From NCBI RefSeq assembly GCF_009707515.1, contig NZ_WLYI01000018.1, positions 1 to 64,000 of the forward strand: a stretch of 64,000 nucleotides of DNA, given 5' to 3'. Below the pieces are notes generated by a model. It was not told where the DNA came from, searched no databases, and saw only the letters and a program-made list of their open reading frames with translations. The translations under genes were made by a program, and so were the position numbers. Shown here one piece after another: positions 1 through 64,000 of this stretch (the first letter of the stretch is position 1; each line of letters opens with the position of its first letter). This DNA is from Pseudomonas karstica (GTDB taxonomy: Bacteria; Pseudomonadota; Gammaproteobacteria; Pseudomonadales; Pseudomonadaceae).

Positions 1-641
1 AGGAACCGTCGACCACTGATCACTTGTAGCCGCTGGCGCAGCCTGCGATCGGCTGCGCAGCAGTCGTTTGGGTCTTGAGATTGCTGAAGGTCCTGCGGCC
101 CTTATCGCAGCCTCGTGCCTCGACAGCGGCTACAAGGACCGTCGATCAGCGATCACCTGTAGCCGCTGGCGCAGCCTGCGATCGGCTGCGTAGCAGTCGT
201 TTGGGCCTTGAGATTGCTGAAGGTCCTGCGGCCCTTATCGCAGCCTCGTACCTCGACAGCGGCTACAAGGAACCGTCGATCACCGATTTCCTGTAGCCGC
301 TGGCGCAGCCTGCGATCGGCTGCGTAGCAGTCGTTTGGGTCTTGAGATCGCTGAAGGTCCTGCGGCCCTTATCGCAGCCTCGTGCCTCGACAGCGGCTAC
401 AGGGACCGTCGACCACTGATCACTTGTAGCCGCTGGCGCAGCCTGCGATCGGCTGCGCAGCAGTCGTTTGGGTCTTGAGATCGCCGAAGGTCCTTCGGCC
501 CTTATCGCAGCCTCGTACCTCGACAGCGGCTACAAGGGACTGTCGATCACCGATTTCCTGTAGCCGCTGGCGCAGCCTGCGATCGGCTGCGTAGCAGTCG
601 CCTGGGACCTTGAAATCGCTGAAGGTCCTTCGGACCTTATC
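1..641. repeat. Tandem REPIN array A (four full copies plus a truncated fifth)
   Basis: A 110-base unit opens with TGTAGCCGCTGGCGCAGCC and closes with CGACAGCGGCTACA, so its ends are inverted repeats and each unit can fold into one long hairpin. Full copies lie at 25-134, 158-267, 292-401 and 425-534. A fifth begins at 559 and loses its right end just before the MFS stop codon. The period is 133-134 bases because 23-24 base linkers (core CCGTCGA..AC..GAT) separate the copies. Linker sequence at bases 1-24 implies that the array continues upstream of the window. This architecture matches REPINs, REP doublets mobilised in trans by RAYT transposases. No RAYT gene is present here, and the short open frames inside the array are not genes. 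Confidence 0.85.
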
Positions 642-648
642 GTACGGT

Positions 649-1995
649 TCAGGCGGTGACAGCAGCAGCCGGTACCTGCACCGCCACCAACCCTTCCTTC
701 ATCCGCTCGGCATCCTTCACAAAACACCGCGACGCCTGGAACAGAAACAGCATGGTCAAGAACAGTGCCACCGGAATCAGGAACATAGCGTCATGCAGCC
801 CCACAGCTTTAAAAGCCTCGCTCATCTGTTCGGCACCGGCAGCATACATCGCAGAATGAGCGAAATGATCAGACAACCCGCCCACCACCACCGGCCCCAG
901 CCCGCCCCCCAACAAATACAGCCCGGCAAAAAACAGGGCCATGGCCGTAGCCCGCAAGCGTGGCTCCACCACATCCTGGATCGCGGTGTAGACGCAGGTA
1001 TAAAAATTGTAGGCAAACAACCAGCCAACACTGAATAGCGCGACAAACACCCCAATCTCGACCCGACCGGCATACAGCGCCCAGGCGGTGGTAACAGTGG
1101 AAATGATCAGACTGAAGGCCGCGAACAACAGCCGGCCATTGGCGATTCGTTGATGGATCTTGTCGGCAATCCAGCCCCCCAGAGTCAGGCCTACCAGGCC
1201 CGTGACCCCGACAATTACCCCGGTTGCCACGGCCGCATCCTGCAACGGCATCAGAAAATAGCGCTGCAACATCGGCACCAGGAACGAGTTACACGCATAG
1301 GTCGCAAAGTTGAAGCACAGGCCGGCCAATACCAGCCAAAGAAAGGTGGGAACCGCCAGCACCCGGCGAATCGGTCGGTCCACCCGCTCCTGGGACACTT
1401 GTACGGCTTCCGCTGCGCCGCGCTTGGGCTCCTTGATAAAAAACATGAACACCGCGAGGATCAACCCTGGCACCGCGGCGATAAAGAACGGTGCCCGCCA
1501 GCTGTCGAACGCCTTGACCATCGCACCAATGGTAAAGAACGCCAGCAACAGGCCCAAGGGCAGGCCCAGCATAAAAATCCCCATGGCCCTGGCTCGACGG
1601 TGGGCCGGGAACAGATCGCCAATCAACGAGTTGGCCGCCGGCGCATAGCTGGCTTCACCGATACCGATGCCCATGCGCACCAGCAGGAAAGTCCAGAAGC
1701 TGCCGACCATGCCATTGACCGCCGTCAACCCGCTCCAGGCTGCCAGGCCCCAGCCCATCAACTTGCTGCGCGAACCAGTATCGGCCATGCGCCCCAAGGG
1801 CAAGCCGGCAATGGCGTAGACGATAGTAAAGGCCGTGCCGATGATGCCCAACTGGAAGTCGCTGAGGTGCCACTCCATACGGATCGGTTCGATGATAATC
1901 GCCGGAATGGTGCGATCGAAGAAGTTGAACAGGTTGGCCAGGAACAACAGGAAAAGAATGCGCCAGGCATTCGCCGCTTGGGTCGAGTTCTGCAT
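649..1995 (-). CDS. MFS transporter, spinster-like family
   Basis: 448-residue inner-membrane transporter with about twelve hydrophobic segments. The N-terminal half carries the MFS signature GRMADTGSRSKLMGWG between helices 2 and 3. It also has the GEASYAPAANSLIGDLFP stretch seen in spinster-like MFS proteins annotated as sphingolipid or aromatic-compound carriers. A central cytoplasmic loop (around residues 190-210, KEPKRGAAEAVQ) separates the two six-helix halves. The start at 1995 is preceded by an AG-rich stretch. It stands alone, and its stop codon touches the truncated last REPIN of array A. The substrate cannot be told from sequence. Confidence 0.85.
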   Translation of the reverse strand: MQNSTQAANAWRILFLLFLANLFNFFDRTIPAIIIEPIRMEWHLSDFQLGIIGTAFTIVYAIAGLPLGRMADTGSRSKLMGWGLAAWSGLTAVNGMVGSFWTFLLVRMGIGIGEASYAPAANSLIGDLFPAHRRARAMGIFMLGLPLGLLLAFFTIGAMVKAFDSWRAPFFIAAVPGLILAVFMFFIKEPKRGAAEAVQVSQERVDRPIRRVLAVPTFLWLVLAGLCFNFATYACNSFLVPMLQRYFLMPLQDAAVATGVIVGVTGLVGLTLGGWIADKIHQRIANGRLLFAAFSLIISTVTTAWALYAGRVEIGVFVALFSVGWLFAYNFYTCVYTAIQDVVEPRLRATAMALFFAGLYLLGGGLGPVVVGGLSDHFAHSAMYAAGAEQMSEAFKAVGLHDAMFLIPVALFLTMLFLFQASRCFVKDAERMKEGLVAVQVPAAAVTA

Positions 1996-2192
1996 GGGTC
2001 CGTCTCTTTTATTGTTATAGAGCTACGATGCCCGACGCATCCTGCCCGGAACCTGCAATCTAGCCAGCCATGACCTGGTTGTCTGTAATGATTCGTAAAG
2101 CTGATAGGGCGTAATTTCACTCATCCAACACAGGGTTTCACGCCATAAAAATACGTACTTGAAATGGGCCGCGGTGAGCTGGCCGATCTATT

Positions 2193-2280
2193 GATCGTTC
2201 CCACGCTTTGCGTGGGAATGCATCTTGTGACGCTCTACGTCACACCTTTAAGTGCCAACGTAAAGTCTGGGAACGATCAG
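2193..2280. repeat. Family C intergenic repeat (GTTCCCACGC...GCGTGGGAA), paired copy
   Basis: The block opens with GATCGTTCCCACGC and closes with TGGGAACGATC, giving inverted ends around an inner CCCACGCTTTGCGTGGG hairpin and a second small hairpin (GTGACGCTCTACGTCAC). Single or partial relatives occur at 32822, 35400, 37124, 45413 and 52141, always between genes. It is a second REP-like family, distinct from the array A element. The rest of the 446-base gap between the MFS gene (start 1995) and the DUF2288 gene (end 2442) should hold the MFS promoter. I see no further gene there. Confidence 0.7.
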
Positions 2281-2441
2281 CTTAATACCCAGAAACAATT
2301 GCACCGGCATTCCGCCACCCGCAAAACTGTTCCCATGACGCTTACGTCACCCTCGGCTGTGATCTTTCTTCACGGCAAGATGCCATCACCGTGAAAGCGG
2401 TTACTCCGCTACACACTTATTGCCGGCAAAAGAACGCACCA

Positions 2442-2762
2442 TTATGGCTCCTTGGTTTCGGCGGGCGCCCTTTCCTGGATCAGAATCCACGGGGAAACCA
2501 CCACCGCCCACAAGCTCGGATCACGCTCCAGCAGGTCCAATGCCCGCGTCGCAGACACTTCGCCAAGGCTCCCGGCGGCCAGCCAGGCAGCGACTTTGCC
2601 GCGATTATCCTCGGCCATCCCCTGGGCGGCCTCGATCAAATCCAGGCCGCCGCCGACCCACAATAGGGCGCCCTTGGCAAAGAACGGCTCAAGCTCCTTC
2701 CAGGAGATTTCGGCGGTTTCACCGAGCAGCTTGGCATAGAGGGTGCTAGGTTCTTGCGTCAT
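2442..2762 (-). CDS. DUF2288 family protein
   Basis: 106-residue soluble protein resembling the DUF2288 family found across gammaproteobacteria. Visible hallmarks are the N-terminal LYAKLLGETAEISWKELEPFFAKG block and the ISW..L..FFA.G..L pattern followed by an acidic helical region. An AGGTGA ribosome-binding site sits just upstream of the ATG at 2762. There is no signal peptide or membrane segment. The function is unknown, and the neighbours (an MFS transporter and the braC importer) do not suggest one. It is divergent from braC. Confidence 0.75.
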   Translation of the reverse strand: MTQEPSTLYAKLLGETAEISWKELEPFFAKGALLWVGGGLDLIEAAQGMAEDNRGKVAAWLAAGSLGEVSATRALDLLERDPSLWAVVVSPWILIQERAPAETKEP

Positions 2763-2986
2763 GGGAATTCACCTGAGGAAAAAAATCGGCGTAATCATAC
2801 CGTCGAGCCCCAGGTAGAAAAACCCAGTTGCAAATGAGGTTCCGATCGAAAGTGCCAGGAAAACCAAGGATTGCCTGAAACACTGGCACAACCGCGCCGC
2901 AATTCTGACTTTTTCTTTCATTTAAGCGACATACCCAGCGTTTGTCCCCAAAAGCCAGCTTTTCAATCGACGAACCGGCGCTCTAC

Positions 2987-3002
2987 ACTGTACCGGTACA
3001 GT
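2987..3002. promoter_or_regulatory. Perfect 16-bp palindrome in the braC promoter region, candidate operator
   Basis: ACTGTACCGGTACAGT is a perfect inverted repeat about 100 bases upstream of the braC start codon, in the 340-base gap between the DUF2288 gene and braC. A perfect palindrome of this length alone in a promoter region suggests a dimeric regulator site. I cannot assign the regulator. The rest of the gap shows no gene and no obvious strong hairpin. Confidence 0.4.
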
Positions 3003-3102
3003 TGCCAGGCCGCCTCCGGGGATATCCGAGATATCTGATCCGGTTCAGCAGCTCACAAGGCCGCTAGAACTATAAAAAATACAACAGTAAGAGTGGAGCA
3101 CT

Positions 3103-4230
3103 ATGAATAAGGCTACTAAGCAGATTTCCAAACTGTTTGCCGCTATGGTCCTGGCCGGGGTTGCCAGCCATTCGTTCGCAGCTGACACCATCAAGATTGG
3201 CATCGCCGGCCCTAAAACCGGCCCGGTAACCCAGTACGGCGACATGCAGTTCATGGGTGCCAAACAAGCTATCGAGGACATCAACGCCAAAGGCGGTATT
3301 GACGGCAAGATGCTCGAAGCCAAGGAATACGACGACGCTTGCGATCCTAAACAAGCCGTTAACGTCGCCAACAAAGTGGTCAACGACGGCGTCAAGTTCG
3401 TAGTCGGTCACCTCTGCTCCAGCTCCACTCAGCCAGCGTCCGATATTTATGAAGACGAAGGCGTCATCATGATTACCCCGGCGGCCACCAGCCCGGAGAT
3501 CACCTCCCGTGGCTACAAGATGATTTTCCGCACCATCGGCCTGGACAGCGCCCAGGGTCCGGCGGCCGGCAACTACATCGCCGATCACGTCAAGCCGAAG
3601 GTCGTAGCCGTATTGCACGACAAGCAGCAATACGGTGAAGGCATCGCCTCCGCCGTGAAGAAAACCCTGGAAGACAAAGGCGTGAAAGTGGCCGTCTTCG
3701 AAGGCCTGAACGCAGGTGACAAAGATTTTTCCTCGGTCATCCAAAAGCTCAAACAAGCCAACGTCGACTTTGTCTACTACGGCGGCTACCACCCAGAGCT
3801 GGGCCTGATCCTGCGCCAAGCCAAGGAAAAAGGCCTGAACGCCAAGTTCATGGGCCCTGAAGGCGTCGGCAACGACTCCATCTCGCAAATCGCCCAGGGC
3901 GCTTCCGAAGGCCTGCTGGTGACCCTGCCGAAATCCTTCGACCAAGACCCGGCTAACAAAGCCATCGTCGACGCTTTCGCAGCCAAGAAGCAGGACCCAA
4001 GCGGTCCATTCGTGTTCCCGGCCTACGCTGCCGTTGAAGTGATCGCCGGTGGTATCACTGCCGCGAAAAGCGAAGACACCGATAAAGTGGCCGCTGCCAT
4101 CCACAAAGGTACCTTCAAGACCCCGACTGGCGAGCTGAGCTTCGACGAGAAGGGCGACCTGAAGGACTTCAAGTTCGTCGTCTACGAATGGCACTTCGGC
4201 AAACCAAAAACCGAAGTTTCCCCTCAGTAA
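3103..4230 (+). CDS. braC: Branched-chain amino acid ABC transporter, periplasmic binding protein
   Basis: 375 residues. The precursor has a Sec signal peptide (charged MNKATKQISK, then a hydrophobic core) with predicted cleavage after HSFA, before ADTIKIGIAGP. The mature part is the LivJ/LivK/BraC type I periplasmic fold: IGIAGPKTGPVTQYGDMQFMGA near the N-terminus, then ACDPKQAVNVANK, GHLCSSSTQPASDIY and TPAATSPEIT, which line the leucine, isoleucine and valine pocket. The two cysteines (DDACDP and HLCSSS) match the usual disulphide. A GGAG site precedes the ATG. It is the first gene of the braCDEFG operon, with a terminator hairpin after it. Confidence 0.95.
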   Translation: MNKATKQISKLFAAMVLAGVASHSFAADTIKIGIAGPKTGPVTQYGDMQFMGAKQAIEDINAKGGIDGKMLEAKEYDDACDPKQAVNVANKVVNDGVKFVVGHLCSSSTQPASDIYEDEGVIMITPAATSPEITSRGYKMIFRTIGLDSAQGPAAGNYIADHVKPKVVAVLHDKQQYGEGIASAVKKTLEDKGVKVAVFEGLNAGDKDFSSVIQKLKQANVDFVYYGGYHPELGLILRQAKEKGLNAKFMGPEGVGNDSISQIAQGASEGLLVTLPKSFDQDPANKAIVDAFAAKKQDPSGPFVFPAYAAVEVIAGGITAAKSEDTDKVAAAIHKGTFKTPTGELSFDEKGDLKDFKFVVYEWHFGKPKTEVSPQ

Positions 4231-4250
4231 GCCAGGCGTTACTGGATAAC

Positions 4251-4282
4251 AAGCCCACTGTGCAAGCAGTGGGCTTTGTTTT
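4251..4282 (+). terminator. Hairpin terminator/attenuator between braC and braD
   Basis: AAGCCCACTG (4251-4260) pairs perfectly with CAGTGGGCTT (4267-4276) around the loop TGCAAG, followed by TGTTTT. This is a rho-independent type signal inside the operon. It would let most transcripts end after braC and give more binding protein than membrane components, a common layout in such importers. Confidence 0.8.
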
Positions 4283-4458
4283 ACGAGGTTTATGGACCAG
4301 GCCCCCGCGATCCGGGAGCTGGTTCACCTGAAAATCTTAAAACCGTCACCAGCGGTTCGCTGGCAAACGCTCGGTGTAAATGTGGTCACAGAACACAGCA
4401 TCGGGCCGGAACATGACTCCACCAGTGAAATGCGTATCGGGTTTTTAGGAGCGCTGTA

Positions 4459-5382
4459 ATGCCTGAGATCTATCATTTTTTCCAACAGCTGGTTAATGGG
4501 CTGACCATTGGCAGCACTTATGCCTTGATAGCCATTGGCTACACAATGGTTTATGGCATCATTGGAATGATTAACTTCGCCCATGGCGAGGTCTACATGA
4601 TTGGTTCCTATGTGGCCTTCATTGCCCTTGCCGGGCTGGCCATGATGGGTATCCACTCACTGCCGCTGTTGATGACCGCCGCATTCATCGCGTCGATCGT
4701 CGTGACCAGTGCCTATGGTTACAGTATCGAACGCGTCGCCTACCGCCCCTTGCGCGGCAGCAACCGTTTGATCCCACTGATTTCCGCCATCGGTATGTCG
4801 ATTTTCCTGCAGAACACCGTATTGCTGTCCCAGGACTCCAAGGACAAATCCATTCCCAACCTGATCCCGGGAAGCATCTCCTTCGGCCCAGGCGGCGCGG
4901 AAGAAGTCCTGATCTCCTATATGCAGATCCTGGTCTTCATCGTCACCCTGGTGGCCATGCTGGGCCTGACCCTGTTCATCTCTCGCTCCCGTCTGGGGCG
5001 CGCCTGCCGGGCCTGCGCCGAAGACATCAAGATGGCCAACCTGTTGGGGATCAACACCAACAACATCATCGCCTTGACCTTCGTCATCGGTGCTGCACTG
5101 GCGGCCGTCGCGGCCGTGTTGCTGAGCATGCAATATGGCGTGATCAACCCCAACGCCGGTTTCCTGGTGGGCCTGAAGGCCTTTACCGCGGCAGTATTGG
5201 GCGGCATCGGCAGTATTCCGGGCGCGATGCTCGGAGGGCTGGTGCTGGGAGTGGCCGAAGCCTTTGGTGCCGATATCTTCGGCGACCAATACAAGGACGT
5301 GGTGGCATTCGGTCTTTTGGTTCTGGTGCTGTTGTTCCGGCCGACCGGCATTCTGGGCCGTCCGGAGGTTGAGAAAGTATGA
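4459..5382 (+). CDS. braD: Branched-chain amino acid ABC transporter permease (LivH/BraD)
   Basis: 307-residue inner-membrane permease of the LivH family. The start is [45 protein letters not shown], whose INFAHGE motif is diagnostic. The cytoplasmic coupling region [33 protein letters not shown] is typical of the family. There are about eight hydrophobic segments. An AGGAG site lies upstream of the ATG. The gene ends in ATGA overlap with braE at 5379-5382. It forms the channel together with BraE. Confidence 0.93.
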
Positions 5383-6632
5383 GCAAATATCTTAAACAGG
5401 CGCTGTTCAGCGCCTTGCTGGTGTGGGCCGTGGCCTTCCCGGTACTGGGGCTCAAACTGAGCATTGTCGGCATCCACCTTGAAGTGCATGGCACCGGCCC
5501 CGTGACCCTGAGCATCATCGCCCTGTGCTCGGTGCTGATGTTCCTGCGCGTGCTGCTCACCCAGCAAGTCGGCGCCCTGTTCAAATCCAACCGTGGCCCG
5601 TTGGTATCGCCCAAGGTCAGCCAATTCCTGACCCTGCCGCGCACCCAACGCTACATCATCATCGGCCTGATCGTGGCCGCGCTGATCTGGCCGTTCTTCG
5701 GTTCCCGTGGCGCGGTTGACATCGCCACCCTGATCCTGATCTACGTGTTACTGGGCCTGGGCCTGAACATCGTGGTCGGCCTCGCCGGCCTGCTGGACCT
5801 GGGGTATGTGGGCTTCTACGCCGTGGGTGCCTACACCTACGCGTTGCTGTCGCATTACCTGGGCTGGAGCTTCTGGATCTGCCTGCCACTGGCAGGCCTG
5901 ATGGCGGCCACGTTCGGCTTCCTGCTGGGCTTCCCGGTGTTGCGCCTGCGAGGTGACTACTTGGCGATCGTGACCCTGGGCTTCGGTGAAATTATCCGCC
6001 TGTTCCTACGTAACCTGACGGACATCACCGGTGGCCCCAACGGTATCAGCAGCATTCCCAAGCCGACCTTCTTTGGGCTGTCGTTCGACCGTACTGCTGC
6101 CGAAGGCATGCAGACCTTCCACGAATATTTCGGCCTGCCCTACAGCTCTATCAACAAAGTGATCTTTCTCTATCTGGTTGCGCTACTGCTGGCCCTGGCA
6201 GCGCTGTTCGTGATCAACCGCTTGCTGCGCATGCCTATCGGGCGCGCCTGGGAAGCGCTGCGTGAGGATGAAATCGCCTGCCGTGCATTGGGCCTCAATC
6301 CGACCGTGATCAAGCTCTCGGCCTTCACTCTCGGCGCTGCGTTCGCCGGTTTTGCCGGCAGCTTCTTTGCGGCGCGCCAAGGCCTGGTGACTCCGGAATC
6401 GTTCACTTTCATCGAGTCGGCGATCATCCTCGCCATCGTGGTATTGGGTGGCATGGGTTCGCAGTTGGGTGTGATCCTGGCGGCGATCGTGATGATCCTG
6501 CTACCGGAAATGATGCGCGAGTTTAGTGAGTACCGCATGTTGATGTTCGGCGCCATGATGGTGCTGATGATGATCTGGCGCCCTCAAGGCTTGCTGCCCA
6601 TGCAGCGTCCACACATGGAGCTACGCAAATGA
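5379..6632 (+). CDS. braE: Branched-chain amino acid ABC transporter permease (LivM/BraE)
   Basis: 417-residue LivM-family permease, partner of BraD. The N-terminal ~110 residues hold extra hydrophobic helices not found in shorter LivM proteins. The conserved core starts at [33 protein letters not shown]. The coupling loop is [41 protein letters not shown]. It overlaps braD by ATGA and braF by ATGA (6629-6632), which indicates translational coupling. Confidence 0.93.
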
Positions 6633-7396
6633 GCCGCGAGATCCTCAAGGTTGAAAACCTGAGCATGCGCTTCGGCGGCTTGCTGGCGGTCAATGGCGTG
6701 GCCCTGACCGTGAAAGAAAAACAGGTCGTGGCGCTCATTGGTCCTAACGGCGCCGGCAAGACCACAGTGTTCAACTGCCTGACCGGTTTCTACAAGCCCA
6801 GCGGTGGCAACATCCTGCTGGACGGCCAACCGATCCAGGGCCTTGCCGGCCACGATATTGCCCGCAAGGGCGTGGTGCGCACCTTCCAGAACGTGCGGTT
6901 GTTCAAAGACATGACTGCGATCGAGAACCTGTTGATCGCCCAGCACCGTCACCTGAACACCAACTTCTTCGCAGGCCTGTTCAAGACGCCGGGGTTCCGT
7001 AAAAGCGAGCGCGAGGCCATGGAATATGCCGCGTATTGGCTGGATAAGGTCAACCTGACCGAGTTTGCCAACCGCCCGGCTGGCACTCTGGCTTACGGCC
7101 AGCAACGTCGCTTGGAAATCGCCCGCTGCATGATGACCCGCCCACGGATCCTCATGCTCGACGAACCGGCCGCAGGCCTGAATCCCAGGGAAACCGAAGA
7201 CCTCAAGGCGTTGATCGGTATGCTGCGCGAAGAACACAACGTCACCGTGTTGCTGATCGAGCACGACATGAAACTGGTCATGAGCATTTCCGACCATATC
7301 GTGGTGATCAACCAGGGCACGCCACTGGCCGACGGAACGCCGGAACAGATCCGCGATAATCCGGAAGTGATCAAAGCCTATTTGGGGGAAGCGTAA
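6629..7396 (+). CDS. braF: Branched-chain amino acid ABC transporter ATP-binding protein (LivG/BraF)
   Basis: 255-residue ABC ATPase. The Walker A is GPNGAGKTT near residue 39, the Q-loop region is [10 protein letters not shown], and the signature is the LivG form [15 protein letters not shown] rather than LSGGQ. Walker B is [13 protein letters not shown], and the switch histidine lies in [11 protein letters not shown]. It sits on the cytoplasmic face with BraG and powers uptake. It starts in ATGA overlap with braE, and braG follows one base later. Confidence 0.94.
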
Positions 7397-7397
7397 A

Positions 7398-8099
7398 ATG
7401 CTGCAATTCGAAAACGTTTCCACTTTCTACGGCAAGATCCAGGCCCTGCACGACGTCAATGTCGAAGTGCGTCAGGGCGAGATCGTCACGCTGATCGGTG
7501 CCAACGGTGCGGGCAAGTCCACCTTGCTGATGACCCTGTGCGGTTCACCCCAGGCGCACAGCGGTAGCGTGCGCTACATGGGTGAAGAACTGGTGGGCCA
7601 ACACTGCTCGCAAATCATGCGCAAGAGTATTGCCGTAGTGCCCGAGGGCCGTCGGGTATTTGCCCGCCTTACCGTGGAGGAGAACCTGGCCATGGGCGGG
7701 TTCTTCACGGACAAGGGCGATTACCAGGAACAGATGGATAAGGTGCTGCACCTGTTTCCGCGACTCAAGGAACGCTTCAACCAGCGCGGCGGCACCATGT
7801 CCGGCGGCGAACAGCAAATGCTCGCCATTGGCCGGGCACTGATGAGCAAGCCCAAGCTGTTGTTATTGGACGAGCCATCCCTGGGCCTGGCGCCGATCAT
7901 CATCCAGCAGATCTTCGACATCATCGAGCAACTGCGCAAGGACGGTGTCACTGTGTTCCTGGTGGAACAGAACGCCAACCAAGCGCTGAAAATCGCCGAT
8001 CGTGCCTACGTGCTGGAAAATGGCCGGGTAGTGATGCAGGGTACTGGTGAACAATTGCTAACCGATCCAAAAGTGCGTGAGGCGTACCTGGGAGGCTGA
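7398..8099 (+). CDS. braG: Branched-chain amino acid ABC transporter ATP-binding protein (LivF/BraG)
   Basis: 233-residue ABC ATPase of the LivF type. Walker A is GANGAGKST, the ABC signature is MSGGEQQMLAIGRALM, Walker B is LLLLDEPSLGLAP, and the switch region is FLVEQNANQAL, with the Gln typical of LivF. It is the last gene of the bra operon. REPIN array B begins about ten bases after its stop, so the array may also act at the 3' end of the transcript. Confidence 0.94.
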   Translation: MLQFENVSTFYGKIQALHDVNVEVRQGEIVTLIGANGAGKSTLLMTLCGSPQAHSGSVRYMGEELVGQHCSQIMRKSIAVVPEGRRVFARLTVEENLAMGGFFTDKGDYQEQMDKVLHLFPRLKERFNQRGGTMSGGEQQMLAIGRALMSKPKLLLLDEPSLGLAPIIIQQIFDIIEQLRKDGVTVFLVEQNANQALKIADRAYVLENGRVVMQGTGEQLLTDPKVREAYLGG

Positions 8100-8110
8100 C
8101 CCAAAAACTC

Positions 8111-8482
8111 TGTAGCCGCTGGCGCAGCCTACGATCGGCTGCGTAGCAGTCGTCTGGGCCTTGAGATTGTTGAAGGTCCTACGGCCCTTATCGCAGCCTC
8201 GTACCTCGACAGCGGCTACAAAGACCGCGCCGATCTCCTGTAGCCGCTGGCGCAGCCTGCGATCGGCTGCGTAGCAGTCGTTTGGGCCTTGAAACTGTTG
8301 AAGGTCCTACGGCCCTTATCGCAGCCTCGTGCCTCGACAGCGGCTACAGAAGCCCGTCGATCACCGATCACCTGTAGCCGCTGGCGTAGCCTACGATCGG
8401 CTGCGTAGCAGTCGTTTGGGCCTTGAAATTGTTGAAGGTCCTTCGGCCCTTATCGCAGCCTCGTGCCTCGACAGCGGCTACA
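8111..8482. repeat. Tandem REPIN array B (three copies)
   Basis: Three 110-base copies of the array A element, in the same orientation, lie at 8111-8220, 8239-8348 and 8373-8482. They start TGTAGCCGCTGGCG and end CGACAGCGGCTACA. The linkers are 18 and 24 bases, and the second linker (CGTCGATCACCGATCACC) resembles the linkers of array A. The block separates braG from the bufferin operon. Confidence 0.85.
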
Positions 8483-8619
8483 GATTTTTCTGGAGAGGTA
8501 TTCTGATAGGTATTCGAATTATTTTCTGATGCGTGTGTAACGACTCCCCTCCCCCTTTCTCTAGTGGTGTAAGCAAGCACTAACGCTTCCTTACTCAACC
8601 TCACTGCTGGAGAAACATC
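8483..8619 (+). promoter_or_regulatory. Upstream region of the bufferin operon
   Basis: 137 bases between array B and the precursor gene must hold the promoter. It contains an AT-rich stretch (TATTCGAATTATTTTCTGA) and a TGTAAC at 8536-8541 that resembles the -35 element used by ECF sigma factors. Homologous operons elsewhere are ECF-controlled. I cannot identify a convincing partner -10 element. A GGAG ribosome-binding site precedes the ATG at 8620. Confidence 0.3.
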
Positions 8620-8925
8620 ATGACTGCTACCACCCGCTCCCTGTCTGCCGCCACCTTGGTCTTGGCCCTGGGTTCTGCCATGAGCCTGTCCGCACTGACC
8701 ACCAGCGCCCACGCTGCCGACGACATGCAAAAGTGCTTCGGCATTGCCGAGGCCGGCAAGAACGATTGCGCCGCCGGTGCCGGTACATCCTGCGCAGGCA
8801 CCTCGAAAACCAAGGATCAGGCCAATGCCTGGAAACTGGTTCCAGCCGGTACCTGCCTCAAGACCCCAAGCTCCACTTCGCCCACGGGTTTCGGCCAGGA
8901 AGCAACCTTCAGCGCAAAATCCTGA
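8620..8925 (+). CDS. bufA1: DUF2282 bufferin-type (BufA1-like) RiPP precursor
   Basis: 101-residue small secreted protein. Residues 1-32 form a Sec signal peptide ending SAHA before ADDMQK. The mature part has four cysteines, at 39, 50, 58 and 79, within [25 protein letters not shown] and AGTCLKT, and is rich in Gly, Ala, Ser and Thr. This is the DUF2282 pattern. DUF2282 proteins are known precursors (bufferins) whose cysteines are converted by a DUF692/MNIO enzyme into thiooxazole-type heterocycles that chelate copper in the periplasm. The modifying enzyme, its partner and a DoxX protein follow directly. Family assignment is strong, while metal and chemistry are inferred from characterised relatives. 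The symbol follows the Caulobacter naming. Confidence 0.85.
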
Positions 8926-8948
8926 AACCGCCCTTCGCCTGAGTACTG

Positions 8949-9842
8949 ATGATGACGCTTTCATCCCTGCACTCTGTCGCCAAGGCGTCGGCCTCCCAGA
9001 CCCAGGCGCCCGGCCTTCCCTGCCGGGCCGGGCTGGGGCTGAAAAACGAGCACTTCAATGAAGTACTCAAGACCCTGCCTGACATCGGCTTCTTTGAAGT
9101 CCACGCCGAAAACTACATGGTGGCAGGCGGGCCTTTTCATCACTACCTGAGGTTGATCCGCGAACGATACCCCCTGTCACTGCACGGTGTCGGCCTGTCC
9201 ATCGGCGGCGAAGATCCGTTGAGCCTCGATCACCTGGCACGCCTTGGCGCACTGATCGAACGTTATCAACCCCACGCCTTTTCCGAACACCTGGCCTGGT
9301 CCAGCCACGGCCCGGTGTTTCTCAATGACTTGCTGCCCCTCGCCTATGACCGCGAAACCCTGAATCGGGTGTGCGCGCATATTGATCAGGTGCAAACCGC
9401 TCTCAAGCGGCCAATGCTGCTGGAAAATCCCTCGACCTACCTGCAGTTCCAGCATTCCACTCTGGACGAAACGAGCTTCATCAGCGAAATCATCCGCCGT
9501 ACCGGATGCGGCTTGCTGCTGGACGTCAACAACGCGTACATCTCCTGCATCAACCATCAGCGTGACCCCATGGGTTATATCGATGCCTTGCCACTGCACG
9601 CGGTGGGTGAAATTCATTTGGCAGGCTTTGCCGAAGACACTGACAGCCTCAATGATCGCTTACTGATCGACGACCATGGTGCGCCCATCGACAACGCCGT
9701 ATGGCTCCTATACCAGCGAGTTCTGGAACGGACCGGCCCGATTGCCACGCTGATTGAACGAGACAACCAGGTGCCAGCCTTCAGCGCGCTGCATGCCGAA
9801 GCTCGCCGGGCCGACCAACACTTGCTGGAGGCGTGCCCATGA
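8949..9842 (+). CDS. bufB: DUF692 / MNIO-family multinuclear iron enzyme (BufB-like)
   Basis: 297-residue TIM-barrel-type enzyme of the MNIO family. Candidate iron ligands and conserved blocks are HAENY (52-56), HGVGLSIG (79-86), SEHLAW (112-117), LENPSTY (158-164), LLDVNNAY (190-197), EIHLAGF (221-227), DDHG (241-244) and ERDN (270-273). Known members use a di- or tri-iron centre and O2 to oxidise cysteine or other residues of a peptide. The product should be cytosolic and act on the upstream DUF2282 precursor before export. ATGs occur at 8949 and 8952, and either is possible. It overlaps the next gene by ATGA (9839-9842). Confidence 0.88.
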
Positions 9843-10606
9843 GCCGCCAAACGGTGTTTGCCAATGCTCTGCTGGCACCCGACGAGCACTGCCCCGAAGG
9901 CCTGTTCAGCAGCAACGGTGCTGATCCGGCCAGTCGTTTCGCGGTCTATCGCAATAACGTTCACAGTTCGTTGATCAACGCGCTGGCCGCTGGGTATCCA
10001 GTGACGATGCAACTGGTGGGCGAAGTGTTTTTCCGGGCCATGGCGGGGCTTTATGTCCAGGCATTCCCACCTGACAGCCCGCTGATCAATGAGTATGGCC
10101 GTGATTTCGCCGACTTTATCCAAGGCTTTGCCCCCGCCACCAGCGTACCGTACCTGGCCGATGTAGCACGACTGGAGCGCCTGAGGGTGAAGGCCTATCA
10201 CGCGGCGGATGCGTTGCCACCGGATCAGTCACTCGCCATCGCCGACCTGCAACAGCAGGGCGAGTTGCGCCTGCGTTTGCATCCGTCCGTCGCAACCCTG
10301 AGTTCGGCCTACGCCGTGGTGGCGTTATGGGCGGCACACCAGACAGAAGCCCCCTTGGCTGCTCTTCCTCTCCGGCATGCCCAAAACGCCCTGATTCTGC
10401 GCAATGGCCTGCAGGTCAAGGTGTTCGCCATCGACAGCGGCACGGTGGCGTTTATCAAGAGCCTGAACAATGACTGGCCATTAGATATAGCCGTGGCCTA
10501 CGCCCTCGACTCAACCGCCGAATTTGACCTGCACCAATGCCTGGCCTTGCTGGTCAGCCACGGCGCCATCACTCATTTGCACACAAAACAAAAGGTATCG
10601 CCATGA
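9839..10606 (+). CDS. bufC: DUF2063 putative DNA-binding-domain protein (BufC-like RiPP partner)
   Basis: 255 residues. The N-terminal DUF2063 domain has the usual core [42 protein letters not shown], followed by a C-terminal mixed domain. The family was named a putative DNA-binding domain. In MNIO operons it serves as the recognition partner that binds the precursor and docks it on the iron enzyme, and this role is inferred here. The ATG at 9839 forms an ATGA overlap with bufB and is preferred over a GTG two codons earlier. It overlaps the DoxX gene by ATGA at 10603-10606. Confidence 0.83.
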
Positions 10607-11088
10607 AGCCTGCCCTGCCACGCCTGGTCCAGCAGATCATCTATCTGTTCGAAAAAATCCCCTACAGCCTGATCGCCTTCATCGCACGCTTCTCCATTGC
10701 AGCGGTGTTCTGGAAATCCGGTCAAACCAAGGTCGAGGGCTTTGCCGTAGACCTGATCAGTGGCACCTTCCAACCGGGGGTACCACACTTGGCCAGCTCC
10801 ACCCTGCCGCTATTTCGCAGCGAATATCGCGTGCCGTTGTTATCACCGGAAGTGGCTGCCCATATGGCGGCCTTCGCCGAGCACGTGTTCCCGCTGCTGA
10901 TTCTGGTGGGCTTCGCCACACGCTTCTCAGCGTTGGCTCTGTTGGGGATGACGCTGACCATTCAGCTATTTATCTACCCGGACGCCTACCCTACCCATGG
11001 CACCTGGAGTGCCTTGCTGCTGCTATTGATGGCCAACGGGCCCGGACGCCTGTCGATTGATCAATTGATTGCCCGGCGCTACCGCTAA
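10603..11088 (+). CDS. DoxX-family membrane protein of the bufferin operon
   Basis: 161-residue inner-membrane protein with about four hydrophobic segments. The DoxX hallmark is IARFSIAAVFWKSGQTKVEG near the N-terminus, and FPLLILVGFATRFSALALLGM lies in the middle. DoxX proteins are regular last members of DUF2282-DUF692-DUF2063 operons, where their role is unsettled (redox or membrane link). It starts in ATGA overlap with bufC. Its stop overlaps the convergent LysR gene by four bases (11085-11088). Confidence 0.85.
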   Translation: MKPALPRLVQQIIYLFEKIPYSLIAFIARFSIAAVFWKSGQTKVEGFAVDLISGTFQPGVPHLASSTLPLFRSEYRVPLLSPEVAAHMAAFAEHVFPLLILVGFATRFSALALLGMTLTIQLFIYPDAYPTHGTWSALLLLLMANGPGRLSIDQLIARRYR

Positions 11089-11993
11089 AGCCGATCCAAT
11101 GCTTCGCCGCTACGCTTGAACCAATGCACCAGATAATCCGACAGTACTTGGGTACGGCGGGGCAGGCCACCCTGATAGGGGTGGACCAAGTACATCGGCA
11201 TGCTGCGGGTCTGATAGTCGCGCAGGAGCCAGCGCAAACTGCCGTCAGCCAACGCCGTCTGCAACACGTAGGACGGCAGCCGCGCGATACCGGCACCGGC
11301 CAGGGCGGCTTTTTTCAACAAAGTGTAGTGATTGGACGCGAAGATTCCGGAAACACGCACCCGCAGCAGGTCATGTTGTTGGTGATACAACCACTCTTCG
11401 CGGCCGCTGTAATGGCTGTTGAGCAAGCAATTGTGTGCCGCCAGTTCAGCAGGCGTCAGGGGTTCACCGTATTGCTCCAGATAGGCGGGGCTCGCGCAGG
11501 TCATTTCGTGCCAGGCCAGCAATGGCTTGGCCACCAACCGCTCATCGTTAGCCACCTCCGAACGCACCGCCAGGTCGAAGCCGTCTCGAGCCAGATCGCG
11601 ATAGCTGTTGTTGAGCTCCAACTCGATCTGCACCTGTGGGTACTGCCGGGAAAACTCCAGCAGTAACCCATCGAAGAAGGTTTCTCCCAAGGACACCGGA
11701 ACCGTCATACGCACCGGACCGGCCAAGTCATCCTTGAGCCTGGCCAGTGCCTGACGCGCCCGCTCGACCTGCACCACCAACGCCTGGGCCTGAGGCAACA
11801 GCGCTGCGCCAGCAGCCGTCAGGCTCAGGCGGCGGGTGGTCCGGTGCAGCAACACCACTGCGAACCGACTCTCCAACTGGCTGATGCGCTTGGACAGTTG
11901 CCCCTTGCTGCACCCGAGTTGCTGGGCCGCCACGGTAAAACTGCCGGCTTCGATCAACACGGCAAAGGCTGCGAGGTCATCCATTTCGCTCAT
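11085..11993 (-). CDS. LysR-family transcriptional regulator
   Basis: 302-residue LysR protein. The N-terminal winged HTH spans residues 1-60 (FAVLIEAGSFTVAAQQLGCS, then LSKRISQLESRFAVVLLHRTTRR), followed by an effector domain beginning PVRMTVPVSLGE. I chose the ATG at 11993 (MSEMDDLAAF) because the upstream codons do not belong to the family. It is divergent from the SDR gene at 12098, the classical layout for a LysR regulator and its target. The 104-base gap contains AACCAAAGGTT, a possible operator half. Its stop overlaps the bufferin DoxX gene on the other strand. Confidence 0.88.
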   Translation of the reverse strand: MSEMDDLAAFAVLIEAGSFTVAAQQLGCSKGQLSKRISQLESRFAVVLLHRTTRRLSLTAAGAALLPQAQALVVQVERARQALARLKDDLAGPVRMTVPVSLGETFFDGLLLEFSRQYPQVQIELELNNSYRDLARDGFDLAVRSEVANDERLVAKPLLAWHEMTCASPAYLEQYGEPLTPAELAAHNCLLNSHYSGREEWLYHQQHDLLRVRVSGIFASNHYTLLKKAALAGAGIARLPSYVLQTALADGSLRWLLRDYQTRSMPMYLVHPYQGGLPRRTQVLSDYLVHWFKRSGEALDRL

Positions 11994-12097
11994 GGATTGT
12001 TTCCATATAAGAACCAAAGGTTTCCAATTAGCGCGCTTATACCATCGAAAAACAACTCTAGACTGAGCACTCACCTACGCATCTGGAGGAAAACACG

Positions 12098-12697
12098 ATG
12101 AAAATTCTATTGATTGGCGCCAGCGGCACCGTGGGTTCGGCGGTCAAGGCAGAACTGTCCCAACGCCATGAGGTCATCACCATCGGTCGCAAAAGCGGCG
12201 ACTTTCAGGTCGACATCAGCAACAGCACGTCAATCCGCAAATTGTTCGAGCAAACCGGCAAATTCGACGCCCTGGTCTGCGCGGCCGGCAGCGTCAATTT
12301 CATGCCCCTGGCAGACATGAGTGCAGCCGACTTCGACTTGGGCCTGCAAGACAAGCTGATGGGCCAGGTCAACTTACTGCTGATCGGCCGGGAGTTTGCC
12401 AACGATGGGGCATCGTTCACCTTTACCAGCGGCATTCTCAACCGCGATCCGATTCGTACTGGTGCCTCGGCTGCGCTGGTCAACGGTGCCCTGGATGCCT
12501 TCGTGAAAGCGGCGGCAATTGAGTTGCCACGGGGCCTGCGCATCAACTCGGTCAGCCCGACCGTCCTGCTGGAGGCCATGGGCAGCTATGCAGCGTATTT
12601 CCGTGGTTTCAAACCGGTTCCGGCAGCGGATGTGGCACTGGCCTATGCGAAAAGCGTGGAAGGCTTACAAACTGGTCAAGCCTATAACGTAGGCTGA
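12098..12697 (+). CDS. Short-chain dehydrogenase/reductase
   Basis: 199-residue NAD(P)-binding Rossmann protein of the short SDR type. The nucleotide motif is LLIGASGTVGSAV (residues 4-16). The AAG motif lies in DALVCAAGSVNFMPL. The usual catalytic Tyr-x-x-x-Lys is replaced by sequence around ALVNGALDAFVKAAAIEL, where Asn and Lys occupy the helix. This is a known feature of a subgroup of short SDRs, so the activity is uncertain. AGGA precedes the ATG. It is divergent from the LysR gene, which probably controls it. Confidence 0.85.
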   Translation: MKILLIGASGTVGSAVKAELSQRHEVITIGRKSGDFQVDISNSTSIRKLFEQTGKFDALVCAAGSVNFMPLADMSAADFDLGLQDKLMGQVNLLLIGREFANDGASFTFTSGILNRDPIRTGASAALVNGALDAFVKAAAIELPRGLRINSVSPTVLLEAMGSYAAYFRGFKPVPAADVALAYAKSVEGLQTGQAYNVG

Positions 12698-12787
12698 AAT
12701 CTGGCGATATTGACGCAACTCATGTCCCAGACTTGTGATGCACCGCCAGCCTGCGTAACGTGGCGGCACTTATCAGGAGACCCGATC

Positions 12788-13459
12788 ATGCGTGCCGCCC
12801 GTTCCCTAGTGCTGATTGCCCTGCTCCCTCTTTTCTCTGCCTGCCAGATGTTCGAAAAGGAGCCGGCCAAGCCCTCCTTCGCGAGCCTGACCCGTATGCA
12901 AGGGGAGCTGACAGCCATCGGTAACAAGTTGCTGTTCCAACCTTGCAATGACCCACGCAACTATGTGGTCAACGACACCGGCGGCACCAGCATCCTCCAG
13001 GAAGCGGCCTCCCTGGCTGGCCAGCAAGGGGCCCTGTTTGCCGACTTGCGTGGCAAGTTTTCCGGCGTTGCCAGCGGTACCCAGGGCCAGGTTGACCTGC
13101 AACAACTCTATCGACTCGAACGCTCGACCTCGGCCTGCGATGACCCCGATTTCAAGCGCATGATCCTACGCGCCAATGGTCACAAACCCGCCTGGGCCAT
13201 GAACATCACCGCCAAGGGCATGGTTCTGGAGCGTGAAGGCCAGCCGCCACTGGCGGTGCCCTATGTGGAAGAGCAGTTGGGCGATGGCCGTTTCAACCTC
13301 ATGACCGAAGCCAACAACCAACACATTGAACTGTGGGTCGCCCCACAACGGTGTGTCGACAATGTCAGCGGCAGCCTGCAACACATGAGCGCCGAGCTGC
13401 GAGTCAACGGCCAGGTGCAACGTGGTTGTGCGGCGTTCGGCGGCTCCCGGGACGACTGA
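12788..13459 (+). CDS. Putative lipoprotein, COG3650-like
   Basis: 223 residues starting MRAARSLVLIALLPLFSAC, a lipoprotein signal with lipobox LFSAC, so the mature protein starts at Cys19 and is lipid-anchored. The start at 12788 follows a CAGGAGA ribosome-binding site, and an in-frame ATG upstream at 12710 lacks these signs. The mature part has a repeated beta-rich layout (NKLLFQPCNDPRNY and, later, ITAKGMVLEREGQPPLAVPYVE). Cysteines occur in FQPCND, TSACDD, PQRCVD and RGCAAF. The function is unknown. Confidence 0.7.
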   Translation: MRAARSLVLIALLPLFSACQMFEKEPAKPSFASLTRMQGELTAIGNKLLFQPCNDPRNYVVNDTGGTSILQEAASLAGQQGALFADLRGKFSGVASGTQGQVDLQQLYRLERSTSACDDPDFKRMILRANGHKPAWAMNITAKGMVLEREGQPPLAVPYVEEQLGDGRFNLMTEANNQHIELWVAPQRCVDNVSGSLQHMSAELRVNGQVQRGCAAFGGSRDD

Positions 13460-13565
13460 TTCAGTCCTGGGCTGTTTTAACATGACGGGAAACCGCTATT
13501 GGGGCTTATAATCACCGGTTTGCAAAACCGCCGGCCGCAACCAACGCCGCATACCGGATCCTGTC

Positions 13566-15179
13566 ATGTTACGAATCACCGAACTCAAGCTGCCCATCGA
13601 CCATCCCGAAGAAGACCTGCGGCCCGCCATCGTGCAGCGCCTGGGCATCGCCAGTGATGACCTGCTCGATTTCACCCTGTTCAAACGCAGCTACGACGCC
13701 CGCAAAAAATCATCAGAGCTGTGCTTCATTTATACCGTCGACCTGAACGTGAAAGGCGAAGCGGCCCTGTTGCTCAAGTTTGTCGATGATCGTAACGTCA
13801 ACCCGGCGCCGGACATCAGCTACAAGGTGGTGGGCCAGGCGCCGCAAGGGCTGACTGAACGCCCGATCGTGGTCGGCTTCGGTCCTTGCGGGATTTTCGC
13901 CGGTTTGCTGCTGGCACAGATGGGCTTCAAGCCAATCATCCTCGAGCGCGGCAAGGAAGTGCGCCAACGCACCAAGGACACCTGGGGCCTGTGGCGTAAA
14001 AGCGTGCTCAACCCGGAATCCAACGTGCAGTTCGGCGAAGGTGGTGCCGGGACGTTTTCCGACGGCAAGCTCTACAGCCAGATCAAGGACCCGCAGTTTC
14101 ACGGGCGCAAGGTCCTGCACGAATTCGTAAAGGCGGGCGCCCCGGAAGAAATCCTCTACGTCAGCAAGCCGCACATCGGTACGTTCCGACTGACCGGCGT
14201 AGTGGAAAACATGCGCCAGCAGATCATCGCCCTGGGCGGTGAAGTGCGTTTTGAGCAACGGGTGACTGACGTACTGATCGAGGACGGCCAGTTGAATGGC
14301 GTGGTCATCGATGGCGGCGAACAGATTATGTCCAGGCACGTAATCCTCGCCCTCGGCCACAGCGCTCGCGACACGTTCCGCATGCTCCACGGCCGCGGAG
14401 TGTATATGGAAGCCAAGCCATTCTCGGTGGGCTTTCGGATCGAGCACCCGCAATCGCTGATCGACGCCGCACGCCTGGGCAAGTATGCCGGGCACCCGAA
14501 ACTGGGCGCCGCCGACTACAAACTGGTGCACCACGCCAAGAATGGGCGCTCGGTCTACAGCTTCTGTATGTGCCCGGGCGGCACGGTTGTCGCAGCGACA
14601 TCCGAGCCAAACCGCGTCGTGACCAACGGCATGAGCCAATACTCCCGTAACGAACGCAATGCCAACTCCGGGATCGTGGTAGGCATCACCCCTGAAGTGG
14701 ATTATCCGGGCGGCCCACTGGCCGGGATCGAGTTGCAGGAGCGTCTTGAGTCCCACGCCTTTATCCTCGGCGGCAGCAATTACGAGGCCCCGGCTCAACT
14801 GGTGGGCGACTTCATTGCCGGCAAACCTTCCACTGCCATCGGCACTGTCGAACCGTCCTACAAACCAGGAGTATCCATGGGCGACCTGGCCCTGGCCTTG
14901 CCCGATTTCGCCATCGAAGCCATCCGCGAAGCCTTGCCGGCGTTCGAGAAGCAGATCAAGGGTTATTCGCTGCACGATGCAGTACTGACCGGGATCGAAA
15001 CCCGCACGTCATCGCCACTGCGCATTACGCGTAACGAATCGATGCAGAGTTTGAATGTGCAAGGGCTGTTCCCGGCCGGTGAAGGTGCCGGGTATGCCGG
15101 TGGGATTCTGTCAGCAGGTGTCGACGGTGTTCGGATTGCCGAAGCAGTGGCGCGGGATATATTGGCCAGCGAAGGCTGA
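13566..15179 (+). CDS. NAD(P)/FAD-dependent dehydrogenase, COG2509 type
   Basis: 537-residue flavoprotein. After an ~85-residue N-terminal domain, the FAD-binding Rossmann motif is VVGFGPCGIFAGLLLAQMG followed by ILERG (around residues 99-125). Conserved blocks include FGEGGAGTFSDGKLYSQIKD, GHSARDTF and the C-terminal GAGYAGGILSAGVDGVRIAEAV. This matches large uncharacterised FAD dehydrogenases (COG2509), relatives of the HI0933-like family. The substrate is unknown. It stands alone, with its own short promoter region after the lipoprotein gene. Confidence 0.85.
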   Translation: MLRITELKLPIDHPEEDLRPAIVQRLGIASDDLLDFTLFKRSYDARKKSSELCFIYTVDLNVKGEAALLLKFVDDRNVNPAPDISYKVVGQAPQGLTERPIVVGFGPCGIFAGLLLAQMGFKPIILERGKEVRQRTKDTWGLWRKSVLNPESNVQFGEGGAGTFSDGKLYSQIKDPQFHGRKVLHEFVKAGAPEEILYVSKPHIGTFRLTGVVENMRQQIIALGGEVRFEQRVTDVLIEDGQLNGVVIDGGEQIMSRHVILALGHSARDTFRMLHGRGVYMEAKPFSVGFRIEHPQSLIDAARLGKYAGHPKLGAADYKLVHHAKNGRSVYSFCMCPGGTVVAATSEPNRVVTNGMSQYSRNERNANSGIVVGITPEVDYPGGPLAGIELQERLESHAFILGGSNYEAPAQLVGDFIAGKPSTAIGTVEPSYKPGVSMGDLALALPDFAIEAIREALPAFEKQIKGYSLHDAVLTGIETRTSSPLRITRNESMQSLNVQGLFPAGEGAGYAGGILSAGVDGVRIAEAVARDILASEG

Positions 15180-15182
15180 AAT

Positions 15183-15254
15183 TCAAGCTTCAAGCCACAA
15201 GTTAGAAGCAGATACAGCATCGGCTTTTTCTTGTCGCTTGCAGCTAGCGACTTC
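15183..15254. repeat. Family D intergenic repeat (AGCTTCAAGC.../...CTTGCAGCT)
   Basis: Imperfect inverted repeat between two convergent genes: AGCTTCAAGCCACAAG on the left, and CTTGTCGCTTGCAGCT on the right. Relatives occur at 27488-27519 and 43222-43276. It may act as a bidirectional 3' hairpin for the FAD dehydrogenase and the PLP enzyme. Confidence 0.55.
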
Positions 15255-16349
15255 TCAAATATTGGCGCGCAATACGCTGTCCGGCAGCGCCTCTCCCCGC
15301 TCGACACTGGCCGCAACCGCGGCCATCAAGTCCTCCAACTCATACCCTTGCGCTGCCAGCCATGCTGGGTCGTAATACGTGGTGGCATACCGCTCGCCAC
15401 CATCGCACAAGATCGCCACGATCGACCCCGTCTCCCCGGTCGCCTTCATCTGCTGCGCGGCCATCAGCGCCCCTATCAGGTTGGTCCCGCTGGAACCACC
15501 CACGCGCCGGCCCAGGCGCTGCGCCAGATAGTGCATCGCCGCCAGTGACAAGGCATCCGGCACCTTGACCATGGCATCGATGACCTTGGGCAAAAACGAC
15601 GCTTCAACCCGTGGCCGGCCAATGCCTTCGATTCGCGAACCACAATCCAGGCGCAGCGTCGCATCCCCAGTCTGGTAATAGTCAAAGAACACCGAACGCT
15701 CGGCATCGGCACACAATACTCGCGTGCAATGCTGGCGATAACGCACATAGCGCCCCAGAGTCGCCGTGGTGCCCCCGGTACCCGGGCTGGAAATCAACCA
15801 GCTCGGCTCCGGATATCGCTCGAAGCGCAACTGCTGGAAGATCGACTCGGCAATATTGTTGTTCGCACGCCAGTCGGTGGCGCGTTCAGCGTAGGTGAAC
15901 TGGTCCATGAAATGACCGCCGCTTTCCCGGGCCAACCGTTCGGACTCGGCATAAATTTGCGTCGGATCCTGCACCAAATGACTCTTGCCACCGTAGAAGG
16001 CGATCTGGGCAATCTTCTCCTGGGATGTAGTCGCCGGCATCACCGCAATAAACGGCAGACCCAGCAGGCGGGCAAAGTACGCCTCGGAAATCGCGGTAGA
16101 CCCGCTGGATGCCTCGATCACCGGCGCACCAGGTTTGAGCCAACCATTACACAATGCATAGAGAAACAACGAACGAGCCAACCGATGCTTGAGGCTGCCG
16201 GTGGGATGACTCGACTCATCCTTGAAGTACAACTCGATACCCGGCAAGCCCGGCAGCGCCAAAGGGATCAGGTGAGTGTCGGCACTGCGCTGGAAGTCCG
16301 CTTCAATAATGCGAATGGCTTCGCGGGCCCAAGGTCGGTTGTTGCTCAT
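15255..16349 (-). CDS. PLP-dependent cysteine synthase-family enzyme (Cds1-like cysteine desulfhydrase candidate)
   Basis: 364-residue fold-type II PLP enzyme. The PLP lysine lies in [13 protein letters not shown] near residue 53. The substrate loop is [10 protein letters not shown], where cysteine synthases have TSGNTG. The phosphate-binding loop is [15 protein letters not shown]. The protein is longer than CysK and ends in a ~30-residue helical extension. This resembles the Cds1 group (cysteine desulfhydrases making H2S and pyruvate), but plain cysteine synthase-like activity cannot be excluded. It is convergent with the FAD dehydrogenase and divergent from nhaA. Confidence 0.75.
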
Positions 16350-16565
16350 TTTTGGCTTCTCTTAGGTTTTCAGACTTGATCTTAGGATGTTTCCCACACT
16401 CAACACAGGTACAGTCCGGACTCAATTGGTCACACAATTACCAGGCTTTGGCGTAACGACAACTTCCCGCCTCTCTTATAACAAATAAGAATATAACTTT
16501 TGTTTTAACAACTAACGGTACGGGTTAGGGTACCCACCTATTGAACCTTGATTGGAGAGCGTACC

Positions 16566-17753
16566 TTGCCTCTGCGTAGTACTGTCACTCGCTTCTTCCA
16601 GCTGGAAGCCGCCAGCGGTCTGTTATTGATCGCTGCCGCCGCCCTGGCGTTGATCATCAACAATTCGCCGTTGTCACATCTGTATTCCGGCTTTCTCGAA
16701 GTGCCGGTGGTGGCACAAATTGGCGCGTTGAAAATCGCCAAGCCAGCGCTGTTATGGATCAACGATGGCCTGATGGCCATGTTCTTCCTATTGATCGGCC
16801 TGGAGGTCAAGCGCGAGTTGCTCGACGGCCACCTGTCCAAGCCCTCGCAAGTGGTGCTGCCGGGGGCCGCGGCTATCGGTGGCATGGTGGTTCCCGCGTT
16901 GATCTACTGGGCGTTGAACAAGGACAACCCGGCGGCCCTCGGCGGCTGGGCAATCCCCATGGCCACTGACATCGCCTTTGCCCTGGGCGTTCTGGCCCTT
17001 CTTGGCAAGCGGGTACCGGTGTCGCTGAAGTTGTTTCTGATGACCCTGGCCATCATTGATGACCTCGGTGCAATCATTGTCATCGCCATCTTCTATTCCA
17101 GCGACCTGTCCGGAGCCTCATTGGCCGGCGCGGGTGCCTGCCTGATTGCCTTGATTGCGATGAATCGCCTGGGAGTGGTCAAACTCGGGCCTTATATGAT
17201 CATCGGCCTGATCCTATGGGTGTGCGTGCTCAAGAGCGGCGTCCACGCCACACTGGCGGGCGTCACCCTGGCGTTCTGCATTCCGCTGCGGACCAAAAAC
17301 GCCGAGCCTTCGCCACTGCTGAACCTGGAGCACGCCCTGCACCCCTGGGTGGCCTATGGCATCCTGCCGTTGTTCGCTTTCGCCAACGCCGGCGTATCCC
17401 TGGCCGGGGTCAACCTGGAAAGCTTCACCCACCATGTGCCGTTGGGCATTGCTGCAGGCCTGCTGGTGGGCAAGACTATCGGCGTCCTCGGCCTGACCTG
17501 GCTCGCGGTGAAAACCGGCCTGGCGGCCCTGCCCAGCGGCTCCAACTGGGGCCAGGTGCTGGGTGTCGCGATCCTGTGTGGCATCGGTTTCACCATGAGC
17601 CTGTTTGTCGGCTCCCTGGCGTTCGTACCGGGAAGCAGCGAATACGCGGGTATGGACCGCATGGGTATTTTGACCGGGTCGATATTGGCGGCATTGATCG
17701 GGTATACGGTGACGGCAATAGCCAGTCGCAAGCAGGCGGTAATTCAGTCGTAA
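16566..17753 (+). CDS. nhaA: Na+/H+ antiporter NhaA
   Basis: 395-residue inner-membrane antiporter with about twelve helices. It carries [20 protein letters not shown] and [22 protein letters not shown], which hold the paired aspartates (IIDD) of helix V that bind Na+ and H+. The start is a TTG at 16566 ([18 protein letters not shown]), placed six bases after a GGAGAG site. An earlier TTG at 16548 lies before that site and is not favoured. The upstream gap is AT-rich. A terminator follows at 17882. Confidence 0.93.
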
Positions 17754-17881
17754 TCCCCTCCACACCGGAGTACTCGGCCTTTCGGCCAATTCCACAGTGC
17801 CTCACAAATCCCTCTTACCCCCCCTCCTCCTGCGCCTCCAGTAACGTCGTGTTCCCGGCTGTCGAGAAAAATTTCTCCAAC

Positions 17882-17922
17882 AAAAAACCCCAACCGGTCA
17901 CCCGGTTGGGGTTGTCTTTTTG
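17882..17922. terminator. Bidirectional terminator between nhaA and the SlyB-like gene
   Basis: CCCCAACCGG (17888-17897) pairs perfectly with CCGGTTGGGG (17902-17911), with an A-run on the left and TTGTCTTTTT on the right. It lies between two convergent genes, so it can serve both strands. Confidence 0.85.
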
Positions 17923-17936
17923 TACTGCCTTACCGC

Positions 17937-18401
17937 TTACCGCGTAACGCGGCTTGTACCATCGACCGTCATGATGCGCACGCGGTCGCCGATGCGGAAG
18001 ATTTCGTTTTCCTGAACGGCCTGGACATAGGCACGCATGCTGCCGTCGTCTTCGCGAACAGTGATTTCGACACCTTGGGTACGGGTGAGACCTTCTTCGG
18101 TGGCCGAGCCCAACAAGCCGCCGGCTACGGCACCGATGACAGCGGTGACGATGCTGCCACGACCGCCGCCGATGGCGCTGCCGCCAACACCACCGATCAC
18201 AGCGCCAGCAGCACCGCCGATTGGGGTCTTGGTGCCTTCGATCTTCACGGGACGCAAGGATTCGATGGTGCCCATGCGTACAGTCTGCACACGACGTGCT
18301 TCGTCACGGGAATAAGAGTCGCCCGTCAGACTCGAGGCGCAGCCACCCAGCAGTAATGACAGAGTGGTAAAGCAGGCAACCAGTAAAACAGACTTACGCA
18401 T
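17937..18401 (-). CDS. slyB: Glycine-zipper 2TM outer-membrane lipoprotein (SlyB-like)
   Basis: 154 residues. The lipoprotein signal is MRKSVLLVACFTTLSLLLGGC, with lipobox LLGGC, so lipid is added at Cys21. The centre is a glycine zipper (GGAAGAVIGGVGGSAIGGG, then VIGAVAGGLLG) that forms two tight transmembrane helices, as in SlyB/Pcp20 proteins. The C-terminal beta domain includes VEITVREDDG. In other bacteria SlyB stabilises the outer membrane under PhoPQ control, but no such regulation can be read here. The assignment to SlyB itself is moderate. Confidence 0.8.
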   Translation of the reverse strand: MRKSVLLVACFTTLSLLLGGCASSLTGDSYSRDEARRVQTVRMGTIESLRPVKIEGTKTPIGGAAGAVIGGVGGSAIGGGRGSIVTAVIGAVAGGLLGSATEEGLTRTQGVEITVREDDGSMRAYVQAVQENEIFRIGDRVRIMTVDGTSRVTR

Positions 18402-18540
18402 GGCATCAACTCCAAAGGACAGGTATTCATTAAACTCCGCAGCTTGACGCCTGTCACGGCATGCGCGGCATAAAATTGTTTTTATTCAGCCCTAGTACAG
18501 GCTGCCTGTACCGAGAAACCCGACGAACGGTAGTGCCTCC

Positions 18541-19090
18541 AGGGCCGAAGGACCTACAGCGGTCTCAAGATCCAGGCGACTGCTGCGCAGCCGATCGCAG
18601 GCTGCGCCAGCGGCTACAGGTGATTGGTGATTGGTGATTGGTGATTGGTGATTGGTGATTGGTGATCGGATCGGTCCCTGTAGCCGCTGTCGAGGTACGA
18701 GGCTGCGATAAGGGCCGAAGGACCTTCAGCGGTCTCAAGATCCAAACGACTGCTGCGCAGCCGATCGCAGGCTGCGCCAGCGGCTACAGGTGATTGGTGA
18801 TTGGATCGGTCCCTGTAGCCGCTGTCGAGGCACGAGGCTGCGATAAGGGCCGAAGGACCTTCAGCGGTTCAAGATCCAGGCGACTGCTGCGCAGCCGATC
18901 GCAGGCTGCGCCAGCGGCTACAGGAGATTGGTGATCGGTGATTGGTGATTGGTGATTGGTGATTGGTGATCGGATCGGTCCCTGTAGCCGCTGTCGAGGC
19001 ACGAGGCTGCGATAAGGGCCGAAGGACCTTCAGCGGTTCAAGATCCAGGCGACTGCTGCGCAGCCGATCGCAGGCTGCGCCAGCGGCTAC
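18541..19090. repeat. Inverted REPIN array C with heptamer spacers
   Basis: The array A element occurs here in the opposite orientation: a left-truncated copy at 18541-18618 and full copies at 18679-18788, 18814-18922 and 18983-19090. The last copy ends one base before the stop codon of pdxH, and its terminal TACA is TACT. Instead of the linkers of arrays A and B, the spacers contain runs of the heptamer GGTGATT followed by GGATCGGTCCC. The rest of the 689-base gap (18402-18540) should hold the SlyB-like gene promoter. I see no gene in it. Confidence 0.85.
18619..18667. repeat. GGTGATT heptamer satellite
   Basis: Six exact GGTGATT units followed by one GGTGATC. Shorter runs of the same heptamer lie in the next spacers: two units at about 18789 and a run of variant and exact units at about 18923-18972. 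The runs sit only between REPIN copies of array C. Confidence 0.85.
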
Positions 19091-19738
19091 TCAGGGCGCT
19101 AGACGCTCACGAACCCAATCGGCACCTTGCATGCGATAGTTCAAGCGGTCATGCAGACGGCTCGCACGACCCTGCCAGAACTCGATGCGCTCAGGCAGCA
19201 GACGATAACCGCCCCAATGCTCGGGACAGCCTGGCTGGGTATCGCTGAAACGCTGCTCGGTAGCCTTGAGCAAATCCTGCAATTCTTCGCGGTCCTTGAT
19301 TACCCGACTCTGAGGTGAGGCCCAGGCGCCCAGACGACTACCCAGGGGGCGGACCTGATAGTAAGCGTCCGATTCCTGCGGGGTGACCTTGACCACTCGG
19401 CCTTCAATTCGCACCTGGCGTTCCAGAGTCGGCCAGAAGAAGGTCATGGCGGCAAAGGGCTGCGCAGCGAGCTGCGCGCCTTTGGCGCTTTGATAATTGG
19501 TGAAGAAAGTAAAGCCTTGTGTATCCAGCCCCTTGAGCAGCAGGATCCGGCAGTGCGGACGACCGTCCTGGTCGACCGTGGCCAGAGTCATGGCATTGGC
19601 CTCCACCGGTGGCTGCTCGGTTTTCACCGCATCATTGAACCACTGGTGGAACAAGGCAAACGGTTCGGCCGGGGCTTGGGCCTCGCTCAAACCGTCCCGT
19701 GTGTAATCACGGCGCATATCGGCCAGTGCCTGGGTCAT
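19091..19738 (-). CDS. pdxH: Pyridoxamine 5'-phosphate oxidase
   Basis: 215 residues, the normal PdxH length. It makes pyridoxal 5'-phosphate from pyridoxine or pyridoxamine phosphate with FMN and O2. Family blocks are [61 protein letters not shown] and the C-terminal [18 protein letters not shown] that closes the FMN/PLP site. It is preceded by the OmpA lipoprotein gene on the same strand, 27 bases away. Its stop abuts REPIN array C. Confidence 0.95.
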
Positions 19739-19765
19739 GCGGCTCTATCCTTCTTGCTCAACGGA

Positions 19766-20920
19766 TCAGTTTTTTGCCTGGTCGTTCGACGCCACTGGCG
19801 CTGCAGCCTTGGCCGGTGTCACTTTTTTTGCGGCCGGCTTGGCTGGGGCTTTTTTAGCAGCCTTGGCCGGAGCTTTTTTAGCAACGGATTTGCTAGCTTT
19901 CTTCGCCGGTGCCTTTTTTGCTTTTGCTGGAGTGGCTTTTTTCGCAGCCGGGGCAATTGGTGCGGGAACGTCTTGTGCAGCAACCATTTCAGCTTTCGGC
20001 GGGTTAGGCGAGTTGTACTTGCTGAGCAGCGCCAGCATGGTGGTGCGCTGGGTGAACATGATTTCCATACGGCGGTTCAAGGCACGGCCCTGCTTGCTGT
20101 CGTTGGCGGCACGAGGCATCAGGTCACCCATGCCACGCAGCATCAAGCGATCCTGTTTCAAACCACTGAGGCTGAAGATCGAAGCAATGGATTGCGCACG
20201 CTCCTTGGTCAAGGCCTGGCTCTGCGGCGCAGTGCCGGTGGCATCGACGTGGCCCAGAACCAGAACAGCGGTCTTGGGATCGCTTTCAACCGCCTTGGCT
20301 ACTCGGGTAAAAGGACCAAGGGTCACTGGCAGCAACATGGCTGGGCGCTTCGGGTTGTAGAAACCCTCAACCGGGGCGATCACCACCAGAACGTTGTCAC
20401 GACGTTCCAGTTGCAGGCTGCTGCCCTCGATGGCTGTGCGCAGGCGCGGCTCGTAGTCGTCCAGCCAGGCTTGAGTAATTTTCGGATCAGGCATCGGGAC
20501 GTTGGTTACGTCGACCTTGGACAAAAACGCTGGCTTGCTTTCGAACGGCCACCACCAATGGGTCTCGGTATCAGCCTTGGCCACGGCGGGTGCTGCGGTC
20601 GATGCCGGGGTGGCAGCCTTGAGGTCGGCCTTCAGGTCAGCCTTGGCATCGGCGGCCTTTTCATCGGCGCTTTTCGAGAAAAAAGGCCACCAGTTGGAGC
20701 CGGTATCTGCCGTGGTAACCGGGGCAGGCGCGTCAACGTTGGCCGCGACCGAAGTCTTGGCATCCGATGTGGCTGCCACTACGGCTGATTCATCCTTGGA
20801 AGCCGTCTTATCAGTACCGAATGCCCACCAATGCCCACCTTCCGTATCACTCTGTGGAGTTTGCGCACAACCGGTAAGAGTGAGGCATAGCGCCAATGCC
20901 AAGGACTTGTTCGATAACAT
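19766..20920 (-). CDS. OmpA-family lipoprotein with a Lys/Ala-rich histone-like C-terminal tail
   Basis: 384 residues starting MLSNKSLALALCLTLTGC (lipobox LTGC), a better start than the in-frame codon at 20950. Two short WWAFGT/WWPFFS/WWWPFES motifs lie in the N-terminal 140 residues. The peptidoglycan-binding OmpA domain follows (VLVLGHVDATGTAPQSQALTKERAQSIASI, then NRRMEIMF). The last ~65 residues are runs of KKAPAKKA/KPAAKK like histone H1 or AlgP. Such a strongly basic tail on an outer-membrane lipoprotein is unusual and could bind DNA, LPS or other polyanions. It is upstream of pdxH on the same strand. Confidence 0.85.
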   Translation of the reverse strand: MLSNKSLALALCLTLTGCAQTPQSDTEGGHWWAFGTDKTASKDESAVVAATSDAKTSVAANVDAPAPVTTADTGSNWWPFFSKSADEKAADAKADLKADLKAATPASTAAPAVAKADTETHWWWPFESKPAFLSKVDVTNVPMPDPKITQAWLDDYEPRLRTAIEGSSLQLERRDNVLVVIAPVEGFYNPKRPAMLLPVTLGPFTRVAKAVESDPKTAVLVLGHVDATGTAPQSQALTKERAQSIASIFSLSGLKQDRLMLRGMGDLMPRAANDSKQGRALNRRMEIMFTQRTTMLALLSKYNSPNPPKAEMVAAQDVPAPIAPAAKKATPAKAKKAPAKKASKSVAKKAPAKAAKKAPAKPAAKKVTPAKAAAPVASNDQAKN

Positions 20921-21075
20921 GAGATATCCACAAAATGAGAGAAAAACCATAGGGCCAGGATGACCCGTTAAACAGACGCTTCTAGAGCATTAAAGTTACA
21001 ACATTTCGCTGAACGTCTTTTTACCAACGTTTTGTAGAGGCCTTTGTAACAAAAAAATGCCCAACCGCAAGCTAT

Positions 21076-22221
21076 TTACAGACAACCGGCCAATATTCTT
21101 ACTAACTTTTGCGCTCTTGGGTCCATCAATACATAAGGCCCTAGAGTATTAGTCACAAAACCGAAGGCTACATCATGTTCTGGATCGGCAAAACCTACCG
21201 AACCGCCAGCGCCCGGATGCCCGAAGGCCCTGGAGCCAAGGCCGAAAGTCGCATTCGGTACCTGGGGTTGATCCAACATGCAGCCCAAGCCAAACCGGGT
21301 TTGAGTCAATAAAGTTTTATCCACGCCCATACTGTGTTCACGGGTCAACTCTTCGAGCATATCGGCCTCCAGCAAACTACCGTCCAGCAAACCACTATAA
21401 AAACCCGCCAGGCTACGGGCATTACCGTGACCATTTGCCGCTGGCTGCTCCATGCGGCGCCACTCAGGTTTATTAGTGCTGGTTAGAATAGACGGTGGAT
21501 TGGTAAATGCCCGAGTAGTCATGGCCGTGGGTTCACGCATTGTTACTTGCAATAAACGCTGGGCCGCCTCATCGCCCATATTGCCCTTACCCCGGGCAAT
21601 ATGCGCAACTCGATAAAATTCTTCATCTGCCAACCCGACGTGAAAGTCCAGCCCCAATGGCCGAGCAACCCGGGCCACAATGGACTCCCCCGGTCCGCGA
21701 CCGTCAGCCCGGCGCAGCAATTCTCCTACCAACCAGCCATAGGTAATCGCGGCATAGCCATGACCTTCGCCCAATGCCCACCACGGCGCTTCGGCGGCCA
21801 GGGTATCGACCATCAACTGCCAGTCGTAAAGGGCTTCGGCGGGGAGCGTCTCGCGCAGCGCTGGCAACCCAGCCTGATGGCAAAGCAGATGGCGCAGGGT
21901 GATGGACTCTTTGCCGGCTGCGGCGAATTCCGGCCAACACTTGGCGACCGGCGCATCGAGTTGCAATTTGCCTTCAGCGACCAGTTGCAGCGCCGTGACG
22001 GCAGTAAAGGTCTTGGTGCAGGAGAACAGATTGGCAATCGTGTCGCTGTGCCAGGCTTCGGCACCATCCTTGTCGGCAGTACCGGCCCAAAGGTCGACGA
22101 CCGTTTCTCCGCCTATCTGGATGCACAACGCGGCGCCGCGCTCCTGAGGGTCATCGAACAGCGCGGCAAAGGCTTCACGCACCGCTTCGAACTTAAGCTC
22201 GTAATGACCCTGAATCTGCAC
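21076..22221 (-). CDS. Serine hydrolase, class C beta-lactamase-like esterase (EstB type)
   Basis: 381 residues of the beta-lactamase/transpeptidase fold. The catalytic S-x-x-K is SCTK (Ser67, Lys70), and a candidate catalytic Tyr is Tyr161 in ITYGWL. The C-terminal block HPGAGGSVGFADPEHDVAFGFVTN corresponds to the KTG-like box of this family. There is no signal peptide, so it is cytosolic, and family VIII esterases are the closest guess. The start is GTG at 22221 after a GAGGGGG site. It lies 84 bases after the glycoside hydrolase gene on the same strand and may be co-transcribed. Confidence 0.82.
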   Translation of the reverse strand: MQIQGHYELKFEAVREAFAALFDDPQERGAALCIQIGGETVVDLWAGTADKDGAEAWHSDTIANLFSCTKTFTAVTALQLVAEGKLQLDAPVAKCWPEFAAAGKESITLRHLLCHQAGLPALRETLPAEALYDWQLMVDTLAAEAPWWALGEGHGYAAITYGWLVGELLRRADGRGPGESIVARVARPLGLDFHVGLADEEFYRVAHIARGKGNMGDEAAQRLLQVTMREPTAMTTRAFTNPPSILTSTNKPEWRRMEQPAANGHGNARSLAGFYSGLLDGSLLEADMLEELTREHSMGVDKTLLTQTRFGLGCMLDQPQVPNATFGLGSRAFGHPGAGGSVGFADPEHDVAFGFVTNTLGPYVLMDPRAQKLVRILAGCL

Positions 22222-22305
22222 CTAAGCCCCCTCGAAAAAGTCCTGCATAAAAGTGGCGAGCATTGTTCCAGCGATTGTGGGATTTGGAAACCCGTACGCG
22301 TTGAA

Positions 22306-24669
22306 TCAATGCCCATTCCCCGAATGCCCGCCGGCATGCCCAGCCCCTGGCCCTGCGCCCTTGCCTTCATGGCCAGGCTTACCGCCTTCACCGGCGCGGC
22401 TGACGCTGCTCACCTTGGCTTTTGCGGCCTGTTTGCCCAACTGATCGATCGCCGCCAGGTTGCTTTTGCGTACGCTCTCGATGAAACCCTGGAAGGGTAC
22501 GTCGGTGATGCCCACCAAGCCGAAGTGGCCATTTTCACCGTCCAGCAGCCGCCCCGTGACAGGCTGATCGAGATACTGAAACCAATGCACACCGACAATC
22601 GACGGCTCAGCCATGGCCTGCTTGAGGAAGTTGGCGTACGCGGGCCCCCGGTCTTCTTCCCGGGCCAATTGCGTCACACCCCCCCAGAACGGGCCACGGT
22701 CGTTCGAGCCAAAGTTGAATTCGGTGATCAGCACCGGCTTATCCAGTGCCCGCAAGGCGGCGAAGTCATAACCGTCCTGAGGCTTGAGGGTGTACATGTT
22801 GAAGCTCAAGACGTCGCAATACTGCGCACAGGACACCACCGCTTCCGGGGTGCTCACGGCATAGCGCCCACCCAGTAACAGTTGGTTGGGAGCGTGCCAT
22901 TTCAGCGCATCGGAGATGGTCTTGAAGTAAGCATCGGCGAAGGTCTTCTGGAAATACTTGAAGTCCGCTTCGATTTCCGGGTGCTCTGGGCTTGGCATCG
23001 GCGGTACAAAACCCGGGTCTTCCATCAGTTCCCAAGCGGGCAAGTCAATGCCCCAGGCCCGCGACAGGCCTTCCTGGTTGCGATACTTGTCCCGTAGTTG
23101 CTTGAGAAAAGCCCTCTTGGCCGGTACGTCAGTGGTCATGCGCAAGGTGCCGTAGGCCAGGGCGTAACGGGACTTCGCGTCGTCTCCCGGACCGGCCCAG
23201 GCCAATTCATTATCGGCAAAAAAGCCGATCAGCCACGGGTCGTCACGATGGTCGCGGGCAGCAATAGCCACTGCACGTTCGGTAGCCATGGCAAAGCGTG
23301 GGTCAAACGGGTCGGGCATACCTCCCCACCAATCAGTGCCGGTGCTGATGCTGGCGTAATCGCCGACGATCGACAACGGCAAGGTGTAAGCCACGCGGTC
23401 TGCCGTTCCCAGCTCGGGAGCACTCCAGTTGCCAACGGTATTGAAGCCCCAGGCTTGCAGGCGATCCAGGGTGTGGCCGACCCAACGTTGCTGGTCAAAA
23501 CCCTCTGGCGGGCAAGGCGCAACGGGGTCGGTTTTTGTATCCTCGGCCTTGTGCGTGGCCGGCACACAGGGCTGGCCGTAGGTGCGCTGCAAGTTGGCGC
23601 CATAGAAGTCGTACCAGCGGCCGCCATAGAAGCCGCGCCCTTGGTCGGCACCGTTGCCGCCCCGGTTGTCGCCATTGCCGTAGTACTTGTCGAACGGCTC
23701 ACCGGCCTTGGGCAGCGCGGTAAACATCCATTCGCGCCCCGTCACGTAGGTCTGGTTGTTATCCGGGGCGACGGTGTTAACCCCCAGGGAATAGAACGGA
23801 TGACCTTGCGGGGTCACCAGGTACCAGCGGCCATCGCGCTTCTCGGTACGGAAAAAACCACTGGCTTCAAAGGCCGGGCCTTTATTCCATCCGCCAAACG
23901 TGTCCAGGGAAGAACGATCATGCTCGGTGAGCCAACCCTTGAGTTCTTGCTGTTCCTTGGCCGCGACGACTTTCAACTGCTCGTCACTGCTGACTTTCTC
24001 CGGCCATTTGCCCCGCGTGGACTGCCCATAGGCATCCACCAGGTCGCTATAGGCGGCCTTGAAAACCGGTTCGCTGTCCTGCACGCCGAATCGTTCCAAC
24101 AGGATGCTTTGGGCAGCATTGGGTTTGATCATCGACAGCGTGACCGACACCACCTTGCTGAGATCAATTTCTCCTGCACTGCTGCCCAGCAGCACGCGCT
24201 GGCCATCCACCATCATCGGCATCGGCGGGCCCGCCTTCATGCCCTGGCTGATTGGGGAGTTGGCGTGCAGTGGAATCAGCAGGGTCTGGGCAGGGCCTGC
24301 CGGCAGGTCGATGCGGCTGACCAGGGTCTTGCCATCGTTGCTCTGGACCTTGACGTAGAGAGTCAGCGCCCAATCCATCGCACTCTGGATACGCAAGCTC
24401 ATGGCACTGGACTGGGACCAGTCCCATGCGCCGCTATGCGGGCTGAGCACCAGGCTCGGTTCTGCCGCCGGGTTGAAGGTGATTCGGCGCAGCACTTCGC
24501 CTTCCGGGGTTTGCTCAGCATTGTATTGCGGCAAACTGGCGTCCCGGGTCGCCACGTTGACCACGTCGGTAGGCCGGACAAAGTTGAACAGCGTTTGCTG
24601 CCCGACAGGCGCGGCCAGCAACGGCGCGGCGAACAACAGGGCACAAAGAACGGGCAGCGTGCGAATCAT
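22306..24669 (-). CDS. Secreted GH50-like (agarase-like) glycoside hydrolase
   Basis: 787 residues with a Sec signal peptide (MIRTLPVLCALLFAAPLLA). The N-terminal half is beta-rich (carbohydrate-binding-like, to about residue 215). Next comes the GH-A clan TIM barrel: DGRWYLVTPQGHPFYSLGVNTV, a proposed acid/base Glu488 in FFADNELAW and a nucleophile Glu650 in VLITEFNFGS. The 162-residue spacing of the two glutamates fits GH50 agarases. A tail of about 25 residues rich in Gly and His (HEGKGAGPGAGHAGGHSGNGH) ends the protein. The substrate is unknown: agarose, another galactan, or a self-made exopolysaccharide. The esterase follows and dinG precedes. Confidence 0.75.
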   Translation of the reverse strand: MIRTLPVLCALLFAAPLLAAPVGQQTLFNFVRPTDVVNVATRDASLPQYNAEQTPEGEVLRRITFNPAAEPSLVLSPHSGAWDWSQSSAMSLRIQSAMDWALTLYVKVQSNDGKTLVSRIDLPAGPAQTLLIPLHANSPISQGMKAGPPMPMMVDGQRVLLGSSAGEIDLSKVVSVTLSMIKPNAAQSILLERFGVQDSEPVFKAAYSDLVDAYGQSTRGKWPEKVSSDEQLKVVAAKEQQELKGWLTEHDRSSLDTFGGWNKGPAFEASGFFRTEKRDGRWYLVTPQGHPFYSLGVNTVAPDNNQTYVTGREWMFTALPKAGEPFDKYYGNGDNRGGNGADQGRGFYGGRWYDFYGANLQRTYGQPCVPATHKAEDTKTDPVAPCPPEGFDQQRWVGHTLDRLQAWGFNTVGNWSAPELGTADRVAYTLPLSIVGDYASISTGTDWWGGMPDPFDPRFAMATERAVAIAARDHRDDPWLIGFFADNELAWAGPGDDAKSRYALAYGTLRMTTDVPAKRAFLKQLRDKYRNQEGLSRAWGIDLPAWELMEDPGFVPPMPSPEHPEIEADFKYFQKTFADAYFKTISDALKWHAPNQLLLGGRYAVSTPEAVVSCAQYCDVLSFNMYTLKPQDGYDFAALRALDKPVLITEFNFGSNDRGPFWGGVTQLAREEDRGPAYANFLKQAMAEPSIVGVHWFQYLDQPVTGRLLDGENGHFGLVGITDVPFQGFIESVRKSNLAAIDQLGKQAAKAKVSSVSRAGEGGKPGHEGKGAGPGAGHAGGHSGNGH

Positions 24670-24767
24670 ACGAACAAGGTTCTCCCAAGCGGCCGATGAA
24701 TGGCCTGACGACTTGAATCAGTAACAGTGAGATAGACCACGCAGCGGGCGATTTCGCCCACTGTGGT

Positions 24768-26912
24768 TCAAGATATTTCGCGGCGGAACGGCGGTAGCGC
24801 GTTAAGGATGGCTTTGCCATAGCGCTGGGTGACCAAACGGCGGTCGAGCAACGTGATGGTGCCGCGATCTTGCTCGGTACGCAGCAGGCGACCACAGGCC
24901 TGGACCAGCTTCAAGGACGCGTCTGGCACCGAGATTTCCATGAACGGATTACCGCCCCGGGCTTCGATCCATTCGGCCAATGCCGCTTCTACGGGGTCAT
25001 CCGGCACCGAGAACGGGATCTTGGCGATCACCACGTGCTCACAGTAGGCTCCGGGTAGGTCCACACCTTCGGCGAAACTTGCCAAGCCGAACAGCACACT
25101 GGAGTCACCGCCATCAACTCGCGCCTTGTGCTTGTTCAGGGTTTCCTGTTTCGACAGGTTGCCCTGGATAAACACCTGCTTGCGCCAGTCGCGGTCCAGG
25201 CCGTCAAACACGTCCTGCATCTGCTTGCGTGATGAGAACAGCACCAGGGTGCCTTTGGATCCTTCCACCAATGACGGCAGGTCACGGATGATCGCCGCCG
25301 TGTGTGCCGGCGCGTCCCGTGGGTCGGCCTTGAGGTCCGGTACCCGTAGCACGCCGGCATCAGCGTGATGGAACGGGCTCGGCACCACAGCGGTGACCGC
25401 CTTTTTCGGCAGTCCGGCACGCATGCGAAAGCGCTCGAAAGTACCCAGTGCCGTCAGCGTCGCCGAGGTGACCAGGGCACCGTAGGCCACATTCCACAGG
25501 TTGCGCCGCAGCATTTCCGCCGCCAGGATCGGGCTGGCATTGACCTCGATATCGAACAGCGCACCGCTTTCCGACAAAGTCAGCCAGCGTGCCATGGGCG
25601 GGTTGTCTTCCGGGTCTTCGGCGGTAAAGGCCGTCCACAGTTCCCAGTTGCCCTGGGAGCGAGACAACAGGCTGCCAAACAGCGGGTACCACTCTTCAGC
25701 CTGATTGCTGGCGATGCCGATATTGACCTCGCCATCCATGCCTTCCTTGAGCAGATCGGTGAGGCGGGTGAACAGGTCGGTCAAGCGGGAAAAGCCCTTC
25801 TTCAGTTCAATACCCATTTCCCGCATATGCTCGGGGATCATCCCGCCGACAAAACGATGACGCGGACGCTCACGCCCCTCCACGTCTTCGCCGGGCTTGA
25901 AGTCCGCCACTTGCTCACAAGCGCTGAACATGAACTGTTGCTGGGTCTTGATCTCACGCGCCAGCTCCGGGACCTGCTCGATGAACTTACCGAGGTCGCC
26001 GGGCAGCGGGTGCTGGGCCAGCAGCTTGGTGAGATTCTTGGCGGTGGTTTCCAGCCAATCGGCAGTGGAGCGCAGGCGGGTGTAATGGGCAAAGTGGCCG
26101 ATGGCCTTGTCCGGCAGGTGGTGACCTTCGTCGAACACGTAAAGGGTGTCGCGCGGGTCCGGCAGCACGGCGCCCCCACCCAGGGCCAGGTCTGCCAAAA
26201 CCATGTCATGGTTGGTGACAATAACGTCGACCTTGCCCATGCCCTCACGGGCCTTGTAGAAGGCGCACTGGCCGAAGTTGGGGCAATGGCGGTTGGTGCA
26301 CTGGCTGTGATCGGTGGTCAGGCGTGCCCAATCGGCATCTTCCAGGGCATTGGGCCAACTGTCGCGATCACCGTCCCATTTATTGCCGGCCAGCTTTTCA
26401 ATCATGCTGGTAAACAGCTTCTGACTGGCCTCATCCACTTCGATCTTGAAGCCTTCTTCTTCGAACAACTGGGCAGTGGCGGTTTGCGCGTGACCTTCCT
26501 GCAACAGTACGTCGAGCTTGGACAGGCACATATAGCGACCACGCCCCTTGGCCAGGGCGAAGGTGAAGCTCAGGCCGCTGTTGCGCATCAGGTCCGGCAG
26601 GTCTTTGTAGACGATCTGCTCCTGCAGGGCGACGGTGGCGGTGGCAATCACCAGCCGCTTACCGGCAGCCTTGGCAGTGGGAATCACGGCCAGGCTGTAA
26701 GCCACGGTTTTACCGGTGCCGGTGCCAGCCTCGACGGCCACGACCGCAGGGTCGCCACTGCGCCGGCCTTCGTCGTCGGTGTCGATATCCCCGAGGACCT
26801 TGGCCACTTCGGCGATCATCAGGCGCTGGCCATACCGCGGTTTCAAGCTCTTGGCTTCGAGAAAACGCGTGTAGGCGCCCTGGATCGTGGTTTTGAGTTC
26901 AGTGCTGATCAT
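24768..26912 (-). CDS. dinG: ATP-dependent DNA helicase DinG
   Basis: 714-residue superfamily 2 (XPD-like) 5'-3' helicase that unwinds D-loops, R-loops and forks. Walker A is AGTGTGKT at residues 62-69. The iron-sulphur cysteines are Cys129 (YMCLSK), Cys205, Cys210 and Cys216 (CTNRHCPNFGQC). The DEGH box is at 261-264. The C-terminal helicase motifs include LFSSRKQM and FGLASFAEGVDLPG, then QACGRLLRTEQDRGTI. The cluster residues and length agree with DinG rather than YoaA. It stands between the copD-like gene (divergent) and the glycoside hydrolase gene. Confidence 0.92.
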   Translation of the reverse strand: MISTELKTTIQGAYTRFLEAKSLKPRYGQRLMIAEVAKVLGDIDTDDEGRRSGDPAVVAVEAGTGTGKTVAYSLAVIPTAKAAGKRLVIATATVALQEQIVYKDLPDLMRNSGLSFTFALAKGRGRYMCLSKLDVLLQEGHAQTATAQLFEEEGFKIEVDEASQKLFTSMIEKLAGNKWDGDRDSWPNALEDADWARLTTDHSQCTNRHCPNFGQCAFYKAREGMGKVDVIVTNHDMVLADLALGGGAVLPDPRDTLYVFDEGHHLPDKAIGHFAHYTRLRSTADWLETTAKNLTKLLAQHPLPGDLGKFIEQVPELAREIKTQQQFMFSACEQVADFKPGEDVEGRERPRHRFVGGMIPEHMREMGIELKKGFSRLTDLFTRLTDLLKEGMDGEVNIGIASNQAEEWYPLFGSLLSRSQGNWELWTAFTAEDPEDNPPMARWLTLSESGALFDIEVNASPILAAEMLRRNLWNVAYGALVTSATLTALGTFERFRMRAGLPKKAVTAVVPSPFHHADAGVLRVPDLKADPRDAPAHTAAIIRDLPSLVEGSKGTLVLFSSRKQMQDVFDGLDRDWRKQVFIQGNLSKQETLNKHKARVDGGDSSVLFGLASFAEGVDLPGAYCEHVVIAKIPFSVPDDPVEAALAEWIEARGGNPFMEISVPDASLKLVQACGRLLRTEQDRGTITLLDRRLVTQRYGKAILNALPPFRREIS

Positions 26913-27011
26913 GGATAGTCGGGCGCAAAAAACGCTGGATAAATTTTCAGTGGTTCGGATCGGCCGCTATCATACCCCGCTAATTAATCCCGCGCAGAAC
27001 GGAGTACCTCA

Positions 27012-27476
27012 ATGACCGTCTTTAGCCTCACTTACACCGTGCATGTATTGGCCGCCCTGATCTGGGTCGGCGGTATGTTTTTCTCCTGGATGATCCTGCG
27101 GCCGGCCGCCATGGCTGCGCTTGAGGGCCCTGCCCGACTGAAATTGTGGGTGAATGTGTTTCAACGTTTTTTCGTGTGGATCTGGGTGGCCGTGCTGGTC
27201 TTGCCGATCAGTGGCGTCGGCCTGCTGCAACTGCGCTTCAACGGGTTTGAGACCGCGCCACGTTATGTGCAAATCATGATGGGCTTGTATGTGGTGATGA
27301 CCGCACTGTTTATCCGCATCCAGGCGCTGAAGCTACCGGAACTGCGCACCGCAGTGGCGGCCGAGGACTGGCCGGCCGGTGCTGTTGCGCTGGGGCAAAT
27401 CCGCAAGTTGGTGGGAATCAACCTGATTGTCGGGTTGGTGCTGGTGGCCGTGGCGTCGGCACGACCGATGTTTTAG
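27012..27476 (+). CDS. CopD-like family membrane protein
   Basis: 154-residue inner-membrane protein with four hydrophobic segments. The start TYTVHVLAALIWVGGMFFSWMILRPAAMAAL holds the H...WVGGMFF pattern of the CopD/DUF2269-like family, whose histidine may bind haem or metal. The family has been linked to copper uptake in operons with CopC, but no CopC or other copper gene is adjacent. The bufferin genes are 16 kb away. Divergent from dinG. Confidence 0.7.
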   Translation: MTVFSLTYTVHVLAALIWVGGMFFSWMILRPAAMAALEGPARLKLWVNVFQRFFVWIWVAVLVLPISGVGLLQLRFNGFETAPRYVQIMMGLYVVMTALFIRIQALKLPELRTAVAAEDWPAGAVALGQIRKLVGINLIVGLVLVAVASARPMF

Positions 27477-27487
27477 CAGAGAGCGGC

Positions 27488-27519
27488 AGCTGCAAGCTTC
27501 TTGCTTGAAGCTTGCAGCT
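27488..27519. repeat. Family D perfect hairpin between convergent genes
   Basis: AGCTGCAAGCTTC (27488-27500) pairs perfectly with GAAGCTTGCAGCT (27507-27519) around TTGCTT. No T-run follows. It lies between the copD-like gene and the collagen-like gene and may stabilise both 3' ends. Confidence 0.65.
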
Positions 27520-27542
27520 TATGCCTTAAAGCGGCCCCTCTC

Positions 27543-28301
27543 CTACAACGGCTGAACGGTCACTGAACCCGCAGGCCCCGCCACACCCGGCTGCCCTTCC
27601 AGCCCAGGCCGGCCCTTCTCGCCGCCAGCGGCGCGGTAAACCAGGCAGCCCTTGGACTGCCCGCCCTTTCCAGGTTTGCCAGCCGTGCCCGCCAAGCCAC
27701 CGGCACCACCGCCCACCCAGACCTTGATCTGCTCGCCCGGATAATCCCGAGGCAGCTCGAGCCGTACTTGCGCGCCCGCCGCACCCGACAATCCATCACC
27801 GCCATTGTCACCATTGGCGCCACGCCCGGCCGAGCCCCAGGTGCAACCCGGATCTTCGCCATTGGCACCGTCAAGGCCAGCATAACCTTGGGCCCCGGCG
27901 CCGCCACGGGCGTCCACCGACAGCTCACCGGCATTCAAGGATTGGATGCGCAACGTCAGGTCACGCCCTGGCTTGGCCGGTTTTTCGTGGGTACCGGGGG
28001 CTCCGCGTGAGGTAATTTGGCTGCCATGATCCAGCTGTGCATGGCGTACCTGCATCTGCAGCCCGGTGCCACCGGGCACGATGGCAATCCGGGCTTCGCG
28101 GCCCAGGTGCAATTCATCGACATTGACCTGGGTGACCTTGGAAGGAATCAGCAAAGTGCCATAATCCGCCACTTCCAGCCGCTCCAATTGCAATACGCTG
28201 CTGCTGGTGGGCAGGCGCATTAAAGAGTGAGTCTCGACACTGACGCTCTGGGCCATGGCCAGGGGGCTGACCAACAGGGTCAACAGACAAACCTTATGCA
28301 T
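27543..28301 (-). CDS. Secreted collagen-like Gly-rich protein
   Basis: 252 residues. The signal peptide is MHKVCLLTLLVSPLAMAQ. The first half is beta-rich (LQLERLEVADYGTLLIPSKVTQVNVDEL). The second half has many Gly-X-Y triplets (GAPGTHEKPAKPG, GGAGAQGYAGLDGANGEDPG, GEKGRPGLEGQPGVAGPAG), interrupted by a lectin-like beta segment (QVRLELPRDYPGEQIKVWVGGG). The triplets suggest a short collagen-like triple helix or loose Gly-rich loops. Two cysteines (DPGCTW and SKGCLV) may form a disulphide. The start overlaps the end of the DUF1145 gene by eight bases. The function is unknown. Confidence 0.65.
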   Translation of the reverse strand: MHKVCLLTLLVSPLAMAQSVSVETHSLMRLPTSSSVLQLERLEVADYGTLLIPSKVTQVNVDELHLGREARIAIVPGGTGLQMQVRHAQLDHGSQITSRGAPGTHEKPAKPGRDLTLRIQSLNAGELSVDARGGAGAQGYAGLDGANGEDPGCTWGSAGRGANGDNGGDGLSGAAGAQVRLELPRDYPGEQIKVWVGGGAGGLAGTAGKPGKGGQSKGCLVYRAAGGEKGRPGLEGQPGVAGPAGSVTVQPL

Positions 28302-28587
28302 GATTGGCCGCCTTCGTTTGATCAGTCGCGCGCGCGGGCCCCGCAAGGCCCTGCAAGTGGAACATGCCTACTAGCAGAATCTGCAAGCGGTCACGCCAGG
28401 GATGGACACGGTTCTTCACGCTGGCGTTGAATAACAGCAGCTCTAGCAAATGAGTCAGCAGCAACAAACTGCCCGCCAGATTGACCAACAGGTGAAACGG
28501 ATTGATCAGCGGCTTGAACAGATTGATCACCACCACGCCCCAGAACAGCAGCGTCAGAAACTTCCCCAACCCCCAAAACACCCTCAT
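28294..28587 (-). CDS. DUF1145 family small membrane protein
   Basis: 97 residues with two or three hydrophobic stretches (GLGKFLTLLFWGVVVINLFKP, then LLVNLAGSLLLLTHLLELLLF). The FWGVVVINLFKPLINPFHLLVNLAG pattern is typical of DUF1145. The ATG at 28587 is nine bases downstream of an AGGGGA site and fits better than a GTG at 28596. Its stop overlaps the start of the collagen-like gene, so the two are probably translationally coupled. The function is unknown. Confidence 0.7.
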   Translation of the reverse strand: MRVFWGLGKFLTLLFWGVVVINLFKPLINPFHLLVNLAGSLLLLTHLLELLLFNASVKNRVHPWRDRLQILLVGMFHLQGLAGPARATDQTKAANHA

Positions 28588-28703
28588 CGCGCGCACTCCC
28601 CTGGCACATTATTCTTTGGGCGCACAGTAACGACTTCTACAAGCGATTTGCCAGTAAAGGATAAAAAACTTGATGAAGGGCAAGCGCCACAAGAGCCAGG
28701 AAT

Positions 28704-28726
28704 GCCCCTGTGGATCCCACAGGGGC
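28704..28726 (-). terminator. Strong hairpin just downstream of the OmpA lipoprotein gene
   Basis: GCCCCTGTGG (28704-28713) pairs perfectly with CCACAGGGGC (28717-28726) around a 3-base loop, about ten bases past the stop of the OmpA gene. There is no U-tract on the minus strand, so it may protect the 3' end or be a weak terminator. Confidence 0.45.
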
Positions 28727-28736
28727 GATGGATTTT

Positions 28737-29429
28737 TCAGCGGTTGATCTGGATTTCCACCCGACGGTTCAAGGTACGACCTTCGGCTGTTTTGTTGTCA
28801 GCCACCGGATGGCTTTCACCGGCCCCCGCTATCGAGACGAAACTGCTGCGCGGCACCCCGGCACCCACCAGGTAATCCGTCACCGAATGGGCGCGTTTTT
28901 CCGAGAGGGCCTGGTTGTAGGCGTCTTTGCCGACGCTGTCAGTATGGCCGCTGACACGCAACTGCGCGCCCGGGGCCTCTGTTTTCAGACGAGTAGCGAT
29001 GACGTCGAGTTTGGTTTTGTCTGCCGCCGTGAGCCTGGCCGAGTCAAACTGGAAGTGGACGTCGCGAATCACGATGGTTTCTTCATTAACCACCACCACT
29101 TCCTCGACCACCGCAGTCGGTGCCGGTGGGCAGCCATTGGCATCAACCTGTACGCCTTGGGGGGTGCCAGGGCACTTGTCGCGGCTGTCCGGCACACCAT
29201 CGCCGTCTTCATCACCGTCGCCATGGACCCAGCAATAAGCGCCAGCCATACCACCAATCAACAACGCGCCACCGCCAGCCCATGCAGAGCTTTCGGTAGC
29301 GCCGAGGGCGGCGCCAGTCACACCGCCAAGGGCGGCACAGGTGGGCCAGTCGGTTTTTTGCAAGCCTGCGCAACCTGTCAATACTCCGGTTAGCAGAACC
29401 AAGGGTAGAGCTGTCCGCATGATGCTCAT
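28737..29429 (-). CDS. OmpA-family lipoprotein with a thrombospondin type 3-like motif
   Basis: 230 residues from the ATG at 29429, seven bases after an AGGAG site. The lipoprotein signal is MSIMRTALPLVLLTGVLTGC. A glycine-zipper-like segment follows (ALGGVTGAALGATESSAWAGGGALLIGGMAGA). Next is a calcium-binding TSP3-like stretch (HGDGDEDGDGVPDSRDKCPG) and then the OmpA peptidoglycan-binding domain (LRVSGHTDSVGKDAYNQALSEKRAHSV, NRRVEIQI). It anchors the outer membrane to peptidoglycan. An alternative start nine bases downstream keeps the lipobox. Confidence 0.87.
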   Translation of the reverse strand: MSIMRTALPLVLLTGVLTGCAGLQKTDWPTCAALGGVTGAALGATESSAWAGGGALLIGGMAGAYCWVHGDGDEDGDGVPDSRDKCPGTPQGVQVDANGCPPAPTAVVEEVVVVNEETIVIRDVHFQFDSARLTAADKTKLDVIATRLKTEAPGAQLRVSGHTDSVGKDAYNQALSEKRAHSVTDYLVGAGVPRSSFVSIAGAGESHPVADNKTAEGRTLNRRVEIQINR

Positions 29430-29620
29430 CTGATTTCTCCTGAGGGAATCGGCCGGGAGCCGATGGATGGAGTAAAGACGGCTCTTTTCATCTGCGCTAG
29501 TACGCCACACCCCCGTATTCATTGAGGATAACGGTGCATTCCGGACTTTTCTCAGCCGCCCGCTCTAGGCCCGCACGCTCAGCCGCGTTAGTCTCTACGG
29601 TCCTGATGTGAGGATCTCTG

Positions 29621-30118
29621 ATGAGCGTTGGTATTTCTTCTCGTACGCCCCAGCAAGCCCTGGCTGCCTTGCTGGATCTGCATCAGCCCAAGCGCCTGTT
29701 GCTGTTGAGTGCCCACCAACTCCCGGCGCTGGATGCCTTTCAAGCGGCGCATCCCGACACCCAGGTGTCTGTCGCCCCGCCCGGGCCCTTGCCGGCGGAG
29801 TTGGCAGCGCAACGTTTTGACCTGGCGCTGGTGGTCGACTGCCTGGAGCACCTGCCAAAACCGCAAGGCCTGACCTTGCTCGGCGGCATTCGTAACCTTA
29901 ATGCCAGCCGCATTGCGGTGCTGGTGGACCTGGGTGCCTGCGACTGGAAGGAAACGGACTTTTTCTCCCTGGCCCTGCAAGCCGGCGAGCGGTTCCAGCG
30001 TGATGAGCAGGTTCTGACGCTGTTTACCTATGATCTGCTTGACTATAAACAGGTGCCGGACTGGCTGAATGCCCGCTTCTGGGCCAACCCGGAAAACTTT
30101 GGAAAGTATTGGTGGTGA
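29621..30118 (+). CDS. DUF6231 family protein, methyltransferase-fold-like
   Basis: 165-residue soluble protein. The layout [51 protein letters not shown] recalls a small SAM-methyltransferase fold with a DCLEHL motif in place of motif IV. A glycine-rich SAM loop is missing, so it may not bind SAM. I associate it with the DUF6231 family of pseudomonads. Four bases separate it from the YchJ gene, which suggests an operon. Confidence 0.6.
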
Positions 30119-30122
30119 CCCG

Positions 30123-30593
30123 ATGAGCACATCCATTTGTCCCTGCGGCAGTGGCAACCTACTGGATGCCTGCTGTGGCCATTATCACGCCGGCCACCCC
30201 GCACCTTGCGCCACCGTACTGATGCGCTCGCGCTACAGCGCCTATGTGCTGGGCCTGGTGGACTATCTGGTAGCCACTACCCTGCCAGCGCAACAGGCTG
30301 GCCTGGACCAGGAAGCCATTAGTACCTGGAGTGCCCAAAGCACATGGCTGGGCCTGGAGGTGGAAAGTTCAGAGGTGTTCGGTGGGCAACCCGAACACGC
30401 CTTCGTTACCTTCACTGCCCGCTGGCATGACAGCATGGGTGAACACAGCCACAGGGAACGTTCATCCTTCGTACAGAATCACGAACGTTGGTACTTCATC
30501 GATCCGACGGTGGAGGTGACGGCTGGACGTAACGACGTCTGCTTGTGTGGCAGCGGGCAAAAATTCAAGAAGTGTTGCGCAAGCTACCTCTGA
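30123..30593 (+). CDS. ychJ: YchJ/UPF0225 family protein with two SEC-C motifs
   Basis: 156 residues. The N-terminal SEC-C-like motif is [17 protein letters not shown], followed by the YchJ core [20 protein letters not shown] and [31 protein letters not shown]. The C-terminal SEC-C zinc knuckle is [21 protein letters not shown]. The SEC-C motif is best known from SecA, where it binds zinc and SecB. YchJ function is unknown. It follows the DUF6231 gene. Confidence 0.85.
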
Positions 30594-30610
30594 CTGCAGG
30601 CGAGCCCACT

Positions 30611-30710
30611 TGTAGGAGCGAGCCAGCTCGCGAAAAACCTGAGAGCGCCGTTGTGTGTCAGGCTGTAAGCGTCATCGTTGACGACCTTCGCGAGCAAGCT
30701 CGCTTCTACA
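30611..30710. repeat. Family B REPIN (TGTAGGAGCGAGC...GCTCGCTTCTACA)
   Basis: A 100-base element opening with TGTAGGAGCGAGCCAGCTCGCG and closing with CGCGAGCAAGCTCGCTTCTACA, two inverted REP sequences. It is a different REP type from arrays A-C and matches the common P. fluorescens GAGC-type REP. It lies between ychJ and the LEA2 lipoprotein gene. Confidence 0.85.
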
Positions 30711-30730
30711 GGGCCACAGGGATTAACGCC

Positions 30731-31213
30731 ATGCTACGGATTTACAGTTTGATGCTGGCATTGACCCTTGGCCTGACCGGCTGCGCCTCTTGGTTCGAAG
30801 ACGGTGCGCCACCACCCCAGGTGCATCTGGTCAAGATAGAGGTGGTCCGGGCCAAGCTGCTGGAGCAGAAATTCAAACTGTACTTTCGCGTCGATAACCG
30901 CGACGACGCCGACCTGACGGTACGCGGCCTGATTTACAAGATCACCCTGGACGATCTGCTGCTGACCGAAGGCGAGTCCAACGAGTGGCTCACCGTTGCA
31001 CCCCGCAGCCATGCCTTTTTCAAGGTATCGGTACGCACCAACCTGTGGCCTCAGGTGCGTGAGGTGGTCGCGATGCTGAAAAAACCGAGCCAACCCATCC
31101 CGTACCGCCTGGAAGGTGAGCTGAAAACCGGATTATTCATCGGTAACGACGTGCACGTGCTACGTAATGGCGAGATAATCCCCGGCGACTTTATCCCGGA
31201 GCGACATAAATGA
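30731..31213 (+). CDS. LEA type 2 family lipoprotein
   Basis: 160 residues. The lipoprotein signal is [18 protein letters not shown], with lipobox LTGC. The mature domain is an LEA14-like beta sandwich: [49 protein letters not shown]. The upstream in-frame extension lies inside the REPIN and is not used. Desiccation or stress roles are known for plant LEA2 proteins but not shown for these. It overlaps the next small gene by four bases. Confidence 0.8.
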
Positions 31214-31404
31214 CTCAACAACCTCATGTTCATGGTCCTGATTGCAACCACGATCACCATGATCACGACCACGGCCATGTCCACGGCCCGAACTGCGGCC
31301 ACGCTCACCAGGAGCCGGTGCGCAATACCTTGAAAGACGTAGGTCGCAATGATCCATGCCCGTGCGGCAGTGCGAAAAAATTCAAGAAGTGCCACGGCGC
31401 TTGA
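31210..31404 (+). CDS. Small His-rich SEC-C zinc-motif protein
   Basis: 64 residues. Residues 1-36 are a His-rich segment ([20 protein letters not shown], then [10 protein letters not shown]) with a duplicated HGPxCxH motif. Residues 44-64 are a SEC-C motif ([20 protein letters not shown]). Both parts look metal-binding, for zinc, nickel or copper. It overlaps the LEA2 gene by ATGA (31210-31213). The function is unknown. Confidence 0.75.
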
Positions 31405-31482
31405 TGACTCTGCGGCGGGGGAACTTGCTCCCTCGCCACAACACGCCCGCCACCGGGATTGTGCTCAAAGCAACAAGCCCCG

Positions 31483-32034
31483 TTAAGCCAACAGTTGCCC
31501 GGAAGAGATAACCGTCGCGTATTCACCGTGCAGGTTACCCAGGGACATCGCGTGCACCGCCTCGGCGGAGCGCAACTGGCCAAAGAAATCCGCTTTATCA
31601 AAGGTATAGCAGGCATCTTCGATCACCCAGGTCTCAAATCCCAGGTTACCGGCGGTACGAGCGGTGGATTCCACCGAGTTGTTCGTCGCCACCCCCACCA
31701 ACATCAGTTGCCCGATATTGGCTGCGCGCAAACTCACTTCCAGCGTCGTACCGCAAAACGCATCCGGCACCCGCTTCTGAATCAACTGCTCCCCCGCCTG
31801 CGGAACAAACGCATCCTGGAACGCCACACCTGATTGTTCAGGCCAGAACACCGAGTCTGGCGAGCGGGACAAGTGCTGAACATGGATAACCGGTCGACCA
31901 GTAAGCCGCCAATAAGCCAACAACGCCAACATGCGCTCTTCGGCATGGGGGTTATTGCGCCGCCCCAGCCTGGGGTGATGAATACCTTTTTGCTGATCAA
32001 TAATGATCAGGGCGGCGCGGGCTCGAATCTCCAT
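31483..32034 (-). CDS. Isochorismatase-like cysteine hydrolase
   Basis: 183 residues from MEIRARAALIIIDQQKGIH. The isochorismatase fold is shown by LIIIDQQKG (catalytic Asp), FVPQAGEQLIQKRVPDAFCGTTLE (catalytic Lys) and LMLVGVATNNSVESTARTAGNLGF. In the last block the usual nucleophilic Cys in V.T..CV is replaced by Asn-Ser (ATNNSV), so the activity may be lost or altered. The start at 32034 is preferred over 32082 because it begins the conserved domain. Convergent with the LEA2/SEC-C pair. Confidence 0.8.
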   Translation of the reverse strand: MEIRARAALIIIDQQKGIHHPRLGRRNNPHAEERMLALLAYWRLTGRPVIHVQHLSRSPDSVFWPEQSGVAFQDAFVPQAGEQLIQKRVPDAFCGTTLEVSLRAANIGQLMLVGVATNNSVESTARTAGNLGFETWVIEDACYTFDKADFFGQLRSAEAVHAMSLGNLHGEYATVISSGQLLA

Positions 32035-32169
32035 ATCGATAGATCCAAATGTTTTGTTGAATTTTCGATACTTGAACATCACCTATTCCTACAGGCAAGT
32101 CATCGGGAGTAAAACAGTCCACGCATCTGTTTGCTATCCGCTCAAGCGTTACCACTTTTGGAGAGCGTC

Positions 32170-32814
32170 ATGATCGATCTGTACTACTGGACCACCCCCA
32201 ACGGTCACAAGGTTTCGTTGTTCCTGGAGGAAGCCGGCCTGCCTTATGAGGTGCATCCGATCAACATTGGCCAGGGCGACCAGTTCAAGCCTGACTTCCT
32301 GAAAATAGCGCCCAATAATCGCATTCCGGCCATCGTCGATCAAAACCCGAGCGACGGCGGCGCGCCGATTCCTCTCTTTGAGTCCGGTGCAATCCTGCTC
32401 TACCTGGCGCAAAAGACTGGCAAGTTCATTCCCCAAGACCTGCGTCCTCGTCAGGAAGTCCTGCAGTGGCTGTTCTGGCAAATGGGGGGGTTAGGGCCGA
32501 TGGCGGGGCAGAATCACCACTTCAGTCAGTTCGCCCCGGAAAAGATCCCCTACGCCATCAAGCGGTATGTCGACGAAACCGCCCGCTTGTATGGTGTGCT
32601 GGATCGGCGCCTGGCGGACCGTTCCTTTATAGCGGGCGAGGAATACAGCATCGCCGACATGGCGATCTACCCGTGGGTCGTTTCCCACAAGTGGCAAAGT
32701 CAGAAACTTGAAGACTTCCCACATGTGCAGCGCTGGTTCAACCACATAAAGGAACGCCCGGCGACGGTGCGGGCGTATGAACTGGTGGCGAAAGTGAATC
32801 CACCGAAGGCCTGA
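32170..32814 (+). CDS. Glutathione S-transferase, YfcG-like
   Basis: 214 residues from [33 protein letters not shown], the typical YfcG/YghU start. These enzymes reduce disulphides through glutathione. The thioredoxin-like GSH site includes NNRIPAIVD and [17 protein letters not shown]. The C-terminal helical domain has QVQW-like [28 protein letters not shown] site precedes the ATG at 32170, and an earlier ATG at 32131 is less likely. It is a monocistronic gene followed by a family C repeat. Confidence 0.88.
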
Positions 32815-32821
32815 CATACAC

Positions 32822-32851
32822 CGATCATTCCCACTCGCTGCGTGGGAATGT
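32822..32851. repeat. Family C repeat, short copy
   Basis: CATTCCCACTCGCTGCGTGGGAATG forms a hairpin just after the glutathione transferase stop. It matches the ends of the larger copy at 2193-2280. Confidence 0.6.
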
Positions 32852-32948
32852 TCAAATCCAAAAAATAACCATCCCCTCCCGCTTGCGCCGTTTCGCCACG
32901 CTCACTAACGTAGCGCCTTTACTGACGCTACCCCGCAGGAGCTTTGCC

Positions 32949-35390
32949 ATGGCCTCGCCAGCCCTCTCACACTTTTTCCCCCGGTTCGGCGTTGCCGCGG
33001 CAGTAGCCAGTGCCTTGGGCCTGGCGGGTTGCCAGTCACTGAATACCCAGGACACCCTGCCCCCGGTTTCCGGGGTACAGCCGCTCAAGGGCTTGGCGCA
33101 AAACGTTTCCGTGCGCCGCAACAGCCAGGGTATGCCCCTGATTGAAAGCAGCACCTTCCATGACGCACTGTTCACCCTCGGTTATGTACACGCCAGCGAT
33201 CGCATCAACCAAATGGTCACCCTGCGCCTGCTGGCCCAAGGCCGGTTGGCGGAAATGTCCGGGCCGCAGGCGCTGGATGTCGACCGTTTCATGCGCGCGG
33301 TCAACCTGAAAAAAAGCGCCGGCGAGCTGTACACCGCCTCGTCGCCACGCCTCAAGCGCTTCTTTGAAGTCTATGCCCGCGGGGTCAACGCCTACCTGTT
33401 CCGCTACCGCGACAAGCTGCCGCCGGACCTGGCCCAGACCGGCTACAAGCCGGAATACTGGAAACCAGAAGATTCAGCGCTGTTGTTCTGCCTGCTGAGT
33501 TTCAGCGAGTCGGCCAACGTACAGGAGGAATTATCATCGCTCGTGCTGGCGCAAAAAATCGGTGCCGACAAACTCGCCTGGTTGACCCCAAGCACCCCGG
33601 ACGAGCCGCTGCCCCTGGGCGAGACCGACAAACTCAAGGGTGTAAATCTGAGTCAGATTGCCGGCCTGAGCGTACTGAACGCGGTCAGCCAACAAGCAAG
33701 CACCCTCAATAACCTCGCAGTGAGCACTTCCAGCAACTGGGCGATCGCTCCACAACGCAGTCGCAGCGGTAAAAGCCTGCTGGCCAATGACCTGTCGGCC
33801 AAGCCTCAAGCCCCATCACCGTGGAACTACGTGCAGATTCGAGCCCCGAAATACCAGGCCGCCGGCGTCTCGGTGGCCGGCATGCCAATCTTACTCTCCG
33901 GTTTCAACGGTAAAGTGGCCTGGAGCATGAGCGCAGTCAAAGGCGATACCCAGGACCTGTTTCTGGAAAAAGTCAGGCGCCAAGGCAGTGCCTTGTACTA
34001 CGAGAACAACGGGAAATGGCTGCCAGCAGTGGCCCGCAACGAAACCTTCTTTGCCAAAGGTCAACGGCCGATTCGCGAGGTGATGTATGAAACCCGCCAC
34101 GGCGCCTTGCTTAACAGTGCTCAATCCCTGAATAGCGGCTACGGTCTCGCCTTACAGGCCGCGAGCTTCAAGGACGACAAGAGCCTGGATGCGTTCTTCG
34201 ATCTGTCCCGGGCCCAGAGCGCTGGCAAGGCGTCGGACGCTACCCGGGAAATCCGCGCCATCGCCCTGAACATGATCTTCGCCGACGCCAGCAATATTGG
34301 CTGGCAAGTCACCGGCCGCTTCCCCAATCGTCGCGAAGGCGAAGGCCTGCTGCCATCGCCGGGCTGGGATGCACGCTTTGACTGGGACGGTTACGCCGAC
34401 GCAATGCTGCATCCCTATGACCAGGACCCGGCCCAGGGCTGGCTCGGCACCGCCAACCAACGCACTGCCCCCCGTGGTTATGGCATGCAGTTGTCCAACT
34501 CCTGGGATGCCCCGGAGCGCAGTGAGCGCCTGGCGCAACTGGCCGGCGCCGGCAAACACGATACCCGCAGCCTGATCGCCATGCAGTACGACCAGACCAC
34601 TCCCTTTGCCGCCAAGCTCAAGTCCATGCTCAAGGCCCCAGGCATGGCCCAGCCTCTGAAACAGGCCATCGATGCCTTGCCCGCCGCCGAACGGAGCAAG
34701 GCTCAGAAAGCCTTCAATCGCTTGATGGCGTTCGACGGGCGCCTGGCACCAACCTCCAGCGATGCGGCAATTTACGAGCTCTTCCTGCAGGAAAGTGCCA
34801 AGCAGATCTTCCTCGACGAACTCGGCCCGCAAACCAGTGCCACCTGGAATGCCTTTGTCGGCAATGCCAGCCTGTCGTACTCGGCCCAGGCCGATCACCT
34901 GCTGGGACGCGAAGAAAGCCCGTTCTGGGATGACCTGCGCACCCCGCAAACTGAAGACAAACCAACGATTCTTGCCCACAGCCTGGCCGCCGCGATTACT
35001 GCGGGCGACAGCCAATTAGGTACGGATCACAAAGCCTGGCAGTGGGGCAAGCTCCACAGCTACACCTGGAAAGACGCCAACGGCCAGATTGTGCGCGGGC
35101 CACTGGCGGCGGGTGGTGATCACAGCACCCTGAACAGCTCGCCGTACCGCTGGGGCCAGGACTTCGAAACCACCCAGGTGCCAGCCCTGCGAATGATTGT
35201 CGACTTCAGCCAGGTGGAGCCGATGATGGGCCAAAACGGTATTGGTCACTCCGGCAACCCGGCCAGCCCAAACTACGCGAACGGCATAGATCCTTGGCTC
35301 AAGGCGCAATACCTGAGTTTCCCGATGCAACAGCAGAACTTTGACAAGGTATACGGGAAGACAAGGTTGACCCTGGTGCCCGGCAAATAA
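32949..35390 (+). CDS. quiP: Acyl-homoserine lactone acylase, penicillin amidase family (QuiP)
   Basis: 813-residue Ntn hydrolase starting [20 protein letters not shown], the start typical of Pseudomonas QuiP. The segment ends in a lipoprotein-like LGLAGCQS. The conserved part [45 protein letters not shown] leads to the alpha/beta cleavage site at [11 protein letters not shown], where Ser262 should become the N-terminal nucleophile. Known QuiP cleaves the amide of long-chain AHLs in the periplasm. The C-terminal region is about 30 residues shorter than the PAO1 form. The start follows AGGAG by seven bases. The substrate range is not established for this protein. Confidence 0.88.
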
Positions 35391-35397
35391 CCCCCAG

Positions 35398-35428
35398 CGA
35401 TCGATCCCACGCTTTGCGTGGGATTATC
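35398..35428. repeat. Family C repeat, short copy
   Basis: ATCCCACGCTTTGCGTGGGAT is a perfect hairpin eight bases after the quiP stop. No T-run follows. Confidence 0.6.
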
Positions 35429-35562
35429 CCGGGGCGCCGAGAAGTACCCGACAAGTCCAGGCATCCAGCAGTTTGTTCTTTGGAGTGTTCAAGCAATACG
35501 ACCCACAGATCCTGCTCCCAGACTGCAGAAGACACCCTGCATGATGGGCCCGATACGGAAAA

Positions 35563-35769
35563 TCAAGCCATCGGAACAGGAGGCGGCTCGTCTGGAAGGG
35601 TGGGCTCACCTGGCTCTTCAGGCTCGGTAGGCCAAGGGTCATCAGGACCTGGCTGGCCGGGAATACCCCCGGCAAACGCAGGATCAGCCATCAAGGACCA
35701 GGCTAGAACGCCAACCTGGTTGGGTTCAAGCCGGGCAAGTTCGGCGCTGATTCGCGGATCGAGCTTCAT
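35563..35769 (-). CDS. Small proline- and acid-rich hypothetical protein
   Basis: 68 residues from MKLDPRISAELARLEPNQVG, with a GAGGAG ribosome-binding site six bases before the ATG. The first half is helical (ISAELARLEPNQVGVLAWSLM). The second half is a proline/glutamate tail (PGPDDPWPTEPEEPGEPTLPDEPPPVPMA). There is no signal peptide or membrane segment. I do not recognise a family. The strong ribosome site supports a real gene. Confidence 0.55.
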   Translation of the reverse strand: MKLDPRISAELARLEPNQVGVLAWSLMADPAFAGGIPGQPGPDDPWPTEPEEPGEPTLPDEPPPVPMA

Positions 35770-35877
35770 AAAAGACTCCTCAAGCGTGGCCCGGATCGTT
35801 TTTTCACAATCCGAGGCAGTACACCCAATAGAGTCTCTGCCCGCTGACAAATTCCCTTAGCGTGCAAGAGGCTTGGA

Positions 35878-36444
35878 TCAGGTGCGTGGCAAGGTGACGC
35901 CGCGCTGGCCCTGGTACTTGCCCCCTCGGTCTTTATAGGAGACTTCACACTCTTCATCGGACTCGAAGAACAACATCTGTGCCACGCCTTCGTTGGCATA
36001 GATCTTTGCCGGCAAGGTGGTGGTGTTGGAGAACTCCAGGGTCACATGACCTTCCCACTCGGGCTCAAGGGGCGTCACGTTGACGATAATGCCGCAACGC
36101 GCATAGGTGCTCTTGCCCAGGCAGATGGTCAAGACATTGCGCGGAATACGGAAGAATTCGACAGTGCGCGCCAAGGCAAAGGAGTTTGGCGGGATGATAC
36201 AAACGTCGCTCTGGACGTCGACGAAGCTTTTTTCGTCGAAGTTTTTCGGATCGACGGTGGCCGAATTGATGTTGGTGAAGACTTTGAACTCATCGGCGCA
36301 ACGTACGTCGTAACCGTAGCTGGAAACCCCGAACGAAATCAGGCGGTCGGCGCCCTCGCCGCGCATCTGGCGCTCTACGAAGGGCTCAATCATGCCGTGC
36401 TCTTGCGCCATGCGGCGAATCCACTTGTCCGATTTGATGCTCAT
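35878..36444 (-). CDS. dcd: dCTP deaminase
   Basis: 188 residues, the usual Dcd length. It deaminates dCTP to dUTP for thymidylate synthesis. Family blocks are [94 protein letters not shown], which holds the catalytic Glu, and the C-terminal [17 protein letters not shown] lid. It is a single gene, divergent from the cold-shock gene. Confidence 0.95.
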
Positions 36445-36822
36445 GGCGGGTGTCCTGAATAGCGAGGTGGAAAAATTCTGTTGGGCATCTTACCGGGGCC
36501 GGAGCCGTGGTTCAAAGGGCCGGTTTTTTTTCTTGATACCATGCCGCCCACACTGTGTGGAGCGCACCTTTAATTACTGGCTCCCGATGCGGTATCAGGT
36601 TGCCGTCAGTCACGAAAATAGAGAAACCTTCGGAAATATCATTGGCACGTCCCGGAAAAAGGGTTAAGGTGGCGCCACTGTGCTGCTTGTGTCACTGAGA
36701 ATCTCTACACGATATGTTGAATTTCGATCCAACCATCTCCAAGAATTTTTCCTGCTCTTTGCACTCAGTCTCGGCCAGGGCTTTTCCTGAGTCGCAGTTA
36801 ACTTTGTCCAAGGAGTTACACC
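36445..36822. other. Intergenic region between dcd and the cold-shock gene
   Basis: 378 bases holding the two divergent promoters. It includes an eight-T run (36526-36533) after GGGCCGG, then TGATACC at about 36535 and a pairing GGTATCA at about 36592, with CCACACTGTGTGG between them, so a small folded RNA is possible. The last ~150 bases before the cold-shock ATG look like the long 5' leader typical of csp genes. AAGGAG lies at 36809-36814. I see no open frame with gene character. Confidence 0.4.
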
Positions 36823-37032
36823 ATGTCTAATCGCCAAACTGGTACCGTTAAGTGGTTCAACGATGAAAAAGGCTTCGGCTTCATCACTCCACAATCCGGT
36901 GACGACCTGTTCGTTCACTTCAAAGCTATCCAATCCGACGGCTTCAAAAGCCTGAAAGAAGGCCAACAGGTTTCTTTCATCGCTACCCGCGGTCAGAAAG
37001 GCATGCAAGCTGAAGAAGTTCAAGTTATCTAA
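36823..37032 (+). CDS. CspA-family cold-shock protein
   Basis: 69 residues, a single cold-shock domain. RNP1 is KGFGFI and RNP2 is LFVHF, within [20 protein letters not shown] and [14 protein letters not shown]. It binds single-stranded RNA and DNA and melts RNA structure. The long upstream leader suggests post-transcriptional control. A strong AAGGAG site and terminator flank it. Whether it is CspA, CapB or another paralogue cannot be told. Confidence 0.93.
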
Positions 37033-37049
37033 CTTGTACTGATCCAGTC

Positions 37050-37082
37050 AAAAAACCCCGCCCTTAAAAGCGGGGTTTTTTA
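37050..37082 (+). terminator. Rho-independent terminator of the cold-shock gene
   Basis: AAAAACCCCGC (37051-37061) pairs with GCGGGGTTTTTT (37070-37081) around CCTTAAAA, ending in a six-T run. It is followed by a family C repeat at about 37124-37156. Confidence 0.92.
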
Positions 37083-37123
37083 ATGCCTGCGGTTTGGGAA
37101 ATAGCCAGATGAAATACCGTGGT

Positions 37124-37156
37124 ATCGTTCCCACGCCCTGCGTGGAAACGATAGGC
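37124..37156. repeat. Family C repeat, short copy downstream of rpoS
   Basis: ATCGTTCCCACGCCCTGCGTGGAAACGAT is an imperfect inverted repeat between the cold-shock terminator and the rpoS stop codon. It may also act as the 3' hairpin of rpoS. Confidence 0.6.
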
Positions 37157-37206
37157 TCACAGCAAAGCGCCCGTACCAGGCGCCTTCATAGCTGCGTTAT
37201 AGATCG

Positions 37207-38214
37207 TTACTGAAACAACGACTCACTCGACAAGCCATTCTTCTCCAGGATCTCGCGCAAGCGCTTGAGCCCCTCTACCTGGATCTGCCGCACACGCTCA
37301 CGGGTCAGGCCGATTTCCAGGCCGACATCCTCAAGGGTGCTACTTTCATGGCCACGCAGTCCGAAGCGGCGTATCACTACCTCACGCTGCTTGTCCGTCA
37401 GTTCTGAAAGCCATTGATCGATGCTTTGGGACAAGTCGACGTCCTGCAACAGCTCACAAGGGTCCGTAGTACGATCATCAGTCAGAGTATCCAGCAGGGT
37501 TTTATCCGAATCAGGACCCAGCGAGACGTCGACCGAAGACACCCGCTCATTGAGACCAAGCATGCGCTTGACCTCTCCTACCGGTTTTTCCAGCAGGTTG
37601 GCGATCTCTTCAGGCGAAGGTTCATGATCGAGTTTCTGTGTCAGCTCACGCGCCGCCCGCAGGTAGACGTTGAGCTCCTTGACCACATGGATTGGCAACC
37701 GGATCGTACGGGTCTGATTCATGATCGCCCGTTCGATGGTCTGACGAATCCACCAGGTAGCATAAGTCGAAAAGCGGAACCCCCGTTCCGGGTCGAACTT
37801 CTCCACCGCACGGATCAAGCCGAGATTGCCTTCCTCGATCAGGTCCAACAGGGACAGCCCACGATTGACGTAGCGCCGGGCGATTTTCACCACCAGCCGC
37901 AAGTTACTTTCAATCATGCGCTTGCGCCCGGCCGGATCACCCTTTTGCGACAAGCGAGCAAAATGGACTTCTTCTTCGGGAGTCAGTAATGGAGAGAAAC
38001 CGATTTCATTGAGGTACAACTGGGTCACATCGAGCGCCCGCGTGTAATCAATGTATTTATGCTGTTTTAACGCAGTGGAGTTCTTGGATTTGGTACGAAC
38101 TGAAGGTGTAGCAGGTCCTTCATTATTCGACATCGAGTCCATACCGACACCGGTCTCCATAAGGAGAACCTCATCGTCGATGTCAAACTCCGGCGCTTCT
38201 TTACTGAGAGCCAT
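37207..38214 (-). CDS. rpoS: RNA polymerase sigma factor RpoS
   Basis: 335 residues, the usual RpoS length in Pseudomonas. The acidic N-terminus ([15 protein letters not shown]) and region 1.2 ([27 protein letters not shown]) are followed by region 2 ([60 protein letters not shown]), then region 3, and region 4.2 ([23 protein letters not shown]). It directs stationary-phase and stress transcription. It lies 105 bases after nlpD, inside which the main rpoS promoter usually lies. Confidence 0.97.
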
Positions 38215-38319
38215 TGTTATAGTCCTTTGGTGAGTTCGACCTCAAGCTCAAGCGGCGCCTTTATCCTTGGCAACGCTGGAGCCTGTTCCTTCTACGTGAG
38301 GGAACAGGCTGGAAACATT

Positions 38320-39156
38320 TCAACGCCGGGGAAGGAATTGCAGTGGATCAACGGGTTTACCTTGGCGGCGAATCTCAAAGTGAAGCTTCACCCGGTCTGT
38401 ACCAGTCGACCCCATTTCGGCAATTGTCTGTCCGACTTTGACCTGCTGCCCCTCCCGAACCAACAGCCTGCGGTTATGACCGTAGGCACTGACGTAGGTA
38501 TCGCTGTGCTTGATGATGATCAGCTCGCCGTAGCCCCGCAAACCACTCCCGGCGTACACCACTGTCCCATTAGACGCAGCTAAAACAGGCTGTCCCAAAT
38601 CTCCGGCGATATCAATGCCTTTATTCAAACTACCGTTTGAAGAGAATTTCCCAATAAGAATGCCATTTGAAGGCCACCCCCAACCCTTGGGTGCAGGCCC
38701 CGCAGGCGGCAGGGGCGCAGGTGCCGGCTTGCTCACGCGCGCAGGCGCGGCGCTGCCAGCAGGCCGGGTAATGAGGGTGGTTTTGCTCGAAGAAGACGGT
38801 GAAGAACCCGAATACTTGACGATCGCCGTCGGTGCTGAGCCGCTACGCCCATCGAAGCGAATGGTCTGCCCCGGATGGATCGTATAAGGCACAGGAATGT
38901 TGTTACGCGCCGCCAGTGCCTTGTAATCCCAGCCATAACGAAAGGCAATCGAGAACAATGTATCGCCCTTGCGCACCACATATTGCCCCGTGGTGACTGT
39001 CGGCCTTTTGGGTGCCGCATTATTGCGATCAACCACTCGCGCGCCGCCGCCGGGCGAGCTGGAGCAAGCCGTCAATAAGGAACCCAAGACAAGGCCAATC
39101 ACCAGTCGCTGAATGCTTGTTTTACTCATACGCTGTGCAATGACCGTGAGACTCAC
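38320..39156 (-). CDS. nlpD: NlpD-like LysM/M23 peptidase-family lipoprotein
   Basis: 278 residues. The lipoprotein signal ends LVLGSLLTAC. A LysM domain binds peptidoglycan (GQYVVRKGDTLFSIAFRYGWDYKALAARNNI). A low-complexity Ser/Ala/Pro linker follows, then the M23 domain (GIDIAGDLGQPVLAASNGTVVYAGSGLRGYGELIIIKHSDTYVSAYGH). The catalytic zinc residues are incomplete, as in other NlpD proteins, which activate amidases instead of cutting. The start is GTG at 39156 with a GGGAG-like site. An ATG at 39129 is the alternative. rpoS follows. Confidence 0.92.
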   Translation of the reverse strand: MSLTVIAQRMSKTSIQRLVIGLVLGSLLTACSSSPGGGARVVDRNNAAPKRPTVTTGQYVVRKGDTLFSIAFRYGWDYKALAARNNIPVPYTIHPGQTIRFDGRSGSAPTAIVKYSGSSPSSSSKTTLITRPAGSAAPARVSKPAPAPLPPAGPAPKGWGWPSNGILIGKFSSNGSLNKGIDIAGDLGQPVLAASNGTVVYAGSGLRGYGELIIIKHSDTYVSAYGHNRRLLVREGQQVKVGQTIAEMGSTGTDRVKLHFEIRRQGKPVDPLQFLPRR

Positions 39157-39355
39157 CCGCCGCTCCCTTTGTGGTGGCTGAACATGAACGCCTGGATCAG
39201 GCTTGAAATATGTTGCAAGTATAACGGGCAGTCAGGCTTTTACCGGAAACACGACCCTCATCGTGCTTAACCGCCCTTATCAAAGATGTTGACTCAATAG
39301 ACTTCGCTGTAAGACACATACCCGGCAATAGAATTCAGTACACGCCAATAAATGA

Positions 39356-40769
<1,414 letters not shown>

Positions 40770-40782
<13 letters not shown>

Positions 40783-41828
40783 GGGCTGTCCGTCTGCCCC
40801 ACCGGCACCAGATCTACAAGCTCGCGCACCAAGACAGTGGCGAAGCATCCGGCCGGCAGGACGAATTCCAATTGCAGAATGTCCAGCGAGGGATAATGCC
40901 ACGTCAACCCGCTAATGGGCAGTCGCAGAATGCGACGTTCGTGGCTCATGCCGGCATTGACCAGCCAATCTCGCAGGTCCACTTCACTGGCGGCGACCGC
41001 CTGCTCCAAAGCCTGTGTGGCCCCCGAGGTCGGAGAATCGCCTTCCCCCCACTGCGGGCCAGTAGGATGCAAATCCAGGATAGCCAATCGCGGGTCGCTG
41101 CACTCAGCCTCCCCCGCCGGAAAAAAGCTGCGACTGTCGGTAAACGCCAACAAATCGCCGACCTGGGCGCGTTGCCAGGAGCCGTCCGCCACCCGGGCCG
41201 CCAGGACCTTGTTGAACAGCAAGCTACGGGCGGTGGACAGCAGACGCGAACGCACGTTGCGCTGCTCTGGCAAGGCCTTGCGGGCTGCCCAGTCACGGGC
41301 ATCGATGACATTACCGCCGTTGTGGCCGAAACGCTGGGCACCGAAATAGTTGGGGATGCCCTGTTTGGCAATCAGTTGCAGGCGAGCCTCGATGGCGGCG
41401 GTGTTCCCGGCAAACTGGGTCAGACGCAGGGTGAAACCGTTGGCCGAATGCGCGCCACGTTGCAGCTTGCGCTTATGACGGACGACTTTCAGAATCTTCA
41501 GGGTGTCGTTTTGCGCAGCACTCAGGTCAGGATCGGCCTTGCCCGGCAATTGCACACTGAACCACTGACGGGTCAGCGCCTGGCGATCCTTGAGCCCGGC
41601 ATAGCTGACGGTGCGCAACGGCACACCGGCGGCCTTGGCGATACGCCGCGCCGCCTCTTCGGTGTTCAGGCCGCGCTTCTCCACCCATAGCCACAGATGC
41701 TCACCTTCGCCGGACAACGGAATATCCAGAACCTCGTCAACCTGGAAATCTTCGGCCGTGGCCTTGAGTACCGCGCTGCCCAAAGCATCGCCATAGGCAC
41801 GTGGGCCCAACAGTTGCAGATCATTCAT
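40770..41828 (-). CDS. truD: tRNA pseudouridine synthase TruD
   Basis: 352 residues. It makes pseudouridine 13 in tRNA-Glu. The catalytic Asp lies in [22 protein letters not shown]. Other blocks are [15 protein letters not shown] and HEFVL-like [21 protein letters not shown] at the end. It starts in ATGA overlap with ispF and overlaps surE by 13 bases. Confidence 0.95.
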
Positions 41829-42298
41829 GCGCGCAGCAACAAAGCAACGGAGTGCACGGCAATACCCTCTTCGCGACCGGCAAATCCGAGCTTTTCGGTG
41901 GTGGTAGCTTTTACGTTCACTTGATCCAACTCAATTTGAAGATCCGCAGCGATCAGCCCGCGCATCGATTCGATATGCGGGGCCATTTTCGGTGCCTGGG
42001 CCACGATGGTGTTATCGACATTGGCGATTTTCCAGCCCTTGGCATGGATCAGTCCGACCACATGACGCAGCAACACACGACTGTCCGCGCCCTTGAAGGT
42101 AGGGTCGGTGTCCGGAAAGTGCTTGCCGATATCACCCAGCGCCGCCGCGCCGAGCAAGGCATCGCTCAAGGCATGCAAGACAACGTCGCCGTCGGAATGA
42201 GCCAGCAACCCATGGTGATGCGCGATCCGCACGCCACCCAGGGTGATGAAATCGCCTTCAGCGAAACGGTGCACATCGTAGCCGTGGCCAATACGCAT
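41825..42298 (-). CDS. ispF: 2-C-methyl-D-erythritol 2,4-cyclodiphosphate synthase
   Basis: 157 residues starting [12 protein letters not shown], the universal IspF start with the zinc ligands Asp8 and His10. [31 protein letters not shown] holds the third ligand. Fifth step of the MEP isoprenoid pathway. The ATG directly follows a T-tract of a terminator-like hairpin, and the only G-rich candidate ribosome site lies in that hairpin. Unlike in many genomes, ispD is not adjacent: it is 3 kb upstream, beyond the formaldehyde genes. Confidence 0.96.
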
Positions 42299-42328
42299 AA
42301 AAAAACGCCCCGATTTAATTCAGGGCGT
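42299..42328 (-). terminator. Terminator hairpin between fghA and ispF
   Basis: On the minus strand ACGCCCTGA pairs with TCGGGGCGT (nine pairs, one G-T) around a six-base loop, followed by a seven-T tract that runs directly into the ispF ATG at 42298. It should end transcripts from adhC-fghA while letting read-through reach ispF. Confidence 0.8.
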
Positions 42329-42352
42329 GATTCTACCTACTTTTGCCGGACA

Positions 42353-43198
42353 TTAACCGAGCAAAGCGCGTCCATGATGTCGCAAATGATCTTCGATGAA
42401 GCTGGCGATAAAGAAGTAGCTGTGGTCATAGCCCGGTTGCAGGCGCAGTTCGAGCGGATGGTCGGCCGCCTTAGCGGCTTGCCTCAGGGCCTCAGGCTTG
42501 AGTTGCACCGCAAGGAAATCGTCGCGGTCGCCCTGATCCACCAACAACGGCAGCTTTTCCGAGGCTTCGCTGATCAGCACGCAGGCATCCCATTCACGCC
42601 ACTTCGAGCGCTCTTCGCCCAGGTAGCCGGAGAAGGCTTTCTGACCCCACGGGCAATCCATCGGGTTGTTGATCGGCGAAAACGCTGACACCGACTGGTA
42701 GCGCCCAGGGTTGCGCAAGGCGCACACCAACGCACCGTGGCCGCCCATGGAGTGGCCGCTGATACCGCGTTTATCCGATGCCGGGAAATGTGCCTCAACC
42801 AACGCCGGCAATTCCTGCACCACGTAGTCATGCATCCGATAGTGCTTGGCCCAGGGTTCCTGGGTGGCATTCAGATAGAAGCCGGCGCCCAGGCCGAAGT
42901 CATAGGCATTTTCCGGGTCATCCGATACACCCGGCCCACGGGGACTGGTGTCCGGCGCCACGATGATCAGCCCCAGCTCAGCAGCGATACGCTGCGCGCC
43001 AGCCTTCTGCATGAAGTTCTCGTCGGTACAGGTCAGCCCCGACAGCCAGTACACCACCGGCAGCTTACCGCCCTGCTCCGCTTGCGGCGGCAGGTATACG
43101 GCAAACGTCATGTCACAGCCCAAGGTATCGGAGTGGTGCTTATAGCGTTTATGCCAACCGCCAAAACTCTTCTGGCAGGAAATATTTTCCAGGGTCAT
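42353..43198 (-). CDS. fghA: S-formylglutathione hydrolase
   Basis: 281 residues. It hydrolyses S-formylglutathione to formate and glutathione. The esterase-D signature is the catalytic Ser in [19 protein letters not shown], with [23 protein letters not shown] at the start and [18 protein letters not shown] (catalytic His) near the end. The start is ATG at 43198, within the last bases of a repeat-rich gap. It follows adhC on the same strand and completes the pathway. Confidence 0.93.
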
Positions 43199-43221
43199 GG
43201 GAATGCTCCCAGCTACACGCT

Positions 43222-43276
43222 GCAAGCTACAAGCGACAAGAGTGGAATGCGCATCCTCTTGCCGCTTGTAGCTTGC
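43222..43276. repeat. Family D long hairpin between adhC and fghA
   Basis: GCAAGCTACAAGCGACAAG at 43222-43240 begins an arm of 21 bases that pairs (one mismatch) with the arm at 43256-43276, CTCTTGCCGCTTGTAGCTTG and one more base. The loop is 13 bases. It sits inside the adhC-fghA operon and may set mRNA stability between the two genes. Confidence 0.75.
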
Positions 43277-43290
43277 AACTTGCCGCTGCT

Positions 43291-44505
<1,215 letters not shown>

Positions 44506-44510
44506 TCATC

Positions 44511-45413
44511 ATGCTGGAGAGCCGCTGGGAAGGCATCGATGAATTCGTCGCCGTCGCCGAGTGCAGTCAATTTACCGCGGCCGCCGAGCGCCTCGGCGTC
44601 TCTTCATCCCATATCAGCCGCCAGGTGGCGCGCCTGGAAGAGCGACTGCAAACCCGCTTGCTGTATCGCAGTACTCGGCGCGTAACCCTGACCGAGGCCG
44701 GCCAGACTTTTCTCCAGCACTGCCAGCGCTTGCAGGATGGCCGCGAAGAAGCCCTGCGAGCAGTGGGCGATCTCACGAGTGAGCCCAAAGGCATGCTGCG
44801 CATGACCTGCGCGGTGGCCTATGGTGAACGCTTTATCGTGCCACTGGTGACGCGCTTCATGGGCCTTTACCCGCAACTGCGGGTGGACATCGAGCTGACC
44901 AACCGCCAACTGGACCTGGTCCATGAAGGCCTGGACCTGGCCATTCGCCTGGGCCGACTGCAAGACTCACGGATGGTCGCCAGCCGCCTGGCACCCCGAC
45001 GCATGTACCTGTGTGCGTCACCCTCTTACCTTGAACGGTATGGTCGACCACATAGCTTGTCGGAGTTGAGTCGGCATAACTGCCTGATCGGCAGCTCGGA
45101 CATCTGGCAGTTGGCTCAGGATGGGCGGGAGTTTTCCCAACGGGTGCAAGGAAACTGGCGCTGCAACAGTGGGCAGGCAGTATTGGATGCGGCGCTGCAA
45201 GGGGTGGGGTTGTGCCAACTGCCGGATTATTACGCGCTGGAACATTTGCACAGCGGGGCGCTGGTGTCGCTGCTTGAAGCGCATCAGCCACCGAACACGG
45301 CTGTTTGGGCGCTGTATCCACAGCAACGGCATTTATCGCCGAAAGTCAGGAAGTTGGTGGACTTTTTGAAGGATGGGTTAGCCGAACGGCCAGAGTACGA
45401 GACAGCGGGCTGA
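44511..45413 (+). CDS. LysR-family regulator, likely of the formaldehyde genes (GfnR-like)
   Basis: 300 residues. The HTH region is EFVAVAECSQFTAAAERLGVSSSHISRQVARLEERLQTRLLYRSTRRVTLTEAG. The effector domain starts LRMTCAVAYGERFIVPLV. It is divergent from frmA, as in P. aeruginosa, where the LysR gene at this place (gfnR) controls glutathione-dependent formaldehyde detoxification. The functional assignment is based on position. Confidence 0.85.
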   Translation: MLESRWEGIDEFVAVAECSQFTAAAERLGVSSSHISRQVARLEERLQTRLLYRSTRRVTLTEAGQTFLQHCQRLQDGREEALRAVGDLTSEPKGMLRMTCAVAYGERFIVPLVTRFMGLYPQLRVDIELTNRQLDLVHEGLDLAIRLGRLQDSRMVASRLAPRRMYLCASPSYLERYGRPHSLSELSRHNCLIGSSDIWQLAQDGREFSQRVQGNWRCNSGQAVLDAALQGVGLCQLPDYYALEHLHSGALVSLLEAHQPPNTAVWALYPQQRHLSPKVRKLVDFLKDGLAERPEYETAG

Positions 45414-45440
45414 TCGTTCCCACGCTCTGCGTGGGAGTGC
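45413..45440. repeat. Family C repeat, short copy
   Basis: ATCGTTCCCACGCTCTGCGTGGGA lies directly after the stop of the LysR gene, in the gap before the convergent ispD gene. Confidence 0.6.
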
Positions 45441-45445
45441 AGCGG

Positions 45446-46153
45446 TTACCTGCGGTTCGTCCACCGCAACCTGAGCCATTCAAGGTCTTCAGGCCGGGTC
45501 ACCTTGATATTGTCCGATCGCCCCTCGATCAGGCGTGGCGCCTGGCCAGACCACTCCATGGCGGAAGCTTCATCGGTGATCAGCACATCGGCCACCAGGC
45601 TGTCGGCCAACGCTCGATGCAAAGCGCCCAGACGGAACATCTGTGGGGTATAGGCCTGCCAGATCAGGCTGCGATCGACGGTCTCGACCACTCGTCCGCG
45701 CTTGTCGGCCCGCTTGAGGGTGTCCCGGGCCGGAACAGCCAGCAAACCACCCACCGGGTCATCCGCCAGTTCCGCCAGTAACGTGTCCAGGTCATCGCGA
45801 CTCAGGTTGGGTCGTGCCGCATCGTGCACCAGCACCCAGTCTTCGTCACTCGCGCCCTGCTGATGCAAGTGCAGCAGTGCACTGAGTACTGAGCCAGAAC
45901 GCTCGTCGCCACCGCTCACCCGCTGGATACGCGGATCGCCAGCACACTCCAGGGTCGGCCAATAGGGATCATCAACGGCAAGACTGACCACCAACCCCTT
46001 GAGGCTGGGGTGGTCGAGAAAACAGCCAAGGCTGTGTTCAAGAATAGTGCGCCCGCCCAGTTGCAGGTATTGCTTGGGACGGTCTGCCGCCATGCGGGCA
46101 CCCACGCCCGCAGCAGGAATCACGGCCCAGAAGGCCGGCAAGCTGCTGCTCAT
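45446..46153 (-). CDS. ispD: 2-C-methyl-D-erythritol 4-phosphate cytidylyltransferase
   Basis: 235 residues. It joins CTP and methylerythritol phosphate in the MEP pathway. The nucleotide loop is AVIPAAGVGARMAADRPKQYLQLGGRTILEHSL. Other blocks are WVLVHDAARPNLSRDDL, VPARDTLKRAD and TDEASAMEWSG. It overlaps ftsB by ATGA (46150-46153), so it is the last gene of the pyrG-kdsA-eno-ftsB-ispD series. Confidence 0.95.
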   Translation of the reverse strand: MSSSLPAFWAVIPAAGVGARMAADRPKQYLQLGGRTILEHSLGCFLDHPSLKGLVVSLAVDDPYWPTLECAGDPRIQRVSGGDERSGSVLSALLHLHQQGASDEDWVLVHDAARPNLSRDDLDTLLAELADDPVGGLLAVPARDTLKRADKRGRVVETVDRSLIWQAYTPQMFRLGALHRALADSLVADVLITDEASAMEWSGQAPRLIEGRSDNIKVTRPEDLEWLRLRWTNRR

Positions 46154-46428
46154 TGGGCCAACTGGTAGAGGGTTTCACCCTCCTTGACCATGCCCAACTC
46201 ATGACGAGCCCGCTCTTCCACGGTCTCCGTGCCCTTTTTCAGCTCAAGCACTTCGGCATAGAGCACGTGGTTGCGCTCCAGCAGACGCTCGTTTTCAGCG
46301 TGCTGCTCGGCAATTTGCTGGGTCAGGTCCTTCACCTGCGCCAGGCTGCCACTTCCCACCCATAGGCGGTACTGCAGGCCAGCCAGCAGCAAGAGCAAGA
46401 CGAGGAACAACCAATTGGGACTGCGCAT
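46150..46428 (-). CDS. ftsB: Cell division protein FtsB
   Basis: 92 residues from MRSPNWLFLVLLLLLAGLQY, one transmembrane helix followed by a coiled coil (SLAQVKDLTQQIAEQHAENERLLERN). The end ETVEERARHELGMVKEGETLYQL is the FtsB family signature. It links FtsL and FtsQ in the division complex. An earlier in-frame start at 46482 is not typical. It overlaps ispD. Confidence 0.93.
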   Translation of the reverse strand: MRSPNWLFLVLLLLLAGLQYRLWVGSGSLAQVKDLTQQIAEQHAENERLLERNHVLYAEVLELKKGTETVEERARHELGMVKEGETLYQLAQ

Positions 46429-46487
46429 CGAATATCGGGTATCCAGTGAAAAAAGACAGCCGTGCAAAGACTTTTGCAGCAACTGAT

Positions 46488-46520
46488 AGCACGAAGCCTG
46501 GAAAAACCAGGCTTGTGCTT
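46488..46520. other. Hairpin between eno and ftsB
   Basis: AGCCTGG AAAAA CCAGGCT with outer GCAC/GTGC pairs and one bulged base. No T-run follows on either strand. Possible mRNA stability element or processing site in the eno-ftsB gap. Confidence 0.35.
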
Positions 46521-46600
46521 GATAGGCATCAGATTAGTGCGAAAATTCACCTTCCAGTGATTTTTCCGACACAGAATGCTGACTTTTTACCATTTAACGA

Positions 46601-47992
<1,392 letters not shown>

Positions 47993-48047
47993 TCAGGCCC
48001 GAGGGCCTGAGCATTTAGCGTGGGATACTTTACCGGAGAAACGGCGG

Positions 48048-50551
<2,504 letters not shown>

Positions 50552-50803
50552 TTAAAGCGGTCCGAGCCGCCGGGGAAAGCGAAGGAAGGCCGAAGCCCCC
50601 GATCACCTGCATTAATCACAGTGCACCTTTCAAAAAAACCGCCGCGTTGTGACAGACCAGCAATGGAACACCGGTACGTTGATCGCTACACATTTTTTGG
50701 AATCGCCCAGCAAAGACTGCTTGGTAATCGGCAACTGCTGCGATTCAGGCGAATCCACAGAAGTTGTATCAAGAAGGGAGCGTAGTCTACCGGAAAGGCG
50801 CTA

Positions 50804-52123
50804 TCAGCTCAAACCTTGATCGCAGGTTGGCGGCATCCAATGTAATTGCCAATCGCCATGGGCCTCGACCGCCAGCCCCGGCAGGTTGGGCACCGCCAGC
50901 AATTGCTGCCCCTGATACAGCAGCGGCAATCTGCCACGGACCACGCCTGGCAAGCCGCTTTCATTAAGCAACCGCTTGAGATCGCGGCGACCTCGACCTG
51001 GCACTTCCATGATTTCACCGCCCTGACGGTAGCGGATGCTCAAGGCACCCTTAGGGGCCTGACCAGTGAAATACACATGCCCATTGCTGGGTAACTGTAG
51101 TGGGTTTTCCGGATGCAGCCAGCCCTGCGGCGTGTCGGAAAAGTCCGACCATGCCATCGGCAGCCACCAAATTCGATCAGCGCAACGGTGCAGTTGGCCG
51201 TCAGCCAGGGGCCACAATGGCTGTGCATCGCACTTGGCATCACGCAATGCGTTCCAACCGGCCCAGTGGTTGCTATCAGGCAAACGCGTCAGTGATGTCA
51301 GCCAGTACCGCAAAGCGTTACGCTGGCGAGCCTCTGAGAGCGCACAGAGCGGAGCCAGGGACAATGACGGCAGTGACAGCCAGGGAAACGCCGACGGCGC
51401 GCTGGCGGCCAGCAGGTCCATCTGCGCCAACTCATCAAGCAAGCCCTGGGCCTCACTCAGATGTTCGGCAGTACGGGCCAGGGTATTGACGGCCTGGGGC
51501 CAGCGGTTGGTCAGCAGCGGCAACACGTGCCCGCGCAGGTAATTACGCGAAAAACGCGGGTCGGCGTTTGACGGGTCTTCGATCCAGGCCAGTTGCTGCT
51601 CGCGGGCGTAGGCCTCCAATTCGGCACGAGAGACATCCAGCAGCGGCCGTACCAGACGGCCCTCCCCCAGCGAACGGTGGACGGGCATGGCAGCCAGTCC
51701 CCGCACCCCGGCCCCACGCAGCAAACGAAACAGCAGGGTTTCGGCTTGATCATCACGGTGCTGACCCGTCAGCAGTACGCTCCCAGGCCCGGCGAGTTCA
51801 ATAAACGCCTGGTAGCGCGCCTCACGGGCTGCACGCTCAACGCTGGCGCCAGGCTGGACCTGAACGCGCATGATCTGTAGTCGCACACCCAGGCTATCGC
51901 AGACTGCCTGGCAATGAGCCGGCCAAACGTCAGCCGCAACCTGGAGGCCATGATGAACATGGACAGCACTCAGTGGCGGGAGCGATTCGGTTTTGGCCAG
52001 GGTAGCGAGGAGGTGCAGCAAGACAGTGGAGTCGAGGCCACCGGAGAATGCGATATGCCAAGCCGGGGCATTGCGCCAGGAGGCCAAGGATTGCAGAAGT
52101 TTGGCGGACAGAGCTGGTTTCAT
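50804..52123 (-). CDS. tilS: tRNA(Ile)-lysidine synthetase
   Basis: 439 residues. The PP-loop motif is HIAFSGGLDSTVLLHLLATLA. It changes the cytidine of tRNA-Ile (CAU anticodon) to lysidine, essential for AUA decoding. Other blocks are LLTGQHRDDQAETLLFRLLRGAGVRGLAAM and the C-terminal substrate domain (LSIRYRQGGEIMEVPGRGRRDLKRLLNESGLP). The ATG at 52123 is preferred over the GTG just before it. It follows accA. Confidence 0.94.
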   Translation of the reverse strand: MKPALSAKLLQSLASWRNAPAWHIAFSGGLDSTVLLHLLATLAKTESLPPLSAVHVHHGLQVAADVWPAHCQAVCDSLGVRLQIMRVQVQPGASVERAAREARYQAFIELAGPGSVLLTGQHRDDQAETLLFRLLRGAGVRGLAAMPVHRSLGEGRLVRPLLDVSRAELEAYAREQQLAWIEDPSNADPRFSRNYLRGHVLPLLTNRWPQAVNTLARTAEHLSEAQGLLDELAQMDLLAASAPSAFPWLSLPSLSLAPLCALSEARQRNALRYWLTSLTRLPDSNHWAGWNALRDAKCDAQPLWPLADGQLHRCADRIWWLPMAWSDFSDTPQGWLHPENPLQLPSNGHVYFTGQAPKGALSIRYRQGGEIMEVPGRGRRDLKRLLNESGLPGVVRGRLPLLYQGQQLLAVPNLPGLAVEAHGDWQLHWMPPTCDQGLS

Positions 52124-52138
52124 CACAACACCCTGAAC

Positions 52139-52216
52139 CTGATCGTTTCCACGCCCTGCGTCACCAGCGGGACGCAGAGCGTCCTAAACAGCATTCCCAC
52201 GCAGAGCGTGGGAATG
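52139..52216. repeat. Family C repeat, paired copy between accA and tilS
   Basis: GATCGTTTCCACGCCCTGCG on the left, ATTCCCACGCAGAGCGTGGGAATG on the right, and GGGACGCAGAGCGTCC in the centre. The two end hairpins are of the same family as the element at 2193-2280. Confidence 0.65.
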
Positions 52217-52225
52217 CTCATTTGA

Positions 52226-53173
52226 TCAGAGACCGTAGCTCATCAGGCGCTCGTAACGACGGGTCAGCAGCGCCTCGTTGTCGAGCTTCTTGAGCGTTGC
52301 CAGTTGCGAGCCGAGCTCTGCACGAATGGTCGCGGCAACCGCAGCCGGGTCGCGGTGGGCACCGCCCAGTGGTTCGGCGATCACTTTATCCACAATGCCC
52401 AGGCCCTTGAGGCGATCAGCGGTGATCCCCATGGCCTCGGCGGCATCCGGAGCCTTGTCGGCGGTTTTCCACAGGATCGAAGCACAGCCTTCCGGCGAGA
52501 TCACCGCGTAAGTTGAATATTGCAGCATATTCAATTGATCGCAAACGCCAATAGCCAGCGCACCGCCAGAACCGCCTTCACCGATAACAGTGGCGATGAT
52601 CGGGGTTTTCAGGCGCGACATGACCCGCAGGTTCCAGGCAATCGCTTCGCTCTGGTTACGCTCTTCAGCATCGATACCCGGATAAGCGCCCGGGGTGTCG
52701 ATGAAGGTCAGGATCGGCATCTTGAAGCGCTCGGCCATCTCCATCAGACGGCAGGCCTTGCGATAGCCTTCCGGACGAGGCATGCCGAAGTTGCGGCGAA
52801 CCTTCTCGCGTACTTCACGGCCTTTCTGGTGGCCGATGACCATCACTGGCTGGTCGTCCAAGCGAGCAATGCCACCGACGATGGCGGCGTCATCGGAGAA
52901 GTGACGATCGCCGTGCAGTTCGTCGAACTCGGTAAAGATGTGTTGGATGTAGTCCAGGGTATACGGACGGCGTGGATGGCGGGCCAGGCGCGCGATCTGC
53001 CAGCTAGTCAGTTTGCCGAAGATTTCTTCGGTCAGCGTCTTGCTCTTGTCTTGCAGGCGAGAGATTTCATCGCCGATGTTCAGCGAATTGTCATTGCCGA
53101 CCAGGCGCAGCTCTTCGATCTTGGCTTGCAGGTCAGCAATCGGCTGTTCGAAATCAAGAAAATTCGGGTTCAT
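52226..53173 (-). CDS. accA: Acetyl-CoA carboxylase carboxyltransferase subunit alpha
   Basis: 315 residues from [19 protein letters not shown]. It forms the carboxyltransferase with AccD for the first step of fatty acid synthesis. Family blocks are [74 protein letters not shown] and [38 protein letters not shown]. It lies between dnaE and tilS. Confidence 0.96.
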
Positions 53174-53311
53174 AAGCGTCCGTCTTGGGTCGACGGCCAA
53201 GGAGTACCTGGCCAGCCGGTTGTCTATTCGCGCCCACCTTAAGGGAGAGGCGCGTCAAGGTCGAGATTAAATGTTTAGTCGAGATCAGGGCTTTTTCCAT
53301 GCCCCTGACCA

Positions 53312-56300
53312 TCAACGGTATTGGAGGAAGACGTTGTCACGCCCGAACTGGTCACGCAATGCCTGAATCAAGCCATCCCCCGGGTCGATTCGCCAGGTCT
53401 CGCCGAACTGCAACATGGCCTTGGCATCGCTGCCGGTGTACTCCATGGTTACCGGGCAGGCACCACGATGGCGCTTGAGCAACTCGCCCAGGCAGCGTAG
53501 CTGATCACCCTTGAGCGCTTCAGTGCGCACTTTCAGGCGCAGGCTTTCTGCCAGGTTGGTTCGCGCATCCTCCATGCTCATCACCCGCTTGATCCGCAGG
53601 CGCAAGCCGCCGGAAAAGTCGTCGTTGCTGACCTCTCCTTCCACCACCACCATCGCATCGGTCTGCAACAGTGACTGGGCGGAATGGAAAGCGTCGGCAA
53701 ACAGCGAGGCCTCTATTCGGCCGGAGCGGTCGTCGAGGGTGATAAAGCCCATCTTGTCGCCCTTTTTGTTCTTCATGACTCGCAGGGCGATGATCATGCC
53801 GGCGACAGTCTGGGTGTCACGCGCCGGCTTCAGGTCAATGATGCGCTGACGGGCAAAACGACGGATCTCTCCTTCGTATTCGTCAATCGGGTGACCGGTA
53901 AGGTACAGCCCCAGAGTGTCCTTCTCACCTTTCAGGCGTTCCTTGAGGGTCAGTTCCTTGGCCTTGCGGTGATTGGCGTAGACATCGGCGTCTTCCTCGA
54001 CAAACAGGCCGCCAAACAGGTCGGCGTGGCCGCTGTCGTGGGTTCGGGCAGTCTGCTCTGCCGCCTTGATCGCCTCTTCCATGGCCGTCAGCAACACCGC
54101 TCGATTACGGTCGATATTGGCTTGGTAAGCCTTCGGCTCGTCATGAAAGTACGGACCCAGTCGGTCCAGAGCGCCGCTGCGGATCAGGCCGTCGAGGGTG
54201 CGTTTGTTGATGCGTTTGAGGTCAACCCGAGCACAGAAGTCGAACAAGTCCTTGAACGGCCCGTCCTGACGCGACTCGGTAATCGCCTCCACCGGGCCTT
54301 CGCCCACGCCTTTGATCGCACCCAAGCCATAAATAATGCGGCCTTCGTCGTTCACCGTGAACTTGAACTCGGAAGCGTTCACATCCGGTGCGTCGAGACG
54401 CAGCTTCATGGTTCGCACTTCTTCGATCAAGGTCACGACCTTGTCGGTGTTGTGCATATCCGCCGAGAGTACCGCCGCCATGAACGGCGCCGGATAGTGA
54501 GCCTTCAGCCAGGCGGTCTGATACGACACCAGCCCGTAGGCGGCGGAGTGGGATTTGTTAAAGCCGTAACCGGCGAATTTCTCCACCAGGTCGAAAATAT
54601 TACCGGCCAGGTCAGCGTCAATGTTGTTGGTCGCGCAACCTTCAATGAAACCGCCACGCTGCTTGGCCATTTCCTCGGGTTTTTTCTTACCCATGGCGCG
54701 GCGCAGCATGTCCGCGCCGCCCAGAGTGTATCCGGCCATGACTTGGGCAATCTGCATCACCTGTTCCTGATACAGGATGATGCCGTAGGTCGGTGCCAGT
54801 ACCGGCTTGAGGCCTTCATACTGGTAATCGGAATGCGGATAGGCCAGCTCGGCGCGGCCGTGCTTACGGTTGATGAAGTCATCCACCATGCCCGATTGCA
54901 ATGGGCCCGGACGGAACAGGGCCACCAGGGCGATCAAGTCTTCCAGGCAGTCGGGCTTGAGCTTTTTGATCAGCTCTTTCATACCGCGGGATTCAAGCTG
55001 GAACACCGCGGTGGTTTCAGCTTTTTGCAGTAACTGGTACGTCGGTTTGTCGTCCAGCGGGATAAAGGCAATGTCCAGCGGCGCTTCATCGACCTTGGCA
55101 CGTTCACGGTTGATGGTTTTCAGCGCCCAATCGATGATCGTCAGGGTCCGCAGGCCCAGGAAGTCGAACTTCACCAGACCGGCGGCCTCCACATCGTCCT
55201 TGTCGAACTGGGTAACCAGGCCGCCGCCTTCTTCATCGCAATAGATCGGCGAAAAGTCAGTCAGCTTGGTTGGGGCAATTACCACACCACCGGCGTGTTT
55301 ACCGACGTTACGCACCACACCTTCAAGCTTACGGGCCATGTCCCAGATTTCGGCAGCCTCTTCATCGACCTTGATGAATTCCCGCAGGATTTCTTCCTGC
55401 TCGTAGGCTTTTTCCAGGGTCATGCCGACTTCGAAGGGAATCATCTTCGACAGGCGATCAGCCAGGCCGTAGGACTTGCCCTGCACCCGGGCCACGTCAC
55501 GGATAACCGCTTTCGCCGCCATGGAACCGAAGGTGATGATCTGGCTTACCGCGTTGCGGCCATACTTCTCGGCCACGTATTCAATCACGCGGTCGCGACC
55601 GTCCATGCAGAAGTCAACGTCGAAGTCGGGCATCGAGACCCGTTCCGGGTTGAGGAACCGTTCGAACAGCAGGTCATATTCCAGCGGGTCAAGGTCGGTG
55701 ATCTTCTGCACATAGGCCACCAGGGACCCGGCACCCGACCCACGACCTGGACCTACCGGCACGCCGTTACTCTTGGCCCACTGGATAAAGTCCATAACGA
55801 TCAGGAAGTAACCGGGAAATCCCATCTGGATAATGATATCCAGCTCGAAATTCAGCCGATCGACATAGACCTGGCGCTTGGCCTCGTAATCCTCGGTAGT
55901 GTCCTTGGGCATGAGAACGGTCAGACGCTCTTCCAGGCCGTCGAACGAAACCTTGCGGAAATACTCATCGATGGTCATGCCATCGGGAATCGGGAAGTTG
56001 GGCAAAGAGTGTTTGCCCAACTTCACGTCAATATTGCAACGCTTGGCAATTTCGACGGTATTTTCCAGCGCCTCGGGCAAGTCGCTGAACAACTCGGCCA
56101 TTTCTTCGGCAGTCTTGAGGTATTGCTCTTCGCTGTAGTTCTTCGAACGGCGCGGATCGTCAAGGGCCCGCCCCTCACCGATGCACACACGGGTTTCGTG
56201 GGCCTCGTAGTCTTCCTTCCGGATAAAGCGCACATCGTTGGTTGCCACCAGCGGCGCCCCCAGGCTCTCGGCCAGGGCAACGGCGGCATGTAACTGCTCT

Positions 56301-56833
56301 TCATCGTTGGGACGGTTGGTGCGCTGGATTTCCAGGTAGAAACGGCCGGGGAAGACGGCCATCCATTCACGGGCGAGGACTTCAGCCTCGTGAGGATTAC
56401 CGCCCAGCAATGCGATACCGATTTCACCTTCTTTGGCCGCCGAGAGCATGATCAGCCCTTCGCTGGCCTCGGCCACCCACTCACGCTCAATGATCACCGA
56501 GCCATTGCGCTGACCATCGATAAAACCACGGGAAATCAGCTCCGTGAGGTTGCGATAACCTACGGCGTTCATCGCCAGCAGACTGATGCGACTCAGTGCA
56601 TTATCCGGGTCCTTGTTCGACAGCCACAGGTCGGCACCACAGATCGGCTTGATACCGGCGCCCATGGCAGCCTTGTAGAACTTGACCAGGGAACACATGT
56701 TGTTCTGGTCAGTGACCGCCACGGCCGGCATATTCATGCCCACCAGATTTTTGACCAGCGGTTTGATCCGTACCAGGCCGTCGACCAGGGAATATTCAGT
56801 GTGCAGGCGCAGGTGAACGAATGAAGCCGGCAT
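53312..56833 (-). CDS. dnaE: DNA polymerase III subunit alpha
   Basis: 1173 residues, full length. The N-terminal PHP domain starts [20 protein letters not shown]. The polymerase active-site acids are in [20 protein letters not shown] with [18 protein letters not shown]. Finger and HhH segments ([56 protein letters not shown]) and the OB domain ([32 protein letters not shown]) follow. Replicative polymerase. Upstream is rnhB with a terminator between. Confidence 0.97.
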
Positions 56834-56854
56834 AGTGATCCTGTCTAGATACGT

Positions 56855-56890
56855 GTGAAAACAACAAGGCCCGGATTGTACCGGGCCTTG
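56855..56890 (-). terminator. Terminator hairpin between rnhB and dnaE
   Basis: CAAGGCCCGG (56865-56874) pairs perfectly with CCGGGCCTTG (56881-56890) around ATTGTA. On the minus strand TTGTTTTCA follows, a modest U-tract. It separates the lpx-rnhB transcript from dnaE. Confidence 0.7.
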
Positions 56891-56910
56891 AGCCAAACAT
56901 CAGCCTGCGA

Positions 56911-57543
56911 CTAAACCTCGCTGAGACTCTCCCGCGCCTCGTAAGCCTGACGTACCGGGGCAAACGAGCGGCGATGAATCTGAGTCGGGCCCAGACGAGC
57001 CAAGGCTTCCAGATGAACGGGCGTCGGGTAGCCCTTGTGGCCGCCAATGCCATAACCTGGGTAGATCAATTCGAAAGCAGCCATTTCACGGTCACGGCTG
57101 ACCTTGGCCAATATCGACGCAGCCGCAATCGCTGGAACCTTACTGTCACCCTTGACCACCGCTTCGGCCGGCATAGCCAGTTTCGGACAACGATTGCCGT
57201 CGATCATCGCCAGTTTCGGAGTGATGTGCAGTCCTTCTACGGCACGCTGCATGGCAAGCATGGTGGCGTGAAGGATGTTCAGCTCATCGATTTCTTCGAC
57301 TTCAGCCCGGGCGATATGCCAGCTCAGGGCCTTCTCGCAGATCTCGTCGTAGAGTTTTTCGCGACGGGCTTCGGTGAGTTTCTTCGAATCGTTGAGACCG
57401 ATAATCGGGCGGCTTGGATCGAGGATCACAGCGGCCGTGACAACCGCCCCACAGAGTGGGCCGCGGCCCACTTCATCGACACCCGCCACCAGATCAAAGG
57501 CATCGGCGACCAGGCTGAAATCCAGGCCCATTTGCGTCTTCAT
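56911..57543 (-). CDS. rnhB: Ribonuclease HII
   Basis: 210 residues. It removes RNA from RNA-DNA hybrids and single ribonucleotides. Catalytic acids lie in [24 protein letters not shown] and [10 protein letters not shown]. Other signs are [21 protein letters not shown]. The ATG at 57543 gives an ATGA overlap with lpxB, while Met5 is a possible alternative. Last gene of the lpx group. Confidence 0.95.
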
Positions 57544-58679
57544 AGCGCTTCCTGTTTTTGGCCAATCAAGGTCAGCACGGCACCAGCTGCCTGGTTCGAC
57601 GCATCGCGGCGCAAGATCCGGTGAATTTCGTCAAAACCACGAGTCTGTTCTTCGCCACCTTCGATCAAGGGGAGCAAGGTCAGCGCCAAGGCCTCAGGCG
57701 TTGCATCATCCTGCAGCAACTCGGGTACCAACAGACGCTGGGCCAACAAATTGGGCAAAGAGATGTAAGGGCTTTTGACCATACGCTTGAGAATCCAGTA
57801 GGTCAGCGGCGCCAGGCGATAAGCCACGACCATGGGGCGCTTGTAGAGCAAGGCCTCGAGGGTCGCTGTACCGGAGGCGATCAGCACCGCATCGCACGCA
57901 GCCAGAGCCAGGTGCGAACCGCCATCAAGTAGTGTCAACGGCAAGCTGCGCCCTACCAGCAATGCTTCGATTTGCGCACGACGCTGGGGGCTGGCGCACG
58001 GCAACACAAAGCGCACACCCGGCCTCAAGACTTGCAAGCGCTCGGCGGCATCGAAGAACAACGCGCCGAGACGACCGACTTCACCACCACGGCTGCCAGG
58101 CATCAGCGCCACCAGCGGGCCGTCAGGCAAGCCCAACTCGGCACGGGCTGCTGCTCGATCCGCTTGCAGAGGAATAGTGTCAGCCAGGGTATGGCCGACA
58201 AACCGCACCGGCACGCCCTTCTCTTCGTAGAACCTGGCCTCGAATGGCAGCAGGGTCAACATCAAGTCACAACCTTCGCGAATTTTCAGCACGCGCTTTT
58301 GTCGCCACGCCCAGACGGACGGACTGACGTAATGCACGGTCTTGATCCCGACCTGGCGCAACTTGAGTTCAATGTTGAGGGTAAAGTCCGGAGCATCGAT
58401 ACCGATAAAGGCGTCAGGCTTTTCTTCGATCAGAGTCTGAATCAGCTTTTTGCGGCGAGCCAACAGTTCACGCAAGCGACCCAGCACCTCAACCAACCCC
58501 ATGACCGACAGGCGCTCCATGGGGAAATAGGACGTCAGGCCTTCGGCCTGCATCAACGGGCCGCCAACGCCGATAAACTCGACTGCCGGATGCTGGGCCT
58601 TGAGTGCCCGCATCAGACCTGCACCCAGGATATCGCCGGAAGCTTCTCCGGCCACCAGCGCAATACGCAAGCTGGCCAT
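57540..58679 (-). CDS. lpxB: Lipid-A-disaccharide synthase
   Basis: 379 residues. It joins UDP-2,3-diacylglucosamine and lipid X. Family blocks are [70 protein letters not shown] and [25 protein letters not shown]-like [11 protein letters not shown]. It lies two bases after lpxA and overlaps rnhB. Confidence 0.96.
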
Positions 58680-58681
58680 GA

Positions 58682-59458
58682 TTAGCGGGTGATGCCGCGA
58701 GTCGAAGACTGGATGGAGTCACGGAACACCGCGACTTCCGGGTACAACGAAGCTGGCTCGGCCAATCCGGCCAGGGCCTGGTCGACGGTCAGCCCCTGGC
58801 GATAAACCACCTTGTAGGCACGGCGCAGGGCATGGATCGCGTCCTCGCTGAAACCACGACGACGCATGCCTTCAAAGTTCATGCTGCGAGCTTGTGCAGG
58901 ATTGCCGAAGACCGTGACAAATGCCGGAACATCTTTTCCGATGGCCGTACCCATGCCGGAAAAGCTGTGGGCACCGATATGGCAGTACTGGTGAACCAGG
59001 GTGAAACCGGACAGGATCGCCCAGTCATCGACGTGTACATGGCCGGCCAGTGCAGTGTTGTTGACCAGAATACAGTGGTTGCCGATCACACTGTCATGTC
59101 CGATATGGGCGTAGGCCATTACCAGGTTGTGGTCACCCAGCGTGGTTTCCGCGCGATCCTGGACGGTACCGCGATGAATGGTCACGCCTTCACGGATGAT
59201 GTTGTGATCACCGATTACCAGACGCGTTTCTTCACCCTTGTACTTCATGTCCGGGGTGTCTTCGCCGATCGAGGAAAACTGATAGATGCGATTGTGTTTG
59301 CCAATCCGCGTCGGGCCTTTGAGGATCACGTGCGGCCCGATGACTGTCCCCTCGCCGATTTCCACACCTGCGCCGATGATCGACCATGGGCCGACCTCAA
59401 CGTCGGCGGCCAGGACGGCCGTCGGATCGATGATTGCGCGAGGGTCAATCAAACTCAT
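58682..59458 (-). CDS. lpxA: UDP-N-acetylglucosamine acyltransferase
   Basis: 258 residues. First step of lipid A synthesis: it transfers a 3-hydroxyacyl chain from ACP. The left-handed beta helix of hexapeptide repeats starts [37 protein letters not shown]. The catalytic His lies in [20 protein letters not shown]. The C-terminal helical domain follows. It overlaps fabZ by ATGA (59455-59458). Confidence 0.96.
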
Positions 59459-59895
59459 AGTTTGCGTTCCGCGCAGATGATTTCAGCGGAGCATACAGGC
59501 TTGCCATCGACGGAAGCCTGGCATTCGAACTTCCAGATCTGGCGTTTACAGCTGATGAACTTGGCTTCAAGGATCAACTGATCACCTGGGGTGACCGGGT
59601 TGCGGAAACGCAACTTGTCGGAACCCACGAAATAGTAGAGCGTGCCATCGACAGGCTTCAAGTCGAGCATTTTGAAACCAAGGATACCGGCAGCCTGGGC
59701 CATTGCCTCGATGATCAATACGCCTGGCATGATTGGATGCGCAGGGAAGTGACCATTGAAGAACGGTTCGTTGATGCTGACATTCTTGTAGGCACGAATG
59801 CGCTTTTCCTCAACATTCAGCTCCACTACGCGGTCCACCAGCAGGAACGGGTAACGGTGAGGCAGGTATTCGCGAATCTCGTTAATGTCCATCAT
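59455..59895 (-). CDS. fabZ: 3-hydroxyacyl-ACP dehydratase FabZ
   Basis: 146 residues. It dehydrates 3-hydroxyacyl-ACP in fatty acid elongation and competes with LpxA and LpxD for the same substrate. The hot-dog fold has the catalytic His in [26 protein letters not shown], with [13 protein letters not shown] at the start. About 110 bases separate it from lpxD. It overlaps lpxA. Confidence 0.96.
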
Positions 59896-60004
59896 TTCGG
59901 GGGAAGCCTGTAATAAAGATTGGGAGCGCGCGGACTAAGGCACGCTCCTCTAGCAAATCAAGGAGGCAGTCTAGCGGCTGTGCACACTTGATATGGAAAT
60001 GGTA

Positions 60005-61060
60005 TCAGCCATCTGATGAAGCATTACCGCCAGGGGTCACGTCCCCAACACGCTTTTCCAGATGTTTCAGGCGTCGAGCAATGTCGTCGAGCTGCCTCAG
60101 ACGAGCCGCGCTCTTGCGCCATTCGGCCGCAGGCTGCATGGCCGTACCGGAAGAATAGGACCCAGGTTCGGTAATCGAATGGGTCACCATGGTCATCCCG
60201 GTGATAAATACGTTGTCACAAATATCGATATGACCAACCAGGCCAACGCCACCTGCCAGCATGCAATGCTTGCCGATCTTCGCGCTGCCGGAAATTCCCA
60301 CACACGCAGCCATGGCCGTATGGTCACCAATCTGGACGTTGTGGGCGATCTGAATCTGGTTGTCCAGCTTCACGCCATTACCAATGACGGTATCAGCCAG
60401 GGCACCGCGATCAATAGCAGTATTGACGCCAATTTCCACATCGTCGCCAATCAGCACCCCGCCCACCTGGGCGATCTTGTGCCAGATACCCTTTTCAGTG
60501 GCGAAACCAAAACCTTCGCCACCAATCACTGCGCCGGACTGAATCACCACACGCTCGCCAATACGCACGTCGTGGTACAGGGTCACGCGGGGCGCGAGCC
60601 AACCGCCGGTACCAATTTCGCTGCGCGCACCGATAAAACAGTGGGCGCCTACAGTCACGCCGGCAGCGATATACGCACCACTTTCGATCACCACAAAAGC
60701 ACCAATACTCGCGGCAGGATCAACCTGTGCGTCTTCGGCAATCACCGCCGAGGGGTGAATCCCGACAGGCGCCTTGGGCTTGGGATCAAACAGGTGCGAC
60801 ACTCGTGCATAAGACAGGTACGGGTTAGCTACGATCAGCGCATCCCCTGCAAACCCCTCGGCATCAGCGGCCTTCAGCAACACGGCTGCGGCCTGGCTGT
60901 CGCCCAGGTATTTACGGTATTGGGGATTTGCCAGAAAGCTCAACTGAGCTGGGCCAGCCTCCTGCAAGGTGGCTAGCCCAGTGATTTCTTTCTCCGGGGA
61001 GCCATGCAAGGTGGCCCCCAGGAACTCGGCCAATTGGCCGAGTTTGATAGTCGCGGTCAT
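60005..61060 (-). CDS. lpxD: UDP-3-O-acylglucosamine N-acyltransferase
   Basis: 351 residues. Third step of lipid A synthesis. The N-terminal domain ([48 protein letters not shown]) binds uridine. The hexapeptide beta helix includes [51 protein letters not shown], and the catalytic His lies in [31 protein letters not shown]. It lies three bases after ompH. Confidence 0.96.
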
Positions 61061-61063
61061 GGG

Positions 61064-61567
61064 TTACTTCAGCTGATTCATACGCTCGATCACCTTACGG
61101 GTGATGTCGTACTGAGGTTTGACGTCAATCACAGCGCCACGCTCGAAGACCAGGTCAAAGGCACCTTTCTTGATAACTTCTTCTACGGCGCTATCGAGTT
61201 TCGGCTTGAGCTGCTTGAGCATTTCGCGGTCAGCAACAGCCTTGGCTTCGTTCAGCTCCTTGGACTGGAACTGGTAATCACGGGCCTTTTGCTTGAATTC
61301 AAGCTCTAGACGCTCGCGCTCGCCTGTCTGCATCTTGTCGCCACCGGCAACCAGACGATCCTGGATACCCTTGGCACTGCTTTCCAGGCTTTTGAGCTTG
61401 GTCAATTGCGGGCCAAATTTCTTCTCGGCATCCACGGCGTACTTCTTGGCCGCATCGGATTCCAACAGGGCCATCTGATAGTTCAGGACGGCAATTTTCA
61501 TTTCGGCAAAAGCCGGGGTTGCTACCAGGACAGTCGCCAGGAGAACCAATTGAGTCAACTTACGCAC
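61064..61567 (-). CDS. skp: OmpH/Skp periplasmic chaperone
   Basis: 167 residues. The signal peptide is MRKLTQLVLLATVLVATPAFA. The mature part starts EMKIAVLNYQMALLESD, then long coiled-coil helices (SSAKGIQDRLVAGGDKMQTGERERLELEFKQKARDYQFQSKELNEAKAVADREML). Skp trimers hold outer-membrane proteins for BamA, whose gene precedes it. The layout bamA-skp-lpxD-fabZ-lpxA-lpxB is conserved in gammaproteobacteria. Confidence 0.93.
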   Translation of the reverse strand: MRKLTQLVLLATVLVATPAFAEMKIAVLNYQMALLESDAAKKYAVDAEKKFGPQLTKLKSLESSAKGIQDRLVAGGDKMQTGERERLELEFKQKARDYQFQSKELNEAKAVADREMLKQLKPKLDSAVEEVIKKGAFDLVFERGAVIDVKPQYDITRKVIERMNQLK

Positions 61568-61612
61568 GATGTACTCCTACAGAATCCGTTGTCGTTATCT
61601 TGGGTCAGGCTA

Positions 61613-64000
61613 TTAGAAAGTCTGGCCGAGGGAGAATTGGAATATCTGGGTTTCAGCGTTATCCGGTTTCTTGATCGGCATGGCCAGAGCAAAGCTCAAT
61701 GGGCCCAATGCAGTAATCCAGGTCACGCCCACACCTACCGAACTGGCCAGATTGCTCAGACTGACGTCGTTGCACTGGGTGTTTGACTTCAAGCCGCTCG
61801 GATTGGTGATCTGGTCGCACTTGGAGTCGAACACGTTACCCACATCCCAGAAGACCGAGGTACGCAGGGAGCGTTGATCCTTGACAAATGGCAGCGGGAA
61901 CAAGACCTCGACACCACCTTGAATCAGCACGTTACCACCGAATGGCAGCGGATCATCGTCCGTGTCCACTTCGGTCCCGGCGTTACCAGTCTTGGCAAAA
62001 CCACGACTCGGTGTACCACGAGGGCCCAGGGTGCTGTCCTTGAAACCACGTACCGAGTTGAAACCACCCGCGTAGTAGTTCTCGTAGAACGGCAAGCCAT
62101 CGGTCGAACCATAACCGTCACCATAGCCCAGTTCCGTGTGCAGGCGCATGGTGTAGTTGTCGCTCAATGGCATGAACAACTGGCCACGATAATCGAGCTT
62201 GAAGAATGACAGGTCGCTGCCTGGGGTGGTGGCTTCCAGGGTCAGGCTCTGGGAGTGACCGCGGGTTGCCAGCACGCCTTTGTTCAGCGTCGACTCGGAC
62301 CAGCCGGCCGAGGCCTTGAAGTTCAGGAACTTGTCACCTTCCCGACGGGTGAAGTCGAAGATCTCATCCACGGTGTACACACCCGTCTTGATCTCATCCT
62401 GTTGCGCGGTCAGGCCGAAGGTCAGGCGCGAGGTCTCACTGATCGGGTAACCGACGTTGACACCAGCGCCCAGGCTATCGATCGCATAGCTTGCAACGTC
62501 GACATCGAGGTCGTCGTAGTCAGTCGTGCGATAGAAAGCGTTGTAGCCCAGGCTCACACCATCAGCAGTCCAGTAGGGGTCGACATAACCGAAGTTATAG
62601 CGGCTCTGGTATTCGCTTCGGGTCAAACCGATGCTGACCTTGTTACCGGTACCCAGGAAGTTGTTCTGGGTGATCGAGCCGCCCAGGATCAGGCCGGCGC
62701 TCTGGGCAAAGCCGACGCTGGCGGTGATCGAGCCGGACGCTTGCTCTTCCACAGCGTAGTTCACGTCAACCTGGTCATCCACACCCGGTACGGCCGGGGT
62801 TTCCACGTTGACTTCCTTGAAGAAGCCCAGGCGTTCAAGACGGGTCTTGGACTGGTCGATCAGGTAAGTCGAGGCCCAGCCGCCTTCCATCTGACGCATT
62901 TCACGGCGCAGCACTTCGTCCGCCGACTTGGTGTTGCCACGGAAGTTGATGCGATTTACATAGGCCCGCTTGCCAGGATCGACAACAAAGGTGACGTCCA
63001 CGGTGTGGTCATCATCATTCGGGGTAGGCACGCCGTTGACGTTGGCGAAGGTGTAGCCCTCGTTACCCAGGCGACGAGTGATCAGTTCGGAAGTGGTGGT
63101 CATCAGCTTGCGCGAGAACACCTGGTCTTTCTGCACCAGCAACAGGGACTTGACCTGATCCTCGGGAACTTTCAAGTCGCCGCTGAGTTTCACGTCACGA
63201 ACGCGGTACTTCTCGCCTTCGTTGACGTTGACGGTGATATAGACGTGCTTCTTGTCCGGGGTGATGGACACCTGGGTCGAGGCAATATCCATGTTGATGT
63301 AGCCACGATCCAGGTAGTAGGAGCGCAGACGCTCCAGGTCACCGGAAAGCTTTTCACGGGCGTACTTGTCATCGTTCTTGAAGAACGACAGCCAGTTGGT
63401 GGTCTTGAGCTCGAACAGGTCGATCAGGTCATCGTCGGCAAACTTGGTGTTACCCACCACATTGATGTGCTGGATAGCCGCCACGGTCCCTTCGTTGATA
63501 TTTACCTTCAAGCCGACACGGTTGCGTGGCTGCGGCACCACTTCGGTTTCCACGGAGGCTGAATAACGCCCCTGGGCAACGTACTGGCGCTGCAGTTCGT
63601 TACGCACGCCTTCGAGGGTGGCGCGCTGGAAGATCTCGCCTTCGGCAAGACCGGATTGCTTGAGGCCTTTCATCAGGTCTTCAGTAGAGATCGCCTTGTT
63701 GCCTTCGATCTCGATACTGGCGACGGAGGGTCGCTCGACCACGGTGATGACCAGGACGTTACCTTCGCGGCCCAGTTGGATGTCTTGAAAGAAACCGGTT
63801 TTGAACAGCGCACGAGTGGATTCCACCAGGCGACGGTCATCAGCCTGTTCCCCGACGTTCAACGGCAAGGCACCAAAGACGCTACCCGCGGAAACCCGCT
63901 GGAGGCCGTTGACGCGAATATCGGAGATAGTGAAGGACTCGGCGTGAACTTCGGCGATCATCAATACGGTGAGAACCGCAGTTAGCAGCAGACGTTTCAT
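61613..64000 (-). CDS. bamA: Outer membrane protein assembly factor BamA
   Basis: 795 residues, apparently complete, with its ATG at the last three bases of the window. The signal peptide is MKRLLLTAVLTVLMIAEVHA. Five POTRA domains follow (the first starts SFTISDIRVNGLQRVSAGSV), and the 16-strand beta barrel begins near residue 425. The barrel includes the conserved gate motif GGFNSVRGFKDSTLGPRG (VRGF). The end is FQFSLGQTF, with the aromatic last residue typical of barrel proteins. It inserts outer-membrane barrels. The promoter and the upstream rseP gene usual here lie beyond the window. Confidence 0.97.
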   Translation of the reverse strand: MKRLLLTAVLTVLMIAEVHAESFTISDIRVNGLQRVSAGSVFGALPLNVGEQADDRRLVESTRALFKTGFFQDIQLGREGNVLVITVVERPSVASIEIEGNKAISTEDLMKGLKQSGLAEGEIFQRATLEGVRNELQRQYVAQGRYSASVETEVVPQPRNRVGLKVNINEGTVAAIQHINVVGNTKFADDDLIDLFELKTTNWLSFFKNDDKYAREKLSGDLERLRSYYLDRGYINMDIASTQVSITPDKKHVYITVNVNEGEKYRVRDVKLSGDLKVPEDQVKSLLLVQKDQVFSRKLMTTTSELITRRLGNEGYTFANVNGVPTPNDDDHTVDVTFVVDPGKRAYVNRINFRGNTKSADEVLRREMRQMEGGWASTYLIDQSKTRLERLGFFKEVNVETPAVPGVDDQVDVNYAVEEQASGSITASVGFAQSAGLILGGSITQNNFLGTGNKVSIGLTRSEYQSRYNFGYVDPYWTADGVSLGYNAFYRTTDYDDLDVDVASYAIDSLGAGVNVGYPISETSRLTFGLTAQQDEIKTGVYTVDEIFDFTRREGDKFLNFKASAGWSESTLNKGVLATRGHSQSLTLEATTPGSDLSFFKLDYRGQLFMPLSDNYTMRLHTELGYGDGYGSTDGLPFYENYYAGGFNSVRGFKDSTLGPRGTPSRGFAKTGNAGTEVDTDDDPLPFGGNVLIQGGVEVLFPLPFVKDQRSLRTSVFWDVGNVFDSKCDQITNPSGLKSNTQCNDVSLSNLASSVGVGVTWITALGPLSFALAMPIKKPDNAETQIFQFSLGQTF

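Follow-up and report, generated by a model that had tools for sequence, protein, structure and literature searches.

A GH50_2-type glycoside hydrolase of Pseudomonas karstica and its co-occurrence with the cyclic glucan synthase NdvB

What would an enzyme that resembles agarases act upon in a pseudomonad? The question is raised by a gene in the window analysed here, a stretch of 64,000 nucleotides from Pseudomonas karstica (contig NZ_WLYI01000018.1). The first-pass annotation had described its product as a secreted enzyme of glycoside hydrolase family 50 (GH50), and had suggested either a galactan other than agar or the cell's own exopolysaccharide as its substrate. The P. karstica gene adds a member to a subfamily, GH50_2, whose activity class is already known. 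Its first characterized member, PaBglu50A of P. aeruginosa, was assigned to a "Pseudomonas clade", reported to be a beta-1,3-glucanase and set apart from the agarases when the subfamily was proposed (PMC11079163); the title of Yi et al. 2018, cited in the same paper, calls it an endo-beta-1,3-D-glucanase.

The encoded protein and its active site

The features of the gene and its surroundings are collected in Table 1. The plus strand of the same interval (22306-24669) contains two stops in frame 1, and comparison with three relatives gave dN/dS values (NG86) of about 0.08, 0.07 and 0.11, which indicate that the gene is under purifying selection. Promoter-like sites were not detected in a sigma-70 scan of positions 22000-25100, and no relative was found in the viral contigs scanned.

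Table 1. Positions of the GH50 gene, its parts and associated genes (coordinates of the window unless another sequence is named)
Feature	Position	Strand	Basis or remark
Exported glycoside hydrolase of family GH50 (GH50_2-type), 787 aa	22306..24669	minus	ORF (ATG at 24669, stop at 22306), Pfam, PDB-sequence match, alignment, tree
Likely signal peptide, residues 1-20	24610..24669	minus	By eye and hydropathy
N-terminal Agarase_CBM-like domain, residues 70-180	24130..24462	minus	Pfam
Catalytic barrel region, approximately residues 258-739	22453..23898	minus	Alignment to Aga50D
Point at which Aga50D 342-381 is missing, between residues 309 and 310	23742..23743	minus	Alignment, 10/10 GH50_2
Predicted acid/base Glu488 (FADNELAW), equivalent to Aga50D Glu534	23206..23208	minus	Alignment
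Predicted nucleophile Glu650 (LITEFNFG), equivalent to Aga50D Glu695	22720..22722	minus	Alignment
Gly/His-rich C-terminal tail, residues 751-787	22309..22419	minus	Conserved only in the near lineage
Serine hydrolase, beta-lactamase family (PF00144), conserved downstream neighbour	21076..22221	minus	Marks the locus
dinG-type helicase, conserved upstream neighbour	24768..26912	minus	Marks the locus; outside GH50 function
Membrane GH17 gene, 527 aa	L117:871-2454 (P. karstica contig C22)	minus	GH17 domain followed by hydrophobic segments (by eye)

The N-terminus, MIRTLPVLCALLFAAPLLA-AP, is hydrophobic and has the appearance of a Sec-type signal sequence, as judged by eye and by hydropathy; 10-residue means reach 2.67 there, and later 19-residue windows never exceed 1.21. 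Pfam recognized the Agarase_CBM domain (6.9e-8) and gave a weak match to Glyco_hydro_42, and a search against the NCBIfam profiles gave zero matches. Among sequences of solved structures, the closest was Aga50D (4bq2-4bq5; E-values of 1.8e-99 and 4.2e-99), followed by the agarases 6xj9 and 5z6p, and the match to 4bq2 extended over both the CBM-like domain and the barrel. In addition to the catalytic pair, N487, F697, R707 and E712 of the P. karstica protein align with Aga50D residues N533, F742, R752 and E757, which are named as active-site residues in PMC11079163. Taken together, the homology, the two glutamates and the four further residues identify the product, at the level of sequence, as a GH50 enzyme. 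Its catalytic domain is predicted to be a (beta/alpha)8 barrel from its homology to the crystal structures; an AlphaFold2 model, based on the protein and 39 close relatives (77-91% identity), had a pLDDT of only 44, too low to be of use. The family, the GH-A type catalytic pair and the signal peptide had all been proposed in the first-pass annotation, and each of them is borne out by these comparisons.

The Gly/His-rich tail, which had also been pointed out, is a genuine feature of the near lineage: of 116 loci from close relatives, 110 encode a protein that ends in the motif GGHxxxxH, as do 75 of the 80 named ones. It is absent from all nine aligned GH50 sequences from other genera (one from each), and for this reason is unlikely to be required for activity. 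The tail was consequently rejected as a functional part and may be a lineage-specific decoration of low complexity. A variable region is an insert in the GH50_2 barrel (approximately residues 366-389), which differs greatly in length and composition and is often rich in Cys, Pro and Ala; it is short or absent in some GH50_2 proteins and absent in five agarase-type sequences.

One difference from Aga50D concerns the end of the substrate cleft. A 40-residue segment (Aga50D 342-381) is lacking in all ten GH50_2 sequences compared and present in all five agarase-type sequences. It includes the "tunnel end block" (residues 350-375), which is reported to close the agarase tunnel and to carry Asp362 of the -2 subsite (PMC8551122). 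Without this block, the cleft of the GH50_2 enzymes would be open at its -2 end, and an endo action would be expected. The missing block alone leaves the substrate unfixed, since AgaB50, which is devoid of the 350-375 block and combines exo and endo action, is nevertheless an agarase (PMC8551122). The tunnel roof (165-176) and Trp199 are likewise absent in GH50_2, but were dropped as substrate markers because the agarase-type sequences also vary at these positions: of the five, three lack the roof and two lack Trp199.

Genomic setting and the agarase-type branch

The dinG-type helicase and the serine hydrolase flank the GH50 gene in 121 of 125 loci (a set in which some genomes were fetched twice); three of the remaining genes lie elsewhere and one is at a contig end. 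The serine hydrolase is followed by a gene for an OmpA-domain protein and by pdxH (the latter identified by eye). The conserved location in Pseudomonas that had been claimed for the gene is thus confirmed, and its description as part of a "core" region is nearly right: the gene was detected in 318 of 398 species in the genus sample (~80%). In the family sample it was present in 88 of 198 genomes, in 10 of 19 genera, while the class sample, searched at 1e-15, yielded only one positive genome in 369, that of P. karstica itself, which carries a single copy. Several groups of the GH50 tree reappear in the tree of the flanking genes, an informal comparison that fits vertical descent.

Regions around dinG from 50 GH50-negative genomes were also inspected. 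In 33 of them the gap between dinG and the serine hydrolase match was 35-274 bases, in two others it was 548 and 994 bases, and in eight the serine hydrolase was not found within the fetched piece. In the other seven (L206-L210, L212 and L225), approximately 6-7 kb of other DNA occupies the place of the GH50 gene; the one insert that was read, that of L208, resembles by eye an operon for a multisubunit cation/proton antiporter. Genome G250 retains a broken GH50 remnant (L172, ~7083-7486, minus strand) beside dinG and the serine hydrolase, and its NdvB reading frame is open over the full length. On the other side of dinG, an ORF of the window for 267 aa (27543-28346, minus strand) includes a Gly-rich, collagen-like stretch and is without a Pfam match; related ORFs (46-88% identity) occur near dinG among the listed loci of relatives.

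The GH50 gene of P. aeruginosa is, we assume, PA1046, located between dinG and an esterase gene. PA1046, annotated as a hypothetical protein, appears among the PA14 transposon mutants from a screen of sodium hypochlorite MIC (PMC10687435). From the wording of PMC11079163 and from the gene order, PaBglu50A is probably the orthologue of the P. karstica enzyme.

No agar genes and no sugar transporter or regulator were found among the ten neighbours of the GH50 gene that were scanned, and no carbohydrate cluster was evident by eye around the three GH50 genes that lie elsewhere (L123, L124 and L125). A different picture emerged from two other genomes of the order. The search of the order sample recovered GH50 in 10 of 244 genomes, eight from the Pseudomonadaceae and two with agarase-type genes, of which G1000 carries four copies and G1106 two; one of the encoded proteins aligns with Aga50D across nearly its full length. 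Of ten ORFs picked near these genes, six code for two TonB receptors, two sulfatases, a GH43/32-like hydrolase and a porphyranase, a content such as a locus for red-algal polysaccharides would have. The remaining four encode a chemotaxis receptor, a protein similar to tryptophan halogenases, a CoA-transferase and an FAD oxidoreductase. In a tree that comprised five of the six agarase-type genes (one, split over two pieces, was left out of alignment and tree), 30 GH50s from the Pseudomonadaceae were cleanly separated from the five of agar-locus type with a support of 100, where the agarase-type side consists of G1000 and G1106 genes alone; a caution applies to the long row of G409, which meets the outgroup. 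According to this tree, the Pseudomonadaceae GH50 lies outside the agarase-type branch, and both the searches and the tree place the P. karstica protein in the Pseudomonas GH50 clade.

Co-occurrence with NdvB and a membrane GH17 protein

A protein combining GH17 and GT2 domains, a type identified as the cyclic glucan synthase NdvB (PMC10237404), is encoded on the same contig in P. karstica, next to a dapE-like gene (recognized by eye); the match to GH17 is below the Pfam cut-off. The two genes are not linked in this genome, since ndvB lies ~59 kb away from GH50, which remains in its dinG neighbourhood. They are associated in their distribution. Of the 198 genomes in the family sample, searched for NdvB at 1e-100, 88 encoded both proteins, 7 NdvB alone, 103 neither and none GH50 alone; NdvB thus accompanied GH50 in 88 of 88 positive genomes, versus 7 of 110 negative ones. 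Within the genus, 80 GH50-positive genomes, picked by hand from the 318, were compared with all 80 negative genomes of the 398-species sample, and NdvB was found in 78 and 15 of them, respectively. Restriction to well-assembled genomes gave 75 of 75 versus 13 of 76; the two positive genomes that lack NdvB are represented by assemblies that are 88% and 77% complete.

Among the 15 GH50-negative genomes with NdvB, eight have the orthologous type (73-94% identity) and seven a divergent type (49-55%) that forms a single group on the tree (support 90). The P. syringae DC3000 protein is regarded as non-functional in PMC10237404, and our guess is that the divergent group corresponds to the lineage of this strain. 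Three genomes (G345, G024 and G189) encode a further NdvB-like protein (40-42% identity) beside the usual one. The occurrence of NdvB without GH50, in 7 of 110 genomes of the family sample and, as the orthologous type, in 8 of 80 of the genus sample, means that NdvB can be retained in the absence of GH50. Loss of GH50 with retention of NdvB, and in well-assembled genomes never GH50 without NdvB, is the pattern that would be shown by a hydrolase of the NdvB product, and is not expected for an enzyme directed at agar or a foreign glucan.

Shared ancestry was taken into account with a tree of DinG, the serine hydrolase and PdxH from 80 genomes chosen by their GH50 and NdvB states (dinG was found in 79). 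At least 10 changes in the state of GH50 fall on well-supported branches; the best tree has 16, and 13 for NdvB. Across 10 independent pairs with contrasting GH50 states, NdvB differed in the same way in 5.9, in the opposite way in 0 and not at all in 4.1 (means; median p 0.031). These values became 5.7, 0 and 4.3 when six long-branched rows were dropped (median p 0.031), and 5.4, 0 and 4.6 when, in addition, NdvB was made the leading gene (median p 0.0625). Single pairings ranged up to p = 0.5. The association across the tree is one-directional and of modest strength. Penicillin amidase, tried as a patchy control gene, was present in 76 of the 80 genomes and is therefore not patchy; the result says no more than that lack of GH50 does not go with a generally gene-poor genome. 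The membrane GH17 gene was rejected as a second control, as it co-occurs with NdvB itself. With both control genes unsuitable, the pair test on the tree is the only guard against shared ancestry, without an independent patchy null.

This membrane GH17 gene emerged as a third partner. Its product resembles a solved beta-1,3-glucanosyltransferase (4wtp, 6.3e-17), and its layout of domains suggests an NdvC-like protein; ndvC of Bradyrhizobium influences beta-1,6 linkages according to a title in the references of PMC3634840. Matches at 1e-50 were present in 41 of the 80 genomes. Counting only matches with E-values below 1e-100 sets aside G180, G276 and G409, whose sole matches are inside NdvB, and leaves the gene in 38 of 41 genomes with an orthologous NdvB versus 0 of 39 without one. 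It followed NdvB in 8.9 of 10 independent pairs and never opposed it (median p 0.004), and so tracks NdvB more tightly than GH50 does.

A link between ndvB and GH50 was not found in a literature search that most subscription journals lay outside, and the term GH50 has no occurrence in PMC10237404. The association of GH50 with NdvB and with the membrane GH17 gene is new relative to the literature searched.

Proposed function and comparison with known enzymes

We consider it probable, though well short of certain, that the product is a retaining GH50_2 enzyme with endo-beta-1,3-glucanase activity, which is exported, works in the periplasm and trims or recycles the NdvB glucan of the cell. The protein would leave the cytoplasm by Sec export and then, most likely, stay in the periplasm, where Glu488 as acid/base and Glu650 as nucleophile would cut beta-1,3-glucosidic bonds inside chains; a -2 end left open by the missing tunnel block would fit such endo action. 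The natural substrate would be the beta-1,3-glucan made by NdvB with its GT2 and GH17 domains, whose rings and uncyclised chains the enzyme may open or trim, or which it may recycle. We infer the site of export, the beta-1,3 specificity (from PaBglu50A alone) and the in vivo substrate. A broader proposal, on which our judgement is evenly divided, is that the enzyme serves as the dedicated hydrolase of a scattered set, comprising NdvB, the NdvC-like membrane GH17 protein and GH50_2, that would make, branch and turn over the cyclic beta-1,3-glucan of Pseudomonas, a polymer linked to the antibiotic tolerance of P. aeruginosa biofilms; GH50_2 would thereby set the level of this glucan. Losses from this set would be ordered, such that GH50 can go first and NdvB and the membrane GH17 protein go together.

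The same activity could also serve to scavenge glucan of fungal, algal or plant origin, with the enzyme secreted to the medium in the manner of a laminarinase or curdlanase. The signal sequence and the beta-1,3-glucanase activity of the tested GH50_2 enzyme (PMC11079163) suit this explanation, yet a scavenger would have no reason to occur only together with the cell's own synthase, as it does in 88 of 88 genomes of the family and 75 of 75 well-assembled ones of the genus. Moreover, the gene stands singly in a housekeeping block, where its ten neighbours provide neither a sugar transporter nor a regulator, and we regard scavenging as rather unlikely. Less probable still is an action on some other polymer of the cell, for instance a galactan-type exopolysaccharide or a different glucan of the periplasm, with NdvB co-occurring because it and GH50 are both parts of a wider envelope programme. 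Co-occurrence by itself names no substrate, and the membrane GH17 gene co-occurs as well; on the other hand, both NdvB (below the Pfam cut-off) and the membrane protein carry a GH17 domain, from a family with solved beta-1,3-glucanosyltransferases. Given this shared domain and the beta-1,3-glucanase activity of the tested relative, one polymer explains all three genes.

The possibility of a beta-agarase or galactanase, as implied by the first-pass annotation, was rejected on the grounds of branch, tunnel block and the context of neighbouring genes, and we hold it to be very improbable. The closest solved structures are indeed agarases, with E-values down to 1.8e-99, the catalytic centre is the same, and AgaB50 is an agarase that lacks the end block as well (PMC8551122). 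Nevertheless, the protein falls outside the agarase-type branch and is without the block that bears Asp362 of the -2 subsite; none of its ten neighbours is an agar gene, whereas TonB receptors, sulfatases, a GH43/32-like hydrolase and a porphyranase are found near the GH50s of G1000 and G1106; and every agarolytic GH50 is described as marine (PMC11079163). Of the substrates originally suggested, the cell's own polymer was close to the mark, but the galactan is not supported, and the NdvB beta-1,3-glucan is the most likely polymer.

The NdvB glucan is reported to sequester antibiotics in P. aeruginosa biofilms (PMC3634840), and a role in osmotic and plant interactions has been proposed for it (PMC10237404); the portions of these two papers available to us name no enzyme that degrades it. 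If GH50_2 does so, removal of its gene would offer a direct handle on the level and chain length of the glucan, a function could be assigned to an agarase-like gene that ~80% of the species sampled (318 of 398) possess, and the three scattered genes would become open to testing as one pathway.

The nearest known system is PaBglu50A, likewise a GH50 of the Pseudomonas clade, for which the text consulted gives no in vivo role; the two proteins are compared by description only, and that of P. karstica has the Gly/His tail. Fsa16295Glu of Fervidibacter sacchari, a GH50_3 beta-1,3-endoglucanase, shares the beta-1,3-glucanase activity of the family and the two catalytic glutamates, but differs in its Tat signal, its lack of the CBM-like domain and its position on a distant branch (PMC11079163). 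Enzymes of the type of Aga50D, the GH50_1 exo-beta-agarase of Saccharophagus degradans (4bq2-4bq5), are 27-31% identical to the P. karstica protein over long segments. Aga50D has the same two-domain layout, catalytic pair and N533/F742/R752/E757 set, but keeps the 342-381 segment with Asp362 of the -2 subsite, and its host degrades agar. In terms of physiology, the parallel would be with BcsZ, AlgL and PslG, periplasmic hydrolases tied to the polymer synthases of cellulose, alginate and Psl, respectively. Like them, GH50_2 would be an exported hydrolase that is kept only together with its synthase; unlike them, it belongs to another family and its gene lies outside any ndvB operon.
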